64,000 nt of DNA from Terriglobia bacterium (GTDB lineage: Bacteria > Acidobacteriota > Terriglobia > Terriglobales > Acidobacteriaceae). The notes under the pieces were generated by a model, which had not been told where the DNA came from, did not search any database, and saw nothing but the letters and a program-made list of their open reading frames with translations. Of this stretch, positions 1-64,000 are shown piece by piece (position 1 is the first letter of the stretch; the number at the start of each line of letters is the position of its first letter). Location of the stretch: positions 1 through 64,000 of the forward strand of contig JAIQGK010000001.1 in the NCBI GenBank assembly GCA_020072645.1, written 5' to 3'. Both the position numbers and the translations under genes were made by a program.

Positions 1-51
1 CAAAATGAACCGCAGCTTCTCTTCCATAACACTGCTCTTTCTCCATGGCAT
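1..51 (-). CDS. IS481-family transposase, N-terminal fragment
   Basis: Only 17 codons are inside the window; the gene continues off the left edge. Reading from 51 the protein begins MPWRKSSVMEEKLRFIL, the usual opening of IS481 transposases, which continue into a helix-turn-helix and an rve-type DDE integrase core (neither visible here). An AAGGAG sequence lies at 55-60, only three bases before this ATG. A second ATG at 46 has better spacing but a different frame, and its product does not resemble the family. The family call rests on this short N-terminus and the neighbouring terminal repeats. Whether the element is intact cannot be judged. Confidence 0.7.
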   Translation of the reverse strand, partial: MPWRKSSVMEEKLRFIL

Positions 52-145
52 GCGCTCCTTTTTACTCGCGCCTGCTTCTTGGTTGCAGTGTCAGATATGT
101 GCCCGGTCTGTTCTGTCAGGGATGTGCCCGGTCTGTACCAGATGT
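1..145 (-). mobile_element. End of an IS481-family insertion sequence, cut by the window edge
   Basis: The left edge holds the first codons of a minus-strand transposase (start at 51) and, upstream of it, two tandem 25-bp units at 89-113 and 114-138 that match at 22 of 25 positions (core TGTGCCCGGTCTGT). Paired repeats of this kind next to the first codons of an MPW-starting transposase are typical of IS481 ends. The outer boundary near 145 is approximate because no target duplication can be seen with only one end in view. Confidence 0.75.
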
Positions 146-867
146 TCCCCTACCCCCTCCCTCGGTACCTAACTAGGATTCCAAAGGGCTTAGCGGATCA
201 TCCCCGGCGATACCCATGTGGCACCGCCGCTCTCCGCGGTGGGGTTTCGGCTTCCAATCACCTGATGTCCCGGAACATCCGGTTTGGCTAGGAGCTAGCG
301 CGGTGTCTCTGAATAACTCGACAATGCATGCAATAAACAAATCATTGTGGACCGCAGCCGCCCTCGGCTGCGCGGAATAATCTTTTGGGCAGGGCAAGTA
401 TCGGGCCCACTCTTTGTAAAGGTATTTTGTGAGACACCACACTAGCAGCTAAATTGTCAAAGACCGTCCACAAACTGCTTTTCCTCGCTGGGAGGAAAAT
501 AATCAAATTTACCATTTGTTCGCCCCTATTGTCAAGATAAAAACCGCTTGTGTGCTAGAGCGGTTCCTCGCTTGCTGTATCCTTGGCGAACATCTCTGGG
601 ACTTTCTTCCCGCTTTTTCAACGACGCGCCATCCCGAGAGGTCGAACTGCATTGCTTCATCCACTTCCACGCGGTTTCCGTGAGACCCGAGGGACCTGCT
701 CCGCTGCAGCACGAGTTGACACACCAGCATGTCCGTAAGCCAATCAGCCACAAGGACTTGGCTCACTTTCGAAAGATTGGAAAACACACATTTTTACTCT
801 CCCGTAGGCCGGTCAGCGGCTATGCTTTGCCCTGAAAGTCGAATCCACTCAACCACAGGAGAAAAAC
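146..867. other. Gene-free stretch upstream of the small-peptide operon
   Basis: No open frame here looks like a protein. A GCAGCCG/CGGCTGC hairpin with a four-base loop lies at about 355-372. A weak promoter-like pair, TTGTCA at 529-534 and TGCTAG at 553-558 with an 18-base spacer, is the only sigma70-like candidate noticed and is far from the first gene. The remainder shows nothing recognisable and may be decayed sequence next to the insertion element. Confidence 0.4.
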
Positions 868-993
868 ATGAAGAAGACGATTGTCAGAATTATTTTGGTT
901 ACGTTTTTGCTGCTCGCATCAGGCGCGACTCCGATCCTGGCCGATACCGTACCAGCCCCTATGTGTTATCCAAAACCTTGCGCAATACAGTAG
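868..993 (+). CDS. 41-aa secreted peptide precursor with CYPKPC motif
   Basis: A short gene with a good ribosome-binding site (AGGAG ending eight bases before the ATG). The product has Lys-Lys at positions 2-3, a hydrophobic core at about residues 8-20, and an ILA-D signal-peptidase-like site, leaving a predicted 16-residue mature peptide DTVPAPMCYPKPCAIQ. Its two cysteines, four residues apart, could form a small disulphide ring rich in proline. The stop is 46 bases before the next gene, a multi-pass membrane protein, and a 10-bp hairpin lies between them. Function is unknown. A signalling peptide, a small toxin-like peptide or an envelope-targeted peptide are all possible. The combination of signal peptide, Shine-Dalgarno and operon position makes a real gene likely. 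Confidence 0.65.
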   Translation: MKKTIVRIILVTFLLLASGATPILADTVPAPMCYPKPCAIQ

Positions 994-1004
994 CTTTGCC
1001 CTCT

Positions 1005-1036
1005 TGTGAGTGGCTGGTTTAAGCTGGCCACTCACA
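1005..1036 (+). promoter_or_regulatory. Intercistronic hairpin between peptide and membrane-protein genes
   Basis: TGTGAGTGGC (1005-1014) pairs perfectly with GCCACTCACA (1027-1036), giving a 10-bp stem with a 12-base loop. It ends three bases before the ATG at 1040 and lacks a U-tract, so it is not a normal terminator. It could stabilise the upstream peptide message or hide the initiation region of the downstream gene, giving more peptide than membrane protein. Confidence 0.55.
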
Positions 1037-1039
1037 GAT

Positions 1040-1792
1040 ATGCGTGAAAGTGACATACTGCTGAGCCTCGTCGGCCCACTTGTGGGCGCATTGTTGGTAG
1101 CTATTTTGGTCCGGCGTAAGATCAACCGCGCATTTCCATTCTTCTTCCTGTATGTCAGCTCTTCGATAGGTTTTCCGATTCTGCGATTATGCGTCAGCAG
1201 CGATTACAAATTATTTTTTCAGGTTTATTGGAGTACGGAGGCCATTTACGTTTTCTTAGCGCTCCTTGCCCTGCACGAGGTTTTCCGCAAAGTCTTTGCG
1301 GCATTTTATGAAAAGCGCTGGTTCTGGCTGTTCTTCCCGGCAGTTGTAATCGCTATTTCCGCGCTGGCTGTAATCTATCGCTTCGGCAGTCCACCAGCGC
1401 AGGCGAATCAAGAGATAAGCCTCATCATCTCTTTGGGCATGGCTGTTAATCTTGTTCAGGCTTTTCTCTTCGTCCTGTTCTTCGTGCTGGTCTGGTTCAA
1501 TGGCATTGGCTGGCGTGAATATCCCTTCGGTATCGTCATGGGCTTTGCTGCAATTGCTACCGTGATGTTTGCTGCCACCTGGGCGCGTTCGGAATTTGGA
1601 ACAAAATTGAATCCTGTATCAAGCTACGCTCCCGCTGTGGCATACATATTGGCCGTGATCTTGTGGCTGAAGACCTTTCTCCGGCCGCCTGAGCCGGAGC
1701 CGCAGTGGCGATTGAAGATCACGCCGGATCAACTGCTGGAAGAAATGCGGCAGTACAGCAAGATCCTGGGAAAGCTTAGAGGAAAGAGCTAG
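1040..1792 (+). CDS. Multi-pass membrane protein of the small-peptide operon
   Basis: 250 residues with about seven hydrophobic segments (around residues 6-25, 30-50, 63-82, 94-115, 133-158, 165-185 and 197-217), then a charged cytoplasmic-looking tail ending in KILGKLRGKS. No catalytic motif or named domain is recognised. The ATG at 1040 is preferred over a GTG at 1010 because the latter lies inside a strong hairpin stem. The gene follows a secreted-peptide gene and its stop is directly abutted by the next ATG, so the three are probably co-transcribed. The arrangement suggests a peptide exporter, receptor or target, but that is inference from position only. Confidence 0.75.
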   Translation: MRESDILLSLVGPLVGALLVAILVRRKINRAFPFFFLYVSSSIGFPILRLCVSSDYKLFFQVYWSTEAIYVFLALLALHEVFRKVFAAFYEKRWFWLFFPAVVIAISALAVIYRFGSPPAQANQEISLIISLGMAVNLVQAFLFVLFFVLVWFNGIGWREYPFGIVMGFAAIATVMFAATWARSEFGTKLNPVSSYAPAVAYILAVILWLKTFLRPPEPEPQWRLKITPDQLLEEMRQYSKILGKLRGKS

Positions 1793-2383
1793 ATGACAGG
1801 TGGATACATAGCGGCATTTCTGCTCCTATTTTTTCTTGTCCGTCTGGCATGGCGTTACATCTACCGTTTCCGCAACCGCACTGAAGATGACGTAGTGCCC
1901 TTTATGCTGCGCGTCGATCTCGCCGAGTTGACCTACCTGGTGGACAATTTCACGGAAGAGCGGCTGCGCTATGACCTTACTCCCGGGGAATTTCGCAAAG
2001 AACAACTGGTCCGGCTGCGCCTGTTACAGGAATACACGCGCCGGATGCGCCACAACGCTGACATCCTCCAGGAGTGGGGCGAGTACGGCTTCAACCGCCG
2101 CCGCTACGCTGATGAAGACGGCATACGTTCACAAAGCCTGGAGCTGATCAAGAGTTGCCGCGAGTTCCGCTACGCGGCGCGCGCCGTCCAGTTGCAACTG
2201 CATCTGTGGTTTATCGAAATGAAGTTCTTCCCGGCGCGTCCCGCGCCCATGCTCTCCCATCTGCGCCATGCGGATGACTCTTATGACCTGCTGTTTGCCT
2301 ACCAGGAAATCAGGATCGCGGCGGAGTACCTGAGCCGGGCTTACGGCGAGGATTGCTATCACGACCTTGCCGAGGTCCTGTAG
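1793..2383 (+). CDS. Membrane-anchored protein of unknown function, third gene of the peptide operon
   Basis: 196 residues. One N-terminal membrane segment (about residues 4-20) is followed by an Arg-rich stretch, so the rest should be cytoplasmic. The body is highly charged and predicted mostly helical, with several Tyr and Arg residues and no recognised domain. The ATG directly follows the TAG of the preceding membrane protein (TAGATG), indicating translational coupling and a partner role in the same membrane. No close functional analogy can be offered. Codon use and GC look like the neighbouring genes. Confidence 0.75.
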   Translation: MTGGYIAAFLLLFFLVRLAWRYIYRFRNRTEDDVVPFMLRVDLAELTYLVDNFTEERLRYDLTPGEFRKEQLVRLRLLQEYTRRMRHNADILQEWGEYGFNRRRYADEDGIRSQSLELIKSCREFRYAARAVQLQLHLWFIEMKFFPARPAPMLSHLRHADDSYDLLFAYQEIRIAAEYLSRAYGEDCYHDLAEVL

Positions 2384-2824
2384 ATCTCGTCCTATAGGTT
2401 CTCGTGTTGCAGGTTGAACCACGAAGCCTCCTCCCCGCCCAGACGCCATCCCGAGCGGAGCACGCAAAGGAGCAATTCCTCAACCCCGCTTCAATCATAG
2501 GCTTTCGCAATCCAAGCGCCGCAGGCGAGAAATTATTGAGCCCAGGCCGTAAGGCCTGGGTAAGCGTGCAAAATGACAGAGCCCCGGAGCCGGGGTCCCC
2601 AGAGCGTGCCGGTTTTGCGCGCGCTGGGGTGGAGGAGGGGCGACACAAAGATTTATCCAAAGGCATATTTCGGATCAAATTCCAACCCGCTTGACGAATG
2701 AATGAGACATGATGCTCCTTTTCACCGCGGATGTGTCGCCCCTCCGGGGCTTTGATTGGGTCCACAAGCCCACCCACCGCTGACGCGGTGGGCTCAATAA
2801 TTCCGCCCCCTCCGGGGGCAAATC
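2384..2824. repeat. Cluster of GC-rich palindromes (REP-like)
   Basis: A gene-free stretch packed with short perfect hairpins: CCCAGGCC/GGCCTGGG (2541-2560), CCCCGG/CCGGGG (2582-2595), a CCCCAG...CTGGGG element (about 2597-2630), CCCACCGC/GCGGTGGG (2773-2792) and GCCCCC/GGGGGC (about 2804-2820). They stand between a plus-strand operon and a converging minus-strand gene, so some may act as bidirectional transcript ends, although none has a clean U-tract. The open frames here translate these repeats and are not counted as genes. Confidence 0.6.
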
Positions 2825-3466
2825 CTACTCCGGTTCCGGCACGACGCGCAGAATAAAGTGCCGGCGTTCTTCCGCGGTAAGCATCTCTTCCACTTCGCGC
2901 ACTACTTCAGGCGCGCATTCGAGCGGTGTATCCACGGGGCCGGAAGAGGGAAAAATATGCCGCACCTGGCGCAGCTTGCGAACAATCGCGGCGGCATCTT
3001 TGGTGGAGATGCGTTGCTGCCACAGGCATTCCATAGACTCTTCATAGCTCAGTTCGTAGGCATAAAATTGCCGTTGTTTGGCAAAGCAGCGGATCGCGCG
3101 ATGGGTCCCGTCCAGCAGGATGGGAGCGCCAAAACGCCGGGTGAAAATTCCCGGGCGAAAGAGATCGACATGCAGCATATGATTGAGATCGTATTCATTC
3201 ATCCCGGCAAAAGCGCGGAGCATCTCTCGTGATACCGGCTGCGCTGCCCTTCCATCGGCCACTATTTTCTTGGCCGTATCGATTTGAAAGATATAGGTAT
3301 CAACCTCGTCGGAAAATTGAAAGATTTCCACCGTGGCCTGCTGGTGGCGGGATTCACAAATGGCGCAGCTCTCTCCGCGTAACTGCTGTTCGCCTGTTCG
3401 CCGCGTCAAATTCGTTCTCTCCTGCATTCCAGGGGCTTGCTCACATGGTACACACCGCCATGTCAC
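2825..3466 (-). CDS. Hypothetical protein with N-terminal CxxC pairs
   Basis: 213 residues from a GTG start. Cysteines at positions 5, 8, 34 and 37 (CVPC and CAIC) form a possible zinc- or metal-binding knuckle. The middle contains LLDGTHRAIRCFAKQ, which recalls the glycine-aspartate turn of ParB/Srx-fold nucleotidases, but the similarity is weak. The C-terminus is charged. The frame stays open upstream of the GTG without an ATG and has two further cysteines (CRC...C) there, so the true start is uncertain. An ATG at 3427 would lose the first CxxC. The gene is divergent from tRNA-Val and its product is not assigned. Confidence 0.6.
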   Translation of the reverse strand: MTWRCVPCEQAPGMQERTNLTRRTGEQQLRGESCAICESRHQQATVEIFQFSDEVDTYIFQIDTAKKIVADGRAAQPVSREMLRAFAGMNEYDLNHMLHVDLFRPGIFTRRFGAPILLDGTHRAIRCFAKQRQFYAYELSYEESMECLWQQRISTKDAAAIVRKLRQVRHIFPSSGPVDTPLECAPEVVREVEEMLTAEERRHFILRVVPEPE

Positions 3467-3554
3467 CTTGCAAGACGCCGCCGGTGCAAGACAGCGGCAA
3501 AAGCCTTCTGTTAGAATGGCTTCACCCCCGACGGCAGCAACATCCCAGCGGATC

Positions 3555-3629
3555 GGGCGCTTAACTCAGCGGTAGAGTGCCATCTTCACACGGTGGAAGT
3601 CATAGGTTCGAATCCTATAGCGCCCACCA
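3555..3629 (+). tRNA. tRNA-Val (anticodon CAC)
   Basis: The acceptor stem GGGCGCT (3555-3561) pairs with AGCGCCC (3619-3625), followed by discriminator A and an encoded CCA (3627-3629). The D arm is ACTC/GAGT. The anticodon stem CCATC/GGTGG holds the seven-base loop TTCACAC, giving anticodon CAC for the valine codon GUG. The T arm carries GGTTCGAATCC. All parts are intact and of normal size. Confidence 0.95.
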
Positions 3630-3918
3630 CTCCAGAATGCCAGAGGTAATGAAGTGCTGTTGTGGAATTCCCGGGGTGGAAATTTACAAGTTTTTGCTTG
3701 CTTCAGGGCACGTTCGTGGTAACATCACGGAGTCTTCAGTAGCCGCCCGTTCCGGTGCGACGATTCGCGCAAAGTGATTTTAAGAATAGCGCAGATATAA
3801 CGAAGATTTTCCGAAACTTAGCCGACTGATTTCCAGCCAGACCCTGAGGATTTCACTCACGGCGGGTCACCACATTTTTGGAAGTCCGGCAGATAGATCA
3901 AAGCTCACAGGTATACGA

Positions 3919-4653
3919 ATGAATGAAGGATTGAACCAACCGCAGAATCCGCAGAACCCGCGCAATCGCAAGTCGCGGCGGCGGAGACGGAACTTTGGCT
4001 CGCAAAATCAGGGCCAGAACAACCAGAATAGCCAAAATGGGTCCGGCCACCAGGGACGTCAGGGCGGCGGGCAGAACCGCCAGAACCGCAACAATCGTGG
4101 CGGTGGACAGCGTCGCGGCGGGTCGGGCTTTGTGGGGCCAATGGACCACAGCTATCGCAATCAGGGAAACGGCAACAGCATGCAGGGAGCGCGGTTCCAC
4201 AATGGGGCGCAGGCTTCTCCCAACATGGAGCCGCTCACTCAGCGCGTGGACGCTCCAACAAAGATTTTTGCCTTTGTCGACGATCTTTTCTTTGTGGCCA
4301 AGATCCAGGAAGTTTCGCGCAAGCTCAACGTGAAGGTCGAGTTCGTCAAGACCGACAAAGAGATCGCGGAAAAGACTGAGGGTTCGGAAGAGAAACCGTC
4401 GCTGATTATTGTTGACCTCAACAGCAATGGCATCAAGCCGCTTCCGGTCATCACCAAGATGCGCTCCAAGTACAAAAAAGCCACGTCGATTGTGGGCTTT
4501 GTTTCCCACGTTCAGGGCGATCTCAAGGTCAAGGCCGCGGAAGCCGGCTGCGATGTGGTCATGCCGCGCTCGGCGTTTTCGCAAAACCTGGTAAGCATTC
4601 TCCGCCGCCACGGCGCGGACGACGATACAGACGATAATTTCAACCGCGCGTAG
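3919..4653 (+). CDS. Asn/Gln/Arg-rich protein with degenerate receiver-like domain
   Basis: 244 residues in two parts. Residues 1-105 are low complexity, dominated by N, Q, G and R with RGG-like and NRxxR repeats, suggesting a disordered nucleic-acid-binding tail. Residues 112-235 resemble a response-regulator receiver: an acidic pair in FAFVDDLFF, LIIVDLNSN at the phospho-acceptor position and VVMPRSAF where Lys-Pro is usual. The conserved lysine is not in place, so classical phosphorylation switching is doubtful. There is no partner kinase nearby. A long antisense frame across the gene is an artefact of its composition. Function unknown. Confidence 0.75.
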   Translation: MNEGLNQPQNPQNPRNRKSRRRRRNFGSQNQGQNNQNSQNGSGHQGRQGGGQNRQNRNNRGGGQRRGGSGFVGPMDHSYRNQGNGNSMQGARFHNGAQASPNMEPLTQRVDAPTKIFAFVDDLFFVAKIQEVSRKLNVKVEFVKTDKEIAEKTEGSEEKPSLIIVDLNSNGIKPLPVITKMRSKYKKATSIVGFVSHVQGDLKVKAAEAGCDVVMPRSAFSQNLVSILRRHGADDDTDDNFNRA

Positions 4654-4709
4654 CAGTTCCATAGTCGCTGTATCCGACCGCGGGGTGGAGCAGGCATTTA
4701 TGCCCTGGC

Positions 4710-5063
4710 TCAGTCGATCGGACCCCGGGCCAGCACCCGGCCAATAGCTTCCACCATCTGCCGCCAGCGGCTGGTTTCAGCCAGCAATTGCTTGCGTCCT
4801 TTTGCCGTCAGTTTGTAATACTTGGCTTTGCGATTGTTTTCGCTCGCGCCCCAGTATGAGTTGACCCAGCCGCGGTCTGCCAGACGATGCAATCCAGGGT
4901 AGAGCGACCCTTGTTCCACTTGCAACACGTCTTCCGACGTTTGCTCGATTATGCGCGCGATGCTATGCCCGTGCGCCGGCCCCATGATCAGCGTTTGCAG
5001 GATGAGCATATCGAGCGTCCCTTGCAACATTTCCTGGCTCGACGCTGTCTTGTTTTTGGCCAT
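4710..5063 (-). CDS. PadR-family transcriptional regulator
   Basis: 117 residues covering the PadR winged-helix domain: the opening MLQGTLDMLILQTL, the ligand- or effector-facing GPAHGHSIARII, the wing region VEQGSLYPGLHRLADRGWV and the basic KAKYYKLTAKGRKQL. PadR proteins repress genes for detoxification or transport and bind DNA as dimers. The ATG at 5063 is chosen because AAGGAA stands just upstream; a GTG at 5096 would add 11 residues without support. No ABC transporter of the usual PadR-linked type is adjacent, so the target is unknown. Confidence 0.9.
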   Translation of the reverse strand: MAKNKTASSQEMLQGTLDMLILQTLIMGPAHGHSIARIIEQTSEDVLQVEQGSLYPGLHRLADRGWVNSYWGASENNRKAKYYKLTAKGRKQLLAETSRWRQMVEAIGRVLARGPID

Positions 5064-5348
5064 GCTTTTCCTTTTTGCCGTCTTATTCGACTCCACTCGA
5101 ACGTCTTGGTGAGCAGGAATTATAGACCACTCGAATGTCTATGGGAATAGCGGGCTGTGAACACAACGGCGCTCAAACATCGGTAGTGTCCCAAAATGGA
5201 TCACAGGGCGCTTCGTGTCGAAAGTGGTGCTGGTTCGCGCCCTTCCCAGCACCTCCTGTCCCATTCTTGCGCGCCACGGCGATTAATTTCTATTTCCTAG
5301 CAACTGAGTAGCTGTCGAGAACGTCCAATCTCCCATAAAGGCACAACC

Positions 5349-6200
5349 ATGGCTCTCAATCGCGCGTATGAAGAACATGAAGTCACGCCCGAAATACGCC
5401 GGATGTATGCAAGCATCCGCTCGGGATTCGACCTTCCATTTGTTCCAACCGTCTTCAAGCTTTCCGCGGGAATCCCGCAATATCTGAAGGTGGTCTGGAA
5501 AGACCTGGAAAGCGTGGTGTGCTCCCGCGAATTTGAGACCGCTGCTCGCGCCTACCAGGAAATTGCGCACTCGGCGGCCATCAGCGGCGGCTGGACGTTT
5601 TCTGACCAGCCTGGGGTTCTTTCCGCCGACAAATTCTCCAATGCCGATATTCGCCTCATTGGCGGCATGATTGGCCTCTTTGCCCGCGCAACGGCGCAGA
5701 TGTCGCTTTTTTCCCGGCTGATGCAGCGCGGCTATTCCGGTGGACAAAAGGGAAGAGTGACTAAATTAAAGCAGGTCTCGGCCCTGGCCCAGATGGTGCG
5801 CGTGCACGTGCCCAATGAGCGCGAAGCCGGCCTTCGGGTCTGGCTGATTTATTCCGACATTAAGAAGACCACCGGCGCTAAGACCGTTCTGAGCGTGTAC
5901 CGCGCGCTTTCGCCGTTTCCGAGCTATCTTGCTTCGGCGTGGCTCGACGGCAAACGCCTGCTGGCCGAACCCTCATTCATTACCGCACGCGAAGAACTGA
6001 ACCGCCGCGCTCGCGCTCTGCTGTCGGGACTGCCGGTGAGAGACCACCGCGCAATTCTGAAAGATCTTAGCGCGCCGCAATGGCGTGAAATTGAAGAGAT
6101 GGTGGATGGCTTTGCCCAGCTCTTACCGCAATTTGCGCTGCTGACGTCAGTGTGGCAGCGGTCATTCCCGAGTGCTTCGCGGATGATTGGGGCAGCGTGA
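5349..6200 (+). CDS. Halocarboxylic acid dehydrogenase DehI family protein
   Basis: 283 residues, matching the DehI-type two-repeat all-helical fold: the first repeat contains IRRMYASIRSGFDLPFVPTVF and the second, after about residue 160, VWLIYSDIKKTTG followed by LSPFPSYLASAW. In characterised DehI enzymes the two repeats form a pseudo-dimer that hydrolyses D- and L-2-haloacids. Acidobacterial members are common but mostly untested, so the substrate is not assured here. The gene stands alone, and a HAD-type dehalogenase-like gene lies 17 kb away. The start ATG follows AAAGGC with reasonable spacing. Confidence 0.8.
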   Translation: MALNRAYEEHEVTPEIRRMYASIRSGFDLPFVPTVFKLSAGIPQYLKVVWKDLESVVCSREFETAARAYQEIAHSAAISGGWTFSDQPGVLSADKFSNADIRLIGGMIGLFARATAQMSLFSRLMQRGYSGGQKGRVTKLKQVSALAQMVRVHVPNEREAGLRVWLIYSDIKKTTGAKTVLSVYRALSPFPSYLASAWLDGKRLLAEPSFITAREELNRRARALLSGLPVRDHRAILKDLSAPQWREIEEMVDGFAQLLPQFALLTSVWQRSFPSASRMIGAA

Positions 6201-6209
6201 TGAAAGCCG

Positions 6210-6236
6210 CTAGCAATTAGCACTTAGCAATTAGCC
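6210..6236. repeat. GCAATTAGC-type repeat, copy 1
   Basis: Imperfect tandem words of the form TTAGCAATTAGC between the DehI-family gene and the HIT gene. Related copies stand on the other side of the HIT gene at 6701-6725 and 6783-6818. Confidence 0.6.
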
Positions 6237-6319
6237 CGGCTAAAGCCGACCGCGGCGAGCACTTCTTCCCATTCAATTAATGCCGGCCCTTGCTTTAGCT
6301 GTGCCAGTAGCCAATTGCT

Positions 6320-6661
6320 TTATCCCGGCGGCCAATGCATCTGCCTTCCGCCCAGCAGATGCAGGTGCAGATGGAAAACAGTCTGCCCCGCGTCCGGTCC
6401 CACGTTGTATACCGTGCGAAACCCATTCTCCAGCTTGCGCTCGCGGGCGATCTTTGCCGCCACAAGCTGGCAATAGCCGACAATCTCTGTATCCGCCTCG
6501 GTCAGGTGATCGACACCGGCAATGTGTTTCTTGGGGACAATAAGGACGTGCGTCGGCGCGCCGGGTTTGATGTCTTCAAAGGCGAAGACCTTCTCGTCTT
6601 CGTAAACTTTCTTCGACGGTATGGAACCGGCGATGATCTTGCAGAAGAGGCAGTCAGTCAT
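6320..6661 (-). CDS. HIT-family nucleotide hydrolase (HINT-like)
   Basis: 113 residues. It begins MTDCLFCKIIAG and carries the family hallmarks VFAFEDIKPGAPTHVLIVPKKHI and, near the C-terminus, the histidine triad HLHLHLLGG. HINT enzymes hydrolyse purine nucleotide phosphoramidates and use the middle histidine as nucleophile; a role in cytosolic nucleotide housekeeping is expected. CxxC at residues 4-7 is a common metal-site variant in this family. The ATG at 6661 fits the family start; frames extending to 6724 would add unrelated residues. The gene is flanked on both sides by GCAATTAGC-type repeats. Confidence 0.92.
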   Translation of the reverse strand: MTDCLFCKIIAGSIPSKKVYEDEKVFAFEDIKPGAPTHVLIVPKKHIAGVDHLTEADTEIVGYCQLVAAKIARERKLENGFRTVYNVGPDAGQTVFHLHLHLLGGRQMHWPPG

Positions 6662-6700
6662 GGGAAAAATGTTATCAGAGCATGCGCAGCAATGGTAAAG

Positions 6701-6725
6701 CAGTTGGCAATTAGCCATTAGCAAG
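6701..6725. repeat. GCAATTAGC-type repeat, copy 2
   Basis: TTGGCAATTAGCCATTAGC just upstream of the HIT gene start; same word family as copies 1 and 3. Confidence 0.6.
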
Positions 6726-6782
6726 AAACGCAGCTGAAGGCGCCCGCGAGCATTTTTGAAAATGCCACGCTCTGCCTTGGTT

Positions 6783-6818
6783 GTGCTAACTGCTATTTGC
6801 CAATTGCTAATTGCTAGG
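6783..6818. repeat. GCAATTAGC-type repeat, copy 3
   Basis: Words GCTAACTGCTATTTGC and CAATTGCTAATTGCTAG downstream of the rlpA-like gene, in inverted orientation relative to copy 1. Together the three copies bracket the HIT gene. Confidence 0.6.
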
Positions 6819-6820
6819 GA

Positions 6821-7600
6821 TCAATCCAGCCTTACCAGATAAACGCCCGCGTCGGTATGGGTTTCACGCATCACTTCCTGGGCGCGCTTTTTATCGTCGT
6901 CGGCCACGCGGATGCGCAGCCAGTCACCGCCCACAGGGCTGCTGAATTGCAGCACCTTGGCCGTGTGGTAGCGGCGAGCAAGTTTTTCCTTCAGGTGTGA
7001 GGCATCGCTCGCATCGGCAAACGCGCCAATCTGGACGCACCAGCGGCCGCCTTCTTTGATTGGGGCGGGAGTTTCCAGCACTTCAATTCGCACCAGGGAA
7101 ACGCCTTTCTGGAAAACGCTGAGCTGGTGCGCCGCTGCGCGGGAAAGATCAATGATGCGGTCTCCGACAAATGGGCCGCGATCAGTGATGCGCACCAGGA
7201 CAGAGTCGCCGGTTTTCACGTCCGTGACGCGAGCAATGGTATTCAGCGGCAGCGTGCGGTGCGCAGCCGTCATGGCGTTCATGTCATACGGTTGGCCGTT
7301 GGCAGCATTGCGTTTTTGAAATCCCGGCCCGTACCAACTGGCATATCCCACTTCCGTATAAAGGACCTTGGCGTCTTTGGGCACAGTAATTTCGCCGCGG
7401 ATCTTGGGAGCCGGCGCTGCGGGATGCGCAGGAACCGGCGTGGGCGTGGGGGTAGGCAGCCGCGACGGAATTGAAGCCGATGGAGGTGGTGGAGGCGCAG
7501 GCATCGCCGGTGGCGGCTCATGGTGCGCCGCGCAGCCTGCCAAAATCGCCAGCAGAAGAAATAATGCCGCTAGCTGGACGAGCGGTTTTTGTCCATGTAT
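6821..7600 (-). CDS. rlpA: RlpA-like septal lytic transglycosylase lipoprotein with SPOR domain
   Basis: Domains in order: a lipoprotein signal with lipobox LAGC, a Pro-rich linker, a double-psi beta-barrel (ASWYGPGFQKRNAANG through DRGPFVGDRIIDLS) and a C-terminal SPOR domain (WCVQIGAFADASDASHLKEKL). RlpA cleaves denuded glycan strands at the septum and SPOR binds them. Oddity: the frame has no ATG, GTG or TTG close before the signal peptide. The nearest ATG is at 7825, 75 codons upstream of it, in a region that encodes another protein in a different frame. The boundary given uses ATA at 7600, which gives an ideal lipoprotein N-terminus; it is a best guess. Translation is probably coupled to the overlapping upstream gene. 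Confidence 0.75.
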   Translation of the reverse strand: MHGQKPLVQLAALFLLLAILAGCAAHHEPPPAMPAPPPPPSASIPSRLPTPTPTPVPAHPAAPAPKIRGEITVPKDAKVLYTEVGYASWYGPGFQKRNAANGQPYDMNAMTAAHRTLPLNTIARVTDVKTGDSVLVRITDRGPFVGDRIIDLSRAAAHQLSVFQKGVSLVRIEVLETPAPIKEGGRWCVQIGAFADASDASHLKEKLARRYHTAKVLQFSSPVGGDWLRIRVADDDKKRAQEVMRETHTDAGVYLVRLD

Positions 7601-7809
7601 TCGGCCAGCTTGCTGAGTTGTTCCGCGGCCGCGCGCAATGCTTTGGTCGAATGCGTGCGGATCGCTGGCACCACTTCGTTGTTCAGGTACGTGATGACTT
7701 TCTCTTTTTCCCGTTCCAGCTTCTCCGCCGCGCCGCCAAATTCGGCGTCCAGCTTGCGGCCAAAATTTTCGAACCGCGCTTTTGCCTTGGGGTCGTCTTG
7801 TGAACTCAT
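7570..7809 (-). CDS. Small charged helical protein of unknown function
   Basis: 79 residues, rich in Lys, Glu and Ala and predicted as a long helix or coiled coil (about residues 10-60, AAEKLEREKEKVITYLNNE). No domain is recognised. The gene directly precedes and overlaps the start region of the rlpA-like gene in another frame, so the two are probably one transcript with coupled translation. A role in envelope or cell-division processes would fit the neighbour but is inference. The ATG at 7809 is the natural start for this frame. Confidence 0.65.
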   Translation of the reverse strand: MSSQDDPKAKARFENFGRKLDAEFGGAAEKLEREKEKVITYLNNEVVPAIRTHSTKALRAAAEQLSKLAEYMDKNRSSS

Positions 7810-8103
7810 GTTTCTGTTTTACCATCGCAACCGAACGGTGGCCAACTGAGATTCTGGATTCGCGCCCCGCCTCCGGTCCCTTCAAACTTAAAGGTACCTG
7901 CATGGCGGCCCGCTGTCTCAGTACCTTAGATGATACCTGCCGCCCTGGCAAAGTGAGGTTTTTCGTACACTGACCCAATCGATGAACGGGCAGTGATCGG
8001 GACGCGCGCACAATGGGGGCCACGCCGAACTCTCAAGTGACGTTGGAATTGTGCGTAAAATAAGGATGCAATTTGCTTTGAAATGTAACCGGGGCTTAGG
8101 CGA

Positions 8104-8427
8104 TCAGGAACAGAATCGTGCGCCGAATTTCACGCGCGTTTCCGGCCAATTGCTCAGCGTGCGGCGCACCACACGGGCCAGTCTCGTGCTCGACTTTACC
8201 TGTGGCGTATCGATGCTTTGAAAGGTGATTTGCACCTTGGTGTCAACTTCAAGAAGTTGGTCTGAAGTGAACAGTAGTCCGGATTCGCTCATGTTGATGG
8301 CTTCGCCCGTGGCCCAGTCTTCCTGGCCTTCCAGCCGGTAGCGCAGGGGAATATTCAGTTCGTGGCGCACCGCGCGGCCACCCGAATTACGGGCATCTGC
8401 CACCGCACTGGGATCTAGCTTTTGCAT
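8104..8427 (-). CDS. PilZ-domain protein
   Basis: 107 residues, essentially one PilZ domain. The N-terminal switch resembles RxxxR (RAVRHELNIPLRYR) and the second binding motif is INMSESGLLF, with Asn instead of the usual Asp in (D/N)xSxxG. PilZ domains bind cyclic di-GMP and alter motility, secretion or polymer synthesis through partners. There is no attached output domain, so it would act by protein contact. Binding ability is plausible but should not be assumed because of the short spacing of the first motif. Confidence 0.8.
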   Translation of the reverse strand: MQKLDPSAVADARNSGGRAVRHELNIPLRYRLEGQEDWATGEAINMSESGLLFTSDQLLEVDTKVQITFQSIDTPQVKSSTRLARVVRRTLSNWPETRVKFGARFCS

Positions 8428-8821
8428 GTGTTCTCCGGCAAAACAAATCTTTCAGGGCTCATCACGTTCCAAAGCGAAACCTGGGCGCTTATGCGAGAGC
8501 CGCATCTTAAGTGTTAAAGATTCTCCGCCCACTGTGTCTCAGTGTCAAGCGCCGACTAGTCCAGTTAGCCTTTTTAATTTTTTTTTAATCTATGAGTTTC
8601 ATGAAACGTTTTGGGAAGATATGTCACGCGAAAAACTTACATAGTCCTGCCGCAAACTATTGCACTACTTTCAAAACAAACTATTAAATCTATCCACCCC
8701 AATAGTTTCGCTATAGAAAAAACATGCTTTTCCACAAAAGGGCGTAAGACCCATTCTGGAACTCAGCTTGGCGGCGGTTTAAGCCGACCTGCAAAAGACC
8801 CAAATATGTTGGCTGGGATCG
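8428..8821. other. AT-rich intergenic stretch without a gene
   Basis: Lies between two minus-strand genes and is notably AT-rich, with a long T-run near 8575-8587 and repeated CAAACTATT words at about 8652-8685. It should contain the promoter of the PilZ gene (near 8430-8600) and the transcript end of the DUF1028 gene, but no clear hairpin terminator was found. Confidence 0.4.
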
Positions 8822-9883
8822 TTACTTTCCCTCCGCCACAATTTTCTGGATCAATTGCGGATTATCCGGCAGCAGACCCGCTTTGGGCAGCCGAGGCGTC
8901 AGGTCAAGCCAGTTGTGGTCCATGGCAAAAACCTTCTTGAAGAGCGGCAGGCTTTCATCCACGCGGCCCATGTTGGCCAGCGCCACGGCATGCCAATAGA
9001 TCATCTCGGCGCTATCCGGGACTAGCTGCTCGGCGGCGCCGTATTCTCGCAGAGCGCCGGCGTTATCGTGTAGTTCCACGGCTTTGTCGCCGGCGTTCAT
9101 ATGGTTATAAGCGCGCTGTAAAGTTACTAGCCGACGAAGTTCTTTCAACGGTTCAGGACTGTCATCCACGCGCAGATTGAAAACGTAATCCTGCCACGGC
9201 TTGCCGGTGCTTTTAGCGGGCACAATCACAATGGCTGCTGATTGTCTTCCTCGCACGTCGCCTCCAGCGGCTTGAGCCGCATCCAGAGCGGCTAGCATGC
9301 GTTCTGCCAGGTCACCCTTGGTAGATTCATAAGCCTTTGACATCGCGGGCCAGATACGGTCATTGCTCATTAGGTTGGCCTGGACGGCATAGTTCTTGCC
9401 CGTCTGTATGTATCCGCCGGGCTGTCCGCCGCACTGGATTGCGACAGGGCCTCCCGTTGAAGCTGAAGCGCCGGCAATTCCGCCCGCAGGCTGTATGTCT
9501 TTCGCGCCGGTGAAAGTCGCCACGCGGCCTTGTGTATCAACCATCGCAACCTGGCGGACATTGCAAGCGTCGTCGGCGATCAACAATCCGTGCAGCGCAT
9601 CCGGCGCACTCTTGCCCGCGCGCATCAGGTTCAAACCAAGCGGCCCATAGCTGGGATCAATGAAAGACTGTGTTGCCACCGCGCCTACGCCTGCTTCCGC
9701 CCACGGAACTTCTCCGCCCACGGCAAACCAGTGCGACTGCACCGCGACGCCCATCTCGCCAGTGGCAGGATCAAATGCCACGATGGAAAACGTATGGACG
9801 GGCCGAAGAGGTCTTTCCTGCGGCAAAGCCAATACCGCGCAAATAATCATCAGAACACACAAGCCAAGCATGCGACGCTGCAT
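8822..9883 (-). CDS. Secreted DUF1028 (Ntn-hydrolase-like) protein with C-terminal TPR-like region
   Basis: 353 residues. A signal peptide (about 1-20) is followed by the DUF1028 core, TFSIVAFDPATGEMGVAVQS, then VPWAEAGVGAVATQSF and ASTGGPVAIQCGGQPGG; this family is predicted to adopt an Ntn-hydrolase fold. After about residue 255 the sequence becomes helical with a tetratricopeptide-like pattern (AGALREYGAAEQLVPDSAEMI and following). The substrate is unknown; secreted DUF1028 proteins with helical tails are frequent in Acidobacteria. The gene is monocistronic. Confidence 0.85.
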   Translation of the reverse strand: MQRRMLGLCVLMIICAVLALPQERPLRPVHTFSIVAFDPATGEMGVAVQSHWFAVGGEVPWAEAGVGAVATQSFIDPSYGPLGLNLMRAGKSAPDALHGLLIADDACNVRQVAMVDTQGRVATFTGAKDIQPAGGIAGASASTGGPVAIQCGGQPGGYIQTGKNYAVQANLMSNDRIWPAMSKAYESTKGDLAERMLAALDAAQAAGGDVRGRQSAAIVIVPAKSTGKPWQDYVFNLRVDDSPEPLKELRRLVTLQRAYNHMNAGDKAVELHDNAGALREYGAAEQLVPDSAEMIYWHAVALANMGRVDESLPLFKKVFAMDHNWLDLTPRLPKAGLLPDNPQLIQKIVAEGK

Positions 9884-10360
9884 AAGAACAATCTCCCTGA
9901 AATGAAGTAAATACTGGATTCAAGAACCTTGATTACCGCGACTGTCGTTTCTACACCATGCCCTTCTTTTTTGCCATTGCCGAAATAGGAATAGCTCATT
10001 ACTTTGGAAAACCGTTCTTGGATAGTCTTGAAATCATTTTCAGCATCCTGCAGCCGGAGAAGATGCCTTTGCCGTGCGGAGTTAGCTGCATTTCAGCCCT
10101 GGCTACAAAGGGCATGGAAAAAGCCCATAGGGGCAATGGCAACGGAAATTCCTAATATGGAACTATGCACCAAGCTTCCGTTTGCAGTAAATCGCGCCTC
10201 TACGATAAGCTGCCTGTGGGCTGAAGTCCCCTAGTTTGTCTTCAGGGTAACCGCTTCACACTCCGCTCTCCGCCGCTACTCTGTACTGCGGCGCCCCAGC
10301 GCGGGCCTCCTCTTTTTCAAAAAAAACCAAAACCAAATCAATAGAAAGGTAAGAGAGAGA
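9884..10360. other. Intergenic stretch with no recognised element
   Basis: Divergent region between the DUF1028 gene and a plus-strand secreted protein. Short open frames here have no protein-like character. It should hold promoters for both genes; none stands out. A purine-rich AAGGTAAGAGAGAGA precedes the ATG at 10361. Confidence 0.4.
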
Positions 10361-10888
10361 ATGCTCGGAAATCTATTTCGGCGTTTTGTAAGTGTTACAG
10401 CGGCAGCATTTGTCATCTGCCTGGCGGCGCCAGCTGCCCAGGCGCAGATCACGGTAGGCGGCCACGTGGGATTTGTTATCCCATGGGTCACTCATGGTGG
10501 AGGAGAGACCACCACCATCGGAGATAACTTTCAGATTGGATTCCCTTTGGGAGTTTCCTTCCACGGCCCAGGACGCATGACTCTTGATCTGGAGATGGTG
10601 CCCAGTATTTCTGACGACCCTCGCGCCGTTACCCTCACCGTGGATCCAGGACTGGTCTGGAGTATCTCCCATGGATGGGCTGCAGGAGGGCGGGTTGCTT
10701 TTGACGTGAACTCCTCACAATTTGGATTTATCCCGCTGCTCAACAAAAGCTGGAAATTCAAAAATGACAAAGGCTTTTTCAAGTCCTACTTTGTTGAAGC
10801 TGATCTGCCTGTGAAATTCAATCGTCCCTCGGGCGGGCCGGCCACCAACTCTGTGACGTTTGCTACTCATTTCGGTCTGGGCTTCTAA
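10361..10888 (+). CDS. Secreted, probable outer-membrane beta-barrel protein
   Basis: 175 residues. A signal peptide (about 1-30, cleavage near AQA-QI) precedes alternating hydrophobic and polar strands with many glycines and a terminal Phe (HFGLGF), the usual signature of a barrel inserted by the BAM complex. No enzymatic motif is present. It could be a small porin-like or lipid-binding barrel protein. A strong terminator follows 45 bases after the stop, so it is a single-gene unit. Confidence 0.7.
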   Translation: MLGNLFRRFVSVTAAAFVICLAAPAAQAQITVGGHVGFVIPWVTHGGGETTTIGDNFQIGFPLGVSFHGPGRMTLDLEMVPSISDDPRAVTLTVDPGLVWSISHGWAAGGRVAFDVNSSQFGFIPLLNKSWKFKNDKGFFKSYFVEADLPVKFNRPSGGPATNSVTFATHFGLGF

Positions 10889-10933
10889 GGCCGGAACGCC
10901 AGTCCAACAGGGAATTAGATCGGCCTAAAAGTG

Positions 10934-10970
10934 ATCTGCCCGGTTTTTTGCGACCGGGCAGATATTTTTT
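10934..10970 (+). terminator. Rho-independent terminator
   Basis: ATCTGCCCGGT (10934-10944) pairs with ACCGGGCAGAT (10953-10963), an 11-bp stem followed by a T-rich run, ending the transcript of the barrel-like gene. Confidence 0.9.
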
Positions 10971-11066
10971 ACCAGCTCATCAAGTCTCAAGCCTTTGACC
11001 ATCGCAATACGAATCTTGCTAAGGAATTGTTAAAGAGCGAGGACCTTGATAACCAGCGAGCCAGGC

Positions 11067-14000
11067 CTATTTTGTGGTGATGGCCGATTGTTGCGAGCTT
11101 TTGTCTCCGTGCCATTGCTGCAGTGAGCGCACGTTCACTTCATTGCGTTGCAGCGCGGCAATGCCTTCCGCCGCGGCCCAGGCGGCTGCCATGGTGGTAA
11201 TGGTGGGAATGCGATTCGTGACAGCGGCGCGGCGAATGGCTTTTTCATCGAACCATGGTTCAGCGCCGTGCGGCGTATTCACGACGAGTTGAACGCGATC
11301 GCCCTTGATCAGGTCCACCACATTAGGACGGCCTTCTTTTACTTTGTAGACGCGGTCAACGTTCAGCCCTGCCCGCTCCAGTCGGTCTGCGGTGCCGTGC
11401 GTGGCGACCAGGCTGAAGCCCATCTCGACAAAGCGCCGCGCCAGTTCAATGGATTCCTGCTTGTAGCGGTCAATCACGCTGATGAAGACTGTCCCCTGCG
11501 TGGGCAGTGCCTGTCCGGCAGAAAGCTGCGCCTTGGCAAAGGCCTCGCCGAATGTGTCGGCTGAGCCCATTACTTCGCCGGTGGATTTCATTTCCGGCCC
11601 AAGGACTGTGTCCACGCCGGGAAATTTGTTCCACGGGAAGACCGGGGATTTAACGAAGTATCCGGCTCCAGTGGCAAGGTCGATTTCCTTTTCAACGTTT
11701 GTGGGCAGGAACTCGCGCAGCTTGCGGCCAGTCATGAGGCGGGCAGCGATTTTGGCCAGCGGCACGCCAGTCGCTTTGGACACATACGGCACAGTGCGTG
11801 ATGCGCGCGGGTTTACTTCTATGACAAAAACTTTTTCGTTCTGGACCGCGAATTGGACGTTCATAAGCCCAACGACTTTCAACGCGCGCGCTAGCTTGAA
11901 AGTGTATTGGCGAATCGTGTCCAGCACAGGTTTGCGCAGGCCCACGGAAGGCAGCACGCAGGAAGAATCGCCGGAGTGGATGCCGGCTTCTTCAATGTGC
12001 TGCATGATGCCGCCGATCACGACGTCTTCACCGTCAGAAAGCGCGTCCACGTCAACTTCAACCGCGTCTTCTAGAAAATGATCCACCAGCACCGGGCGCT
12101 GCTGCGAATACTCGACCGCTTCTTTCATGTAGCGAACAACGCTGTCATCGTCATAGGCAATTACCATGGCGCGTCCGCCAAGGACGTAGGAAGGCCGCAC
12201 CAGCACCGGATATCCGGCTTTGCGCGCGCCGGCGACGGCTTCTTCCACGCTGGTGGCTATCGCTCCGGGAGGCTGGGGGATATCAAGTTCTTCCAGCAGC
12301 TTGCCAAAACGTTTGCGATCTTCTGCCAGATCAATTGATTCCGGCGAAGTGCCAATGATTGTGACGCCGGCCCCGCGAAGCGGTAGAGCCAGGTTAAGAG
12401 GCGTCTGTCCGCCGAACTGCACGATTACGCCAACAGGCGCGCCGCCCTTTGTCTCATGCTGGTAAACCGCAAGCACGTCTTCAAAGGTGAGCGGCTCAAA
12501 GTAAAGGCGGTCACTGGTGTCATAATCGGTTGAAACCGTTTCAGGATTGCAGTTGACCATGATGGTTTCATAACCATCGTCGTGCAGGGCAAAGGCGGCG
12601 TGGCAGCAGCAGTAATCAAACTCAATGCCCTGGCCGATTCGATTCGGCCCGCTGCCCAGGATCAGGATCTTCTTCTTTTCTGTCGGTGGCGCTTCGTCTT
12701 CTTCTTCGTACGTGGAATAAAGATAGGGCGTGTAGCTTTCAAATTCCGCGGCGCATGTATCCACGAGTTTATACACAGGCAAGATGCCCAGCGTTTCGCG
12801 CATACGGCGCACCGTCTGCACACCGGTCTTGATGGAGAGCGCAAGCCGCTCGTCGGAGATCCCCAAACGTTTGGCCTGGCGCAACTTTTCTTTTGTCAGT
12901 TGTGGCGACTGGTTCAGTTCGCTGGCTTCTGTGGGGGTGATTTCAATGCCCAGTCGGTCGGCTTTGTCCATTATTTCTTTGGTCAACGAATCGGCCGATA
13001 GTTTGACCAGTTCCGTCTCCATGGCCGCAATTTCCTTGAGCTGATAAAGAAACCAGGGGTCAATGCTGGTCATCTTGTGCAGCTCTTTTACCGTCATGCC
13101 CTGATGCAGCGCGTAGCGAATGTACGTCAACCGCTCGGGATGCGGCGTGACCAGTCGCTGCGTAAGAATGCGCGGCTCGATTTTTTCCGCCCCAACTTTT
13201 TTGCCCGTCTCCAGTGACCGTATGCCCTTCATCAGCGCTTCTTTGAAGGTGCGCCCAATGGCCATGGCTTCGCCCACGGACTTCATCTGCGGGCCAAGGC
13301 CTTCATCGGCGCCGGGGAATTTTTCAAATTGCCACTTGGGGATCTTTGCGACAACGTAGTCGATCGTCGGCTCAAAGCAGGCGGGCGTCATCTTTGTGAT
13401 GTCGTTGGGAATCTCGTCCAGCGTGTAACCGACAGCCAGTTTGGCGGCAATCTTAGCGATAGGGAAGCCGGTGGCCTTTGACGCCAGCGCCGAGGAGCGA
13501 GAGACACGCGGGTTCATCTCAATTACAACCATGCGGCCGTTCGTCGGGTTCACACCGTATTGAATGTTAGAGCCCCCGGTCTCCACGCCAATCTCGCGGA
13601 TCACTTTGATGGAAGCGTCGCGCATGGCCTGATATTCGCGATCGGTGAGCGTCTGCGCCGGGGCCACGGTGATGGAGTCCCCGGTGTGCACGCCCATGGG
13701 ATCGAAATTTTCAATGGAGCAGACAATGATGACATTGTCGGCAAGGTCGCGCATGACCTCAAGCTCGTATTCCTTCCAGCCCAGAACGGATTCTTCAATC
13801 AGGACTTCATGGACCGGAGAAAGATCAAGACCGCGCGCCAGGATTTCCAGAAGCTCTTCGCGGTTATAGGCAATGCCGCCGCCGCTGCCGCCCAGCGTGA
13901 ATGACGGCCGGATGATGAGCGGAAAGCCGATCTTGCCGGAGAAATCCAGGCCGTCTTTCAGGTTGTTGACCAGCGCGGATTTCGGCACGTCGAGCCCGAT

Positions 14001-14438
14001 GCGCGTCATGGCGTCTTTAAAGAGCAGGCGGTCTTCCGCCATCTTGATGGCCCTGAGCTGCGCGCCGATGAGTTCGACGTTGTATTTCTCAAGAATGCCG
14101 GAATCGGCTAGCTCCACGGCAAGGTTCAACGCCGTCTGTCCGCCGACGGTGGGGAGCAATGCGAACTTGCCCGGCTGTCCGCGCAGCATTTCTGATTCCT
14201 GGCGGATGATTTCTTCGAGATAAGTTTTCGTCAGCGGCTCAATGTAAGTGCGGTCCGCCATCTCCGGATCGGTCATGATGGTGGCCGGATTGGAATTGGC
14301 CAGCACCACCTCGTAGCCTTCAGCCTTGAGCGCCTTGCAGGCCTGCGTGCCGGAGTAGTCGAACTCCGCCGACTGGCCAATAACGATTGGTCCGGAGCCA
14401 ATGATCAGGATCTTCGCGATGTCATTACGGCGTGGCAT
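11067..14438 (-). CDS. carB: Carbamoyl-phosphate synthase large subunit
   Basis: 1123 residues, a little longer than the 1073 of E. coli. It makes carbamoyl phosphate from bicarbonate, ammonia from CarA and two ATP, for pyrimidine and arginine synthesis. Two homologous ATP-grasp halves are visible: one opens with [17 protein letters not shown] near residue 13, the second with [15 protein letters not shown] near residue 600. Both contain the PSF/Y-LGG loop ([23 protein letters not shown]) and the EMNPR or EVNPR metal motif. The C-terminal allosteric MGS-like domain is present (about 970-1090), followed by a short Gln/Ser tail. carA lies upstream on the same strand across 195 bases of repeats. 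Confidence 0.98.
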
Positions 14439-14450
14439 TTTAAATTAAAT

Positions 14451-14633
14451 CCACCACGGAGTCACGGAGGCGCGGAGAAAAGCAAAAAGATGTAGCCGCT
14501 GATGAACGCAGATCGACGCTGATCAGAAAATTCACTCTCGTCAGCTCGTTCGGATCAGCGCTCATCTGCGCTGATCTGCGGCAAACTTCTCTTCTTGCCT
14601 TTCTCCGTGTCTCCGTGCCTCCGTGGTGGATTC
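14451..14633. repeat. Dispersed intergenic word repeats between carA and carB
   Basis: CCACCACGGAGTCACGGAGG-type words at 14451-14480, GCTGATCnGCGCTGATC-type words at about 14498-14580, and an inverted copy of the first word (TCTCCGTGTCTCCGTGCCTC) at about 14602-14621. The same words recur in several other intergenic stretches of the window (near 40.3, 41.2, 56.5, 57.2, 61.9 and 62.0 kb). Confidence 0.8.
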
Positions 14634-15767
14634 TCATTTTCCCTTCCACTCCTCCATCAACCCCATGAAATCCCTGAACAGATAATGCGAGTCATGCGGC
14701 CCCGGCGAGGCCTCCGGATGATACTGCACAGTGAACAGCGGCAGTGTCCGATGGCGCAGCCCTTCCAGAGTATTGTCGTTCAGGTCAATATGAGTCTTCA
14801 GAACCTCTGAATCCTTTAGCGAATCGGGATCAACGGCGAAATTGTGGTTGTGCGCGGTGATCTCGATCTTGCCGGTTTCCAACTGCTTTACCGGATGGTT
14901 GCCGCCGTGGTGGCCGAACTTGAGTTTGTACGTCTTGCCACCCAGCGCCAACCCGACTAATTGATGGCCAAGGCAGATGCCGAAGATCGGCGTTTTGCCC
15001 ATGAGTCGGCGAATGTTGTCAGCGGCGTAGGTGCATGGCTCGGGATCGCCGGGGCCGTTCGACAGAAACACGCCGTCTGGATTAAGCGACATCACGTCTT
15101 CCGCCGAGGTCATAGCCGGGACAACGGTCACGCGGCAGCCCTGATCCACCAGCATGCGGAGAATGTTCTGCTTGATGCCAAAGTCGTAGGCGACAACATG
15201 CTTGCTCGGCGGGCGGTCTTTTACGCCCACAACTTCCGTTGGCTCATGCGAGCGCGTGCCAGTTTCCCACTGGTACCGCTGCTTAGTGGTCACCACCTTG
15301 GCCAAGTCAGTGCCATCCATCTTGGGAAGCGCCCTGGCTTTGGCGATGAGTTTCTGCGCATCAGTTTCAATCGAAGAAATCACGCCGCGCATCACGCCGT
15401 TGGTGCGCAGGTGGCGGACGACAGCGCGCGTGTCAATATCGGCGATCACAGGGATTTTGAATTTTTCCAGATACTCGTCGGTCACCTGCTGCGAGCGCCA
15501 GTTGGAACTGATAGGCGAAAATTCGCGGACGACCAGGCCTTCGATATAAGGATGCGTGGCTTCGTTGTCGTCTGGATTGGTGCCGTAATTGCCGATCTGG
15601 GGATTGGTCAGGACAACAATCTGGCCCGCATAAGAAGGATCGGTAAAGATTTCCTGGTAACCGGTGATGGAAGTATTGAAAACAACTTCCCCGTAGCATT
15701 CGCCTTTCGCGCCGTGACCTATGCCGCTGAAGACTCGTCCATCTTCCAGCGCAAGGATAGCCTGCAT
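14634..15767 (-). CDS. carA: Carbamoyl-phosphate synthase small (glutaminase) subunit
   Basis: 377 residues. It hydrolyses glutamine and passes ammonia to CarB. The N-terminal CPSase small-chain domain (NTSITGYQEIFTDPSYAGQ) is followed by a class I glutamine amidotransferase: nucleophile Cys in FGICLGHQLVGLALGG and the His-Glu pair in VQYHPEASPGP. The start is supported by CGGAG just ahead of the ATG. It is the first gene of a carA-carB unit interrupted by 195 bases of repetitive DNA. No pyrimidine-type attenuator was recognised upstream. Confidence 0.97.
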   Translation of the reverse strand: MQAILALEDGRVFSGIGHGAKGECYGEVVFNTSITGYQEIFTDPSYAGQIVVLTNPQIGNYGTNPDDNEATHPYIEGLVVREFSPISSNWRSQQVTDEYLEKFKIPVIADIDTRAVVRHLRTNGVMRGVISSIETDAQKLIAKARALPKMDGTDLAKVVTTKQRYQWETGTRSHEPTEVVGVKDRPPSKHVVAYDFGIKQNILRMLVDQGCRVTVVPAMTSAEDVMSLNPDGVFLSNGPGDPEPCTYAADNIRRLMGKTPIFGICLGHQLVGLALGGKTYKLKFGHHGGNHPVKQLETGKIEITAHNHNFAVDPDSLKDSEVLKTHIDLNDNTLEGLRHRTLPLFTVQYHPEASPGPHDSHYLFRDFMGLMEEWKGK

Positions 15768-15939
15768 CGGAACTCCGAGGAGTGGATTTTAAAGATTTTA
15801 TCACCTCTGAAGCGGAGGGAGAAGGCGAGCGGCTGTGGATAAGGAGGCAGAAATCCAAGATTTTTCTCCGTCAATCTTTACCCAGACTTAATGCTCCAAC
15901 AGAGGTATATTAGGCGACGTTCGGGTGAGGGAAAGAACC

Positions 15940-16488
15940 ATGAAGCGGCGTAGGAAGATTGTCGTGTCCGTTGCGATCAGCACAGATGGCTTCATCGCAC
16001 GGCCCGACGGTGACGTGGCCTGGCTCAACCGCCCGGGGGCAAAAGGGGACTATGGAATCGGTGAATTCTTCAAGACCATCGACACGATCCTGTGGGGCCG
16101 CAAGACATATGACAAGGGAATCAAGATGGGCATGAAGGGCGCGGACTTCGGGCTGGCGACCAAGAACTACCTCTTTTCTCGCCGTGCACGGAAGTCATTG
16201 CTGCCGGGATTTGAGTGGACGAACGAACCGGTGAAAACTTTCGCGCAACGGCTGCGGGCGCAGCCCGGCAAAGATATATGGATGATGGGTGGTGGAGGAC
16301 TCATCGCCTCGTTTCTGGACGAAGGCGAAATTGACGGGTTCATGATCCACGTTATCCCGATCCTGATTGGAGAGGGCATTCCGCTGATCCAACCCCGGCA
16401 CCGATCAATTCCCCTCAAGCTACTCTCCAGCAAGGCGTTTCCGGACGGCGTAGTAGAACTGAATTATCGGGTGAAGGGCCATTCATAG
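15940..16488 (+). CDS. Dihydrofolate reductase family (RibD C-terminal-like) protein
   Basis: 182 residues from the ATG at 15940, which has GAGGGAAAG ahead of it. It opens IVVSVAISTDGFIARPDGDVAWL, has the DTILWGRKTYD segment and the glycine-rich MMGGGGLIASFLDEGEIDGF, all typical of the RibD_C/YyaP group that shares the dihydrofolate-reductase fold and binds NADPH. The physiological substrate is usually unknown; it should not be called folA. It ends convergently with the next gene, overlapping it by six bases. Confidence 0.85.
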   Translation: MKRRRKIVVSVAISTDGFIARPDGDVAWLNRPGAKGDYGIGEFFKTIDTILWGRKTYDKGIKMGMKGADFGLATKNYLFSRRARKSLLPGFEWTNEPVKTFAQRLRAQPGKDIWMMGGGGLIASFLDEGEIDGFMIHVIPILIGEGIPLIQPRHRSIPLKLLSSKAFPDGVVELNYRVKGHS

Positions 16489-16971
16489 AGGATCTCGCTG
16501 CCATCCGATGGTTGTCCGGCCCTCGGGCGCACCATAGATCCAGATCTTGCCTTCTGGTGCATCCGGCAAATGTCCCGACACAAGGGCTATGATCGCGCGG
16601 CCAAGTTCAATAACCGGTCCAGTGCTCACTTCCGTTTCACCACGAGTGTAAAGCTGCAGGTCTTCGAGTATCCGCCAGGAGACGATCTCCTCAGCAGATA
16701 TTGACTCTCGTTCTGCGAGCGTGGCGCACGCCTGTTCAGCTAGAATGCAAAATGTTTGTTGCTGTGCTGCCGTCCAATTCGTGTCGAGCTTGAGACCAAA
16801 ATCCGGGACGCAGGTCACACGCCAATCTGAGATGGCACCAGAAAGCCATGGTGTGTCCGCCTGGTCGCTTGCCCTGGCCGCATCGATAAGGTGCTTGAGA
16901 AAGACATTCAGAGCGACGTCATATGCCCAGAAGCTGCGAGCCGCGTATGCAACAAACTTTGTCTTGCTCAA
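16483..16971 (-). CDS. Hypothetical protein
   Basis: About 162 residues if translation starts at TTG 16971, which has GGAG nine bases upstream; the frame extends without an ATG to TTG 17031. It has an aromatic-rich N-terminal helix (SFWAYDVALNVFLKHLIDAA), a middle part with EEIVSWRILEDLQLYTRG, and a C-terminus ending GAPEGRTTIGWQRDPL. No known domain is recognised. It overlaps the tail of the RibD-C-like gene by six bases and is divergent from thyX. Possibly a soluble cytoplasmic protein; no function is offered. Confidence 0.55.
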   Translation of the reverse strand: MSKTKFVAYAARSFWAYDVALNVFLKHLIDAARASDQADTPWLSGAISDWRVTCVPDFGLKLDTNWTAAQQQTFCILAEQACATLAERESISAEEIVSWRILEDLQLYTRGETEVSTGPVIELGRAIIALVSGHLPDAPEGKIWIYGAPEGRTTIGWQRDPL

Positions 16972-17074
16972 ACTCGATTTCTCCTGTCGAAAGTAAGAAT
17001 ACTCCAGATAACCGCAAACAATTTCTCGCAAAGAAATCTCAGCTCGAGTTGGAATGGACTAAAATCAACTTTCC

Positions 17075-18646
17075 ATGCCCGACCCCATCACCACCAAGCC
17101 GCTCACGCCAGAAAAGAACGGGGCCAGTTCCGGCCCGCAAGTCAATGTCTTTGCCGTGTACGGGGTGGAGCCTGAAGTCCAGGCCTATGCCATGGCCAAG
17201 TATTCGCGGTCGGCGCTGTCGATGAAGGAATCGCTCAAGGAGATCAGCGAGCAGAAGGCCGAACAGTTTCTCAACACGTTTTATTTCCAATACGGCCACC
17301 GCTCGATTGCCGACCTGGCGCATTTGGCGTTTGCCATTGAAAAGCTCTCCATCCTGGCGGCGATCGTTCTCGTAGATGAGCAACGCTGGGACGGGCAAGA
17401 GCGCTCCACGCGCTATCAGAATTTCAAAAAGAGCGGCTACTTTATTCCGGATTTCGGAGCAGATGCCGCGGCCCGCACCGAATATTGCGCGACCATCGAT
17501 TTTCTCTTTGCCGAGTATGAGGCGTTTACGCAGGAGATGCTGCAGTATTACAGCGGCAAGATTCCGCGTCCGCAGGAAATGGCGGAAGATCAGTACACGC
17601 GTACGTTGCGCGCGCGGGCTTTTGACAATTCACGCTACCTGCTGCCGCTGGCGACAAACACCTCGCTGGGCCAGATCGTCAACGCGCGCACCTTGGAGAC
17701 GCAGATCGCGCGGCTGCTTTCGAGCCCATATGCCGAGGTTCGCCATCTGGGCGCGCTACTGAAGGATGCGGCCCGCGAACCTTCGTATAACGTCCAGGCT
17801 GAATCCATGCGCGCGCTAGTGGAAGAGATCAAGGCAGCGAATCCTGATTTGGGCGCGAAGGCCGAGCAACAGCTTCTGCGTCCAACGCGCGTAGCGCCCA
17901 CTCTGGTGAAGTATGCCAACGCCAGCGAGTATGAAAGCCAGACGCGGACCGAATTGGAACATGCCGCCACTGAATTGATGGAAGGCGTGCCGCTTGAATC
18001 GGCTCCGCTGGTCGATTTAGTAGAGGATGGACCACTCGAAGTGGAGATGGCTGCGACGCTGCTGTATTCATCTTGCCATCACGGGTATCGGCAGGTTACG
18101 GAGCGGGTGCAGGCGCTTACGGCCAGGCAGCGCAGCGAGATCATCGATTTGGGAATGCGGCATCGCGGGCGGCATGATGAACTGTTACGCAGCTTCCATG
18201 CCGTGCAGCAGTTTAAGTTTGACATCCTCATGGATATCGGCGGCTTTCGCGACATGCATCGTCACCGCCGCTGCACGCAAATCGAGCAGGGCTTCACGCG
18301 CCATCACGGTTATGACATCCCCCCGGACATCAACGACGCCGGGCTGGGTGCACGCTACAAAGCGGCGATCCAGAAAACAATCCAAGCCAGCGACAAGGTT
18401 AATGCGGCTGGAACACACGCGGGGTTTTATCTGCTGCCCATGGCGTTCCGCAAACGGACTTTGTTCAAGATGGATTTTGCTGAAGCGCTGTACATATCCG
18501 AGTTGCGCAGCGGCGCGGCGGGACACTTTTCCTACCGCAATGTGGCCTATGCCATGTATGAAGAAGTGGCAAAGAAGCATCCGTCGCTGGCAAAATATTT
18601 CCGTGTGACGGACGTACGCGAGCCAATTGATCTGTTAAAACGCTAG
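17075..18646 (+). CDS. thyX: FAD-dependent thymidylate synthase with two ThyX domains
   Basis: 523 residues, about twice the usual ThyX length, made of two ThyX-like units (about 20-260 and 290-515). ThyX makes dTMP from dUMP using methylenetetrahydrofolate and FAD. In the N-terminal half the signature is reduced to QERSTRYQNF (the ExSxRY part, RHR lost). In the C-terminal half it reads RHRRCTQIEQGFTRHHG, keeping RHR. A shared composite active site formed across the pseudo-dimer is therefore likely, but is inference. No thyA is seen in the window. The ATG at 17075 gives a Pro/Asn-rich leader before the first domain. Confidence 0.85.
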   Translation: MPDPITTKPLTPEKNGASSGPQVNVFAVYGVEPEVQAYAMAKYSRSALSMKESLKEISEQKAEQFLNTFYFQYGHRSIADLAHLAFAIEKLSILAAIVLVDEQRWDGQERSTRYQNFKKSGYFIPDFGADAAARTEYCATIDFLFAEYEAFTQEMLQYYSGKIPRPQEMAEDQYTRTLRARAFDNSRYLLPLATNTSLGQIVNARTLETQIARLLSSPYAEVRHLGALLKDAAREPSYNVQAESMRALVEEIKAANPDLGAKAEQQLLRPTRVAPTLVKYANASEYESQTRTELEHAATELMEGVPLESAPLVDLVEDGPLEVEMAATLLYSSCHHGYRQVTERVQALTARQRSEIIDLGMRHRGRHDELLRSFHAVQQFKFDILMDIGGFRDMHRHRRCTQIEQGFTRHHGYDIPPDINDAGLGARYKAAIQKTIQASDKVNAAGTHAGFYLLPMAFRKRTLFKMDFAEALYISELRSGAAGHFSYRNVAYAMYEEVAKKHPSLAKYFRVTDVREPIDLLKR

Positions 18647-18847
18647 CTGCGATTGGCCAAAGCGATCTCGCCTGTCGCTGGGAAAATGCTATGAAGTCCC
18701 AGCTCGCCCAAACCTGCAAAGAGAGCTCCTGATATTGAAAGATGTGCAAGTAAAATTCCTGCAAATTCTCAGCCCGTCTTGTTGCGATAAATCTCATTTT
18801 CAGCCTGAAAAATGGCCTATTGTCCCTGGTGACCAAAGACTTACACT

Positions 18848-18891
18848 AGGTGACTAAAATCACCTTTCATTCGGTCGGTTTTCGCTATAAA
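18848..18891 (+). promoter_or_regulatory. CRP/FNR-like operator and promoter of the diguanylate cyclase gene
   Basis: A perfect dyad AGGTGA-N6-TCACCT lies at 18848-18865, shaped like the TGTGA-N6-TCACA boxes of the CRP/FNR superfamily. A TATAAA -10 element at 18886-18891 predicts transcription from 18898, placing the dyad centre at -41.5, the standard position for a class II activator site. No good -35 is present, as expected for an activator-dependent promoter. A second GGTGAC half-word stands at about 18829. Confidence 0.55.
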
Positions 18892-19007
18892 ATTAATTAA
18901 CCCTGAATACCAGGCTGAACGAGCTCACATCCCCCTCCGGCAGACGGTAAAGTCATCCCGCCGGGAGCTGCGTGGTCCAAAATTTATTCATTGGAGAAGG
19001 ATTCGTC

Positions 19008-20510
19008 TTGCTCGAGTCGATGCAAAAGATAGCTATTTTGTATGACGCCAGTCAGGCGATCCTGTCTACCTTTGATCTGGATGAGGTGCTGAACCGCATC
19101 CTTACCATCATTCGTGACTTTTTCCAGTTGCAGAACGGGGCCGTGCTGCTGATGGACAAGTCCGGGCAGGAGCTTCAGGTCCGCGCCCACCTTGGCCGCA
19201 GCAATCTTGACGTTGGCTACCGGATTCCCAAAGGCAAAGGACTGACTTGGGCAGCGGCTGAGATTAAACGCCCTGTCTACGCACCCGATGTGAGCAAAGA
19301 TCCGCGCTACCTTCGGAAGGTGGATGAAACAAAGTCTGAGGTCGCAATCCCCTTGATGGTCCGCGATGATGTGGTCGGCGTCCTGGATTTTCAAAGTGAC
19401 CAGATTGACTACTTTGATCTGGAAAAGATTGACCTGCTCACGCTGTTTTCCACGCAGGCTTCCATGGCCCTGGAAAATGCGCGGCTGTACTCCGCGGAGC
19501 GTCGCCGGACCAAGCAACTTGAGGCCATTAATGCCGTAGCCAAAAAGACCACGCGCGTGCTCGATCTGGATGAACTGCTCACCGTGGTTTGCCGCTTGCT
19601 GATGGATTTGTTTGGCATTGACCATGCCGCCGTGCTGCTGGCTGAAGGCGACAGCCTGCGAGTGCGTGCACATGAAGGGCGTCTTACTGCAAAGCTCACC
19701 ATGGGAGAGATTTTGTCGCCCGGCAGTGGCCTGGCCGCACGATCACTGGCGTCTGGAAGAAGCGTGATTGAAAATGACGTTAAAAGCGTGGATGGCTACA
19801 TAGCGGGTTTTGTGGAAACGCAGTCGGAAATGTGCGTGCCGTTGGTTATCTTTGGTGAAAAGCTGGGCGTACTGGCGCTGGATAGCGCCCGTAAAAACGC
19901 GTTCGATCATGATGACGTTCAGCCTCTGGAGTCCGTGGCGGACATCTGCGCTGCGGCAATCCAGAACGCGCACAACTTTGATCGCATGAAGCAGCTTGCC
20001 TATGTGGATGGGCTTACGGGAATCCACAACCGGCGATTCTTTGAAATGCGTATTGTGGAAGAGTTGGAGCGCGCCAGCCGCTTCCAGGGCCGTATGTCCG
20101 TAATTATGGTGGATATCGACCACTTTAAGAAGATGAATGACGAATTCGGGCATCTGCTGGGCGACGAAATGCTGCGCTCGGTTTCCACCATCCTGAAGCA
20201 GCAGCTGCGCAAGATGGATATGGTTTGCCGCTATGGTGGCGACGAGTTTGCGATTGTCGTGCCGGAAACGACCGGAGACAGTGCCGTACGGGTGGCGGAA
20301 AAGCTACGCCGCCAGGTGGAAACCCATTTCTTTCCCGGCGTGCCGCGGCCTGTTACCATCAGCTGCGGCGTGGCAGACTATCCGGCGCATGGCGTGACGC
20401 GCGATGAAGTAGTGGCTGCGGCCGATGCCGCGCTGTATCAAGCAAAGCAATTAGGACGTAACAAGGTGGCCTCGGCCGACACAAAGAAAGAATATTCCGC
20501 CTCCAGATAA
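19008..20510 (+). CDS. GAF-GAF-GGDEF diguanylate cyclase
   Basis: About 500 residues. Two GAF domains (roughly 10-165 and 185-335) precede a GGDEF domain whose active site is intact (RYGGDEFAIVVPE, with the DGLTGIHNRRFFE opening and VDIDHFKKMND metal site). It should make cyclic di-GMP in response to a small ligand or redox state sensed by the GAF modules. The start is taken at TTG 19008, which has GGAGAAGG seven bases ahead; GTG at 18972 with GGGAG is an alternative and ATG 19020 a third. It is followed after 14 bases by a PilZ protein, making a producer-receptor pair, and preceded by a CRP/FNR-like site. Confidence 0.93.
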   Translation: MLESMQKIAILYDASQAILSTFDLDEVLNRILTIIRDFFQLQNGAVLLMDKSGQELQVRAHLGRSNLDVGYRIPKGKGLTWAAAEIKRPVYAPDVSKDPRYLRKVDETKSEVAIPLMVRDDVVGVLDFQSDQIDYFDLEKIDLLTLFSTQASMALENARLYSAERRRTKQLEAINAVAKKTTRVLDLDELLTVVCRLLMDLFGIDHAAVLLAEGDSLRVRAHEGRLTAKLTMGEILSPGSGLAARSLASGRSVIENDVKSVDGYIAGFVETQSEMCVPLVIFGEKLGVLALDSARKNAFDHDDVQPLESVADICAAAIQNAHNFDRMKQLAYVDGLTGIHNRRFFEMRIVEELERASRFQGRMSVIMVDIDHFKKMNDEFGHLLGDEMLRSVSTILKQQLRKMDMVCRYGGDEFAIVVPETTGDSAVRVAEKLRRQVETHFFPGVPRPVTISCGVADYPAHGVTRDEVVAAADAALYQAKQLGRNKVASADTKKEYSASR

Positions 20511-20524
20511 AGATTCAGGGAGAT

Positions 20525-21226
20525 ATGAGCAGCACCACAGTCGCGGCCATTTCGGGCAAGATTACTGCCAGGATCGCCAGCATCCATATTGATCCCGCTT
20601 GTAACACCTTTCTCAATGATTGTTTCCGGCAATTCGGTATCACGGTGGTTCCGGCTGAAGGGGACCCGATCCTGCTCTTGAATCGGCAGAAATTTGAGGC
20701 CTGTGTACTGCGCCTGTATGACCCGGAGGCCGACAAGATTCTGAAAGCGGCGCGCAATTCGCCTTCCAACCGCCGCCTTGTGGTTTATGGGATTGCGCGA
20801 AACACACAGGAAGCACTTCGTTATTCGAGCTATGGAATCAATGCCGTCCTGGATGAACCTCTGGACCGTCAGAGTGTGCTGAAGGTGGTCCGCGCCACGC
20901 ACCTGCTGGTGATCCATGAACTGCGGCGTTATGTGCGTATCCCCGTTTCTTCACAGGTAGAATTTGAAGTCAACGGCAGGCCCGTTATGGGGACAACTGT
21001 GGAAGTCAGTTCCGGGGGCATTTCCATACGCTGCCTTGCGCCGCTGCCCAAATCTGACCCTATTCGGCTCACCCTTACACTGCCGGGGATAGAGAAACAA
21101 TATGTCCGGGCGTTTGTATGCTGGTATCGCGACAGCGACAAAGTGTATGGCATGCGCTTTGATCCCACCGACGAACGCCGGCTGAAGGTCCGCGGCTGGA
21201 TCGATCAATATCTGGAAATCGTGTAA
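20525..21226 (+). CDS. Receiver-like/PilZ two-domain protein
   Basis: 233 residues. The first about 125 residues look like a divergent receiver fold without a clear phospho-acceptor (EACVLRLYDPEADKIL where the Asp loop would be). The second half is a PilZ domain with RRYVRIPV as the arginine motif and VEVSSGGISIRC in place of DxSxxG. It is the probable cyclic di-GMP effector of the cyclase encoded 14 bases upstream. The conserved Asp of the second motif is Glu here, which may weaken ligand binding. Confidence 0.82.
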   Translation: MSSTTVAAISGKITARIASIHIDPACNTFLNDCFRQFGITVVPAEGDPILLLNRQKFEACVLRLYDPEADKILKAARNSPSNRRLVVYGIARNTQEALRYSSYGINAVLDEPLDRQSVLKVVRATHLLVIHELRRYVRIPVSSQVEFEVNGRPVMGTTVEVSSGGISIRCLAPLPKSDPIRLTLTLPGIEKQYVRAFVCWYRDSDKVYGMRFDPTDERRLKVRGWIDQYLEIV

Positions 21227-21274
21227 CTTTGGAACATTCCCAACGTATAACATCCGAGGCAGGACTCCGCTTTT

Positions 21275-22177
21275 ATGCAAACCATTGAACTCAGTAATGT
21301 GCGTAAATCGTATGACCAGTTTGTGGCCGTCAATAACCTTTCCTTTGGCATTCCACAGGGAGGCGTTTTTGGCCTGCTGGGGCCCAACGGCGCCGGAAAG
21401 ACCAGTACGATTCGCATGATGATCGGCATCACAGCTCCCGATTCCGGCCAGATCAATCTTTTTGGCAAGCCTTTTGAGCGCAAGAGCCTGAACAAAGTCG
21501 GCTATCTGCCGGAAGAACGGGGCCTGTACAAAAAGATGAAGATCATTGAGCAACTGATCTTTCTGGGTGAATTGCACGGCATGACCGCCGGCAATGCGCG
21601 ACAACAAGCTGTGAACTGGTGCAAGCGGCTGGAAATCGATGCGTGGTTGCAGAAAAAAGTGGAAGAGCTTTCCAAGGGCATGCAGCAGAAGATCCAGTTC
21701 ATCGCCGCATTGCTGCATGATCCTGATTTCGTCATCATGGACGAGCCGTTTTTCGGCCTTGATCCGGTCAACGCCACGCTGCTGAAGGACGTGATGCTGG
21801 ACCTGAAGAAGCAGGGCAAGACGATCCTCTTTTCAACCCATCGCATGGACCAGGTGGAGAAGCTGTGTGACAGCATTTGCCTCATCAACAAAGGCAATGC
21901 AGTGCTTCAGGGCGATCTAAAGACCATTAAGTCCGGCTACGGCAAATGCAACGTGCAAATCGAATATGAAGGCAACGGGGATTTTCTGGAGAAGAATCCG
22001 CTGGTGAGCTCTTATAACAATTACGGCAATTACGTTGAAGTCCGCCTGGCGCCGGGCGCGGACGCGCAGCAATTACTGCACATGGTGGCGGAGAAATCAC
22101 GGATCAACAAGTTTGAACTGATGGAGCCGTCTCTGGAAGAGATATTCATCAATACGGTGGGCAAAACCAATGCATAA
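21275..22177 (+). CDS. ABC transporter ATP-binding protein (NatA-like)
   Basis: 300 residues with Walker A GPNGAGKTSTIRMM, signature LSKGMQQKIQ, Walker B FVIMDEPFFGLDP and switch His in FSTHRMDQ. The C-terminal extension (about 225-300) is the DUF4162-type tail of NatA exporters. It overlaps the next gene by eight bases, so the pair forms an exporter, possibly for sodium, an antibiotic or an envelope component. The substrate cannot be told from sequence. Confidence 0.93.
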   Translation: MQTIELSNVRKSYDQFVAVNNLSFGIPQGGVFGLLGPNGAGKTSTIRMMIGITAPDSGQINLFGKPFERKSLNKVGYLPEERGLYKKMKIIEQLIFLGELHGMTAGNARQQAVNWCKRLEIDAWLQKKVEELSKGMQQKIQFIAALLHDPDFVIMDEPFFGLDPVNATLLKDVMLDLKKQGKTILFSTHRMDQVEKLCDSICLINKGNAVLQGDLKTIKSGYGKCNVQIEYEGNGDFLEKNPLVSSYNNYGNYVEVRLAPGADAQQLLHMVAEKSRINKFELMEPSLEEIFINTVGKTNA

Positions 22178-23462
22178 CATTCTTATTATCGCCAAGCGTG
22201 AATACCTGGAGCGGGTGCGGACGCGCTCGTTCGTGATCATGACGTTCCTGATTCCGGCATTGATGATCGGCGTTTCCGTGTTTCCCACGCTGCTGGCGAA
22301 CCGCGGCTCAAATGAGGCCAAGCACATGGTGGTGGTGGCCGGCGACCGCGATACAGCGGAGATGATCCGCAGCAGGATTGAGCAGCGCCAGGACAAATCC
22401 GCCAAGGCTGAAAGCGAAACCCGAACGACGCGGAACTTGCCGCCCGCGCACTACACTGTCGAAGTCAGCACCAATGCTACCGATGCCGAACGCGCCTCTC
22501 TGACTGAAAAGGTGAAGAGCAAACAACTGGACGCTTTTCTCTGGGCCACGCCGGAGGCAATCGCAGCCAAGAAGATCGATTTTGTGACCTTTGACGTTTC
22601 CAACCTCATTGACAACGAGCTTCTGGGAGAGATTGTGAGTGACGCGCTGCGCCGCCAGGCCCTGAAGAACAAAGGACTGAAGGAGGGCGACATTGACGCG
22701 GCTCTGGAACCCGTGTCCGTGCAGGCGATGAGCCCGCTGGGCAAGGGCGCTCCCAACCCGAAAACCATGTTCCTGGGCACTCTTGGCTTTGTGATGGTGA
22801 TGTACATGACGGTCCTGTTGTATGGAATTAACGTGATGCGCTCAATCCTGGAAGAAAAAACATCGCGCATCATGGAGGTCATGCTCTCAACCGCCAGCGC
22901 CCGGGACATGATGGCGGGAAAAATTCTGGGCGTGGGCGCCGTAGGCCTGACCCAGGTCGGAATCTGGGCAGCGGTGGCGGTGGTGATGTCTGCGGGCACG
23001 ATCATAGCCGCTGCCAGCCAGATCAAGGGACTCATCAGTCCCAGCCTGCTCATCTACTTCTGCGTGTATTTTCTTCTGGGCTATGTCTTGTACAGCACGC
23101 TCTGCGCCGCCGTGGGTTCCATGGTCAACTCCGAGCAGGAGGCCCAGCAGATGCAATTCCTGGTGATGATGCCGATGATTCTTGCGGTGATTTTCATCGC
23201 CAACATCTTCCAGCACCCGAATTCGCCGATCGCCATTTTTGGCTCTCTCTTTCCTTTTACCGCGCCGCTGGTGATGTTCAGCCGCATTTCCATGCAGCAG
23301 GGCCAGGTTCCATGGCCGCAGATCGCGCTTTCCATCGCGCTGATGCTGGCTACCATCTACGGCATGGTTTGGCTCTGCGGACGGATTTACCGCGTGGGCA
23401 TCCTGATGTACGGCAAGAAGCCGAACCTGCCGGAAATCATGAAATGGATCAAATACGCATAA
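22170..23462 (+). CDS. ABC-2 type permease (NatB-like)
   Basis: 430 residues. The N-terminal IAKREYLERVRTRSFVIMTF leads into a first membrane helix, then a large extracytoplasmic domain (about 45-195), then five or six further helices between about 205 and 415, including LEEKTSRIMEVMLSTAS, the conserved cytoplasmic loop of NatB permeases. It partners the ATPase encoded just upstream with an eight-base overlap. The C-terminus KKPNLPEIMKWIKYA is cytoplasmic. Confidence 0.92.
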   Translation: MHNILIIAKREYLERVRTRSFVIMTFLIPALMIGVSVFPTLLANRGSNEAKHMVVVAGDRDTAEMIRSRIEQRQDKSAKAESETRTTRNLPPAHYTVEVSTNATDAERASLTEKVKSKQLDAFLWATPEAIAAKKIDFVTFDVSNLIDNELLGEIVSDALRRQALKNKGLKEGDIDAALEPVSVQAMSPLGKGAPNPKTMFLGTLGFVMVMYMTVLLYGINVMRSILEEKTSRIMEVMLSTASARDMMAGKILGVGAVGLTQVGIWAAVAVVMSAGTIIAAASQIKGLISPSLLIYFCVYFLLGYVLYSTLCAAVGSMVNSEQEAQQMQFLVMMPMILAVIFIANIFQHPNSPIAIFGSLFPFTAPLVMFSRISMQQGQVPWPQIALSIALMLATIYGMVWLCGRIYRVGILMYGKKPNLPEIMKWIKYA

Positions 23463-23522
23463 ATTGCCGCGGGCCATTATGGATGGGGCAGGCGCGCGTC
23501 TTTGGCTTGATATCCTGACTCA

Positions 23523-24236
23523 ATGTCTTTTGAATCCATTCGCCTGATCACGTTTGATTGTTACGGCACTTTGATTGACTGGGAAAGCGGCATGCTGGCC
23601 GCTTTGCGTCCACTGCTTTCCCGTTTATTGCTTTCCAAAGACGGCCGCCGTGTTTCCGACTCGCAAATACTTGAGCTTTACGGCGAGATTGAAGCCCAAC
23701 TTGAAGCCGGTCCTTACCTCCCTTATCGCCAGGTACTGGCGCAGGCGGCGCAGGAAATTGGCCGCAGACTAGGCACGGAAATCTCATCCAAAGAAAGCAG
23801 CGCATTTGCCGAATCACTCACGCGCTGGAAGCCGTTTATTGACACCGTGCCTGCATTGCAGTCTTTAGCCAGGCGTTTCCGGCTGGGTATGATCTCCAAT
23901 GTCGACGATGACCTTTTTGCCGAAACGCGAAAAAAGCTGGCGCCGGTTGAATTTGATTTTGTTGTGACGGCGCAGCAGGTGCAGAGCTATAAGCCCGCAC
24001 ACCGGAATTTCGAGGAAGCTATCCGCCGCAGCAGACTGAGCAATGACCAGATACTGCACGCCGGACAAAGCCTTTACCATGACATTGCTCCGGCGAATGC
24101 GCTGGGAATTCAGAACGTCTGGGTCAACCGGCCATCGATCAGACCCGGATCAGGAGCAGCCAGGCCTGGAACAGCAACCCCAACCTATGAAGTGCATTCG
24201 CTGGCAGAGCTTTCTGCGCTGTCGAGTGCTGCGTAG
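23523..24236 (+). CDS. HAD-superfamily hydrolase, haloacid dehalogenase type II-like
   Basis: 237 residues. Motif I is ITFDCYGTLIDWESGM, with Asp 10 as nucleophile. Motif II is in RLGMISNVDDD, motif III the Lys in SYKPAHRNFEEAI, motif IV LYHDIAPANALGIQNVWVNR. The FDxYGTLxD form is typical of L-2-haloacid dehalogenases and related phosphatases. With DehI at 5.3 kb the window encodes two unrelated dehalogenase-like proteins, but neither substrate is certain. The C-terminal Pro/Gly insertion before VHSLAEL is unremarkable. Confidence 0.85.
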   Translation: MSFESIRLITFDCYGTLIDWESGMLAALRPLLSRLLLSKDGRRVSDSQILELYGEIEAQLEAGPYLPYRQVLAQAAQEIGRRLGTEISSKESSAFAESLTRWKPFIDTVPALQSLARRFRLGMISNVDDDLFAETRKKLAPVEFDFVVTAQQVQSYKPAHRNFEEAIRRSRLSNDQILHAGQSLYHDIAPANALGIQNVWVNRPSIRPGSGAARPGTATPTYEVHSLAELSALSSAA

Positions 24237-24249
24237 TTCTGGCAGTAAG

Positions 24250-24693
24250 CTACGCTGCCGATGACTGTTTGGGAAACAGCAGCGGCTCCAGCAGCACCTG
24301 CCGGGTTTCTTCCGATGTAAGCCGCTCGTCGGCGGAATAAAACTCCACATTGCCGCGCCGTGACTGCCTCATGGAAAGCATGCCACCCTCAGGCACGCCG
24401 GCGCTGCGCTGGTTGATGGCCGCATAGTCGTAGCTTGCGGAATGATTATCGAAGTCAGCCTTCAGCACCAATTCCAGTCCTGAACCGGAGTTGCGGACGC
24501 GATACGTATCTTCACCCTCCATCACCAAATCAGCGCCCGTGCCTTGCTTGTTAAATTCCGCTACGTCAGCGCGCAGTTCGTCGCCCAGCTCACGCCAGCG
24601 TGAACGCGCGGCTGTGGCGAACTGGCTTTCCGGGGCCGGTTGACCATGAGAATCTTGTGAGCTTTGGCGGCGATAATCCTGAATCCATCCCAT
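24250..24693 (-). CDS. Hypothetical protein
   Basis: 147 residues, soluble, no signal peptide. The N-terminus is polar (about 30 residues of linker), followed by a helix (RWRELGDELRADVAEFNKQG) and a beta-rich part (ADLVMEGEDTYRVRNSGSGLEL). No named domain is recognised. It is convergent with the HAD gene, 13 bases from its end, and divergent from the formate module, so it is a single-gene unit. Similar short proteins are common in Acidobacteria without known role. Confidence 0.65.
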   Translation of the reverse strand: MGWIQDYRRQSSQDSHGQPAPESQFATAARSRWRELGDELRADVAEFNKQGTGADLVMEGEDTYRVRNSGSGLELVLKADFDNHSASYDYAAINQRSAGVPEGGMLSMRQSRRGNVEFYSADERLTSEETRQVLLEPLLFPKQSSAA

Positions 24694-24759
24694 GTTCTAT
24701 GGGATGGCACATCCTGCCTTGCAGATGGCTGACCCTTTCCGACAAGAGCAAGAAAACAC

Positions 24760-24789
24760 TTGATATATCGTGTTACGAATTGTTAATAT
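24760..24789 (+). promoter_or_regulatory. Candidate promoter of the formate module
   Basis: TTGATA (24760-24765) and TAATAT (24784-24789) with an 18-base spacer, in an AT-rich patch. The predicted start gives a leader of about 130 bases before the transporter ATG at 24927, which is preceded by ATGAGGTG. Sequence match only. Confidence 0.45.
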
Positions 24790-24926
24790 TTTGCAACGAA
24801 TTGAACGACCGCTCTGGCTTTCGCTATCGCGGACCAGACGCTTCCGGGAATTGCGGCAAGGTTCCTATTGAACGCCCCGCTCGCTGCATTCGTAAGGCAA
24901 GGCCATTTCACGAATGAGGTGTCACC

Positions 24927-26351
24927 ATGGGTGCATTATCTTTTCTCGATCGCAGTCACTCTGTAGCAAAACCGGGATTCAGCCGCTGGCTGGTCCCACC
25001 TGCCGCGCTTTCCATTCATCTGGCGATCGGGCAGGTATATGCCTTCAGTGTATTCAAGAAGCCGCTAAATTACCTGCTGCAGGTGGCAACCACCGGCGGC
25101 GGCCTCAAGGCGTTGCCCGGCGTGGACAGCCCACACCTCGCGGACTGGAAATTCACAGACCTGGGTTGGATCTTCAGCCTTGCCATCGTATTCCTGGGGC
25201 TTTCCGCTGCTGTTTTCGGCAAGTGGCTGGAGAGAGCGGGCCCGCGCAAAGCCATGTTCGCCGCTGCTGTCTGTTTTGCCAGCGGATTTTTCATCTCAGC
25301 CGTGGGCGTGCAGGTGCATCAGCTTTGGATGATCTATCTGGGCTACGGCGTGATCGGCGGCATCGGATTGGGACTGGGGTATATTTCTCCGGTTTCCACG
25401 CTGATCAAATGGTTTCCTGACCGTCCCGGCATGGCCACGGGAATGGCCATCATGGGATTCGGGGGAGGCGCGCTCATCGGCTCCCCGCTGGCGACCAATC
25501 TCATGCACTACTTCCGCACTGACCATTCGCTGGGCGTGGGGAAGACTTTCCTGGTGATGGGCGCCATCTATTTTGTAGCGATGATGTTCGGTGTCTTTAC
25601 TGTTCGGGTGCCGGAAATTGGATGGAAACCGGAAGGCTGGGTGGCTCCGGTAAAGCCTAAAGCTCTGGTCACGGCCCATAGCGTTGAAGTGAATGCGGCA
25701 TTTGGCACACTGCAATTCTGGTTGCTTTGGATTGTGTTGTGTATGAATGTGACCGCGGGAATCGGAATTCTGGAGCAGGCTTCTCCCATGATCCAGGAGC
25801 TTTTCCGGGGAAGAGTCACTCCCGTCGCGGCGGCCGGCTTTGTTGCCTTGCTCAGCTTATTCAACATGGGCGGACGCTTCATATGGTCCAGCGTCTCTGA
25901 CTATATCGGCCGCAAGAATACGTATTACGTGTTCTTCGTCCTGGGCGCAGTGCTTTACTATCTGGCGCCGCGTACTGGCGTCAGCGGCATGAACAGCGTT
26001 CCTTTGTTTGTGATCATCTCAGCCGTAATTGTCAGTATGTATGGCGGCGGCTTTGCCACGGTGCCGGCATATTTACGCGACCTGTTTGGAACCATGGAAG
26101 TTGGGGCCATCCATGGGCGCTTGCTCACGGCTTGGTCCGTGGCGGGAATTTGCGGACCCGTGCTGGTCAATTACATACGCGAGTATGAGAAGAACCGCGG
26201 GGTTCCGCTGGCCGATTCCTACTCCACCGTTTTGTATGTAATGGTCGGCTTGCTGGTTGTTGGGTTGCTGGCCAATGCCGCTGTGCGGCCAGTGAGTTCC
26301 AAATACTGGTACAAAGCTCAGGAACCAAGCAAGGAACTGTTAACGGCCTAA
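24927..26351 (+). CDS. OFA-family MFS transporter (oxalate/formate type)
   Basis: 474 residues with twelve predicted membrane helices. Family signs include the opening helix with IHLAIGQVYAFSVFKKPL, GLGLGYISPVSTLIKWFPDRPG between helices 4 and 5, and GRFIWSSVSDYIGRKNTY in the second half. OFA members exchange oxalate and formate or carry related carboxylates. Its position ahead of an MFS small subunit and a formate dehydrogenase makes formate (or an oxalate/formate exchange) the likely cargo. No oxalyl-CoA decarboxylase or formyl-CoA transferase is in the window. Confidence 0.9.
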   Translation: MGALSFLDRSHSVAKPGFSRWLVPPAALSIHLAIGQVYAFSVFKKPLNYLLQVATTGGGLKALPGVDSPHLADWKFTDLGWIFSLAIVFLGLSAAVFGKWLERAGPRKAMFAAAVCFASGFFISAVGVQVHQLWMIYLGYGVIGGIGLGLGYISPVSTLIKWFPDRPGMATGMAIMGFGGGALIGSPLATNLMHYFRTDHSLGVGKTFLVMGAIYFVAMMFGVFTVRVPEIGWKPEGWVAPVKPKALVTAHSVEVNAAFGTLQFWLLWIVLCMNVTAGIGILEQASPMIQELFRGRVTPVAAAGFVALLSLFNMGGRFIWSSVSDYIGRKNTYYVFFVLGAVLYYLAPRTGVSGMNSVPLFVIISAVIVSMYGGGFATVPAYLRDLFGTMEVGAIHGRLLTAWSVAGICGPVLVNYIREYEKNRGVPLADSYSTVLYVMVGLLVVGLLANAAVRPVSSKYWYKAQEPSKELLTA

Positions 26352-26399
26352 CCAGCGGATCATTGCGCGTGCGCGATTCGCAAATACAAGGAGCAAATC

Positions 26400-26591
26400 A
26401 TGGAAGGTCAGATCAAGAGAACGCCCGCAGTGCTGGTTATGCTGGCGTGGCTGTTTGTTGGGCTTCCCTGGACCTGGGGAGTTACGCAGCTTTGGAAGAA
26501 TGCACGGAAACTATTTCAATCACCCCCCGCAGCTACTACAACAGTGGCTCCAGGGACTGCGACAGCGCCTGCCCCGCCAAGCAGTAAGTGA
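26400..26591 (+). CDS. MFS transporter small subunit (single-helix partner)
   Basis: 63 residues: one hydrophobic helix with VLVMLAWLFVGLPWTWGV, a short basic stretch and a Pro/Thr/Ala-rich tail. Tiny proteins of this kind follow OFA-type transporters in many genomes and are taken as accessory subunits. It starts 48 bases after the transporter stop with AAGGAGCAAATC before the ATG, and precedes the formate dehydrogenase. Exact role unknown. Confidence 0.8.
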   Translation: MEGQIKRTPAVLVMLAWLFVGLPWTWGVTQLWKNARKLFQSPPAATTTVAPGTATAPAPPSSK

Positions 26592-26602
26592 TGAGAGCTG
26601 GT

Positions 26603-26662
26603 TCCACCTGCTATGCTGCTTCGGGCTGCCCGCAAGGGTACCATTGCGGTACGGCAGGTGGA
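26603..26662 (+). ncRNA. Candidate structured element upstream of formate dehydrogenase
   Basis: TCCACCTGC (26603-26611) pairs with GCAGGTGGA (26654-26662), closing a 60-base region that can hold two inner hairpins, CGGG-CTG-CCCG (26622-26632) and GTACC-ATTGC-GGTAC (26638-26652): a three-way junction. It lies between the small transporter subunit and fdh. It could be a leader regulator, a processing signal or the remnant of a repeat. It does not have the anticodon or arms of a tRNA-Sec and was not matched to a known riboswitch. Confidence 0.35.
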
Positions 26663-26724
26663 TTCCAACTCAAAAAGTGCTACGATTTTGCTAGCGCCCC
26701 TTTTTCGGGCACCCGGATCTTCGA

Positions 26725-28635
26725 GTGGATGCAATGTTTAAGCCAGTGAAATCCCGACTTACCCAGCCGCTGGTGCGCGAGAACGGCGGGCATCGTACAG
26801 CTACATGGGATGAAGCGATGGACCGCGTTGCCGCGGCGTTTAAGAAGTCCATTGCCAAAAACGATCCGCGAGACTTTGGAATGTTCAGCTGCTCCAAGAC
26901 CACCAATGAGCTGAACTACACCGCGCAGAAGTTTGTCCGCTCCGTGATGGGGACAAACAACATTGATAGTTGCAACCGGACTTGACACGCCCCCAGCGTC
27001 GCCGGTCTGGCGGCGGTCTTCGGAGCGGGCGGCGGCACAAGTTCCTATCGCGAAGCAGAAGACGCTGACGTGATTCTGCTTTGGGGCTCCAACGCCCGGG
27101 AAACGCACCCGATTTTTTTCCATCATGTCCTCAAAGGCATTCACAACGGCGCCAAGCTGTTTGTGATTGATCCGCGCCGCACCAGTTCCGCGCAGTGGGC
27201 GGACACATGGCTCGGTCTTGATGTGGGTTCAGACATTTATCTGGCCAACGCCATGGCGCGCGAAATTATCAATGCGGGCCTGGCGAATGCAAGATTCATT
27301 GAGCACGCCACCAGCGGATTTGAAGCCTATCGGGAGCACGTGCAGAAGTTCACGCTGGAGCGCGCGGAGTGCGAAACCGGAGTTCCGGCAGCGGCCATCA
27401 AGCAGGTGGCGCGTGCGTACGCCGGCGCGGGCCGCGCACAACTCTGCTGGACGCTTGGAATCACCGAACACCACAACGCCGTTGACAACGTGTTCGCTTT
27501 GATCAATCTGGCGCTGCTTACGGGCCATGTGGGCCGATACGGCAGCGGCGTCTGTCCTTTGCGGGGACAAAACAACGTGCAGGGCGGCGGTGACATGGGC
27601 GCGATTCCAGATCGGCTGCCTGGCTTCCAGCACGTTGAAAATGACGCGTTGCGCGCCAAATTTGAAAAAACCTGGGGAGCAAAAATCCCGGCGAAGAAGG
27701 GCTGGCACATCAGCCACATGCTAGACGCGATGGAGCGCGGCGAACTGACAACGCTTTATTGCCTGGGCGAAAATCCCGCCGATTCCGAAGCTGACCGCCA
27801 TCGCGCACTCAAGCTGCTGAGCGGCCTGGAATTTATGGTGGTGCAGGACCTCTTTTATACCAAGACGGCCGAGCTGGCAGATGTCGTACTGCCCGCGTCC
27901 GCGGGCTGGTGTGAGAGTGAAGGCACAGTTACATCGAGCGAGCGCCGAGTGCAGCGCGTGCGCGCTGCCGTTCCCATGCCGCCCGGTGTGCGCGACGACA
28001 CAGAAATCATCTTTGACCTTGCCCGTCGGTTGGGCCACAACTGGGGTGATCCGAAAGCAGAATGCATCTGGAACGAACTTCGCAGTCTCAGCCCCATGAA
28101 TGCCGGCATGAGTTATGCGCGGCTGGAAGAGCATGGCGGCATCCAATGGCCCTGCTATGACGAACAGCATCCCGGCGAAATGTTTTTGCATGGCCGGCTG
28201 TGGAACGATCCATTGATCGGCCCGCGTGCCCCATTCAGCGTGGTGGAGTCCGTGGATCCTGTGGACGCGCTTGATCCGCAGTTTCCCATTCGACTCACTA
28301 CCGGCCGCCGCCTTGATTCTTACAATACCGGGGTCCAGAGCGGCTGGCTTAATTCACCGCTGCGCCATGAGGAAGCCATTGATCTGTCACCCGCGGATGG
28401 CCGGCAGTACAATCTGCACGAAGGTGACAAGGTGCGCGTTACTTCGCGTCGAGGCTCGGTGGTCGCGCCGGTACGGTTTGATTCCGGCCTGCGTCCTGGT
28501 CTGGCATTTCTTACCATGCATTTTCCTGACCAGGTTGCTACCAACGATCTCACTATCGACGCGGTTGATCCAAGGTCCGGGACCTCAGAATTTAAGGCCA
28601 CCGCCATCCGCATTGAAAAGTGTCTGGAGCAATAA
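26725..28635 (+). CDS. Formate dehydrogenase catalytic subunit, selenocysteine-containing, lacking the N-terminal Fe-S domain
   Basis: 636 residues if TGA at 26983-26985 is read as selenocysteine (residue 87). The surrounding NNIDSCNRT-U-HAPSVAGL matches the Sec-His active site of E. coli FdhF, and the reading frame continues cleanly to 28635 through the molybdopterin oxidoreductase core (DADVILLWGSNARETHP; QNNVQGGGDMGAIP) and the dinucleotide-binding domain (TTGRRLDSYNTGVQSG). A SECIS-like hairpin follows the TGA. The N-terminal [4Fe-4S] lobe normally preceding SRLTQPLVREN is absent and is found at the end of the third gene of the module. Start GTG 26725 or ATG 26734. It would oxidise formate to CO2 using a bis-MGD molybdenum or tungsten centre. 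Confidence 0.92.
26986..27014 (+). promoter_or_regulatory. SECIS element for selenocysteine insertion
   Basis: Starting 12 bases after the TGA, GTCGCC (26998-27003) pairs with GGCGGC (27009-27014) around the loop GGTCT (27004-27008). The loop begins 18 bases after the TGA, the same distance and the same GGUCU sequence as in the E. coli fdhF element that binds SelB. The hairpin is inside the coding sequence, as usual in bacteria. Confidence 0.85.
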
Positions 28636-30534
28636 TTGGACCTTCATCTCACCGGCGATCGTCCCACATCTGAAGAAAAAGCCGCCGTTGATTTTGAATT
28701 AGGCGGCGCACCGGAATCCGTCTGGGAAGGCGGAGCGCCCGATGTAGAAGCCGATACTCGCTCTGCGAATGGCGGCAATCAGAAAGCGGAATCACAACGC
28801 CACCTTTTGTTGCCGGTTCTGCACGCCATACAGAACCGCATTGGCTGGATCAGCCCTGGAGCTATGAACTACACCGCGCTCCGGCTGGACGTGCCACCCG
28901 CGGAAGTTTACGGCGTGGCTTCTTTCTACGGCATGTTTTCTCTTCAGCCGCGTCCCGCCGTTGTTGCTCATGTGTGCGATGACATAGCCTGCATGACACG
29001 AGGTTCAGAAGAACTCTGCGACCAACTGGACACACGCTTGGGGCCTGAGAATTTGCCGTGTGCCGGAGGCCGGGCCATGTGGGTGCGCAGCAATTGCCTC
29101 GGTCTCTGTGAACGCGCGCCAGCCGTGCTGGTGGTGAAAGCAGGCAAGAAGCCGCAGCAGCGTGTGCTTGCGCCTGCGACCACAGACCGCGTGCAGTCAA
29201 TGATCAATGACGCCGCGAATGATGTGATGCCGGCCGCGTCCGACGCTCTAAATCCTCAATTGTCTGTGCCCCAGGAAGGTTCGCCAAAACTGGTCCTGCT
29301 GCGCCGCGTAGGCAAAAACAATGCTCCGGAGCTTGACGGTTACCAGCGGCTGGGCGGTTATGAAGCATTGCGCAAGGCATTTGATCTTGGCCCTGAAGGT
29401 GTGTTGCGGGAGATGAACGCGTCGCGGCTTCTGGGCCGAGGCGGTGCGGCTTTTCCGGCAGCGAAGAAGTGGGAAGCGTTGCACATGCAGCGCGATCTAC
29501 TGAAATCCAATCCTAAGCGCAAACATTATTTGATCTGCAATGCCGATGAATCCGAGCCCGGCACTTTCAAAGACCGGATAGTCATGGAAGGCGATCCATT
29601 TGCGGTCCTGGAAGGAATGACGATTGCTGCTCTCGCAACCGGCGCGGAGCGTGGCTATATTTATTTGCGTGGCGAATATCCTTTAGCAGCGCAGCGTCTC
29701 GCCGCAGCCATTGAAGCTGCGCGATGGGAAGGCTTTCTGGGCCAGAACATTCTTGGCAGCGGCCTGAGTTTCGATATCGAACTCCGCCGCGGCGCGGGCG
29801 CTTATATCTGCGGCGAAGAAACGGCTCTTTTCAATTCCATTGAAGGACATCGCGGCGAGCCGCGCAACAAGCCGCCCTTTCCCACGCAGGCCGGCCTCTT
29901 CCGCCAGCCAACTGTCGTCAACAACATTGAAACGCTGATCAATGTTCCTGTCATCATCAATCAGGGCGGCGCGGCGTACGCTCGCATTGGGACTGAGAGT
30001 TCCACGGGGCCGCGGCTGTTTTGTCTTTGCGGGCACGTCGATCGCCCCGGAATTTATGAAGCGCCCATGGGAGCAACGCTGCGGCAACTGCTGACCATGG
30101 CTGGCGGCGTCGCCGGAACCGGACGGCTGCAGGCGATTTTGCTGGGCGGCGCTGCCGGAACATTTGTTTCGCCGAAAGAGATTGACGTTCCGCTCACGTT
30201 TGAAGGCACGCGCGCCATCGGCGCCACCCTGGGATCGGGCGTGGTGATGTTGTTGGACGACAGCATTGACCTGAAGCGCATATTGCTGCGCATCGCTGCG
30301 TTCTTCCGCCATGAAACCTGCGGACAATGCGTGCCCTGCCGAGTTGGCGTGGTGCGCCAGCAGGAAGCGTTGCAGCGGCTTCTCGATAACAATCCTCTGG
30401 GCTCGAAAGCGGACGAACTGGTGATGCTGAAAGAGATGGCACAGGCCATGCGTGACGCATCCATCTGCGGACTGGGACAAACGGCTGCCAGTGCGCTGGA
30501 ATCCGCGTTGCAAAGGTGGAACGTATTCGCATGA
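28636..30534 (+). CDS. NuoE-NuoF fusion, NAD-reducing subunit of formate dehydrogenase
   Basis: 632 residues from TTG 28636, directly after the stop of the catalytic subunit. Residues about 50-190 are a NuoE/thioredoxin-like [2Fe-2S] domain (CDDIAC and CLGLC supply the four cysteines). Residues about 215-632 are NuoF: GRGGAAFPAAKKWEA (FMN/NADH), ADESEPGTFKDR, GAGAYICGEETALFNSIEG, and the C-terminal [4Fe-4S] motif CGQCVPCRVG with a later SICGLG. It passes electrons from the iron-sulphur relay to NAD. Comparable fusions occur in NAD-linked formate dehydrogenases and hydrogenases. The first 45 residues are acidic and of no clear role. Confidence 0.93.
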   Translation: MDLHLTGDRPTSEEKAAVDFELGGAPESVWEGGAPDVEADTRSANGGNQKAESQRHLLLPVLHAIQNRIGWISPGAMNYTALRLDVPPAEVYGVASFYGMFSLQPRPAVVAHVCDDIACMTRGSEELCDQLDTRLGPENLPCAGGRAMWVRSNCLGLCERAPAVLVVKAGKKPQQRVLAPATTDRVQSMINDAANDVMPAASDALNPQLSVPQEGSPKLVLLRRVGKNNAPELDGYQRLGGYEALRKAFDLGPEGVLREMNASRLLGRGGAAFPAAKKWEALHMQRDLLKSNPKRKHYLICNADESEPGTFKDRIVMEGDPFAVLEGMTIAALATGAERGYIYLRGEYPLAAQRLAAAIEAARWEGFLGQNILGSGLSFDIELRRGAGAYICGEETALFNSIEGHRGEPRNKPPFPTQAGLFRQPTVVNNIETLINVPVIINQGGAAYARIGTESSTGPRLFCLCGHVDRPGIYEAPMGATLRQLLTMAGGVAGTGRLQAILLGGAAGTFVSPKEIDVPLTFEGTRAIGATLGSGVVMLLDDSIDLKRILLRIAAFFRHETCGQCVPCRVGVVRQQEALQRLLDNNPLGSKADELVMLKEMAQAMRDASICGLGQTAASALESALQRWNVFA

Positions 30535-31484
30535 AACAGATGATGCCAGTCCCGACCCAGGCAGCAGAGCAGGAGTTGGCGCCCACGCCTCTAAAGCCGA
30601 TTCCGCCTGGTCCTGTACCGCAAGCGCCGCCACCGCGCGAGCGCCGGATGATTGAGATCACCATTGATGGCCAGCCGGTTTCAGTGCCGGAAGGCTCGAC
30701 CATCCTTGAAGCGGCTCGTAAGCTCGGCATCGATACGCCAACGCTCTGCTTCCTGGAAAGCCTTACGCCGGTCAACGTCTGCCGCGTCTGCGTGGTTGAG
30801 ATGGAAGGCTCCCGCACACTGGTTCCCGCATGCTCGCGCAAGGTGGAACCAAAGATGGCCATCAAGACCGACTCAGAGCGAGTGCGCCTCTCACGCAAGA
30901 TGGTGCTGGAATTTCTGGCATCTTCTGTGGATGTTTCAACTGCGCCGCAATTCGCGGGCTATATGGAACGCTACGGAGCGAAGCCGGAACGCTTTGGCGG
31001 CCATGCCGACACGGTGCAGCAGCCTATCAAGATCGATAACGATCTTTACGTCCGCGACTACTCAAAATGCATTCTCTGTTACAAGTGCGTGGAAGCTTGT
31101 GGCGTGGACGCGCAGAACACTTTTGCTATCGCCGTCTCAGGGCGCGGCTTTTCCGCCTCGATTGCCACGGAATTCCAGGTCCCATTGCCTGAATCGGCGT
31201 GTGTCTATTGCGGCAATTGCATTGGCGTTTGCCCCACCGGCGCGTTGATGTTCAAGAGCGAATACAATATGCGCCAGGCCGGCACGTGGGACGAAGCGCG
31301 CCAGGAGCAGACGACGACCATCTGCCCTTATTGCGGCGTTGGCTGCAACCTCACCGTGCATGAGCAGGATGGCGACATCGTGAAGGTCACTTCTCCGCTC
31401 GACCATTCTGTGACGCACGGTAATCTGTGCATTAAAGGCCGCTTTGGCTGGCAGTTTGTGCAGATCGAGTCGGCGGAAAAATAA
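30531..31484 (+). CDS. Iron-sulphur subunit of formate dehydrogenase: [2Fe-2S], two [4Fe-4S], plus the detached molybdopterin Fe4S4 lobe
   Basis: 317 residues; the ATG overlaps the preceding stop (ATGA). Order of parts: Pro-rich N-terminus; plant-type [2Fe-2S] domain (about 40-115) with Cys in LCFLE, NVCRVC and VPAC; two [4Fe-4S] clusters in CILCYKCVEAC and CVYCGNCIGVC (about 175-240); and at the C-terminus a Molybdop_Fe4S4 lobe, CPYCGVGCNLTV to LCIKGRFGW. In usual NAD-linked enzymes this whole half is the N-terminus of the catalytic subunit. The His-Cys3 cluster of NuoG-type chains is missing: EFLASSVDVSTAPQ stands where HPxxCxxC is expected. The gene ends 10 bases from a convergent neighbour. 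Confidence 0.92.
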   Translation: MKQMMPVPTQAAEQELAPTPLKPIPPGPVPQAPPPRERRMIEITIDGQPVSVPEGSTILEAARKLGIDTPTLCFLESLTPVNVCRVCVVEMEGSRTLVPACSRKVEPKMAIKTDSERVRLSRKMVLEFLASSVDVSTAPQFAGYMERYGAKPERFGGHADTVQQPIKIDNDLYVRDYSKCILCYKCVEACGVDAQNTFAIAVSGRGFSASIATEFQVPLPESACVYCGNCIGVCPTGALMFKSEYNMRQAGTWDEARQEQTTTICPYCGVGCNLTVHEQDGDIVKVTSPLDHSVTHGNLCIKGRFGWQFVQIESAEK

Positions 31485-31494
31485 CCTCCGCAAT

Positions 31495-34350
31495 TTACCG
31501 ATCGTTTCGGGCCACCGTGCTCGCCGGAACCTTGATTTCATAGATCGTCTGGTCCGCCGCCAAAACCATGAGCCTGCCGGAAGCAACAAACTCTGCATGC
31601 GTGATCCGTGAAGGGAACGTGTATTTCTCCAGAGACTGCAAGGTGGAAGTGCTGTAAAGCTCGGCAATGCCGGCTTCATTTTCAATCAACATCTGATCGC
31701 CTTCGGCTGAGAGGGCGCGGAACCTGCCAACAAGCTTGCCTTTTTGCTGGCCTGAGCTGAGCGAATACACCAGGGTGCGATTGTGTGTGTCATAAAGCAG
31801 CACAGTATCGCCGGCCGTAATGGCGCCATTGCCGAAGAAGGAATAGTTTGCGGTATCCACAAAGATGCTGCCGCGCGTCTTGCCTGTCAGCGGATCAAGC
31901 ACCTCGATGAGGATGGCGTCATCTTTATTGGGAAGCGCGGCATATTTTTGTTTGAGTTCAGGATCAAGTTTGACCTCGTCCTTTGCGGACGTCAGGAACT
32001 GAAATACAGCGGTCAGGGATTTTCCTGAGCGCGAATAGGTCATGTTGGGCAGGAAGCCGGGAAAGTCCCGTGACCAGCGCACCTGGTTGTTGCGCGCATC
32101 GTGGGCCGTGATGGTGGTTCGCCCCTTCACGGGAGGCATGGCGGAAAAAACCATGTCGCCCGCCTGCCAGACTCGTTCGCGTTCCTCATCTTTTTTCTTT
32201 GTCGCGGGAGCCTCATTGCCAATATCGAAAAGCTCTGTTTGCGTTTTTGCGACTGGATCCAGACTCATCATCTTTGGTCTTGTTTCCAGTTTGGAGAAAG
32301 TGGCCAGGATTTTACCGTCGTCGAAGTAACCACCGGCAAATGTGCCGGTATCAAGAACGCGCTCGCCTGTCTCCACGTTCCAGATCCCACCGCTGGTCTC
32401 GCCGGCCGCGGCCAGCCACTTGCCATCGGGAGAAAAACCGGAAGCGCGCAGCGACGGAAGGTAACTAAGCGGCAACTGCGTTCCGGCAAGCTGCTTCTGG
32501 CCGGCCAGACTGAAAAGGGCGATCCTGCCGCCCAGTTGTTCCCCGGCTATCAGATCGCCGTAGATCGCCATTCCCGGACTCTTATATCCGGTTGCCAATT
32601 TTTTCTTCTCCAGGTCAATCGCGGCGATCGGATGCATGGCTGCGGGCGTCACCAGGATGTAGTTGCCTTTGGCTGGCGCAATCAGCCTCCCATTCAGCTT
32701 GAAGCCGTTGATTTCCAGCGGAAACTCCTGGACCAGGTCGCCGGACGGGAAGTGCACGAGTTGCGAGCGCGAGGGGTTCTGAAAATTGTAAGCGGCAAGA
32801 TCGTTGTTTGTAGTAAACGTGAAGTTTGAAGTGGCCATCTGTTTGATGCGCCCGGGAAGGCCTACTTCATGCCGACCTTCCATGTCGTACCCAATTGCGC
32901 CGTCCGCGGTGCCGGCAAGCAAATAATGGCTGTCTGGCGAGAACTGCAGGCGAATGTTGGGCGGACGCCGAAATTGCGTGAGCTGGCTCTGGTCAACAAA
33001 CATGAAACTGAAGACTTGTACCGGCCAGTTCATTCCTTTGGTAAAAAGCGTATTGCCGCTGTTCACATCCACCAGGTCCAGTTCCAGATCGTCTTTGCGG
33101 CGCCGCATGCAGGCAAGGAACGCGCCATTGCTGGAGACGGCATAATTAAGACAGCGACCGGGCAGGACAACGGCGTTAATGGATGTCCGTTGCCTGCTGC
33201 CGATGTCCCACTTCTGCACGCGCAATTCATCGTCGGCGACCACCACTGACTGTGAGTCCGGACTGAATTGCGCCCACTGCGCATTCAGCGCGTCGATGCG
33301 GAAAAGAGTGGTGAGCGGCTCACGTGACAACACAAAGACGCTGCTCTCATCCTGCGCCAGAAGGTAGCGGCCATCCGGACTGAATTGCAGGTATTCTAGG
33401 CTGCCTCGCAGTGGCGGCCTGAGCGCGATCTTGCTGATCACGCCTCCAACATGTTCGTGGGCAGTAGCGCGTCCGGCGCCGATGACCGCCTTGCGCCAAT
33501 CCTGAAAGCGGACGTCAGAGTTGCTGGCCAGCGAGGATACGCATTCAGAAGGCAGCGGCGTGGCCTTGTTGATCAGCAGCCGCACGCGTTTCATGTTGGG
33601 GTCAGTGGTGCCAAAGAAATCGGTGAGAAAGTTTCCGGTCTTGCCCTTGTTCTCCGTAAGGCGATCAAAAAAGTCAGCCAGATGAGCGGGCTTATAGCCG
33701 GCGCGCATCATGGCGTAAAGGCCGATGCGATCCGCTATCTGCTGCTCATCTTCTTCACGGTTGAAGGCACCGAATGACGCGCGCTTTTTGGCCCAGATAT
33801 CCTGGAGCTGGTTCCACTTCTGAAAAATATCATTGCGATCGCCCACCTGGGACACGTTCAGGGCTTTGCGAAACATGCGCGTTACGTCAATCGCTACCTG
33901 GTGTGTAACCACATGGCCAATCTCATGACCCAGCAAGCCGGCCAGTTCGTCTTCATTCTGCAGAAAGGCGATGAGCTGGCGTGTGACATAAATCTTGCTG
34001 CCGCCCAGTGAGAAGGCGTTATTGATGGGATAGTCGATGATGTAAAACTCATAATGCCGGCTGGTTGGAGGAAGCTGCGCCAACATGCGGTCGCCCATTT
34101 TTTGCAGGTAGTCGCGCTCCGGGTCTTCCACCACGTTGTATTGCTTGAGCACCTGCTCGTCTAGAATCTGGCCAAGCCATATCTCCTGCTGCTCATTAAA
34201 AAAGTTGGGCTCATTTACTACCTTGGAAAATGAAGGGACGGCGCACGGGCCGGATTGTGCCGCGCTCGCGGCAGGCTGCTGTCCCAAGGCAGAGATTGCA
34301 CAGAAAAGCGCCAGAATAGTTTTTACAAAGAGCTTCCTAAGGCTGGGCAT
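31495..34350 (-). CDS. M48-family metallopeptidase with WD40/beta-propeller C-terminus
   Basis: 951 residues from ATG 34350, which has AAGGA seven bases ahead. A signal peptide (about 1-25) precedes an M48 catalytic domain with zinc motif LLGHEIGHVVTHQ near residue 135 and NNAFSLGGSKIYVT just before it. From about residue 300 the protein is a long repeat region with FSPDGRYLLAQD, FSPDSQSVVVADD, FSPDSHYLLAG and FSPDGKWLAAAG, typical of WD40/Tol-B-like propellers. It is likely a periplasmic or envelope quality-control protease with a docking propeller, like BepA in principle. It is convergent with the formate module. Confidence 0.88.
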   Translation of the reverse strand: MPSLRKLFVKTILALFCAISALGQQPAASAAQSGPCAVPSFSKVVNEPNFFNEQQEIWLGQILDEQVLKQYNVVEDPERDYLQKMGDRMLAQLPPTSRHYEFYIIDYPINNAFSLGGSKIYVTRQLIAFLQNEDELAGLLGHEIGHVVTHQVAIDVTRMFRKALNVSQVGDRNDIFQKWNQLQDIWAKKRASFGAFNREEDEQQIADRIGLYAMMRAGYKPAHLADFFDRLTENKGKTGNFLTDFFGTTDPNMKRVRLLINKATPLPSECVSSLASNSDVRFQDWRKAVIGAGRATAHEHVGGVISKIALRPPLRGSLEYLQFSPDGRYLLAQDESSVFVLSREPLTTLFRIDALNAQWAQFSPDSQSVVVADDELRVQKWDIGSRQRTSINAVVLPGRCLNYAVSSNGAFLACMRRRKDDLELDLVDVNSGNTLFTKGMNWPVQVFSFMFVDQSQLTQFRRPPNIRLQFSPDSHYLLAGTADGAIGYDMEGRHEVGLPGRIKQMATSNFTFTTNNDLAAYNFQNPSRSQLVHFPSGDLVQEFPLEINGFKLNGRLIAPAKGNYILVTPAAMHPIAAIDLEKKKLATGYKSPGMAIYGDLIAGEQLGGRIALFSLAGQKQLAGTQLPLSYLPSLRASGFSPDGKWLAAAGETSGGIWNVETGERVLDTGTFAGGYFDDGKILATFSKLETRPKMMSLDPVAKTQTELFDIGNEAPATKKKDEERERVWQAGDMVFSAMPPVKGRTTITAHDARNNQVRWSRDFPGFLPNMTYSRSGKSLTAVFQFLTSAKDEVKLDPELKQKYAALPNKDDAILIEVLDPLTGKTRGSIFVDTANYSFFGNGAITAGDTVLLYDTHNRTLVYSLSSGQQKGKLVGRFRALSAEGDQMLIENEAGIAELYSTSTLQSLEKYTFPSRITHAEFVASGRLMVLAADQTIYEIKVPASTVARNDR

Positions 34351-34447
34351 AGTTTGTCCTTCGCAAGAGTAGCTGGTGAATGCCCAGAGTCTAGCGAATT
34401 TGTCCAGCAAGGTCTATAAGTGAAGATAAATAACTTCGCGAGCAGCT

Positions 34448-35173
34448 TTATCCAGCTTTTACTTTAGCCAGATATTCGCGCACGCGCTTGGCATTAGCGC
34501 CGACATCGCTCTGGCCGATGCGCGAAAGCGAGCGGACATCAATGCGGCTGCCGCTTCCATCGGCGGTAACGCGGACCACGACGTCATCCTTGAAGCCGAA
34601 CCAAAAAGTAGTTGCTGTGGCTTCAATCCGGCCTTGCGCGGGATCGGTGATGATCACGTCCCACTTCATTTCTTTGGCCGCGGCTGCGGCGCGGTCAAAG
34701 GCCTGCGCGGGAGGCACGTCAAGATGCAGGGGGCCGATGTCTGGATAAGTTTCCTTCTGTAACTCCGCCGTCTTGGCGTCATAGTCGGTTGAGTTTTTCG
34801 CTTTGGCTGCCGCGCGCAACGGCAACACGGCAATGAATTGCGGCGGATTCTCGCGGTCTGTGCTTACATCGTGAATGGGAGAGTGCCGCGCGGTATTGAT
34901 GCTTTTGAGCGGCATGCCTGCGGCGATCACGCCCAGAACCAAACCGGCAACTGCCATGCCTTTGCTGCCGGAGCGCACCAGACCAATGAGAGAAAGCAGT
35001 ACGGCAATCACGCCGAGAAACAACGCAGCGGGAATGACGATGCGCAAGGCCGTGCCCAAATCCAGCAAGTGTCCACGGTAGAGAGGGCCGTCAATTATCA
35101 AGAGTACGCAGCCCAAAAGGCCACTCCAGAAACCTATGACTGCAAGGAAAGATACAGTGCCAGAGTTTTGCAT
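34448..35173 (-). CDS. Membrane protein with DUF1499 domain
   Basis: 241 residues. Three membrane helices in the first 90 residues are followed by a DUF1499-type domain beginning IHDVSTDRENPPQF and including LHLDVPPAQAFDRAAAAAKEMKW, FWFGFKDDVVVRV and SRIDVRSLSRIGQSDVGAN. The SR-x-G-x-D-x-G-N ending is the family hallmark. Function is unknown. The ATG follows AGGAGAGTTCC. A single-gene unit between the M48 protease and proA. Confidence 0.85.
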   Translation of the reverse strand: MQNSGTVSFLAVIGFWSGLLGCVLLIIDGPLYRGHLLDLGTALRIVIPAALFLGVIAVLLSLIGLVRSGSKGMAVAGLVLGVIAAGMPLKSINTARHSPIHDVSTDRENPPQFIAVLPLRAAAKAKNSTDYDAKTAELQKETYPDIGPLHLDVPPAQAFDRAAAAAKEMKWDVIITDPAQGRIEATATTFWFGFKDDVVVRVTADGSGSRIDVRSLSRIGQSDVGANAKRVREYLAKVKAG

Positions 35174-35244
35174 GGAACTCTCCTTAGAATTTCGACCTTC
35201 TACTATAGTTGAATTGCTGGAAGAAAGTATGGTTTGGCGCTGGC

Positions 35245-36585
35245 TTAGCGCCGCCGATGCTTAAACGTACGCTTGCCCTGAGCGTAGTCGGTTACGGTCT
35301 GGCCGCTGCCGTGCAGTTTGTATTTGTAAGTAAGCAGCCCTTCCAGGCCCACTGGCCCGCGGGCATGAAGCTTGCTGTTGCTGATCCCCAGCTCTGCGCC
35401 CAGGCCAAAGCGGAAGCCATCGGCAAAGCGGGTAGAGGCGTTGTGGAAGACGCTGGCGGCATCCACTTCATCCATGAATAGATCGGCAGCGCGATCGTCA
35501 TGAGTAAGGATGCTTTCTGTGTGGCGCGAGCCGTAATGGTTGATGTGCTCGATGGCCTCGACTATATCGCTTACGATTTTTACAGTGATTTTGAGATCGC
35601 CATACTCGGTGTGCCAGTCTTGCTCTGTGGCAGGAATGATTTGGCTGTTCGGCAACATCTTGATTGTGCGAGAGCAGCCGCGGACTTCGACCCCCGCTGA
35701 TTGCAACGCGCCGACGAGTGCCGGGAGAAATTCCTGGGCGACTGATTGATGGACCAACACTTTTTCCACTGAATTGCAGGCTGCAGGATATTGAACTTTG
35801 GCGTCGACAATGACGTCCTTCGCGATTTTCAAATCGGCGGCGGAATCAACGTAGATGTGGCAGATGCCGCTGCCGTGGCCGAGAACCGGGATTCGGCTGT
35901 GTTTAAAAACGTAATTCACAAACTCCGTCGATCCGCGCGGGACAACCAGATCAATGTCGCGGTCCATTTCCAGGATCCTTGCCACATCAGCACGGTCTGT
36001 AAGAGCACAAATAGCCGCGCACAGCGAAGGGCTGACAGCAGCGAGCGCTTCATGCCAGATGGAAACCAGGACGCGATTGGTCTGCAGCGCTTCAGCGCCG
36101 CCTTTTAGTACCAGACCATTGCCGGTCTTGATGGCAAGCGAGCCGACTTGCGGCACCACGTCCGGGCGCGATTCAAATATGACAGCCACAACGCCAAGAG
36201 CGCAGGAAACTTTTTGCAATGTGAGACCGTCGTCGAGTTCGGTGGTGGCGAGTACCCGGCCCAGAGGGTCTTCCAGTTTGGCGACATCGCGAACCTGCTT
36301 TGCCATGTCCCTGATGCCGGCAGAGGATGTCTTGAGCCGCTTCAGCAGCGCGGCGGAAGCTATGCCTTTGTGAACTTCGCGAGCTTCTTGTTCCAGAGAT
36401 TCGCAGTCTTGCAGATTCGCCTTGAGAATCTCAGCTTCATGTTGTTCCAGAAGATCGGCGGCGACAAGCAGGATCTGGTTGCGCTGATCAGCGGAAAGGC
36501 GAGCCAGTTCGCGCGCAGCCCGGCGCGCGGCCTGCACCTGCGCGGCAATGGATTCCGAATGTTTAGACTCCGCTGCGCTGGACAT
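35245..36585 (-). CDS. proA: Glutamate-5-semialdehyde dehydrogenase
   Basis: 446 residues. It reduces gamma-glutamyl phosphate with NADPH to glutamate semialdehyde, the second step of proline synthesis. Aldehyde-dehydrogenase fold, with catalytic Cys in QYPAACNSVEKVLVH and conserved GVVAVIFESRPDVVPQ and VDAASVFHNASTRFADGFRFGLGAELGIS. Its start overlaps the end of proB by 23 bases, so translation is coupled. The C-terminus (HARGPVGLEGLLTYKYKLHG) is complete. proC is not in the window. Confidence 0.97.
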   Translation of the reverse strand: MSSAAESKHSESIAAQVQAARRAARELARLSADQRNQILLVAADLLEQHEAEILKANLQDCESLEQEAREVHKGIASAALLKRLKTSSAGIRDMAKQVRDVAKLEDPLGRVLATTELDDGLTLQKVSCALGVVAVIFESRPDVVPQVGSLAIKTGNGLVLKGGAEALQTNRVLVSIWHEALAAVSPSLCAAICALTDRADVARILEMDRDIDLVVPRGSTEFVNYVFKHSRIPVLGHGSGICHIYVDSAADLKIAKDVIVDAKVQYPAACNSVEKVLVHQSVAQEFLPALVGALQSAGVEVRGCSRTIKMLPNSQIIPATEQDWHTEYGDLKITVKIVSDIVEAIEHINHYGSRHTESILTHDDRAADLFMDEVDAASVFHNASTRFADGFRFGLGAELGISNSKLHARGPVGLEGLLTYKYKLHGSGQTVTDYAQGKRTFKHRRR

Positions 36586-37720
36586 TTGTTTCCTTGGTTG
36601 AGAGGATCAGAAAATTTTCGCGGCGCACCAGCACGCCGCGCTTGCTTTGTTCAGACGAAAGCAATGTTTGAAGCTGCTGGCTGCCGAGTTCGGCAATCCC
36701 TTTCCCGATGATATTCCCTTCAGAGTCGAGTACGGCGATCACCTGTCCGGCAGATAATTCGCCTTGACACGCAGTAACTCCGGAGATCAATAAACTGGCC
36801 TGCCTGTGCAGAAGGGCTTTTGCCGCATTGGCATTGATGGTGGCTTGCCCACGGACAGTGGTGGCAAACGCCAGCCACCGCCGCTTCCCCGCCATGCGCG
36901 ATCCGGGCAGAAAAAGCGTGCCCACTTCTTCACCTTGAAATACTCGTTCGAGAATGCCGGGAGTTTTTCCGTTGGCGATTACCACCATCCCTCCGGACTG
37001 CATGGCGATTTCAGCGGCGTCCAGTTTGGCGGTCATGCCCCCGCGTCCGGTGGTTGATGTGCCGCGAGCGGAGTCGCGAATTGCGGCGGTAACTTCAGTG
37101 ACCATGGTTACAACTGTGGCATTCGCCAGATCCCCGTTTGGGCTGTAAAGCAGTCCATCAACGTTGGAAAGCAGGACCAGAGCGTCAGCATCGAGTTTGC
37201 TGAGGACGAGAGCGGCGAGGCGGTCATTATCGCGAAAGACCGGCGCCTGCTCGGTGTAAATATTGGTGACGGTATCGTTCTCATTCACGATTGGCACCGC
37301 GCCGAGCTTCAGCAGACGCTCAAAAGTCTGGCGCAGGATGCTGTAGCGCTTGAGATCGCTGAAGTCATCTTCTGTTACCAGCACCTGCGCGACTTTCACG
37401 CCGTGCGGACGAAAGGATTCAGCGTAAGCCTGCATAAGCCTGCACTGGCCCACGGCGGCGCAAGCGCGGGTGACGCTGGCATCTTTGAGCCGACTGCGAT
37501 GGATTCCCAACTCCGCCGCGCCCAGTGTTACAGCGCCGGAACTGACCAGCACTACCTGGCGGCCTTCTTTGGCTAGCCGGGCGATGCTGTTGGCAAGTGC
37601 GGCGATTTGCAGCGGATCAAATTCGTTCGTGCTGTTGCACACCACGCCGGTGCCGACTTTGATTACAAGGCGGCGGGCATTCACCAGCAGTGCGCGGTGA
37701 TTGATCGATCCGTCGTTCAT
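36563..37720 (-). CDS. proB: Glutamate 5-kinase with PUA domain
   Basis: 385 residues from ATG 37720. It phosphorylates glutamate, the first and feedback-controlled step of proline synthesis. The amino-acid kinase domain opens RRLVIKVGTGVVCN and contains VVLVSSGAVTLGAAELG, VNENDTVTN and GRGGMTAKLDAAEIAMQSGG. A PUA domain follows from about residue 290. The frame is open upstream to 37879, but those residues resemble no ProB and follow the terminator hairpin of the leader. A candidate leader-peptide attenuator precedes the gene. Confidence 0.96.
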   Translation of the reverse strand: MNDGSINHRALLVNARRLVIKVGTGVVCNSTNEFDPLQIAALANSIARLAKEGRQVVLVSSGAVTLGAAELGIHRSRLKDASVTRACAAVGQCRLMQAYAESFRPHGVKVAQVLVTEDDFSDLKRYSILRQTFERLLKLGAVPIVNENDTVTNIYTEQAPVFRDNDRLAALVLSKLDADALVLLSNVDGLLYSPNGDLANATVVTMVTEVTAAIRDSARGTSTTGRGGMTAKLDAAEIAMQSGGMVVIANGKTPGILERVFQGEEVGTLFLPGSRMAGKRRWLAFATTVRGQATINANAAKALLHRQASLLISGVTACQGELSAGQVIAVLDSEGNIIGKGIAELGSQQLQTLLSSEQSKRGVLVRRENFLILSTKETNVQRSGV

Positions 37721-37867
37721 TTTTGTCGCTTTGCTCCAAACCGCCGGGGAGTCTCGCTTATCCTCTGCATCTTCATTCCTCACTGAATCACGCCGCTCGG
37801 CGTGGGTTGCCCCGCGGCTTGGTGCTTGTCGCTGTGTCCCCGAACGACCGGGCGAATCTCTCTTAAC

Positions 37868-37896
37868 AAAAAAACCCACTGCTTGTTGGCAGCGGG
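37868..37896 (-). terminator. Leader terminator upstream of proB (attenuator)
   Basis: On the minus strand CCCGCTGC (37896-37889) and GCAGTGGG (37882-37875) form an 8-bp stem with loop CAACAA, followed by seven U residues. It lies 147 bases before the proB ATG and downstream of the predicted promoter at 38019-38047, so it would end transcription before proB unless the stem is prevented. Confidence 0.8.
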
Positions 37897-37949
37897 GAGG
37901 CGTTGTTTGATTGCTTAAAAACTTTCTTAACTCATAGCCCCCAGCCGCC
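37888..37949 (-). promoter_or_regulatory. Antiterminator pairing of the proBA leader
   Basis: GGCGGCTGGGGGC (37949-37937), at the 3' end of the leader ORF, can pair at 11 of 13 positions with GCCTCCCCGCTGCC (37901-37888), which includes the 5' arm of the terminator. The two structures exclude each other. A small GTGCC/GGCAC hairpin (37968-37953) covers the Pro/Cys codons just before. Confidence 0.6.
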
Positions 37950-38009
37950 TGTGTGCCTACGCGGGCACGGTGGACAACAACACGGCATGGGAGAGCCAGA
38001 GGAGGCCAT
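37932..38009 (-). CDS. Cys/Pro-rich leader peptide upstream of proBA
   Basis: A 25-codon frame with SPMPCCCPPCP in the middle: five Pro and four Cys codons within eleven, including three consecutive TGT. The predicted transcript begins three bases before this ATG (or at an in-frame GTG at 38012), so translation would be leaderless or nearly so; no Shine-Dalgarno is visible. The stop lies just past the antiterminator segment and 36 bases before the terminator stem. Ribosome stalling at the Pro or Cys codons would leave the antiterminator free; fast passage would cover it and favour termination. The downstream proline genes make Pro the expected signal, but the Cys run leaves cysteine sensing open. 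Confidence 0.55.
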   Translation of the reverse strand: MASSGSPMPCCCPPCPRRHTGGWGL

Positions 38010-38018
38010 CACGAGCGA

Positions 38019-38047
38019 ACTATAACCCGCAAAGATGCGCATGGCAA
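38019..38047 (-). promoter_or_regulatory. Sigma70-type promoter of proBA
   Basis: TTGCCA (38047-38042) and TATAGT (38024-38019) with a 17-base spacer on the minus strand, each one or two bases from consensus. The predicted start at 38012 falls right before the leader-peptide ATG at 38009. Confidence 0.7.
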
Positions 38048-38145
38048 GCTGATTAGGAAGATTAATGTAGAGAAATCTGCACCCTTTTTCCGCTTTTGAA
38101 ATCGAAAATTAACTAGAATTACACTAAGGTCATCGGAGCAATTCT

Positions 38146-38376
38146 ATGGCACTCGATTGGTCACAATGTCCGGCGGTGGAAAGTGTCCCCGGTAAGGTAA
38201 GTGGGGCATGGGTTTTTCGCGGCACACGCATGCCGGTGGCGACGGTCTTTGAGAACCTTGAAGCCTGTGCCTCGATTGACGAAATCATGGAATGGTTTGA
38301 TTTGACCCGGGAACAGATCACCGACGCCTTGAATTTTGCCGCACGGAGCCTTGAGGTTTCAGGTTCTTCCCGCTGA
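38146..38376 (+). CDS. DUF433-domain antitoxin-like protein
   Basis: 76 residues. The DUF433 pattern is clear: GKVSGAWVFRGTRMPVATVFENLEACASIDEIMEWF then LTREQITDALNFAAR. DUF433 proteins have a helix-turn-helix-like fold and are usually the antitoxin partner of a PIN-like protein. GGAG lies eight bases before the ATG. Its TGA shares one base with the ATG of the DUF5615 gene (TGATG), showing coupled translation. It is divergent from proB. Confidence 0.9.
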   Translation: MALDWSQCPAVESVPGKVSGAWVFRGTRMPVATVFENLEACASIDEIMEWFDLTREQITDALNFAARSLEVSGSSR

Positions 38377-38696
38377 TGCTCCTCCTCTTTGATCATGGGA
38401 CACCCGCTCCGTTAGCATCCTTTCTCACACAGCACACGGTCAGAAAAACGAAAGACCTGGGAAGGGATACTCATGGTGAGCTCTTAAAGGTAGCCGAGGA
38501 AGCCGGATTTGAGCTGCTGCTTACAACAGATAAAAACATTCGTCATCAACAAAATCTTACTGGACGCAAGATTGCGATTTTGGTGTTGGCCAATCCTCGA
38601 TGGCCTGTGGTGCGTCGTTATGTTCAGCGTGTTGTAAGCGCCGTGAACGCCGTCAGAGCGGGAACCTACACGGAAGTTGAGATACCGGGAAAATAG
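38376..38696 (+). CDS. DUF5615 PIN-like toxin candidate
   Basis: 106 residues with the DUF5615 PIN-like fold: LLLFDHGTPAPLASFL at the start supplies the first acidic residue, DLGRDTHGELLKVAEEAG and FELLLTTDKNIRHQQNL the later ones, and IAILVLANPRWPVVRRYV the last strand. In canonical members the opening is D-E/N-x-L; here it is DHGTPAP, a common variant. A ribonuclease activity balanced by the DUF433 partner is expected from the family, not shown here. Confidence 0.88.
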   Translation: MLLLFDHGTPAPLASFLTQHTVRKTKDLGRDTHGELLKVAEEAGFELLLTTDKNIRHQQNLTGRKIAILVLANPRWPVVRRYVQRVVSAVNAVRAGTYTEVEIPGK

Positions 38697-38928
38697 CAGA
38701 ATTTCTTTCTCAATAGACTGCTATTCATCTGAAACCCCCCTTGTTTCGAAACAGAGCTTCTAGCTTCCCCAACCGTAAAGTTCCGTTAACCCTCCGTGCC
38801 AATTCATTAGCCTTGCGAATTAACCATCCTGACAATTATTAACCCCTGCCTTACCCAGTGTTTACGCCGAGGCGCGCGGATTCGGGTCTAATCCTACAGA
38901 GGCTGGGAACGCGGCCTGGGGGTTGGAA

Positions 38929-40263
38929 ATGAAATTCTTAAAAAGTAAATGGACGATCATTGGCGTGCTTCTGGCGGCCATTGGGCTGCTGACGGCTTTT
39001 AAGTATGAGAGCAAGAATACGCCGCAATATTTCACTGAGAAGGTGCAAAAGGGCGACATACAGAACGTTGTCCAGGCCACGGGCACCATTAACGCGGTGA
39101 CCACGGTGCAGGTGGGTTCCCAGGTGTCTGGAACCATCCAGACGCTGGCAGCGGATTTCAACTCGCACGTGAAGAAGAACCAGGTGATCGCGCAGATTGA
39201 TCCGTCACTGTTTCAGGGAGCGCTGTTGCAGGCGAAGGCTGACCTGGCTGACGCGCAAGCGAACCTGATTGCGGCCAAGGCGAACCTGGACAAGGCGCAA
39301 GCGACGGCGGCGCAGGCGAAGCTGGATTTCAATCGCTATACCTCGCTGGCGCAGGAAGGCGTGGTGCCGACGCAGCAACTGGATACGGCGCGCGCAGCTT
39401 CACAGAGCGCGGATGCCGCAGTCGGCGCGGCCAAGGCGCAGGTAACGCAGGCAGCAGCGCAGGCGCAGCAGAAATCCGCCGCTGTGACGGTAGCGCAGAC
39501 CAATCTTGATCACTCCACCATACGCTCTCCTATTGACGGCACGGTGATTGCTCGCAGCGTTGATGTGGGCCAGACGGTGGCTGCTTCATTGCAGGCGCCT
39601 ACGCTGTTCACCATCGCGCAGGACCTGACCAAGATGCAGGTTTACGTGAGCACCGATGAGAGCGATGTGGGCACGATCCACGCCGGACAGGAAGTGAATT
39701 TTAAGGTGGATGCGTTTCCCAAAGATACGTTTAAAGGAAAAGTTTCCGCGGTGCGGCTGAACGCCACGACAGTGCAGAACGTAGTGACCTATACGACAAT
39801 CGTGGATTTTGATAACCCGGAGATGAAGCTGTTCCCCGGCATGACGGCCTATGTCACGGTCCCGGTGGCTACGGCGGCTGACGTGGTGAAGGTCCCGAAC
39901 GGAGCGCTGCGTTTTACTCCGGACTTAACGGCAGATCAGATCAGCGCTTTGTACCAGAAGGCTGGCATTGCTGCGAGCGGCGCTGGACGCAAAGGCGGCA
40001 AGGGATCGCAGCAGGCGTCTGGACAGCAGACGAGTACCGCGATCGTTTGGAAGCTGAATGCGGACAAGTCCGTTGAGCCAGTGCAGATCAAGCTGGGCAT
40101 CACCGACCACACCACGACGGAAGTAGCACAGGTGATGAAGGGATCATTGAATCCCCAAGACCAGGTAGTTACGGGTTCAGCGGCGGCCAACAAGACTGCT
40201 GCTGCGACTTCGGCGGCGCCGGGAATGGGCGCGGCGCGTGGCGGCGGAAGAGGCGGCCGGTAA
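38929..40263 (+). CDS. MacA/HlyD-type periplasmic adaptor of an efflux system
   Basis: 444 residues. One N-terminal membrane anchor (about 7-23) is followed by the biotinyl-lipoyl-like half-motif (VQVGSQVSGTIQTLAADFNSHVKKNQVIAQID), a long Ala/Gln-rich coiled-coil hairpin (about 98-185), the second lipoyl half (HSTIRSPIDGTVIARSVDVGQTV) and beta-barrel domains. The C-terminus ends in a Gly/Arg-rich tail. It joins an inner-membrane MacB to an outer-membrane channel. ATG 38929 is preferred over TTG 38923. No TolC gene is present nearby. Confidence 0.92.
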   Translation: MKFLKSKWTIIGVLLAAIGLLTAFKYESKNTPQYFTEKVQKGDIQNVVQATGTINAVTTVQVGSQVSGTIQTLAADFNSHVKKNQVIAQIDPSLFQGALLQAKADLADAQANLIAAKANLDKAQATAAQAKLDFNRYTSLAQEGVVPTQQLDTARAASQSADAAVGAAKAQVTQAAAQAQQKSAAVTVAQTNLDHSTIRSPIDGTVIARSVDVGQTVAASLQAPTLFTIAQDLTKMQVYVSTDESDVGTIHAGQEVNFKVDAFPKDTFKGKVSAVRLNATTVQNVVTYTTIVDFDNPEMKLFPGMTAYVTVPVATAADVVKVPNGALRFTPDLTADQISALYQKAGIAASGAGRKGGKGSQQASGQQTSTAIVWKLNADKSVEPVQIKLGITDHTTTEVAQVMKGSLNPQDQVVTGSAAANKTAAATSAAPGMGAARGGGRGGR

Positions 40264-40267
40264 ACCT

Positions 40268-40343
40268 ACCACCGAGGCACGGAGACACGGAGAAAACGAT
40301 TTACCGCAAAGGTCGGCTAAGGACGCAAAGGAAGAGAACGACC
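40268..40343. repeat. Dispersed word repeats between macA- and macB-like genes
   Basis: CACCGAGGCACGGAGACACG-type word at 40270-40295, then CCGCAAAGGTCGGCTAAGGA and GACGCAAAGGAAG words. Same family as the carA-carB spacer. Confidence 0.75.
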
Positions 40344-40387
40344 TTTGCGAGTAGATCTGGCAAGAGAGAGTAATAGGAGAGGGCTTT

Positions 40388-41191
40388 ATGGCAACGCTGG
40401 CAGAAGTCGAATTGAAAAATGAAGTAATGAAGCAGGAACATCCAGTCACGGGCAATCCGGTAATCCAGGTGCAGGACGTGCACAAGTTTTACGACCTGGG
40501 CGAGACCAAGGTGCATGCGCTGCGCGGCGTGGACATGACGATTGAGCCGGGAGAGTTTGTGGCGATCATGGGATCGAGCGGCAGCGGCAAATCGACGTTC
40601 ATGAATATGTTGGGATGTCTGGACAAGCCAAGTAGCGGCAACTATGTGCTGGAAGGAACGAACGTTTCCAGCCTGGACAAGAAGCAGCTGGCGGCGATCC
40701 GGAACCGGAAGCTGGGATTCGTGTTTCAGGGGTTCAATCTGCTCTCACGTACTACGGCGCTGGAAAACGTTGAGCTGCCCACACTGTATGCGCAGATGGC
40801 GAAAGAGCAACGCCAGGCGCGAGCGAAAGAAGTGCTGGAACTGGTTGGCTTGGGCGAGAGGATGGACCATTTCCCATCGCAGCTTTCCGGCGGACAGCAG
40901 CAGCGCGTGGCCATTGCACGGGCTCTGGTAAACAAACCGGCGATCCTGCTGGCCGATGAGCCCACGGGAAACCTGGACAGCAGAACGTCCGTGGAGATCA
41001 TGCAGATCTTTCAGGACCTGAATGACAGTGGGCTCACGATTGTGCTGGTGACGCACGAGCCGGATATCGCGCAGTTTGCGAAGCGGACAGTGGTGTTCCG
41101 CGACGGCAAGATACGGCATGACGATCCGGTACGCAATCGGCCGCGCGCGGCAGAGGTGCTGAAGAGCTTGCCGACGGTGGACGAGGATTAG
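40388..41191 (+). CDS. MacB-type ABC transporter ATPase
   Basis: 267 residues, LolD/MacB group: Walker [17 protein letters not shown]-loop [21 protein letters not shown], signature [15 protein letters not shown], Walker [13 protein letters not shown] and switch His VTHEPDIA. It energises the permease encoded downstream. In E. coli MacB the ATPase and permease are fused; here they are separate. The spacers on both sides hold repeat words, but all three genes run the same way. Confidence 0.95.
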
Positions 41192-41325
41192 AAGATCGGG
41201 TGATCGCGCGTGATCCGGTGATCGGAAAATCAAAACCTACCACGGAGGCACGGAGACACGGAGAAAAGCAAGATCGGGAAAAACAATTAACCACAAAGGA
41301 CACTGAGGAACACAGAGGAGATTAG
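41192..41325. repeat. Dispersed word repeats between macB ATPase and permease genes
   Basis: GATCGnGTGATCnnGCGTGATC words (41192-41230), CCACGGAGGCACGGAGACAC (41239-41258) and CCACAAAGGACACTGAGGAA (about 41290-41309). Three word families stand side by side in one spacer. Confidence 0.75.
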
Positions 41326-41398
41326 GTCAAAGAGAAACGACAGATCACGGCGATGGCGGCGATGACATGCGATCTCGGCGATACAAACGGGGGGTTAT

Positions 41399-42616
41399 AT
41401 GGATTTCATAGCGATTTTAAAAATAGCGGTTCGAGCGTTGACGAGGAACAAGATGCGTTCGCTGCTCACGATGCTGGGAATTGTGATCGGCGTGGGAGCT
41501 GTGATCGCCACGGTGGGACTGGGGCAGGGCGCGCAACAACAGGTGCAGAACCAGATTGCGTCGATGGGAACGGACCTGCTGTATATCAGTTCCGGCAGCG
41601 TGAACAAAGGCGGCATACGGCTGGGCGGCGGCGCGACGAAGACGCTCGTCTATGACGACATGAAGGCGATTCAGCAGCAGGTCCCGACGATCGCGCAGGT
41701 TGCGCCGGGCGCAGGCGCGAGCGCGCTGGTAGTCGCAGACAATCAGAACTGGAGCACGCGGATTACTGGGACGGAGCCGCAATATTTTGATATCCGCAAT
41801 TGGGACTTTGCCAAGGGCGCGAATTTTACGCAGGATGACGTGACGCGCGCGAGCAACGTGGTTGTGCTGGGCGCGACGGTGCAACAGAATCTGTTTGGGA
41901 ACAGCGATCCCACGGGCCAGACGGTCCGCATTGGCAATCTGCCATTTCAGGTGGTCGGCGTATTGCAGGCCAAAGGGCAGTCCGGCATGGGACAGGACCA
42001 GGATGACGGAGTGTTTGTGCCCATCACTACGCTGCAAAAGAAGATTACCGGGCAGGACTGGCTGCAATACATCATGGCTTCCGCCACGTCGCAGCAAGCC
42101 AGTTATGCGGCGCAAGGGCAGATCACGTCATTGCTGCGCGACCGCCATCGCATACGGTTTGGGCAGGATGATGATTTCAGCGTGCGCAACCTGGCAGACG
42201 TAGCGCAGTTGGCGGACGAGTCTTCAAAGGTCATGACGCTGTTGTTGGCGTCGATTGCCGGCGTGTCGCTGATTGTCGGCGGAATTGGGATCATGAACAT
42301 CATGCTGGTTTCAGTGACGGAACGTACGCGGGAAATCGGCATTCGCATTGCGATTGGCGCAACCGAATCTGATGTGCTGCGGCAGTTCCTGAGCGAGTCA
42401 GTGGTGCTGAGCATGGCCGGAGGAATTCTTGGCATCTTGTTTGGCGTGGCTTCATCCATGACCATCACCAGGGTCCTGGGCTGGAGCATATTGATTTCGC
42501 CCGTGGCGGTGGGAGCGGCGGTGGTGTTCTCAACGGCAGTGGGAATCTTCTTTGGGTTTTATCCGGCGCGGAAAGCGGCGATGCTGGATCCAATAGAAGC
42601 TTTACGGTTTGAGTAG
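41399..42616 (+). CDS. MacB-type ABC permease
   Basis: 405 residues. N-terminal helix after the amphipathic RALTRNKMRSLLTMLGIVIGVGAVIA, a large periplasmic MacB_PCD domain (about 45-245), then three FtsX-type helices, including LLLASIAGVSLIVGGIGIMNIMLVSVTERTREIGIRIAIGA and a final segment ending FFGFYPARKAAMLDPIEALRFE. This ending is the hallmark of MacB permeases. With the adaptor and ATPase it should form a tripartite exporter of a drug, peptide or siderophore. Confidence 0.95.
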   Translation: MDFIAILKIAVRALTRNKMRSLLTMLGIVIGVGAVIATVGLGQGAQQQVQNQIASMGTDLLYISSGSVNKGGIRLGGGATKTLVYDDMKAIQQQVPTIAQVAPGAGASALVVADNQNWSTRITGTEPQYFDIRNWDFAKGANFTQDDVTRASNVVVLGATVQQNLFGNSDPTGQTVRIGNLPFQVVGVLQAKGQSGMGQDQDDGVFVPITTLQKKITGQDWLQYIMASATSQQASYAAQGQITSLLRDRHRIRFGQDDDFSVRNLADVAQLADESSKVMTLLLASIAGVSLIVGGIGIMNIMLVSVTERTREIGIRIAIGATESDVLRQFLSESVVLSMAGGILGILFGVASSMTITRVLGWSILISPVAVGAAVVFSTAVGIFFGFYPARKAAMLDPIEALRFE

Positions 42617-42643
42617 GACGACCCCCCTTACTCAATAACGAGG

Positions 42644-42677
42644 TGGCCCGAGCTTGCTGAAAGCCCGGGCCATTTTG
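42644..42677 (+). terminator. Terminator of the efflux operon
   Basis: TGGCCCG (42644-42650) pairs with CGGGCCA (42666-42672) followed by TTTTG. Situated 28 bases after the permease stop. Confidence 0.75.
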
Positions 42678-42745
42678 TTCGCCTCATCTTTAAACGCCGC
42701 GCAGGCCCGCGGGACTCTTGCCAACGCGGCAGATGGCCCTGCGCT

Positions 42746-43000
42746 TTAGCAGACTTTGTTCATATCGGTCTCAATGCGGATGACTGGAGGCAGATCGAGC
42801 TTCTGGGCAAGACTGGTCAACACAGATTCCAACTCGCGCATGGTCTCAAGATCCAGGTCAGCGGGCGCGGTAGCGGCTTCAATGGCGGCCGCCGGATCTT
42901 CCACCAGCAAGCAGGCATTTGCCGGGGATTTGCTGATCCACAGGGCCAGCTGGTCACCGCACTGCCTGAGCGCTTGTAACAGCTGTTCGGATTCACTCAT
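42746..43000 (-). CDS. Small hypothetical protein
   Basis: 84 residues if started at ATG 43000 (MSESEQLLQALRQCGDQLAL). The protein is acidic and helical, with a middle stretch rich in Ala and Asp. No domain is recognised. The longer frame to 43123 has residues unlike a natural N-terminus. No strong ribosome-binding site is seen. It could be an anti-sigma or regulatory fragment, but nothing supports a specific role. Confidence 0.5.
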   Translation of the reverse strand: MSESEQLLQALRQCGDQLALWISKSPANACLLVEDPAAAIEAATAPADLDLETMRELESVLTSLAQKLDLPPVIRIETDMNKVC

Positions 43001-43268
43001 CGGGGGAAAATGTGCCAAGGCGCACCTCTCAAACGCTTTTGGATGCTTAGACCCGGGCAACTGTCCCGCCAGAACAAAAATATTTTGCGCTCCGGCAGGA
43101 GTTGTCCGACTTACAAAACCCAACAGTTCGTTACATGGGCTTAGAGAATCGTTACAGGGCTTTCAAAACACCCGCGGGCAATCAGTGTTTGTATGGACAG
43201 GACGAAAAAGCTAAGACCTGAACCAAGCGGGAAGACGTCGGGCCTGGCGAAAAATCGGAGGAGATACT

Positions 43269-43610
43269 ATGAATCGTTTAAGAATGATGTTAGTTGGGGC
43301 GGCACTGATAACCGGCGGTTCGGCTTTGGCATCGGCACAGGTAGTTCAACAGGATGTGGCATTCCGCGACCATGATAGGGATCGAGATCGCGACCGAGAC
43401 AGGGACAGGGATCGAGATCGCGGATACAACAACTACCGGGTCTATCGCGACCACGATGGGGACCGCGACGACCGCCGGGTCTATCGCGATCGAGATGACC
43501 GCAGATATGTGGACCGGGACTGGCGATATGATCGCCGCTATGACGGCTACAATCGGCGCTGGGACGGACGTCGCTGGCTTTATTGGAACGGGTACGGATG
43601 GGTTTACTAA
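43269..43610 (+). CDS. Secreted Asp-Arg repeat protein
   Basis: 113 residues. Signal peptide (about 1-23, ASA-QV), then a DRDRDRDRD tract (residues 33-50) and further D/R/Y-rich segments ending WDGRRWLYWNGYGWVY. The DNA shows tandem GATCGCGAC-type units in the tract, so the length may vary between strains. The tail with repeated Trp/Tyr resembles small exported YXWV-type proteins. It has GGAGGAGATACT ahead of the ATG. Function unknown; the regular charge alternation suggests a polyampholyte. A strong terminator follows. Confidence 0.7.
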   Translation: MNRLRMMLVGAALITGGSALASAQVVQQDVAFRDHDRDRDRDRDRDRDRDRGYNNYRVYRDHDGDRDDRRVYRDRDDRRYVDRDWRYDRRYDGYNRRWDGRRWLYWNGYGWVY

Positions 43611-43639
43611 AAATTGACGTTAGCTCTTTCTGAGAGCCC

Positions 43640-43676
43640 AAAGGCGGGACGCGCAGCACAGGCGTTCCGCCTTTTT
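43640..43676 (+). terminator. Rho-independent terminator
   Basis: AAAGGCGGGACG (43640-43651) pairs with CGTTCCGCCTTT (43663-43674) with a T-run to 43675. Confidence 0.88.
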
Positions 43677-43896
43677 GTGCGCAATTTGAAAACCGGTAAA
43701 TATTTCAATCCGGCTTCTTCTTGGAACTTGGGTTCCATTTCTTTGCAAGTGTATTTTTTCCCTGCCTCTTTCCTGATGCTCTATGTCTCTCAAACCTGAG
43801 CTGCTGTCTGGGAACATGAATTGCAAGCATTGCACTCCGGCGTGTCAGCGCTTCCTGGCAAAGCCTGCACGACCTATCTGCAAGGAGAACCATTTC

Positions 43897-44934
43897 ATGA
43901 GCAAGACCGGCAAGACCCCCATCCAGCTACTTTCATTCACGACTTTACTGGCTTTCATCATCCTGATGTCGGGCCCCTATAGCATGGCGCAGACTGTCAC
44001 CGTGCAAACTCCGTTTGATACGGAAACCGTTCCCAACCCGGTGCCGATCATCGCCAGCACCGATACAGCAGCATCGCGCATCGAAATCTGGGTCAACGGC
44101 TCCAAGGTCGATCAGCAGTCGGGCACCAAATACGTTGGTGCATTGACGCTTGGCACCGGTACTGACCGCTTCGTGGTGATTGCCGCCACCGGCACTAACA
44201 CCATACTGGCAGAGACTGTGGAATCCATTACCGTTACCGCTTCACCGCACGTTCTAGGCTCGCTCGACGACTCTTTCCCTCCCGATAACCAGGTTAGCGG
44301 CAACGGATGCAACAATGGCCTGCCTACGAGCTTCAGCGTGACGCCCTCTACGACCCACACAGTCGACAGCCAGTCGGCCAAGTTTACGGTCGCGCAGAGC
44401 GGCGCCGGCATGTACAACTGCGTGTATTGGTTCCTGACGCACACCGCGCCCACGCAGGTGGTGCAGTACGTCAAATACCATTTCAAGATTTATATCCCCA
44501 GCGGCCAGCCCAGCGGTGACAGCAAAGAGCCCATTCAAGCCATTGAATTTGAGGTCCAGCAGGACGAGAGCAACACGGTTTATAACTTTGCCTGGCAGGA
44601 CCAATATCGCGGATGCGGCACGTCTTGCACCTGGAATGTCTACAACATGTCCACACATGCCTGGGAAACCACTGACGTACCTGCCACCGCGTTTACGCAT
44701 GACACATGGCACGATATCGTCGCGGAATTCCACGTCGATACCGGCGGCACCATCTGGCATGATGCCCTTACCATCGACGGCCAGCGATTTGTTCCAACAA
44801 TTCACAACTCCCACGCGGCTGTGCCAAAAACCGCCGGTAACACGCTCAACAATGCCTTCCAGCTCGATATGGACCAGTACGATGACTCTTATACAGTCTA
44901 CGTGGATGCCATGGATGTGACCTACACTCCCTAG
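43897..44934 (+). CDS. Secreted protein with Ig-like and lectin-like parts
   Basis: 345 residues from ATG 43897, which has AAGGAG ahead. A signal peptide (about 1-31, SMA-QT) precedes an Ig-like segment (VTVQTPFDTETVPNPVPIIA to SITVTAS, about 32-110). The rest, with VVQYVKYHFKIYIPSG, WNVYNMSTHAWETTDVP, HDTWHDIVAEFHVDTGG and a C-terminal YTVYVDAMDVTYTP, looks like a concanavalin-type jelly roll. No catalytic residues are clear. It may bind a polysaccharide outside the cell. Upstream in-frame ATGs at 43783 and 43816 would give a Cys-rich leader and are less likely. Confidence 0.72.
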   Translation: MSKTGKTPIQLLSFTTLLAFIILMSGPYSMAQTVTVQTPFDTETVPNPVPIIASTDTAASRIEIWVNGSKVDQQSGTKYVGALTLGTGTDRFVVIAATGTNTILAETVESITVTASPHVLGSLDDSFPPDNQVSGNGCNNGLPTSFSVTPSTTHTVDSQSAKFTVAQSGAGMYNCVYWFLTHTAPTQVVQYVKYHFKIYIPSGQPSGDSKEPIQAIEFEVQQDESNTVYNFAWQDQYRGCGTSCTWNVYNMSTHAWETTDVPATAFTHDTWHDIVAEFHVDTGGTIWHDALTIDGQRFVPTIHNSHAAVPKTAGNTLNNAFQLDMDQYDDSYTVYVDAMDVTYTP

Positions 44935-44950
44935 CTCCAATAAAAGGCGT

Positions 44951-44985
44951 AAAAAAGGCGCACTCCGCAAGGAATGCGCCTTTCT
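44951..44985. terminator. Bidirectional terminator between convergent genes
   Basis: AAAGGCGCA (44954-44962) and TGCGCCTTT (44975-44983) form a 9-bp stem; T-rich on the plus side and six U on the minus side, serving both the lectin-like gene and the surface lipoprotein gene. Confidence 0.85.
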
Positions 44986-45000
44986 TCTCACCAATTCGCG

Positions 45001-46458
45001 TTACTGATGGCGAATGTCTCCCGCAGCCACCAGCCCGTCAATTTCAATGAAGACGGCGCGGTTGCCATCCACCAAATACGCGATCGTGCTTTGGGGGCCC
45101 AAAGGCGTTTGCAGTGACAATGCGAACCGGCCATTGGTATTCGCAACGTAGGTACCGCTCATCGATTGGCCAAAGGTGATGCCGCCGCTGTTATTAATGT
45201 CAATAATGCCGCTGACCTTGCTTACGCCGTCGGCAGTAAATTCAGAAATTGAATCCAGCTCTGAGCCGCCGGACGCGCCGGTAAAGTTCATTCCATACGT
45301 TCCCTGGAAAGACGCAGCGGTAAATGGCGCGGACTGTTGCTGGAGCACGTCGCCGGACGTCAGAAAGCGGTTATCGATTTCCAGCACAAGCACTCCCCCG
45401 CTGGAAGGATAGATGATCAGGGAGAATGTGCCGGCGGTGGTGTTGAGAGTGAGAGTGCCGCGTCCATTGGCCGCCATTGCGTATGTGCCAGTGAGCGGTA
45501 CCGCTGTGGTGACAGAGCCGCCGTCGTTGAAGTCTTCAATTCCGCTGGTCACGTTGCCTGCGCCGTCAGAGGTCAACACTCCGCCTGCGGCAAACGGGTT
45601 GCCGTTGAGCAAATCTGCTCCGGCAATCGTGAACGCAAAAGGCCCGGAAACTGACGCATTGCTGAACGGCCCGGTCTGGCGGAAAGCTTCGCCGCCCAGC
45701 GCGGGGAGATTGTTGGTCCCCACAATTTTTAAATGGTTGGCGTCCACCACGTAGTAAGCAAACGTGAGCGCGCCATGGGAGGTATTGAGCGTAGCAGTGC
45801 CGCGACCGGTTGAAGCCACGGGGATCGAGCCCGTCATTGGGTCATTGGTTACGATGAGACCGTTGTCATTGGAGTCGTCTAAGCCGGAGGTGAGGGTGCC
45901 AGTAGCGTCAGAGGTAAAAACTCCACCTATCGCCAAAGGAACCGCCGCATTAGTGTCGATGCCCGATAATGTGAAAGCGAAAGAGCCGGCCAGCGCAGCG
46001 TTGGAAAAGGCAGAAGTCGTCTGCTGGTCAATTGTGCCGCTACCGGTCGCGCGGTTATCAAAGCGGGTGACCAGCGCGTGACCGCCGGCCACAATCACAA
46101 AATCCAAAGTGGAATTGCCGGCAGGTGAATTGAGAGTGATGGTGCCCCGTCCGTCCGCCCGCACCAGATAAGTTCCGCTGACAGCGGCATTGGTACTTAC
46201 GGCCGCGCCGCTGTTGATGTCCTGAGTGCCGGAGGTAATATGGCCGGAGCCATCAGCCACAAAGCTGCCGGCAACGGCCAGGAAGCCTGCAGCGTCAGAC
46301 CCGGTATAAGAGAAGGCAAAAGGGCCGCTCAGGTTCGCATTCGTAAACCCACCTTGAGGAGGAGGAAACCTGACGCTGCCGCCCCCTCCACATCCTGCAA
46401 TCGTTGCCAGAGCGATTGCGGCAGCTATAAACAAAGGAAAGCGCTTTTTTACCGGCAT
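45001..46458 (-). CDS. Surface lipoprotein of four tandem beta-rich repeats
   Basis: 485 residues. Lipoprotein signal with lipobox IAGC followed by a glycine spacer. Then four repeats of about 110 residues, each starting with a form of FSNAxLxGxFAFxxxGxD and holding GxYxxxxxGRGTxTL and a closing DQQ. The starts are near residues 38, 150, 265 and 380. The last repeat is shortened and diverged (FTAASFQGTYGMNFTG). The repeats probably form beta domains of an adhesin or envelope-associated protein. Proteins of this type are frequent in Acidobacteria; the function is unknown. Confidence 0.75.
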   Translation of the reverse strand: MPVKKRFPLFIAAAIALATIAGCGGGGSVRFPPPQGGFTNANLSGPFAFSYTGSDAAGFLAVAGSFVADGSGHITSGTQDINSGAAVSTNAAVSGTYLVRADGRGTITLNSPAGNSTLDFVIVAGGHALVTRFDNRATGSGTIDQQTTSAFSNAALAGSFAFTLSGIDTNAAVPLAIGGVFTSDATGTLTSGLDDSNDNGLIVTNDPMTGSIPVASTGRGTATLNTSHGALTFAYYVVDANHLKIVGTNNLPALGGEAFRQTGPFSNASVSGPFAFTIAGADLLNGNPFAAGGVLTSDGAGNVTSGIEDFNDGGSVTTAVPLTGTYAMAANGRGTLTLNTTAGTFSLIIYPSSGGVLVLEIDNRFLTSGDVLQQQSAPFTAASFQGTYGMNFTGASGGSELDSISEFTADGVSKVSGIIDINNSGGITFGQSMSGTYVANTNGRFALSLQTPLGPQSTIAYLVDGNRAVFIEIDGLVAAGDIRHQ

Positions 46459-46856
46459 TGTTTTCTTACCTCGCGATTATCAAAGAAGTATGACATCAAA
46501 AATAAGAGACCGAGCTTGGTTTGTTGATTCAGGCCGCAACCCAAAGAACTCCTCCAACGCTGGAACGTATGAATGTTGCTTTCCAGCGGAAAGATTGGAG
46601 AAGTAGCAAACTGTTGTGTTTCTTCGGAACCATACATTTCCATCCGCAAAGATTTTCATTCACAAACTGCGTTCCCTGTAGACCAGTCTCGGAGTCTATA
46701 TTCGCGCAAAATCTGTATTTTTGGATGATGTCGAAAGGTGGGATGCCGGCGCTGACCCATTAGGCTAGTGGCCATCGGGTAAAGTTTTGTTAAAGGGGCA
46801 ACCCACTTTATAATAGTCATAGTTGACCTCATCATTTTTCCTGGAGCTTTCCATCC
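46459..46856. other. Divergent intergenic region
   Basis: Separates the surface lipoprotein gene from the ppiD-like gene. No gene is seen. Apart from the promoter near the right end (46787-46814), nothing is recognised in it. Confidence 0.45.
46787..46814 (+). promoter_or_regulatory. Promoter of the ppiD-like gene
   Basis: TTGTTA (46787-46792), 16-base spacer, then a perfect TATAAT (46809-46814). The ATG at 46857 has CTGGAGC ahead. Confidence 0.6.
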
Positions 46857-48812
46857 ATGATTAAGTTTTTGCAAAGCGGCAACAAAGCCGCCAAATATAT
46901 CCTTGCCGGATTTCTCTTGATTCTTGCCGCCAGTATGGTGACCTACCTCATTCCCGGATTCATGGGCGATACCACAGCGGGCGAAACTGGAGTGGTGGCG
47001 TCCGTGGGCGGCCATGAGATCCACAAGGAAGACGTGGCCCGTGCGGTACAGGCGCAAGTGCGCGGAAACCAAGTCCCAGATTTTTACCTGCCCATCCTGC
47101 GGCGAAATGCGGTGGGAGAGCTGATCAAGCAGGCTGAACTTCAGTATGAGAGCGAGCGCTTGGGACTGAGAGTTTCAGACCAGGAGTTCCGCGATGAGTT
47201 GCAGTACGGCCCGTACAAGCAGGCTTTCTTTCCCGGCGGGAAGTGGATTGGCGCGGAAAAGTACAAGGAGATGCTGACCCAGGGCGGCACCACGGTAGAA
47301 AATTTTGAGCGCGACGTGCGGCTTGACCTGCTGCAGCGGAAATTGGTGAATGTGATCGGCGCCAGCGCCACCGCAACCGACGCGGAAGTGGAGCAGGCTT
47401 ACAAAGACCAGAACACGAAAGTGAAATTTCAGTACGCCATCATCAAGATGGACGACGTTTCCAAGACCATCAAGCCGACTGACACGGAGTTAAAGGCTTT
47501 TTACACCGCGAACCAGGCGCGCTACACAAACTCAGTCCCGGAGAAACGGCAGATCAAGTATTTTGTGCTGACAGACAAGAACTTTGCCGATAAGGTGACC
47601 GTCGATCCCACTGAGATACAGCGCGAGTATAGCGCGAACCAGAATGCCTATCGCATTCCGGAACGGGTGAAAGTCCGCCACATCCTTATTGAAATGCCCA
47701 AGCCGGGACCTGACGGCAAGGTTGACCCGAAAGCGATGGATGAAGCGCGGGCCAAAGCCCAGGATGTCCTAAAGCAGATCAAGGCTACGGGGGACTGGGA
47801 CGGTCTGGCAAAGAAATATTCCGGCGATCCCGGCAGCAAAGATAAAGGCGGTGAACTGGGCTGGCTCACCAGAGGCCAGACGGTAGCGGAATTCGACAAA
47901 GCGGCATTTGCCCAGAACAAAGGGCAGATCAGCGACCCGGTGCAGACATCTTTCGGGTTTCACATCATCCAGACTGAAGATAAGGAAGATGCGCACCTGA
48001 AGCCGCTGGCTGAGGTAAAGCCGGCAATCGAAGAGGCCAAAAAGCAGGAAAAAATCAAGGGCATGATGGCCCAGGCTGCGACGGAGGCGGAATCCATTGC
48101 GCAAAAACAGGGGCTGGATAAAGCCGCCAGTAAGTATGGCGTACAGGTCGTCAGCAGCAATCCGATTACCCATAGTGATGCCCTGCCCGGCATTGGCCCT
48201 CAACCCCAGTTGATGGACGCGATTTTCGCCGCCAATGAGAAGTCAGGCCCGCAGGTTGGCCAAACACCGCAAAGCACCGTGGTATTTGAAGTCACCAAGA
48301 TCGAGCCGGCGCGCACGCCTTCATTTGAGGAGATCAAGGACCGCGTGACGACGGAATTCAAGAACCAGCGTGCGGCCGATATCCTGCGGCGCAAGACCCA
48401 GGAAATGGCGGACCGCGCACATGCCGAGCATGATCTGGCAAAAGCCGCCAAGGAAGCCGGCGCCACGTTTAAGACCAGCGACCTGGTTTCACGGACGCAG
48501 ACCGTGCCGGACATTGGCAGCATGTCAGGGGCGGCCAGCGCGGCTTTTACGATGAAGCCGGGCGAAATCAGCGGACCGTTGAATCTGGGGGCAAGCCAGG
48601 CCGTGCTGCAGATTGTGGAACGGCAAGAGCCTTCCGCCTCCGATGCCGAGTTTGCCAAGCAACGCGACCAGTTGCGCGAGCGCCTTGCCGGACAAAAGCG
48701 GCAGGAAGTACTGGGCCTGTTTGTGAACGATCTCAATACCCGCCTGGAAAAAGAGGGCAAGGTAAAAATCAACAAAACAGAAATGGACAATCTTGCCAAA
48801 TCTCGCAGCTAA
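46857..48812 (+). CDS. PpiD/SurA-type peptidyl-prolyl isomerase
   Basis: 651 residues. A short cytoplasmic start and one membrane helix (about 13-35) precede a SurA_N-like helical domain (about 45-220). A parvulin (PPIC) domain follows at about 270-380: VRHILIEMPKPG, KYSGDPGSKDKGGELGWLTRG, FGFHIIQTE. The remaining half is a second, degenerate PPIC-like chaperone part. PpiD-like proteins help newly exported proteins fold at the periplasmic face. The following malQ gene starts 20 bases later, but the two are functionally unrelated. Confidence 0.92.
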   Translation: MIKFLQSGNKAAKYILAGFLLILAASMVTYLIPGFMGDTTAGETGVVASVGGHEIHKEDVARAVQAQVRGNQVPDFYLPILRRNAVGELIKQAELQYESERLGLRVSDQEFRDELQYGPYKQAFFPGGKWIGAEKYKEMLTQGGTTVENFERDVRLDLLQRKLVNVIGASATATDAEVEQAYKDQNTKVKFQYAIIKMDDVSKTIKPTDTELKAFYTANQARYTNSVPEKRQIKYFVLTDKNFADKVTVDPTEIQREYSANQNAYRIPERVKVRHILIEMPKPGPDGKVDPKAMDEARAKAQDVLKQIKATGDWDGLAKKYSGDPGSKDKGGELGWLTRGQTVAEFDKAAFAQNKGQISDPVQTSFGFHIIQTEDKEDAHLKPLAEVKPAIEEAKKQEKIKGMMAQAATEAESIAQKQGLDKAASKYGVQVVSSNPITHSDALPGIGPQPQLMDAIFAANEKSGPQVGQTPQSTVVFEVTKIEPARTPSFEEIKDRVTTEFKNQRAADILRRKTQEMADRAHAEHDLAKAAKEAGATFKTSDLVSRTQTVPDIGSMSGAASAAFTMKPGEISGPLNLGASQAVLQIVERQEPSASDAEFAKQRDQLRERLAGQKRQEVLGLFVNDLNTRLEKEGKVKINKTEMDNLAKSRS

Positions 48813-48831
48813 GACTGCATCATAGAGAACT

Positions 48832-50379
48832 ATGCTGTCCCAGCGATCGGCCGGAATATTATTGCATCCAACCTCACTGCCTTCGCTGGGCGGTATCGGC
48901 GATCTTGGGCCGGAAGCGTACGCCTTTGCGGACTTCATGGCCCGGTCCGGCCTGCGCCTATGGCAGGTGCTACCGCTCTCACCACCGGGGCTGGGCAACT
49001 CGCCCTATTCGGCCATCTCCGCATTTGCCGGCAATCCGCTGCTGATCAGCCTGGAAAGGCTGGCTGAACGCGGCTGGATAGAAAAAGACCAGCTAAAAAA
49101 GCTTCCCACTCATCATGGCCGGGTAGATTTTGAGGAAACAAAGGCCGTTAAGCTACCTTTGCTGCAAAGGGCAGCACAGAACTTCCTGGAGCGCGGCAAC
49201 GGCGACCGTGGCCTCTTTGCCGAATTCAAGAGGGCCCACGCCGGTTGGTTGGAAGATTTTGTGCTCTTTGACGTAATGCGCCAGGTCCATCACGGCGCGA
49301 CGTGGAGTTCATGGCCAAAAGAGCTGGCGCGGCGAGAAGCTGAGGGCTTGCACAAATTCGGGCTGGAATACCAGCGGGAGTTGGAAGTTGAGCGGGCCAT
49401 TCAATTCGCATTCTTCGAACAGTGGCGGGCGCTGCATCAATACTGCCGCCAGCGGGGCATCGGGATTGTGGGCGATGTTGCCATCTTTGTGAACTATGAC
49501 TCGGCTGACGTATGGCGCAATCCTGATCTATTTTTTCTGGACGAAAACCTGTTGCCCACAGTAGTGGCCGGGGTCCCGCCGGACGCCTTTAGCGTGACGG
49601 GCCAGCGCTGGGGCAATCCTCTGTATCGCTGGGACGTGAACAAGGCGCGCGGTTATGACTGGTGGATCCAGCGCATGAAGGGCACGCTGGAGATGTGCGA
49701 TATCGTGCGTCTGGACCACTTCCGCGGCTTTGAGAGTTATTGGGAAATCCCAGCCGACGAGCCCACGGCGGTGCACGGCAAATGGGTCAAGGGACCGTGT
49801 GATGATTTATTCCATGCGTTGCGCGCGAGCCTGGGCGACCTGCCTTTTATTGCTGAAGACCTGGGCTTGATCACCGAAGAGGTGCATGCGTTGCGCGAGC
49901 GGCTGGGTATTCCCGGCATGAAGGTGCTGCAATTCGGCTTTGGCGATCCCGGAGCGCATATTTATCTTCCGCAGAATTTTGAACCCAATTGCGTGGTCTA
50001 TACCGGCACGCATGATAACGATACGACGGCGGGCTGGTGGAAATCCTCTGCGAACAAGGAAGAGAAGCGTTTTGCCGCAAACTATCTTGGCGAACCCGCG
50101 GACGGTATGCACTGGGCGTTCATCCGCGCCGCTTTTTCTTCAGTGGCAAGGATGGCGATTGTGCCCTTGCAGGATTTTCTGGGCCTGGGCAGCGATGCCC
50201 GCATGAACACGCCATCACTGAGCGGCGGCAATTGGGGCTGGCGCTTTAAAAAGGGCTCGCTCACGAATGCATTGGCGGAAAAGCTGGCCACGCTTACAAC
50301 TGTCTGTGATCGCAACCCGCAAGCGCTAGCTGCTGACCAGCAGGGCCACGGGGAAGTGCGCGAAGACTTCGCGGCATAA
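48832..50379 (+). CDS. malQ: 4-alpha-glucanotransferase
   Basis: 515 residues, GH77. It moves alpha-1,4-glucan chains between malto-oligosaccharides (amylomaltase). Visible motifs: SAGILLHPTSLPS at the start, DVAIFVNYDSADVW, nucleophile Asp in VRLDHFRGFESYWEIPADEPTA, acid/base Glu in PFIAEDLGLIT and TGTHDNDTTAGWW. Full length. Its tail overlaps the 3' end of the convergent treY by 54 bases. Together the two point to glycogen or maltodextrin turnover into trehalose. Confidence 0.97.
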   Translation: MLSQRSAGILLHPTSLPSLGGIGDLGPEAYAFADFMARSGLRLWQVLPLSPPGLGNSPYSAISAFAGNPLLISLERLAERGWIEKDQLKKLPTHHGRVDFEETKAVKLPLLQRAAQNFLERGNGDRGLFAEFKRAHAGWLEDFVLFDVMRQVHHGATWSSWPKELARREAEGLHKFGLEYQRELEVERAIQFAFFEQWRALHQYCRQRGIGIVGDVAIFVNYDSADVWRNPDLFFLDENLLPTVVAGVPPDAFSVTGQRWGNPLYRWDVNKARGYDWWIQRMKGTLEMCDIVRLDHFRGFESYWEIPADEPTAVHGKWVKGPCDDLFHALRASLGDLPFIAEDLGLITEEVHALRERLGIPGMKVLQFGFGDPGAHIYLPQNFEPNCVVYTGTHDNDTTAGWWKSSANKEEKRFAANYLGEPADGMHWAFIRAAFSSVARMAIVPLQDFLGLGSDARMNTPSLSGGNWGWRFKKGSLTNALAEKLATLTTVCDRNPQALAADQQGHGEVREDFAA

Positions 50380-53334
50380 CAGCGTTCGCTGCGGACTGAC
50401 CCTGATTCTCTCTCCGGTAAAAACATTTTCCAGAAACTCCGGACAGCGCGACGGAACCGGCAGCTCAGTGTTTTCCCACAGAGATGCCAGCGGAGCACGC
50501 ACGGAGCCGCCAGCCAGCGTATAACTCAGTCGCGGTACGGCTACAATTGCCATCTGGCTGTTATGCTCACGCGCGAAAGCAACCACATGCTGTTGTTTCG
50601 TGCCTTTGGCGTGCATCGGCTGGTAGAGGCCGGGATGGAACAAATCACGCCGGTCGCGACGCAGGCGCAGCGCCTGCATGGTTGTCCACATCTTGATCTG
50701 GCCATCCTGGTAATTGTGCAGCAGTTCGGTGCAGAGTGCCGGAAGATTGCCCGCTTCAGCTTTGCGGTCAAGCTCAGTCAGCAGATGCTCGCGCAAGGCG
50801 TAATCCACCGGACGACGGTTATCGGGATCGACCAGGCTGAAGTCCCATAGCTCCGTCCCCTGATAGATGTCAGGATTGCCGGGGGATGTGAGCATCAGCA
50901 CGCGCTGCGCCAGAGAATTGATGGCGCCAAAGAAATTTACGGACGGCATGAACGTCCGCATCTGTTCCAGGAAAGCGTTTGGCTTCGCCGCCGTTCCCGA
51001 AATCAGAATCTTCTCTATGAATTGCCGCAGCGCTTCCACATACGCCGGATCGTCACTGATCCAGCTTAGATTTACTTTGGCCTCATGCACCGCCTTGGAC
51101 ATGTATTGCTGGATTCTTTCTACATATTCTTCGCGATCCGCGTCCGTACCAAACTCAAATGGCCAAGTCCCCACCAATGTCTGGTAGAGGAAGTATTCTT
51201 CATTGAAATCCGGGACCTGGCGGCCATCGGGAAGCATGCGCTTGCGCAGTCTGTTGGTGCGGCGCCAGCGCAGCGCGTGCGCGCCCCACGTTTTCGGCAT
51301 TTCAGAGAGCACATCCAGCCGCGCGCGCACATCCTCACTCCGCTTGGTGTCATGCGTGGACGTGGCCAGCATGGAATATGGCCAGCTTTCCGCGCGCTTG
51401 AGATTGCCGGAATGAAACTCTTCTGGGCTAATGCCGAATTGCCCCGGCGATCCTCCTACTTCATTCACCGCGATAAACCGGTTATAGACATAGCATGCGG
51501 TGTCTTCCATGCCTTTGGCCATTACCGGGCCGGTGAGCTGCTGAAATTTGAGCGTGAAGCGGAGCTTTTTGCGATAGAGATCAGATTGATCTTCTGTGTG
51601 CTTGTGCTTCAGCAGCAGGATGTCGCGGAGAAAATCAAAGCTGGCTGGAGCTTTATCCGTGTTGCGGCGCTTGGCTTTGGCAACCGCTTCATGGATGTAA
51701 GCGCGGTCACGTTCGGTCATCTCACCGCGTTCGTCAATATATGTGCGATAAACTGGGAAGCAGGCGATGGTCTCACGAATTACGTCGCGCAAAGACTTGC
51801 GGGTAAAGTCGCGGGCATAGCGATCTGTGGCAGAAATGGCGTCAAGCATATGCGCCAGCACGTTGACCTCACTGGCAAGGGAGGCATGCATGATGAGCTT
51901 CTTGCTGTTGTAGATAATGGATTCCACGTCCTGCGTTCCGCCGGTAAAACGGTGATAAAAATTGGTGAAGCTCTTCTCATTGCGGCGATCAATAAACAGC
52001 CCATTCACCAGCGTGGTGAAGTCATAGCCTGAAGTGCCGTCCACCGGCCACTCGCGAGGAAGCTCTTCACCCGGCTCCAGGATTTTTTCCACCACGGTAT
52101 AAAGCAGGGCGCGCTGGTTCATCCAGTCATGCTGGCCAAAAGCCTGCTGCAGGTCTAACTCAATTCCGTTTTCCGCCAGCGTGCCACGAGGCGTTGCGCC
52201 ATTGCACTGGCTGGCGGCATAGAGCATTTGCATGCGCACCATGTATTGCCGCGGATTGAGCAGGCCGTCGCAGTGGTCCACGCGCACGCCCTGCACCATA
52301 TCGTCCGCGAGCAGGTGGCGTAACAGTTGGTGTGTCGCGGCAAAGACACGCGGATTTTCCATGCTCAAGCCAATGAGATCGTTTACGTCAAAGAAGCGGC
52401 GATAATTAATTTCTTCGCCAGAGACGCGCCAGTTGGCCAGACGATAAACCTGCGCCTCCAGCAGACGATGCAGTGAATCGAAGCTGCGAGGGTCGCCTGG
52501 GCGACCATTCATCAGCGTGGCCGCGCGCGCCGCAGTCTCCTGCAAGTCGGGAGACTTTTCCATCAACTCTTTCCACGCCACAGCCAGGGACGCGATGGCA
52601 CGCCGTCTTTGGCGCACCAGATCACCTTCCAACGCGCTGTGCGAAGGCAGGTTACGCAGGCCCGATAAAAGATTGCGCAGCTCCTGCGGCAAGTCATAAG
52701 CGCGCGGCTCAAAAATCATGGGAACGGTTTGAGGGTCGAGCGGCAAGCGCTTGTCAAAATAGTCGATGTGAAACTCGCCGTTATTGCTCACCAGACGGAT
52801 ATGTCCTGCCTCAAGCTCGGCGCCGTATTGATCGCCCAGGATGGGAAGAAGAAGCTTGTTGCGAAGCTCTGGCTTTAGCGGCTCCCAGTCGAGATCAAAA
52901 AATTCCGCGAACTCGGACGCGCGGCCGTTAGCCAGCACGTCCCACCACCACGGGTTTGCGCCAAGGCCAATTCCCATGTGGTTGGGAACAATATCCAGCA
53001 CCTGACCCATGCCGTAATTCTTCAATTCACTTACCAGCTCCTGCAGCTCCTCATAGCTGCCGACTTCAGGATTGAGCTGGTTGTGGTCTGTAATGTCATA
53101 ACCGTGCTGGCTTCCGGTTCGGGCCTTGAGTATGGGCGAGGAATAAATGTGCGAGATGCCCAAAGCATGCAGATATCCCACCAGACGGCGCGCATTCTCA
53201 AAGCGAAAGCCGGCATTAAACTGCAGGCGATACGTGGAAAGCGGCTTGACGCTGCCTTTCTCTGACGCCAATCGATCAAGGCACTCCGAGATTCCGCTCG
53301 TTTCTGGCGTCAATATCGCTGGATTGGCTCTCAT
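50326..53334 (-). CDS. treY: Malto-oligosyltrehalose synthase
   Basis: 1002 residues, at the long end for TreY (often 700-950). GH13 enzyme that isomerises the reducing-end bond of maltodextrins to alpha-1,1, the first step of the TreY-TreZ trehalose pathway. Motifs: YRLQFNAGFRFENARRLVGYL, QHGYDITDHNQLNPE, nucleophile Asp in GVRVDHCDGLLNPRQYM, STHDTKRSEDVRARLDVLSE and PDIYQGTELWDFSLVDPDNRRPVD. treZ is not in the window. The start has 29 residues before the fold. The convergent malQ overlaps its C-terminal coding region by 54 bases. Confidence 0.96.
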   Translation of the reverse strand: MRANPAILTPETSGISECLDRLASEKGSVKPLSTYRLQFNAGFRFENARRLVGYLHALGISHIYSSPILKARTGSQHGYDITDHNQLNPEVGSYEELQELVSELKNYGMGQVLDIVPNHMGIGLGANPWWWDVLANGRASEFAEFFDLDWEPLKPELRNKLLLPILGDQYGAELEAGHIRLVSNNGEFHIDYFDKRLPLDPQTVPMIFEPRAYDLPQELRNLLSGLRNLPSHSALEGDLVRQRRRAIASLAVAWKELMEKSPDLQETAARAATLMNGRPGDPRSFDSLHRLLEAQVYRLANWRVSGEEINYRRFFDVNDLIGLSMENPRVFAATHQLLRHLLADDMVQGVRVDHCDGLLNPRQYMVRMQMLYAASQCNGATPRGTLAENGIELDLQQAFGQHDWMNQRALLYTVVEKILEPGEELPREWPVDGTSGYDFTTLVNGLFIDRRNEKSFTNFYHRFTGGTQDVESIIYNSKKLIMHASLASEVNVLAHMLDAISATDRYARDFTRKSLRDVIRETIACFPVYRTYIDERGEMTERDRAYIHEAVAKAKRRNTDKAPASFDFLRDILLLKHKHTEDQSDLYRKKLRFTLKFQQLTGPVMAKGMEDTACYVYNRFIAVNEVGGSPGQFGISPEEFHSGNLKRAESWPYSMLATSTHDTKRSEDVRARLDVLSEMPKTWGAHALRWRRTNRLRKRMLPDGRQVPDFNEEYFLYQTLVGTWPFEFGTDADREEYVERIQQYMSKAVHEAKVNLSWISDDPAYVEALRQFIEKILISGTAAKPNAFLEQMRTFMPSVNFFGAINSLAQRVLMLTSPGNPDIYQGTELWDFSLVDPDNRRPVDYALREHLLTELDRKAEAGNLPALCTELLHNYQDGQIKMWTTMQALRLRRDRRDLFHPGLYQPMHAKGTKQQHVVAFAREHNSQMAIVAVPRLSYTLAGGSVRAPLASLWENTELPVPSRCPEFLENVFTGERIRVSPQRTLLCREVFAHFPVALLVSS

Positions 53335-53489
53335 GGGACTGAATCGCGAAAGGACAGTTTTAAGACGAAATACTCCAACGGATTTAGATGCACAAATCCG
53401 GCATGATGTGACATGGAGCGTGAGCGCTTTGCTAATTTTGCCGGAACAGTTGAAAATAGATTTTGGAAAATAAAGGAGCTACATCCAGC

Positions 53490-53672
53490 ATGCCAGCAAC
53501 CGGTGAACTGATCAGAATGATGAATTACGTGGACGACATTGCCGCCACGCTCCGCCGCATCGTGGTGGGCATTTCCACCATGACCCCGGAAGAACGCAAA
53601 CGGCTGGCCGACTACATGCGCAACTCCGACCCCAGCTTCATGAAAACCCTGGAGAGCCTGGACAAGGGCTAG
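53490..53672 (+). CDS. Small conserved-looking protein of unknown function
   Basis: 60 residues, helical: MNYVDDIAATLRRIVVGIS and PEERKRLADYMRNSDPSFMKTLESLDKG. An AAAGGAG is 11 bases before the ATG at 53490. The next gene starts four bases after its stop, so the two are co-transcribed. No domain is known. The length and composition suggest a small regulatory or accessory protein. Confidence 0.6.
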   Translation: MPATGELIRMMNYVDDIAATLRRIVVGISTMTPEERKRLADYMRNSDPSFMKTLESLDKG

Positions 53673-53676
53673 TTTG

Positions 53677-54243
53677 ATGGCCGAAATCCGGACCATCGCG
53701 GTCATTGGCGCCGGAGCCGTGGGCCGCGGAATCGCTTTTGCCGCTGCGCTGGGCGGCTATCGCACCATCCTGGAAGACATTCTGCCTTCCAGCCTGCGCA
53801 CCGCTGCCGCTGAACTGCGTGAGCACCTGGCCCGCGCCGCCGATCTTGGGACCGTGAGCAAACCGGAAGCGCTGGCTGCCTTCAACCGCCTTGAATATGC
53901 CTCGACGGTGGAACACGCCGCGCGCGAAGCCGATCTGGTGATTGAAGCCGTGCCGGACGAACTGGAATCCAAGATTGAAATCTTCACGCTGCTCGATAAA
54001 ATCTGCCGGCCGCAAACTATCCTGATTTCGAACACGACTGCTCTCAGCGTGACTGAAGTCGCTTCCGTTACTTATCGCGCGGCCAGGATTGCGGGCATGC
54101 GCTTTGCCGATCCTGTTTTTAGCGGCAAAAATCTGCAAATCGTGCGCGCCCGGCTTACCGACGATGAAACCATTGCCGCGTGTATTGAAGTCGGCAGGCG
54201 CATGGGCAAGCAAGTAACGGTGGTTGCGGAAAGCGATCTTTAA
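53677..54243 (+). CDS. 3-hydroxyacyl-CoA dehydrogenase-like NAD-binding protein, short form
   Basis: 188 residues, only the Rossmann domain of the HADH family: VIGAGAVGRGIAFAAALGGYRTILED at the start, EADLVIEAVPDELESKIEIFTLLD and ILISNTTALSVTEVAS in the middle. The C-terminal helical dimerisation domain is missing; the frame stops at VVAESDL just where family members continue into it. Either a functional short paralogue or a truncated gene; no remnant of the missing domain is seen downstream. It pairs with the 60-aa protein gene upstream. Confidence 0.75.
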   Translation: MAEIRTIAVIGAGAVGRGIAFAAALGGYRTILEDILPSSLRTAAAELREHLARAADLGTVSKPEALAAFNRLEYASTVEHAAREADLVIEAVPDELESKIEIFTLLDKICRPQTILISNTTALSVTEVASVTYRAARIAGMRFADPVFSGKNLQIVRARLTDDETIAACIEVGRRMGKQVTVVAESDL

Positions 54244-54300
54244 ATTTCGCGTCGCCGCAAGCTTTCGCTCGTCCGACGCAAACCACGTCCAGCAAAAGCG

Positions 54301-54795
54301 TTACGTTTTGCGCCGCATGAATCGCAGGTCCGATAGATAAATATCCAGCGGGCTCAATCCGGCCACGCTGCGGTTCTCCGCGCCTTCGATCTCGGCTTTA
54401 TCCAGCCGCAATTCCTGCTGGCTAAGCTTGTCAGCCACGGCTGCAATCCGCCGTCGCAGATATTTCAGGTCACACGGCCTTGTAACGTAATCGTTGGCGC
54501 CTGCTTCATACCCTGTCTGGATTTCTTCCGGCTGCTCCGTCCCGGCAATCAGCACCACATACGGGGCCCGGGCCGTGGTCTGCGTCCGCAGCCATTTGCA
54601 AAGTTCAATGCCGTTCAGCTTTGGCAGGTCCCAGTCCAGCAGGCAAACGTCAATGCTGCGTGTGCGCAGCAACTCACGCGCGTTTTCTCCATCGGCGGCA
54701 GAAACCAGTTGGTAGCCCCATTGGACCACTGACCGTTCCAGCGTCATGCGGGTGAGCAAATCGTCTTCAGCAACAAGAATTGTGAGGGTCTTCAT
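54301..54795 (-). CDS. Single-domain response regulator
   Basis: 164 residues. CheY-like receiver (about 5-122): VAEDD acidic pair, phospho-acceptor Asp in CLLDWDLPKLNG, and YVTRPCD near the end, where the usual Lys-Pro is Arg-Pro. The C-terminal 40 residues form a helical extension without a DNA-binding or enzymatic domain. No histidine kinase is adjacent. Lys-to-Arg at this site changes the activation chemistry in other receivers and may mean altered switching. Confidence 0.85.
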   Translation of the reverse strand: MKTLTILVAEDDLLTRMTLERSVVQWGYQLVSAADGENARELLRTRSIDVCLLDWDLPKLNGIELCKWLRTQTTARAPYVVLIAGTEQPEEIQTGYEAGANDYVTRPCDLKYLRRRIAAVADKLSQQELRLDKAEIEGAENRSVAGLSPLDIYLSDLRFMRRKT

Positions 54796-54945
54796 ACTTA
54801 CCTTACTGATTCCCTAAAGTAAGCTCACTCTAACAAACTGCACGCCCCGAAACGAGATTACCTCGGTTTCCACCATTCCCAAAATGGGAACTATCAAACT
54901 GGCAATTTCTCACTCGCGACCCGCCAAATGCCCTCTATTCCGCCC

Positions 54946-56391
54946 CTAGTTTCCTGCCGGTTTAGCGCCCATTCCAGGCAATGGCAGACGGCCATCCGCG
55001 CCGCTGGTCAACGTTACAAACTGCGGGTCTTTGTAGAGCGACGCAAACACCGCATCCACGCGCGCTTCCATCATCTCTTTGCTGCGGACGGACTGATACC
55101 GTTCATACTCAAAGAAGTGGCGCTTCAGCAGTGACAGCGCTTTTTCTTTCTGCCCAAGCTGCGCATAGATCGCGGCCAGGTTGTAGCTGGCACACAGAAT
55201 CGCTTCGTTCTCTTTGGCGATTTTCAGCGCTTCGTCGCCATGACCATTGCCTGCCATAAACGCAGCGGCAAAAATCAGGTTGAAAGGCTCCTTCGGATCG
55301 AGCGCCAGCGCCTTGCGCGTATATTCATCGGCCTTCACTTTGTCGCCTTCAGAATTCCAATAGACGGCCAGATTGCGGTACGCCAGCGCCAGCGGAAACT
55401 CCTGCGTTGAAGCTTCCATCAGGTGCAGGCCTTTTTTAAAGTCGCCTTCATGGATCGTCATTTTGCCCAGCCCATGCAGCGCCACGGCCCTTGAGAGCGG
55501 ATCAGCCGGCATGGCCAGGATCTGGTTGAAAGTGGCCCGCGCTTTGTCCCACTCGCCTGTGTGGTGCCTGTAAAGCTCGCCCAGATAGCGCAGCGGCGTC
55601 GGATCATTCGGATCAAGGTTGTGCGCCGCCGTGTAATACTTCTGCGCCAGCATGTACTTGGCGTCGTTTTCCGCCATCAGGCCCATTGTCATCGTTTTCT
55701 GGATCCTGGCGCTCACCGCCGGATCAAAGTTCGGGCTATCAGGCATCGCTTCGGCATTCAGGTCGGTTACGCCCAGTTTCTTCAGCTCTTTTACCGCGTC
55801 TTTGGCTTTGCCGGGGAACATGCATTTCTGCTCGACGACCTGCTTCAATTCGGCAATCGCCGCCTGGTTGTCGCCGGACTTCGCCTTCGCCTTGGCGGCT
55901 TCCATCTTCTCTTTCACTGCAGACTCGCGCTTCTTCATCTCGCTTTCCAGCAGCTTTTCCAGGTCGCCAACCTTGAGCTTTCCGTTTGTGTTCTCAAGCT
56001 TGGTCACCACCGTGCCATCGGCCTGCACCAGCAGCGCCACCGGCAGCTTCCCATCCGGGACATACTTCTGCCCCAGCGCGCTCTGCACATCCACAATTCC
56101 CATGGTCACGCACTGCTGGGAATAAAGCTGCAACGTGCGCGATTCGCGCAGGCTTGAGCGCTCAACCTCCTGTTTGCCCGTGGGGAACCAGTACACCGCC
56201 AGGCCTTCTTTCACCGGCTCCTGCGGCGTAATCAGCTTCCACGGCACCTGGTAGGTCTGCTGGCTCGACCCTCCGCCCATTCCGCCCATGCCTCCGCCAC
56301 CGCCGCCACCACACGTGGCCCAGCTCTGCGGCACAAGTAACACGTAGATCATCAGTAGGCACACGACGCGCTGCAAAAGAGAGGTTTTCAT
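54946..56391 (-). CDS. Secreted TPR protein with glycine-rich N-terminus
   Basis: 481 residues from ATG 56391. Signal peptide (about 1-26), then a GGGGGGGMGGMGGG stretch, a thioredoxin-like segment (AVYWFPTGKQEVERSSLRES to PVALLVQADGTVV), a coiled helix (about 135-180) and TPR units (about 235-440): AQKYYTAAHNLDPNDPTPLRYLG, AYRNLAVYWNSEGDKVKADEYTRKALALDP and later copies. Probably a periplasmic scaffold. An alternative longer N-terminus to 56484 is not supported. It ends about 150 bases from the response regulator, which is on the same strand. Confidence 0.75.
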   Translation of the reverse strand: MKTSLLQRVVCLLMIYVLLVPQSWATCGGGGGGGMGGMGGGSSQQTYQVPWKLITPQEPVKEGLAVYWFPTGKQEVERSSLRESRTLQLYSQQCVTMGIVDVQSALGQKYVPDGKLPVALLVQADGTVVTKLENTNGKLKVGDLEKLLESEMKKRESAVKEKMEAAKAKAKSGDNQAAIAELKQVVEQKCMFPGKAKDAVKELKKLGVTDLNAEAMPDSPNFDPAVSARIQKTMTMGLMAENDAKYMLAQKYYTAAHNLDPNDPTPLRYLGELYRHHTGEWDKARATFNQILAMPADPLSRAVALHGLGKMTIHEGDFKKGLHLMEASTQEFPLALAYRNLAVYWNSEGDKVKADEYTRKALALDPKEPFNLIFAAAFMAGNGHGDEALKIAKENEAILCASYNLAAIYAQLGQKEKALSLLKRHFFEYERYQSVRSKEMMEARVDAVFASLYKDPQFVTLTSGADGRLPLPGMGAKPAGN

Positions 56392-56489
56392 GCGCGAATT
56401 ATACAGCAGTGCTGCTGCCCGGGCGACGCGCTTCCTTGGCGTGGCTGCGCATCGTCTTGAAAGACGGCCTGGGACGAAATGCATACTTG

Positions 56490-56650
56490 GGGTTTTCTTC
56501 CGATCATCGATCTCCTCCGCGCCTCCGCGGTGAGGTTTTGGTTTTCCGATATCGGCGATTCCGGCGATTTTTTTTTAGATCAGTATTATCAGTGTGGATC
56601 AGTGGTAGGTTTTTGATCTTTTCCCATCCGCGCTGATCCGCGGTAAGCCT
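56490..56650. repeat. Dispersed word repeats
   Basis: CTCCGCGCCTCCGCGGTGAGG, TATCGGCGATTCCGGCGAT and CCGCGCTGATCCGCGGT-like words, related to the families near 14.5 and 57.2 kb. Confidence 0.65.
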
Positions 56651-56682
56651 TGGTTTTCGGATTTCGGCGTCCCGGCGATCCC

Positions 56683-57075
56683 TCAAACCCTTCTTGCCGG
56701 CGCAGGTCCTGGCTCTAGAATCTCCGGCTCCGTCGACCGTTTGTGGTCATGATCGATCGCGTCCTGCTCGGGTGCGCTGTTCAATTGACGCGTGGCAAAG
56801 AAGACTGCTGCCGTCCATGTGGGAAAAAGGTCGAGGCCGGGGACAAGCTCCGCGGCAAAGGTGGGCAGAAACGCCCAGTGCCATCCCAGCAGCTTGATCA
56901 GGATTGCGCCGACGATCACGTCCAGCCCGGTATCCAGTGGTGAAAGGCCGCCTTCAGCAAACAAGGGCATGCCGACGATTTGGATGGCATCCGCCACAAT
57001 GGCGACGAACCACGCTTTGCGCTGCTCCGGCGACTTGATGGTCTTTAGGAAACCAAACTTAAAAAAATCCAACAT
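56683..57075 (-). CDS. Small membrane protein of unknown function
   Basis: 130 residues from ATG 57075 with AGGAA before it. Predicted membrane helices lie at about 20-45 and 50-95 (LSPLDTGLDVIVGAILIKLLGW, FLPTFAAELVPGLDLFPTWTAAVFF). The C-terminal 35 residues are charged and cytoplasmic-like. No named family is recognised, though similar short membrane proteins are annotated hypothetical in Acidobacteria. The gene stands alone between repeat-rich spacers. Confidence 0.7.
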   Translation of the reverse strand: MLDFFKFGFLKTIKSPEQRKAWFVAIVADAIQIVGMPLFAEGGLSPLDTGLDVIVGAILIKLLGWHWAFLPTFAAELVPGLDLFPTWTAAVFFATRQLNSAPEQDAIDHDHKRSTEPEILEPGPAPARRV

Positions 57076-57129
57076 AAAAATTCCTGTTGATCCTGCCAAT
57101 TAAGGATACTCTTTGTCACAAGTTCTAGC

Positions 57130-57275
57130 TTTCAGGTCTTCCTTTGCGATCCTTCGTGTCCTTTGCGGTGAAAGCGTTTTGATGTTTGATCACCCGATCA
57201 CGTGCGATCACCAGATCTCATGCGGCCTTTGCTCTTCTCCGTGCCTCTGTGTCTCCGTGGTAGGTTTTGATTTAC
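57130..57275. repeat. Dispersed word repeats between the membrane-protein and pgeF-like genes
   Basis: CCTTCGTGTCCTTTGCGGTG (57151-57170), GATCACCCGATCACGTGCGA (57188-57207) and TCCGTGCCTCTGTGTCTCCG (57238-57257), inverted relative to the copies at 40-41 kb. Confidence 0.75.
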
Positions 57276-58172
57276 CTATTGGATGCCGATCAGAGCCATC
57301 TGGCGTCCGGTTTTTCCTCTTTCCGCCCGATGAGAGAAGAATTTTTTTGGCTGGCACACGGTACAGTCTTTTAGCGCGGTGATGTTCTCCTCTGGCACGC
57401 CCGCGTCGATCAGTTGTCGGCGATTGGCCTCACGCAGGTCAAGATGCACCTTAATACACGGATCGCCATGCCCCGGCGCGCGCTGGTTCATGAACAGCAT
57501 GGGATAGCGCTCCCGCACGGCGTCCGACTCCTGCACGCGATGAAAGAGTTCAGCGGCGTAAGCAAACTGCGTATGAAAAGCTTCTTCCACTTCCTCGCCA
57601 ACTTCAAACGAGCATTGCTGGATTCCCGGCCCAATCGCCGCGTGAATATCTTCCGGACGCGAGCCAAATTCCAGCCGCATAATCCCGACGCCTTTTTCCA
57701 CGATGCGCTTCACCGTACCGCGCCATCCGGCATGGAACGCGCCCACAGCTTTCTTCTTTGTGTCGACCAGCACGACAGGGAAGCAGTCGGCGGTAAGAAC
57801 TGCGAGCGCAATGCCGCGCAGATCAGTGACCACTCCATCGCCCACCAGCTTTTCCGGTTTGCGCGAGAGGACAACATGAATCAGGTCGGAATGAATTTGC
57901 CGCAGCGTGACCAGCGGCCACGGCTCGCTCTTCGTCGCAGCTCCTGCAGCCAGCAGCACTGCTTTGCGATTGCGTTCCACGCTGGCGCGAAGATCGTCTT
58001 TGGTAAAGCCGACATTCAGGGTTCGTCCGCCATAGCTGGTAGTGAAGCCGCCGGGACGCGTAGTGAATCCATGGACCAGCCACGGAACACGCTTTAAGTC
58101 AGGCGATTGCAACAGCCGGAGTTGGACCCGCTTTACCGATTTCACTTTAGGAGATTTGCTCAAAGTTGCCAC
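57276..58172 (-). CDS. pgeF: PgeF/YfiH-type multicopper-oxidase-fold protein (polyphenol oxidase family)
   Basis: 298 residues. Family motifs: TLRQIHSDLIHVV (metal His), LAVLTADCFPVVLVD (metal Cys), GAFHAGWRGTVKRIVEKGVGIM (metal His), and AAIGPGIQQCSFEVGEEV. Members have been described as purine nucleoside phosphorylase-type, polyphenol oxidase or the peptidoglycan-editing factor PgeF that removes L-Ser mistakes from peptidoglycan precursors. The last role is known for E. coli YfiH and is only presumed here. About 30 extra N-terminal residues are Lys-rich. Confidence 0.9.
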   Translation of the reverse strand: MATLSKSPKVKSVKRVQLRLLQSPDLKRVPWLVHGFTTRPGGFTTSYGGRTLNVGFTKDDLRASVERNRKAVLLAAGAATKSEPWPLVTLRQIHSDLIHVVLSRKPEKLVGDGVVTDLRGIALAVLTADCFPVVLVDTKKKAVGAFHAGWRGTVKRIVEKGVGIMRLEFGSRPEDIHAAIGPGIQQCSFEVGEEVEEAFHTQFAYAAELFHRVQESDAVRERYPMLFMNQRAPGHGDPCIKVHLDLREANRRQLIDAGVPEENITALKDCTVCQPKKFFSHRAERGKTGRQMALIGIQ

Positions 58173-58253
58173 GCACCTATTTTAATTGGCTCACGGTTTA
58201 TTGATTCTCGGCGCAAGCCTGCTGCCGCTGTCCCGCATCGAAATGAATAACGC

Positions 58254-59684
58254 ATGAGTACTCGTGAACACACGTACACCGTTACCAAATCGAGAGCAAA
58301 GCCGCTCCGCAAGCGCGATCACAAGACCCATGACATCGGCTTCGCGCTGCGCCGCCATCATCTTGTCTTGTGGTTCGCCGCGGCTTGCGTTGGCCTTGCC
58401 ATCGGCCACCATCAGATGTTGCATTGGTTTGCCGTGGTTTGCATGGTGGCAATCATCACCTGGGTAATCATCGACCTATTTGGCCCCGTCTTGCGCTACA
58501 AAATCAGCCACCCATTAGATGGCGCACTGGATTCGCCTGAGTTCCTGCGCCAGTTGGAAGCGCTGGCCTCTTCACGCGCCGTGGCAAACACGCGGATTGA
58601 ACCGTTGCCGAACGGAGTGAATTTTTACGAAGCGGAGATTCAGGCCATTGCCCAGGCGCAAAAGAGCGTGAATTGGGTGGCCTACATTTTTGCCCAGGGT
58701 GAAATTGCGCAACGCATGGTGGCTGCGCTCACGGAGCGGGCGCGTGCCGGCGTGGAAGTAAACCTGGCGATCGATGGCGTGGGCAGCTTCTCCATGCCAA
58801 AGAAGTTTTTTGCCCCGCTCACTCAGGCCGGCGGCCACGTGCGATGGTTTCATCCTCTGCGCTGGAACAACTGGCCTCGCGCCAATAACCGCACGCACCG
58901 CGAGCTGATTGTTATTGATGGGCAAGTTGGTTTCATCGGCGGCGCGGGCGTGGCCGACCACTGGTGGCATGGCATAAAGAAACAAGCTCCCTGGCGGGAC
59001 ACCATGTTCAAGGTCACTGGAGACGCGGTGCGCTTTCTCCAAAGCTCGTTCCTTGAGAACTGGCTGGAATCATCGGGAGAAATCCTCGCCGGAGAAAAAT
59101 ATTTCGCAGCGCCCGAAAATACTGATGGCGCCGTTTCCATGGTCGTTGATAGCAGCCCTTCGCAAGGCGGATCAACCCGCGCTCGCATTCTTTTCCAGAT
59201 GCTGGTTGCTTCCGCCGAAAAGAGCCTGAAAATTACCACACCGTATTTTCTTCCTGACCGCAGCCTGATCAGGGAACTTGTCCGCGCCATTGAGGAGCGG
59301 AACGTCCGTGTGCAGATTCTTGTTCCCGGCAGGCACAGCGACCACGGCATGACGCGCAGCTCCAGCCGCGCTACTTATGGTGATCTTTTAAAAGCAGGCG
59401 CTGAGATTTATGAATACCAGCCCGCCATGATCCACGCCAAGATCATGATCGTTGACGATCTCTGGTGCGTTGTTGGCTCCACCAACATGGACCATCGCTC
59501 GTTCGGCTGGAACGATGAAGTGAACCTTGCCGTGATGGATCCCGCGCTCGCTGCAAAACTCGGCGCCAATTTTGAGGAAGATCTGGCAAATTCACATCGC
59601 GAAACGTTGCAAGAGTGGGAGCATCGCCCATTTGCGGAACGCGGCATGGAATGGCTGGGCTGGCTCATTGCTCGCGAACAGTAA
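58254..59684 (+). CDS. Cardiolipin synthase-like phospholipase D protein, copy 1
   Basis: 476 residues. A His/Arg-rich N-terminus and two short membrane helices (about 40-85) precede two PLD domains. The first HKD motif reads THRELIVIDG: the Lys of HxK is Glu. The second is intact, IHAKIMIVDDLWCVVGSTN. It would make cardiolipin or another phosphatidyl transfer product in the inner membrane. A paralogue follows 70 bases later and an EEP-family gene after that, as in the E. coli ClsB-YbhP arrangement. ATG 58254 follows AATAACGC, a weak ribosome-binding region. Confidence 0.88.
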   Translation: MSTREHTYTVTKSRAKPLRKRDHKTHDIGFALRRHHLVLWFAAACVGLAIGHHQMLHWFAVVCMVAIITWVIIDLFGPVLRYKISHPLDGALDSPEFLRQLEALASSRAVANTRIEPLPNGVNFYEAEIQAIAQAQKSVNWVAYIFAQGEIAQRMVAALTERARAGVEVNLAIDGVGSFSMPKKFFAPLTQAGGHVRWFHPLRWNNWPRANNRTHRELIVIDGQVGFIGGAGVADHWWHGIKKQAPWRDTMFKVTGDAVRFLQSSFLENWLESSGEILAGEKYFAAPENTDGAVSMVVDSSPSQGGSTRARILFQMLVASAEKSLKITTPYFLPDRSLIRELVRAIEERNVRVQILVPGRHSDHGMTRSSSRATYGDLLKAGAEIYEYQPAMIHAKIMIVDDLWCVVGSTNMDHRSFGWNDEVNLAVMDPALAAKLGANFEEDLANSHRETLQEWEHRPFAERGMEWLGWLIAREQ

Positions 59685-59754
59685 AAAAACCGGCATCAAA
59701 AATGGGCAGAGTGCAAGCTGGCTTTGTCCCGGATCTCGGCATCGAACGTAGTAG

Positions 59755-61104
59755 ATGGCAACATTGACCCAACCACGGCGTCCCCAGGCCAGTCAGCAGG
59801 ATGACAAGGTTACTCGCGCGCTGGAACATTATCGCGTGCTGCGCTGGTTCGCCGTGATATCCATGCTGGCGATCATTTCCTGGGTGCTGATTGATCTCTT
59901 TGGCCCGATCCCGAAATACCAGCTCAACAACCAGCCCACAGCCGACTTGAACTCACGCGAGTATCTGCAACAACTGGAAGCGCTCTCCGCGTCGCGCATT
60001 GAGCCGCATACCCACATTGAAGCTCTGCCCAACGGGGTGAATTTTTATGAGGCGGAAATCGCCGCCATCAAGGCCGCCCAGCAGAGCGTGAACTGGGAAG
60101 CTTACATTGTCGCCAAAGGTGAAATTGCCCGGCGGATCGTGGATGCCCTGACGGAACGCGCCCGCGCCGGCGTTGAAGTCAACCTGAACATTGACGCAAT
60201 CGGCAGCGCCAGCATGCCCAAGAAATTCTTTAACGATCTAAAGCAGGCCGGAGGACACGTTGAGTGGTACCATCCGTTGCGCTGGTATAACTGGCCGCGC
60301 GCCAATAACCGCACGCATCGCGAACTGATCGTGATCGATGGCAAGGTGGGATTTCTGGGCGGCGCCGGCATTTCCGACCAATGGTGGCACGGCGAAAAGA
60401 AAGACGCGCCCTGGCGCGACACCATGTTCAAGATCACCGGAGACGCCGTGCGCTCGCTGCAAAGCACGTTTGTTGAAAACTGGCTGGAATCTTCCGGACA
60501 AATCCTGATCGGACCAAAATATTTTGTTTCAGAAGACAATAGTGACGGCGCGCAAGCCATGGTTGTGGACAGCAGCCCGTCGCAGGGCGGATCCACGCGC
60601 GCGCGCATTCTCTTCCAGACGCTGATTGCCTCAGCCCGCAAAAATCTGCGGATCACCACACCGTATTTTCTTCCCGATGAGAGCTTAAGGAAAGAACTGG
60701 TCAAGGCCATGCAGGAGCGCCACGTCCGCGTGCAGATATTGCTGCCCGGCAAGCATAGTGATCACAGCATGACACGCAGCTCCAGCCGCGGAACTTATGG
60801 CGACCTTCTAAAAGCCGGCGCTGAAATTTATGAGTACCAGCCCGCCATGATTCACGCCAAGATCATGATCGTGGACGATCTTTGGTGCGTTGTGGGATCA
60901 ACGAACATGGACCACCGCTCGTTCGGCTGGAATGACGAAGTGAACCTGGCCACCGCCGATCCTGCGCTCGCCGCCAAGCTCACAGCAAACTTTGATGAAG
61001 ATCTGGGAAAATCGCATCGTGAAACGCTGCAAGAGTGGGAGAATCGATCATTTGCGGAACGCGCCATGGAATGGCTCGGCTGGATTATTGCCCGCGAGCA
61101 GTGA
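59755..61104 (+). CDS. Cardiolipin synthase-like phospholipase D protein, copy 2
   Basis: 449 residues, clearly a tandem duplicate of the preceding gene: long identical runs such as ARILFQ, YEYQPAMIHAKIMIVDDLW and SFGWNDEVNLA are shared, while the N-termini differ. It has the same Glu in the first HKD motif (THRELIVIDGKVGFLGG) and an intact second motif. The two may work as a heteromer, or one may be specialised. The conserved substitution in both suggests that it is functional rather than a chance mutation. Confidence 0.88.
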   Translation: MATLTQPRRPQASQQDDKVTRALEHYRVLRWFAVISMLAIISWVLIDLFGPIPKYQLNNQPTADLNSREYLQQLEALSASRIEPHTHIEALPNGVNFYEAEIAAIKAAQQSVNWEAYIVAKGEIARRIVDALTERARAGVEVNLNIDAIGSASMPKKFFNDLKQAGGHVEWYHPLRWYNWPRANNRTHRELIVIDGKVGFLGGAGISDQWWHGEKKDAPWRDTMFKITGDAVRSLQSTFVENWLESSGQILIGPKYFVSEDNSDGAQAMVVDSSPSQGGSTRARILFQTLIASARKNLRITTPYFLPDESLRKELVKAMQERHVRVQILLPGKHSDHSMTRSSSRGTYGDLLKAGAEIYEYQPAMIHAKIMIVDDLWCVVGSTNMDHRSFGWNDEVNLATADPALAAKLTANFDEDLGKSHRETLQEWENRSFAERAMEWLGWIIAREQ

Positions 61105-61134
61105 CAAGGGTTATCCTCAAAGCAACTGCCGTCA

Positions 61135-61875
61135 ATGAAAGAACAGCCTCGCTTCCGCGTAGCCACGTATAACACTCACAAATGCCGTGGCATTGATGGA
61201 CGCATTCGCCCGTCCAGAGTTGCTGAAGTGCTGAATGAGCTTGAGGCTGACGTGATCGCACTGCAGGAAGTAGTGAGCCTGAAAGGCGGGCGCAAAGAGC
61301 AGAACCAGGCGCAGTACCTGGCGGACGCCGCAGGCTATGACTATCGCATTGGTGAGACGCGCAAGCTGCGTGGCGCCGTTTATGGCAACGTAATTCTCAG
61401 CCGCTTTCCCGTTCGTGAAGTCCGGGTCTATGACCTGACGGCTTCTCGCCGTGAAGCTCGTGGCTGCATTCGTTGCGATCTTGAGATTGCGCCGGGAAAA
61501 ATTGTCCATCTATTCAACGTCCATCTGGGAACGGGATACATGGAGCGCCGCAAACAGGCGCGTCTGCTGATGAGCCGTGAAGTTTTGCTGTCGCCGCAGT
61601 TGAAGCACCCGCGTCTAATCATCGGCGACTTCAATGAATGGACGCGCGGCCTGGTTTCCAAGAGCTTGCAGCATTCGTTTGAGAGCGTCGATATCCAGTT
61701 GCACCTGAACCGTAGACGCACATATCCCGGCGTATTGCCTATCATGCATCTTGACCATATGTATTTTGATCGTGACCTGGCGCTGGAAGAATTTCTGCTG
61801 CATCGCAGCCGCATGGCCCTGCTGGCGTCTGACCATCTGCCGCTGGTGGCCGAGTTTTGCCTGGGCGGAAAGTGA
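61135..61875 (+). CDS. Endonuclease/exonuclease/phosphatase (EEP) family protein
   Basis: 246 residues with the EEP core: RVATYNTHKCRGIDGR, DVIALQEVVS, FNVHLGTGYMERRKQA, IIGDFNEWTRG and ASDHLPLVAEF. These supply the metal-binding Asn, Glu, Asp and His. Substrates in this fold range from DNA to phospholipids; behind two cardiolipin synthase genes (YbhP-like context) a phosphodiesterase acting on lipids or lipid head groups is likely. It starts 30 bases after copy 2, so the three form an operon. Confidence 0.9.
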   Translation: MKEQPRFRVATYNTHKCRGIDGRIRPSRVAEVLNELEADVIALQEVVSLKGGRKEQNQAQYLADAAGYDYRIGETRKLRGAVYGNVILSRFPVREVRVYDLTASRREARGCIRCDLEIAPGKIVHLFNVHLGTGYMERRKQARLLMSREVLLSPQLKHPRLIIGDFNEWTRGLVSKSLQHSFESVDIQLHLNRRRTYPGVLPIMHLDHMYFDRDLALEEFLLHRSRMALLASDHLPLVAEFCLGGK

Positions 61876-61904
61876 GCGCAATTTACCGCCACGGACGCTA
61901 AAAC

Positions 61905-62066
61905 CCGAATCAATTCACCGCAAAGGACGCAAAGGCCGCTAAGGGGATTTGAAAGAAGGGAATGAAGCGCGTCCATCACTGCGGTACGACTGCTGTGTCC
62001 TAGGTGCATTCTAGGAAGTCTTTCTCGTATTTCTTTGCGTCCTTCGCGTCCTTTGCGGTAAAACCC
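61905..62066. repeat. Dispersed word repeats upstream of the arsA-like gene
   Basis: CCGCAAAGGACGCAAAGGCC (61919-61938) and its inverted form GCGTCCTTCGCGTCCTTTGC (about 62037-62056). The start codon of the following gene lies at the edge of the second copy. Confidence 0.75.
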
Positions 62067-62070
62067 ATCT

Positions 62071-64000
62071 GTGGCCAAGCTGACATTTGTCGTGGGAAAA
62101 GGCGGCGTAGGCAAGACGACCGTCTCCTGCGCGCTCGCGCTGCATCTGGCCGCGCGCCAACCCAGGCAATCGACGCTGCTCATGTCCACCGATCCCGCAC
62201 ATTCGCTGGCCGACATGCTGGAAATTAAAGATAAAGCTGGGCCGCACCGACTTACCGGCATCAAGGGCAAAGTTTCCGTCTGGCAGATTGACAGTGACCG
62301 CGAGTTCAAGAAGTTTCTTGAGGGCAACCGGGAAGGCATCCTCAACATTGTTGAGAATGGTACATTTTTCAATCGCGAAGAAATCGCGCCGCTGCTGGAT
62401 ACCACGCTGCCCGGAATGTCAGAGGTGGCTGGCCTGCTTGCGCTGCGTGACATGCTGGAAAGCGGCGAGCATGATCACATTGTGGTTGATACGGCCCCGT
62501 TCGGCCACACGTTGCGCCTCTTTGAGCTGCCAGGACATTTTCAGCGCTTCCTGAATTTTCTTGAGGTCGCCTCCAGCCGCGATGACCTGCTGGCGCAACG
62601 CTTCGGCGGACGAACGTCCGGCCCGGCCCATGGCTTTCTGGAAAAGTGGCAGGCCACCGTCAGGCAGGTGAAAGAAGCTTTTAGTGCGGAGCAGGCAGAG
62701 GTTCTGCTGGTCACATCGGCGGAAACCTTCTCTCTCAATGAAGCCGTGCGCTGCGTGGATGCGCTCCGGGAGTCGGCAGCAGAGATGCGTCTGGGCGGTA
62801 TCGTCCTGAACCGCGTAGTCATGTCAGCAGGGAAGTGCCCACGCTGCCGCGCCCGCTCGCTTCAGGGCAAAAAGGCTGTCCAGTTCCTGAAGCAAAAATT
62901 TCCGCGCGTGCCCAGGCTGATCGGCCCCGATCCGGGCAATCCTCTTCTTGGCCCGCGCCAGTTGCAGCGCTTTGGCGAGACGATCTTTGCTGGAGGTCAC
63001 GCCAACCTCGCCGCTCCGCCTCCAGGAACATCCAAAATCAAACTCAAGTTCGCAAAGACCAAATGGCCTGCCGCCAAAACTCGTCTCTCCTTCACTCTGG
63101 GCAAAGGCGGCGTGGGCAAGACAACGGTCACGGCCGCGCTGGCCTTCCATGAACGGTCGCTGGATAAAGATGTTCACGTCACTGTGTGCTCCACTGACCC
63201 TGCGCCGTCGCTCGATGACATTTTCCAGAAAGAAATCGGCGACCAGATGGTTTCTGTCCTTGGCGATGCCGGTCTTGCCGCCATGGAAATGGACGCGGTC
63301 TTTGAGTTTCGCCGCTGGGCGGCCCGCATCAAGCAGCAGCTTTCCGCCGGAACCAGCATGCAATCGGGCGGCCTGCATGTTGATCTCACTTTTGAAAAAG
63401 AAGTCTTCGCCGCGCTTATGGACGTGGTCCCGCCCGGCGTGGATGAAGTATTTGCCATCTTCCGCATCCTTGACCTGCTGGAAGCAAAGCACGGCAGCGT
63501 ATTCATTGATATGGCGCCCACAGGCCACGCGCTGGAATTGTTGCGCATGCCGGACCGCATTTTGCTGTGGTCGCGCCTTTTATTGAAAAGCCTGGCGGCG
63601 CACCGTACACTAGCCCTCGCGCAGGATGTTGCTGTGGAACTGGCCGGACTGGGGCAGCGAGTGCGGAAACTGCTGGAGCTCATGCGTGATCCCCGGCAGA
63701 GCCGCGCATGGGCGGTGATGTTGCCGGAGCCTGTGCCTGATCGGCAGACGCAACGCCTTCTGGCCGCGATCAAGGAAATTGGCGTTGCCATAGATTCTTT
63801 GTTCGTGAACCGGGTCCTGCTTGGGCCGGATTCCGGCTGTAAAACTTGCCGTCGCGCGCAGAACTGGCAGGCAGCAACATTGCAGTCATTGCAAAAGAAA
63901 TACGGCGGCCATCGTTTGTATCTGGTGCGGGATTTTCCCGCGGAAATTACGGGCGCGGCAAAGCTGAAGAAATTTACCGGCGAGTTATGGCAAATTCAAA
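62071..64000 (+). CDS. Tandem ArsA/Get3-like ATPase, continues beyond the window
   Basis: At least 643 residues from GTG 62071; an in-frame TAA at 62059 fixes the upstream limit. Two ArsA-type halves: the first begins FVVGKGGVGKTTVSCALA and has STDPAHSLADML, VDTAPFGHTLRLFELPGH and KCPRCRARSLQG; the second begins FTLGKGGVGKTTVTAALA and has STDPAPSLDDIF, DMAPTGHALELLRMPDR and GCKTCRRAQ. Bacterial ArsA energises arsenite export, Get3 targets tail-anchored proteins. The CxxC in each half is a Get3-like feature, but no arsenic genes are nearby. No ribosome-binding site is visible. Function is open. Confidence 0.88.
   Translation, partial: MAKLTFVVGKGGVGKTTVSCALALHLAARQPRQSTLLMSTDPAHSLADMLEIKDKAGPHRLTGIKGKVSVWQIDSDREFKKFLEGNREGILNIVENGTFFNREEIAPLLDTTLPGMSEVAGLLALRDMLESGEHDHIVVDTAPFGHTLRLFELPGHFQRFLNFLEVASSRDDLLAQRFGGRTSGPAHGFLEKWQATVRQVKEAFSAEQAEVLLVTSAETFSLNEAVRCVDALRESAAEMRLGGIVLNRVVMSAGKCPRCRARSLQGKKAVQFLKQKFPRVPRLIGPDPGNPLLGPRQLQRFGETIFAGGHANLAAPPPGTSKIKLKFAKTKWPAAKTRLSFTLGKGGVGKTTVTAALAFHERSLDKDVHVTVCSTDPAPSLDDIFQKEIGDQMVSVLGDAGLAAMEMDAVFEFRRWAARIKQQLSAGTSMQSGGLHVDLTFEKEVFAALMDVVPPGVDEVFAIFRILDLLEAKHGSVFIDMAPTGHALELLRMPDRILLWSRLLLKSLAAHRTLALAQDVAVELAGLGQRVRKLLELMRDPRQSRAWAVMLPEPVPDRQTQRLLAAIKEIGVAIDSLFVNRVLLGPDSGCKTCRRAQNWQAATLQSLQKKYGGHRLYLVRDFPAEITGAAKLKKFTGELWQIQ

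Follow-up and report, generated by a model that had tools for sequence, protein, structure and literature searches.

The region upstream of proBA in this Terriglobia bacterium raises the question of whether the operon, which makes proline, is controlled by a ribosome translating a short leader peptide at the very start of the transcript. The window examined here, meaning the whole stretch of DNA that was analysed, comprises 64,000 nucleotides (contig JAIQGK010000001.1, positions 1 to 64,000). In it, an earlier note had described a promoter, a leader ORF, a Cys/Pro codon run, an intrinsic terminator, and a gap of 147 nt between the T-run of the terminator and the ATG of proB, and all of these elements were found in place (Table 1). 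Counted from the GTG, the leader ORF has 26 codons and the run SPMPCCCPPCP occupies codons 7–17; counted from the ATG, it has 25 codons. The distance from the −10 hexamer to the start codon is 6 nt (GTG) or 9 nt (ATG). The final codons of the ORF form a segment, GGCGGCTGGGGGC, which the note had described as pairing 11 of 13 with the 5′ side of the terminator; the pairing itself was confirmed, but the count was not, as the best duplex has 12 pairs. The neighbouring DUF433 gene is divergent from proBA, so that no upstream gene in the orientation of proBA is evident to which the terminator could belong, and the promoter, leader ORF, and terminator all lie within the divergent intergenic region. 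An 88-codon minus-strand ORF that overlaps the DUF433 gene had no Pfam match. The proA copy behind proB is the only one in the genome above the family cut-off.

Table 1. Coordinates of the features at the proBA locus (contig JAIQGK010000001.1) and of the his leader candidate in the same genome.
Feature	Position	Strand	Remarks
σ70-type promoter TTGCCA-N17-TATAGT	38019..38047	−	10/12 consensus matches; the only minus-strand scan pass in 37600–38300
Leader ORF, GTG (38012) or ATG (38009) to TGA (37934–37932)	37932..38012	−	predicted leaderless; peptide V-MASSGSPMPCCCPPCPRRHTGGWGL
Regulatory codon run SPMPCCCPPCP	37962..37994	−	5 Pro and 4 Cys codons; TGT three times in a row
Segment 1, around the SPMP codons	37983..37996	−	protector helix, partner segment 2; P(1:2) = 0.95 in the ribosome-free full-length leader
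Segment 2 GGCGGCTGGGGGC, final codons ahead of the stop	37937..37949	−	pairs with segment 1 or 3
Segment 3, 5′ side of the terminator	37888..37901	−	antiterminator partner of segment 2; duplex −23.2 kcal/mol
Intrinsic terminator	37868..37896	−	8-bp stem (37896–37875) and seven T to 37868; terminator scan
Dispersed ~100-nt repeat, diverged copy	37721..37821	−	abuts the proB start codon; within the 147 nt before proB
proB, glutamate 5-kinase	36563..37720	−	ATG at 37720; TIGR01027, 296.7 bits (cut-off 186)
proA, glutamate-5-semialdehyde dehydrogenase	35245..36585	−	overlaps proB; above NCBIfam cut-off
DUF433 protein (PF04255), 76 codons	38146–38376	+	Pfam match; divergent from proBA
his leader candidate	G000:C8 near 20869 (L237 / L246)	−	upstream of hisI-hisG

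T-boxes are RNAs that sense tRNA and contain no translated ORF; a proline T-box, or another known riboswitch, might control proBA at this locus. T-box control of proBA has been described for some Bacillus in the available part of PMC13198045. Here, no T-box RNA was found upstream of proB: the region 37600–38300, searched with E-values of up to 10, gave four Rfam matches, all to weak lncRNA models, and no Rfam family reached its threshold at the leader. The scan thus disfavours such an RNA at the proBA leader, and we regard this explanation as extremely unlikely.

The tests of the leader against chance were all designed after its sequence had been seen. In the 701-bp region (37600–38300), two promoter-like sites were found against a shuffle mean of 0.4, and one terminator-like site was found against a shuffle mean of 0.8; therefore, chance alone could account for the terminator. 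In 1.244 Mb of the genome (537 promoters and 100 terminators), there were three cases of a promoter with a terminator within the next 260 nt, against an estimate of about five. In other words, the pair alone is near chance, neither rarer nor commoner than expectation. The codon run, by contrast, is exceptional. Among 3,571,118 open 11-codon windows, counted in six frames over 2.444 Mb (38% of the genome), 3,024 contained at least four Cys codons, and only two contained at least four Cys together with a Cys and Pro sum of at least nine; these two overlap, and both lie in the proBA leader ORF. Of the codons for Pro, Cys, and His that were counted, TGT was the least frequent, at 2.58 per thousand codons. 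When the 113-nt leader was shuffled 5,000 times with its dinucleotides preserved, at least four Cys in 11 codons appeared in seven shuffles and at least nine Cys plus Pro in none. The duplex energy between segments 2 and 3 was equalled in 32 of these 5,000 shuffles; five of the 32 also had an ORF of at least 15 codons, and none had the stop correctly placed as well. With a shorter terminator arm, the duplex was matched by 40 of 1,000 shuffles. The global folding energy was ordinary, with z values of −0.97 for the leader and −0.63 when it was extended to proB.

The competing helices were then folded in silico with a model ribosome covering 12 nt past the A-site codon; footprints of 9 and 15 nt were also tried. 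With codons 8–17 in the A site, 11.5–12 pairs between segments 2 and 3 were expected before the 3′ arm of the terminator was made, and this number dropped to 8.7, 5.7, 3.1, and 0 at codons 18, 19, 20, and 21, respectively. The full 12-pair antiterminator was reachable at codons 8–17, and codon 17 is the final codon of the Cys/Pro run. The loss of pairing began one codon later with the 9-nt footprint and one codon earlier with the 15-nt footprint. Once the ribosome was at codon 18 or beyond, P(terminator) was 0.92–1.0, and in the full-length leader free of ribosomes it was 0.996, alongside the protector helix listed in Table 1. At full length with a ribosome stalled on codons 8–17, P(terminator) ranged from 0.09 to 0.97, the terminator often being favoured, and even without a ribosome, the leader folded best with segments 2 and 3 paired as long as the 3′ arm had not been made. 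For these two reasons, the switch depends on the timing of folding, and the modelled RNA equilibria do not amount to a clean switch. The same dependence on which helix folds first as the RNA is transcribed is a feature of other attenuators.

Taken together, the parts suggest the following course of events. Transcription would start approximately 6–8 nt below the −10 hexamer, placing the leader ORF at the 5′ end or within approximately 3 nt of it, and the ORF would be translated as a leaderless message. Under a shortage of prolyl-tRNA and/or cysteinyl-tRNA, the ribosome would stall on codons 8–17 and cover segment 1; segment 2, thus freed, would pair with segment 3 before the 3′ arm of the terminator is made, allowing read-through into proBA. 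When charged tRNA is ample, the ribosome would reach the stop just behind segment 2 and hide this segment, so that the terminator forms. We consider it likely that the proBA leader is a working ribosome-mediated leader-peptide attenuator of the operon. Its signal is probably proline, in view of the operon product and the five Pro codons.

The five Pro codons fit proBA but the four Cys codons do not, and these four do not fit a pure proline sensor. The CCC run would add a cysteine response, because segment 2 also becomes free when the ribosome is held at these codons. The product of ProB is gamma-glutamyl phosphate, which may offer a metabolic link to gamma-glutamylcysteine and thereby a possible tie of proBA to thiol status. 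The leader might accordingly be a cysteine-responsive attenuator, with the three consecutive TGT codons as its sensor and proBA coupled to thiol status, as in the leaderless polycysteine ORFs of mycobacteria (cited as a precedent in the available parts of PMC9031893 and PMC13236596). The choice of the rarest codon counted for the CCC run and the liberation of segment 2 in silico by a ribosome at the Cys codons speak for such a sensor. The operon product, however, is proline and not cysteine, and three cysK-like loci (L238–L240, of 10 matches) had neither an upstream Cys-run ORF nor a detected terminator. We therefore find a cysteine sensor unlikely and retain proline, either alone or together with cysteine, as the probable signal.

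Comparison with relatives gave a different picture for the ORF than for the terminator. proB was above the family cut-off in three of the nine genomes of the genus, and in a search of 398 genomes of the family, a proB of at least 74% identity was present only in those three; among the best 80 of 379 relatives, one close proB (75%) was found, in an Acidobacteriaceae MAG where the match occupies the position that it has in contig C546 of G002. We examined 40 proB loci, drawn from the 115 of 398 genomes with matches plus the initial loci. The earlier note had named conservation of the ORF and helices in relatives as a check on its reading, and this conservation was not observed: a leaderless ORF with four Pro or four Cys in nine codons occurred at one of the 40 loci, namely the proBA leader itself, and a promoter with a similar terminator occurred at one of the two close orthologues (G002), the Cys/Pro ORF at neither. 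Even with a loose scan, a terminator-like site of any kind was seen within 500 nt of proB at six of the 40 loci. At the orthologue in G007, where proB lies directly behind another gene, neither promoter nor terminator was seen. Upstream of proB in G002, there is a promoter TTGCAT-N17-TATAGT (8/12 matches) and, at −162 from proB (−154 here), a terminator whose sequence is similar, but no comparable Cys/Pro-rich leaderless ORF. The regions upstream of proB in G002 and in the window aligned better than shuffles under both gap settings. With cheap gaps, the score was 324 against 243 ± 17, a value matched by 0 of 300 mononucleotide shuffles; with costly gaps, it was 92 against 62.5 ± 9.2, matched by 7 of 500. 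From this alignment, the terminators, and the 40-locus comparison, we conclude that one sister, G002, probably has the terminator in common with the species studied, whereas the Cys/Pro codon run seems, on the evidence at hand, to be private to the latter.

This distribution bears on a further explanation, according to which the promoter and terminator are the ends of a small RNA, or of a leader that is constitutive and leaks in part, and the ORF is an untranslated coincidence. The counterparts of promoter and terminator in G002, where the ORF has none, and the restriction of the ORF to one of 40 proB loci speak for it. Yet a codon run unique in the sequence searched lies in exactly the right place, the antiterminator segment is closely followed by the stop, and a precedent in the same genome is provided by the his leader described below. 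We hold a small RNA or leaky leader to be unlikely, and the attenuator remains our preferred reading.

Several matches turned up in these comparisons were set aside or noted separately. An exact search for the codon pattern in 61 genomes gave four matches, namely the window and three that by eye lay in unrelated sequence. DNA matches to the intergenic region within the genus proved to be a dispersed repeat and not leader homologues, and one match (L218) sits inside an apparent coding sequence when read by eye. Approximately 220 nt upstream of proB in G002 (L004), an ORF with a TTG start lies 7 nt past TATAGT and carries PPLPC codons in the 5′ side of the terminator. A ribosome stalled on these codons would block the terminator directly, and the arrangement may be due to chance; we did not use it as support, since a C-rich arm encodes Pro anyway.

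The dispersed repeat, approximately 100 nt long, is represented at proB by the diverged copy in Table 1. It has 22 copies in 1.244 Mb of the genome, of which 11 end within 25 nt of the start codon of a co-oriented ORF and three more are tandem copies with another copy next to them. The genes behind the copies, judged by eye from the starts of their peptides, include rpsF, prfA, ychF, a phosphoglucomutase-like gene, and proB. Its RNAalifold consensus has 11 pairs, four of them with compensatory changes; columns 10–36 contain GC 11, CG 7, and AU 2, and two hairpins were seen, each with an apparent tandem G·A mismatch. A covariance-model search of nine members of the genus found at least 65–66 copies in five, seven in one, one in each of two, and none in one, and outside the genus, matches were obtained in two of 52 other relatives (four and one). 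No Rfam family fitted the repeat at the five repeat-bearing loci scanned, the one sub-threshold match lying elsewhere in them. Two other RNA matches above threshold, both to Acido-Lenti-1, are located in the window at 2515–2560 (−) and 2773–2820 (+), approximately 210 nt apart. For acetolactate synthase (ilvB), none of three matches in the genome of the window was above the TIGR00118 cut-off. With proB in three of nine genomes and no TIGR00118 match above cut-off in that of the window, amino-acid synthesis in the genus is patchy.

How specific the layout of the proBA leader is within its genome was assessed by scanning the window and 119 other stretches (2.444 Mb in all, 38% of the genome), which contained 442 terminator-like sites, for a start codon 5–12 nt below a −10 hexamer, an ORF of 8–45 codons, and a terminator. 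Of the 20 units returned, only the leaders of his and proBA had a promoter with at least 10 of 12 matches, a cut chosen after the his leader had been seen; the reversed sequence gave four units, none with such a promoter. At a cut of at least nine, three further units appeared (two in L209 and one in L323). It is this specificity that leads us to believe that the proBA leader is real despite its lack of conservation in other proB loci. At one of the three further units, in L209 (16403–16600), a promoter-like site and a terminator lie upstream of an apparent rimP-nusA, and a Tyr-rich ORF of 18 codons begins 9 nt after a −10-like hexamer there, which may be chance; an attenuator in a rimP leader is described in the available part of PMC2965389.

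The his leader candidate shows the order promoter, His-codon ORF, terminator, and hisI. Its peptide, MVSLSHRHHHHHYTASVSAEACRS, starts 8 nt after the TTGACA / TAGCAT promoter and is encoded by the codons ATG GTT TCC CTG TCA CAT CGC CAT CAT CAC CAC CAT ... TAA. In contrast to the proBA leader, it recurs in relatives. Among 61 genomes, 47 had a hisI match, and we sampled 30 loci, 27 from the same family and three from the same order. An ORF with five to eight His codons in a nine-codon window was present upstream of hisI at all 30 (including L247–L275 in relatives), while at least five His in nine codons was found in 19 of 3,000 random 430-nt stretches. The promoter scored at least 8 at 29 of the 30 loci and at least 9 at 27, where the start had been picked from one to seven in-frame candidates for the best promoter fit; single random ATGs had promoters of these strengths in 319 and 59 of 20,000 cases, respectively. 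The start codon lies 6–12 nt below the −10 hexamer, with one exception (L267; score 4, 13 nt), and there is therefore little room for a Shine-Dalgarno site. A terminator was detected at 23 loci; at 12 of them, pairing between the terminator arm and the segment ahead of the stop was better than in 95% of shuffles. No Rfam family reached threshold in the five his leader loci scanned. The leader of this genome gave sub-threshold scores of 19.6 bits against RF00514 His_leader (cut-off 49) and 19.9 bits against RF00506 Thr_leader (cut-off 55). Judged from these sequences, the region upstream of hisI is a candidate leaderless His leader-peptide attenuator that is conserved in relatives. No published report of an acidobacterial his leader was met among the titles and abstract openings listed from an open-licence library, and this candidate is possibly more important than the proBA leader.

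The his leader affects the interpretation of proBA in two ways. First, the earlier note had flagged a leaderless leader ORF as unusual; a precedent with the same layout is now available in the same genome, which strengthens the attenuator reading of the note beyond the support it receives at proBA itself. Second, it bears on whether the signal is a charged tRNA at all. The peptide CCCPPCP could arrest its own ribosome, either through its adjacent prolines or as a metal- or thiol-sensing Cys peptide, and the signal would then be EF-P status, metal, or redox. Ribosomes can stall at two adjacent prolines, as described in the available part of PMC8129111; the his leader of the same design, in contrast, looks plainly codon-based, and nascent-peptide arrest appears to us highly improbable. 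We thus keep to codon-dependent attenuation, in which the proBA leader would stand beside the his leader, the conserved example, as the second leaderless leader-peptide system found in this genome.

A broader proposal is that this family of Acidobacteriota has its own class of leaderless attenuators, in which the his leader is old and conserved, and the proBA leader is recent, species-specific, and fused from Pro and Cys codons, such that a shortage of either amino acid raises proline synthesis and gamma-glutamyl phosphate. We offer it tentatively and consider it more doubtful than the individual attenuator at proBA, although it is conceivable. For each of the two leaders, an amino acid and a gene can be named and a switch can be tested, and together they point to leader-peptide attenuation on leaderless messages with intrinsic terminators. 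The proBA leader would also be an example of attenuation by a codon run of mixed composition that seems confined to one species; no published report of a leader peptide at proBA was met among the titles and abstract openings listed from an open-licence library.

Among known systems, the leaderless polycysteine ORFs from mycobacteria (Canestrari et al. 2020, cited by PMC9031893 and PMC13236596) resemble the proBA leader, which is predicted to be leaderless as well, in that a short ORF containing adjacent Cys codons precedes other genes. According to the available parts of these sources, their targets are cysteine genes, whereas here the target is proBA and an intrinsic terminator is present; the Mycobacterium cys leaders are described, in the available part of PMC1262725, as having no conserved hairpins that could be terminators. 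The T-box of Bacillus proBA (PMC13198045, available part) is like the control proposed here in being a proline-linked transcription attenuation of the same operon, but the leader here contains a predicted translated ORF and no T-box was found in it, which suggests that leader-peptide instead of T-box control is possible for proBA. The classical trp, his, and thr leaders (Rfam RF00514 and RF00506) combine a short ORF rich in codons for the product with competing helices and an intrinsic terminator, to which the Pro codons, the predicted helices, and the terminator of the proBA leader correspond. Compared with these, the proBA leader is predicted to be leaderless, belongs to the Acidobacteriota, precedes proBA, and carries a mixed Pro/Cys run.
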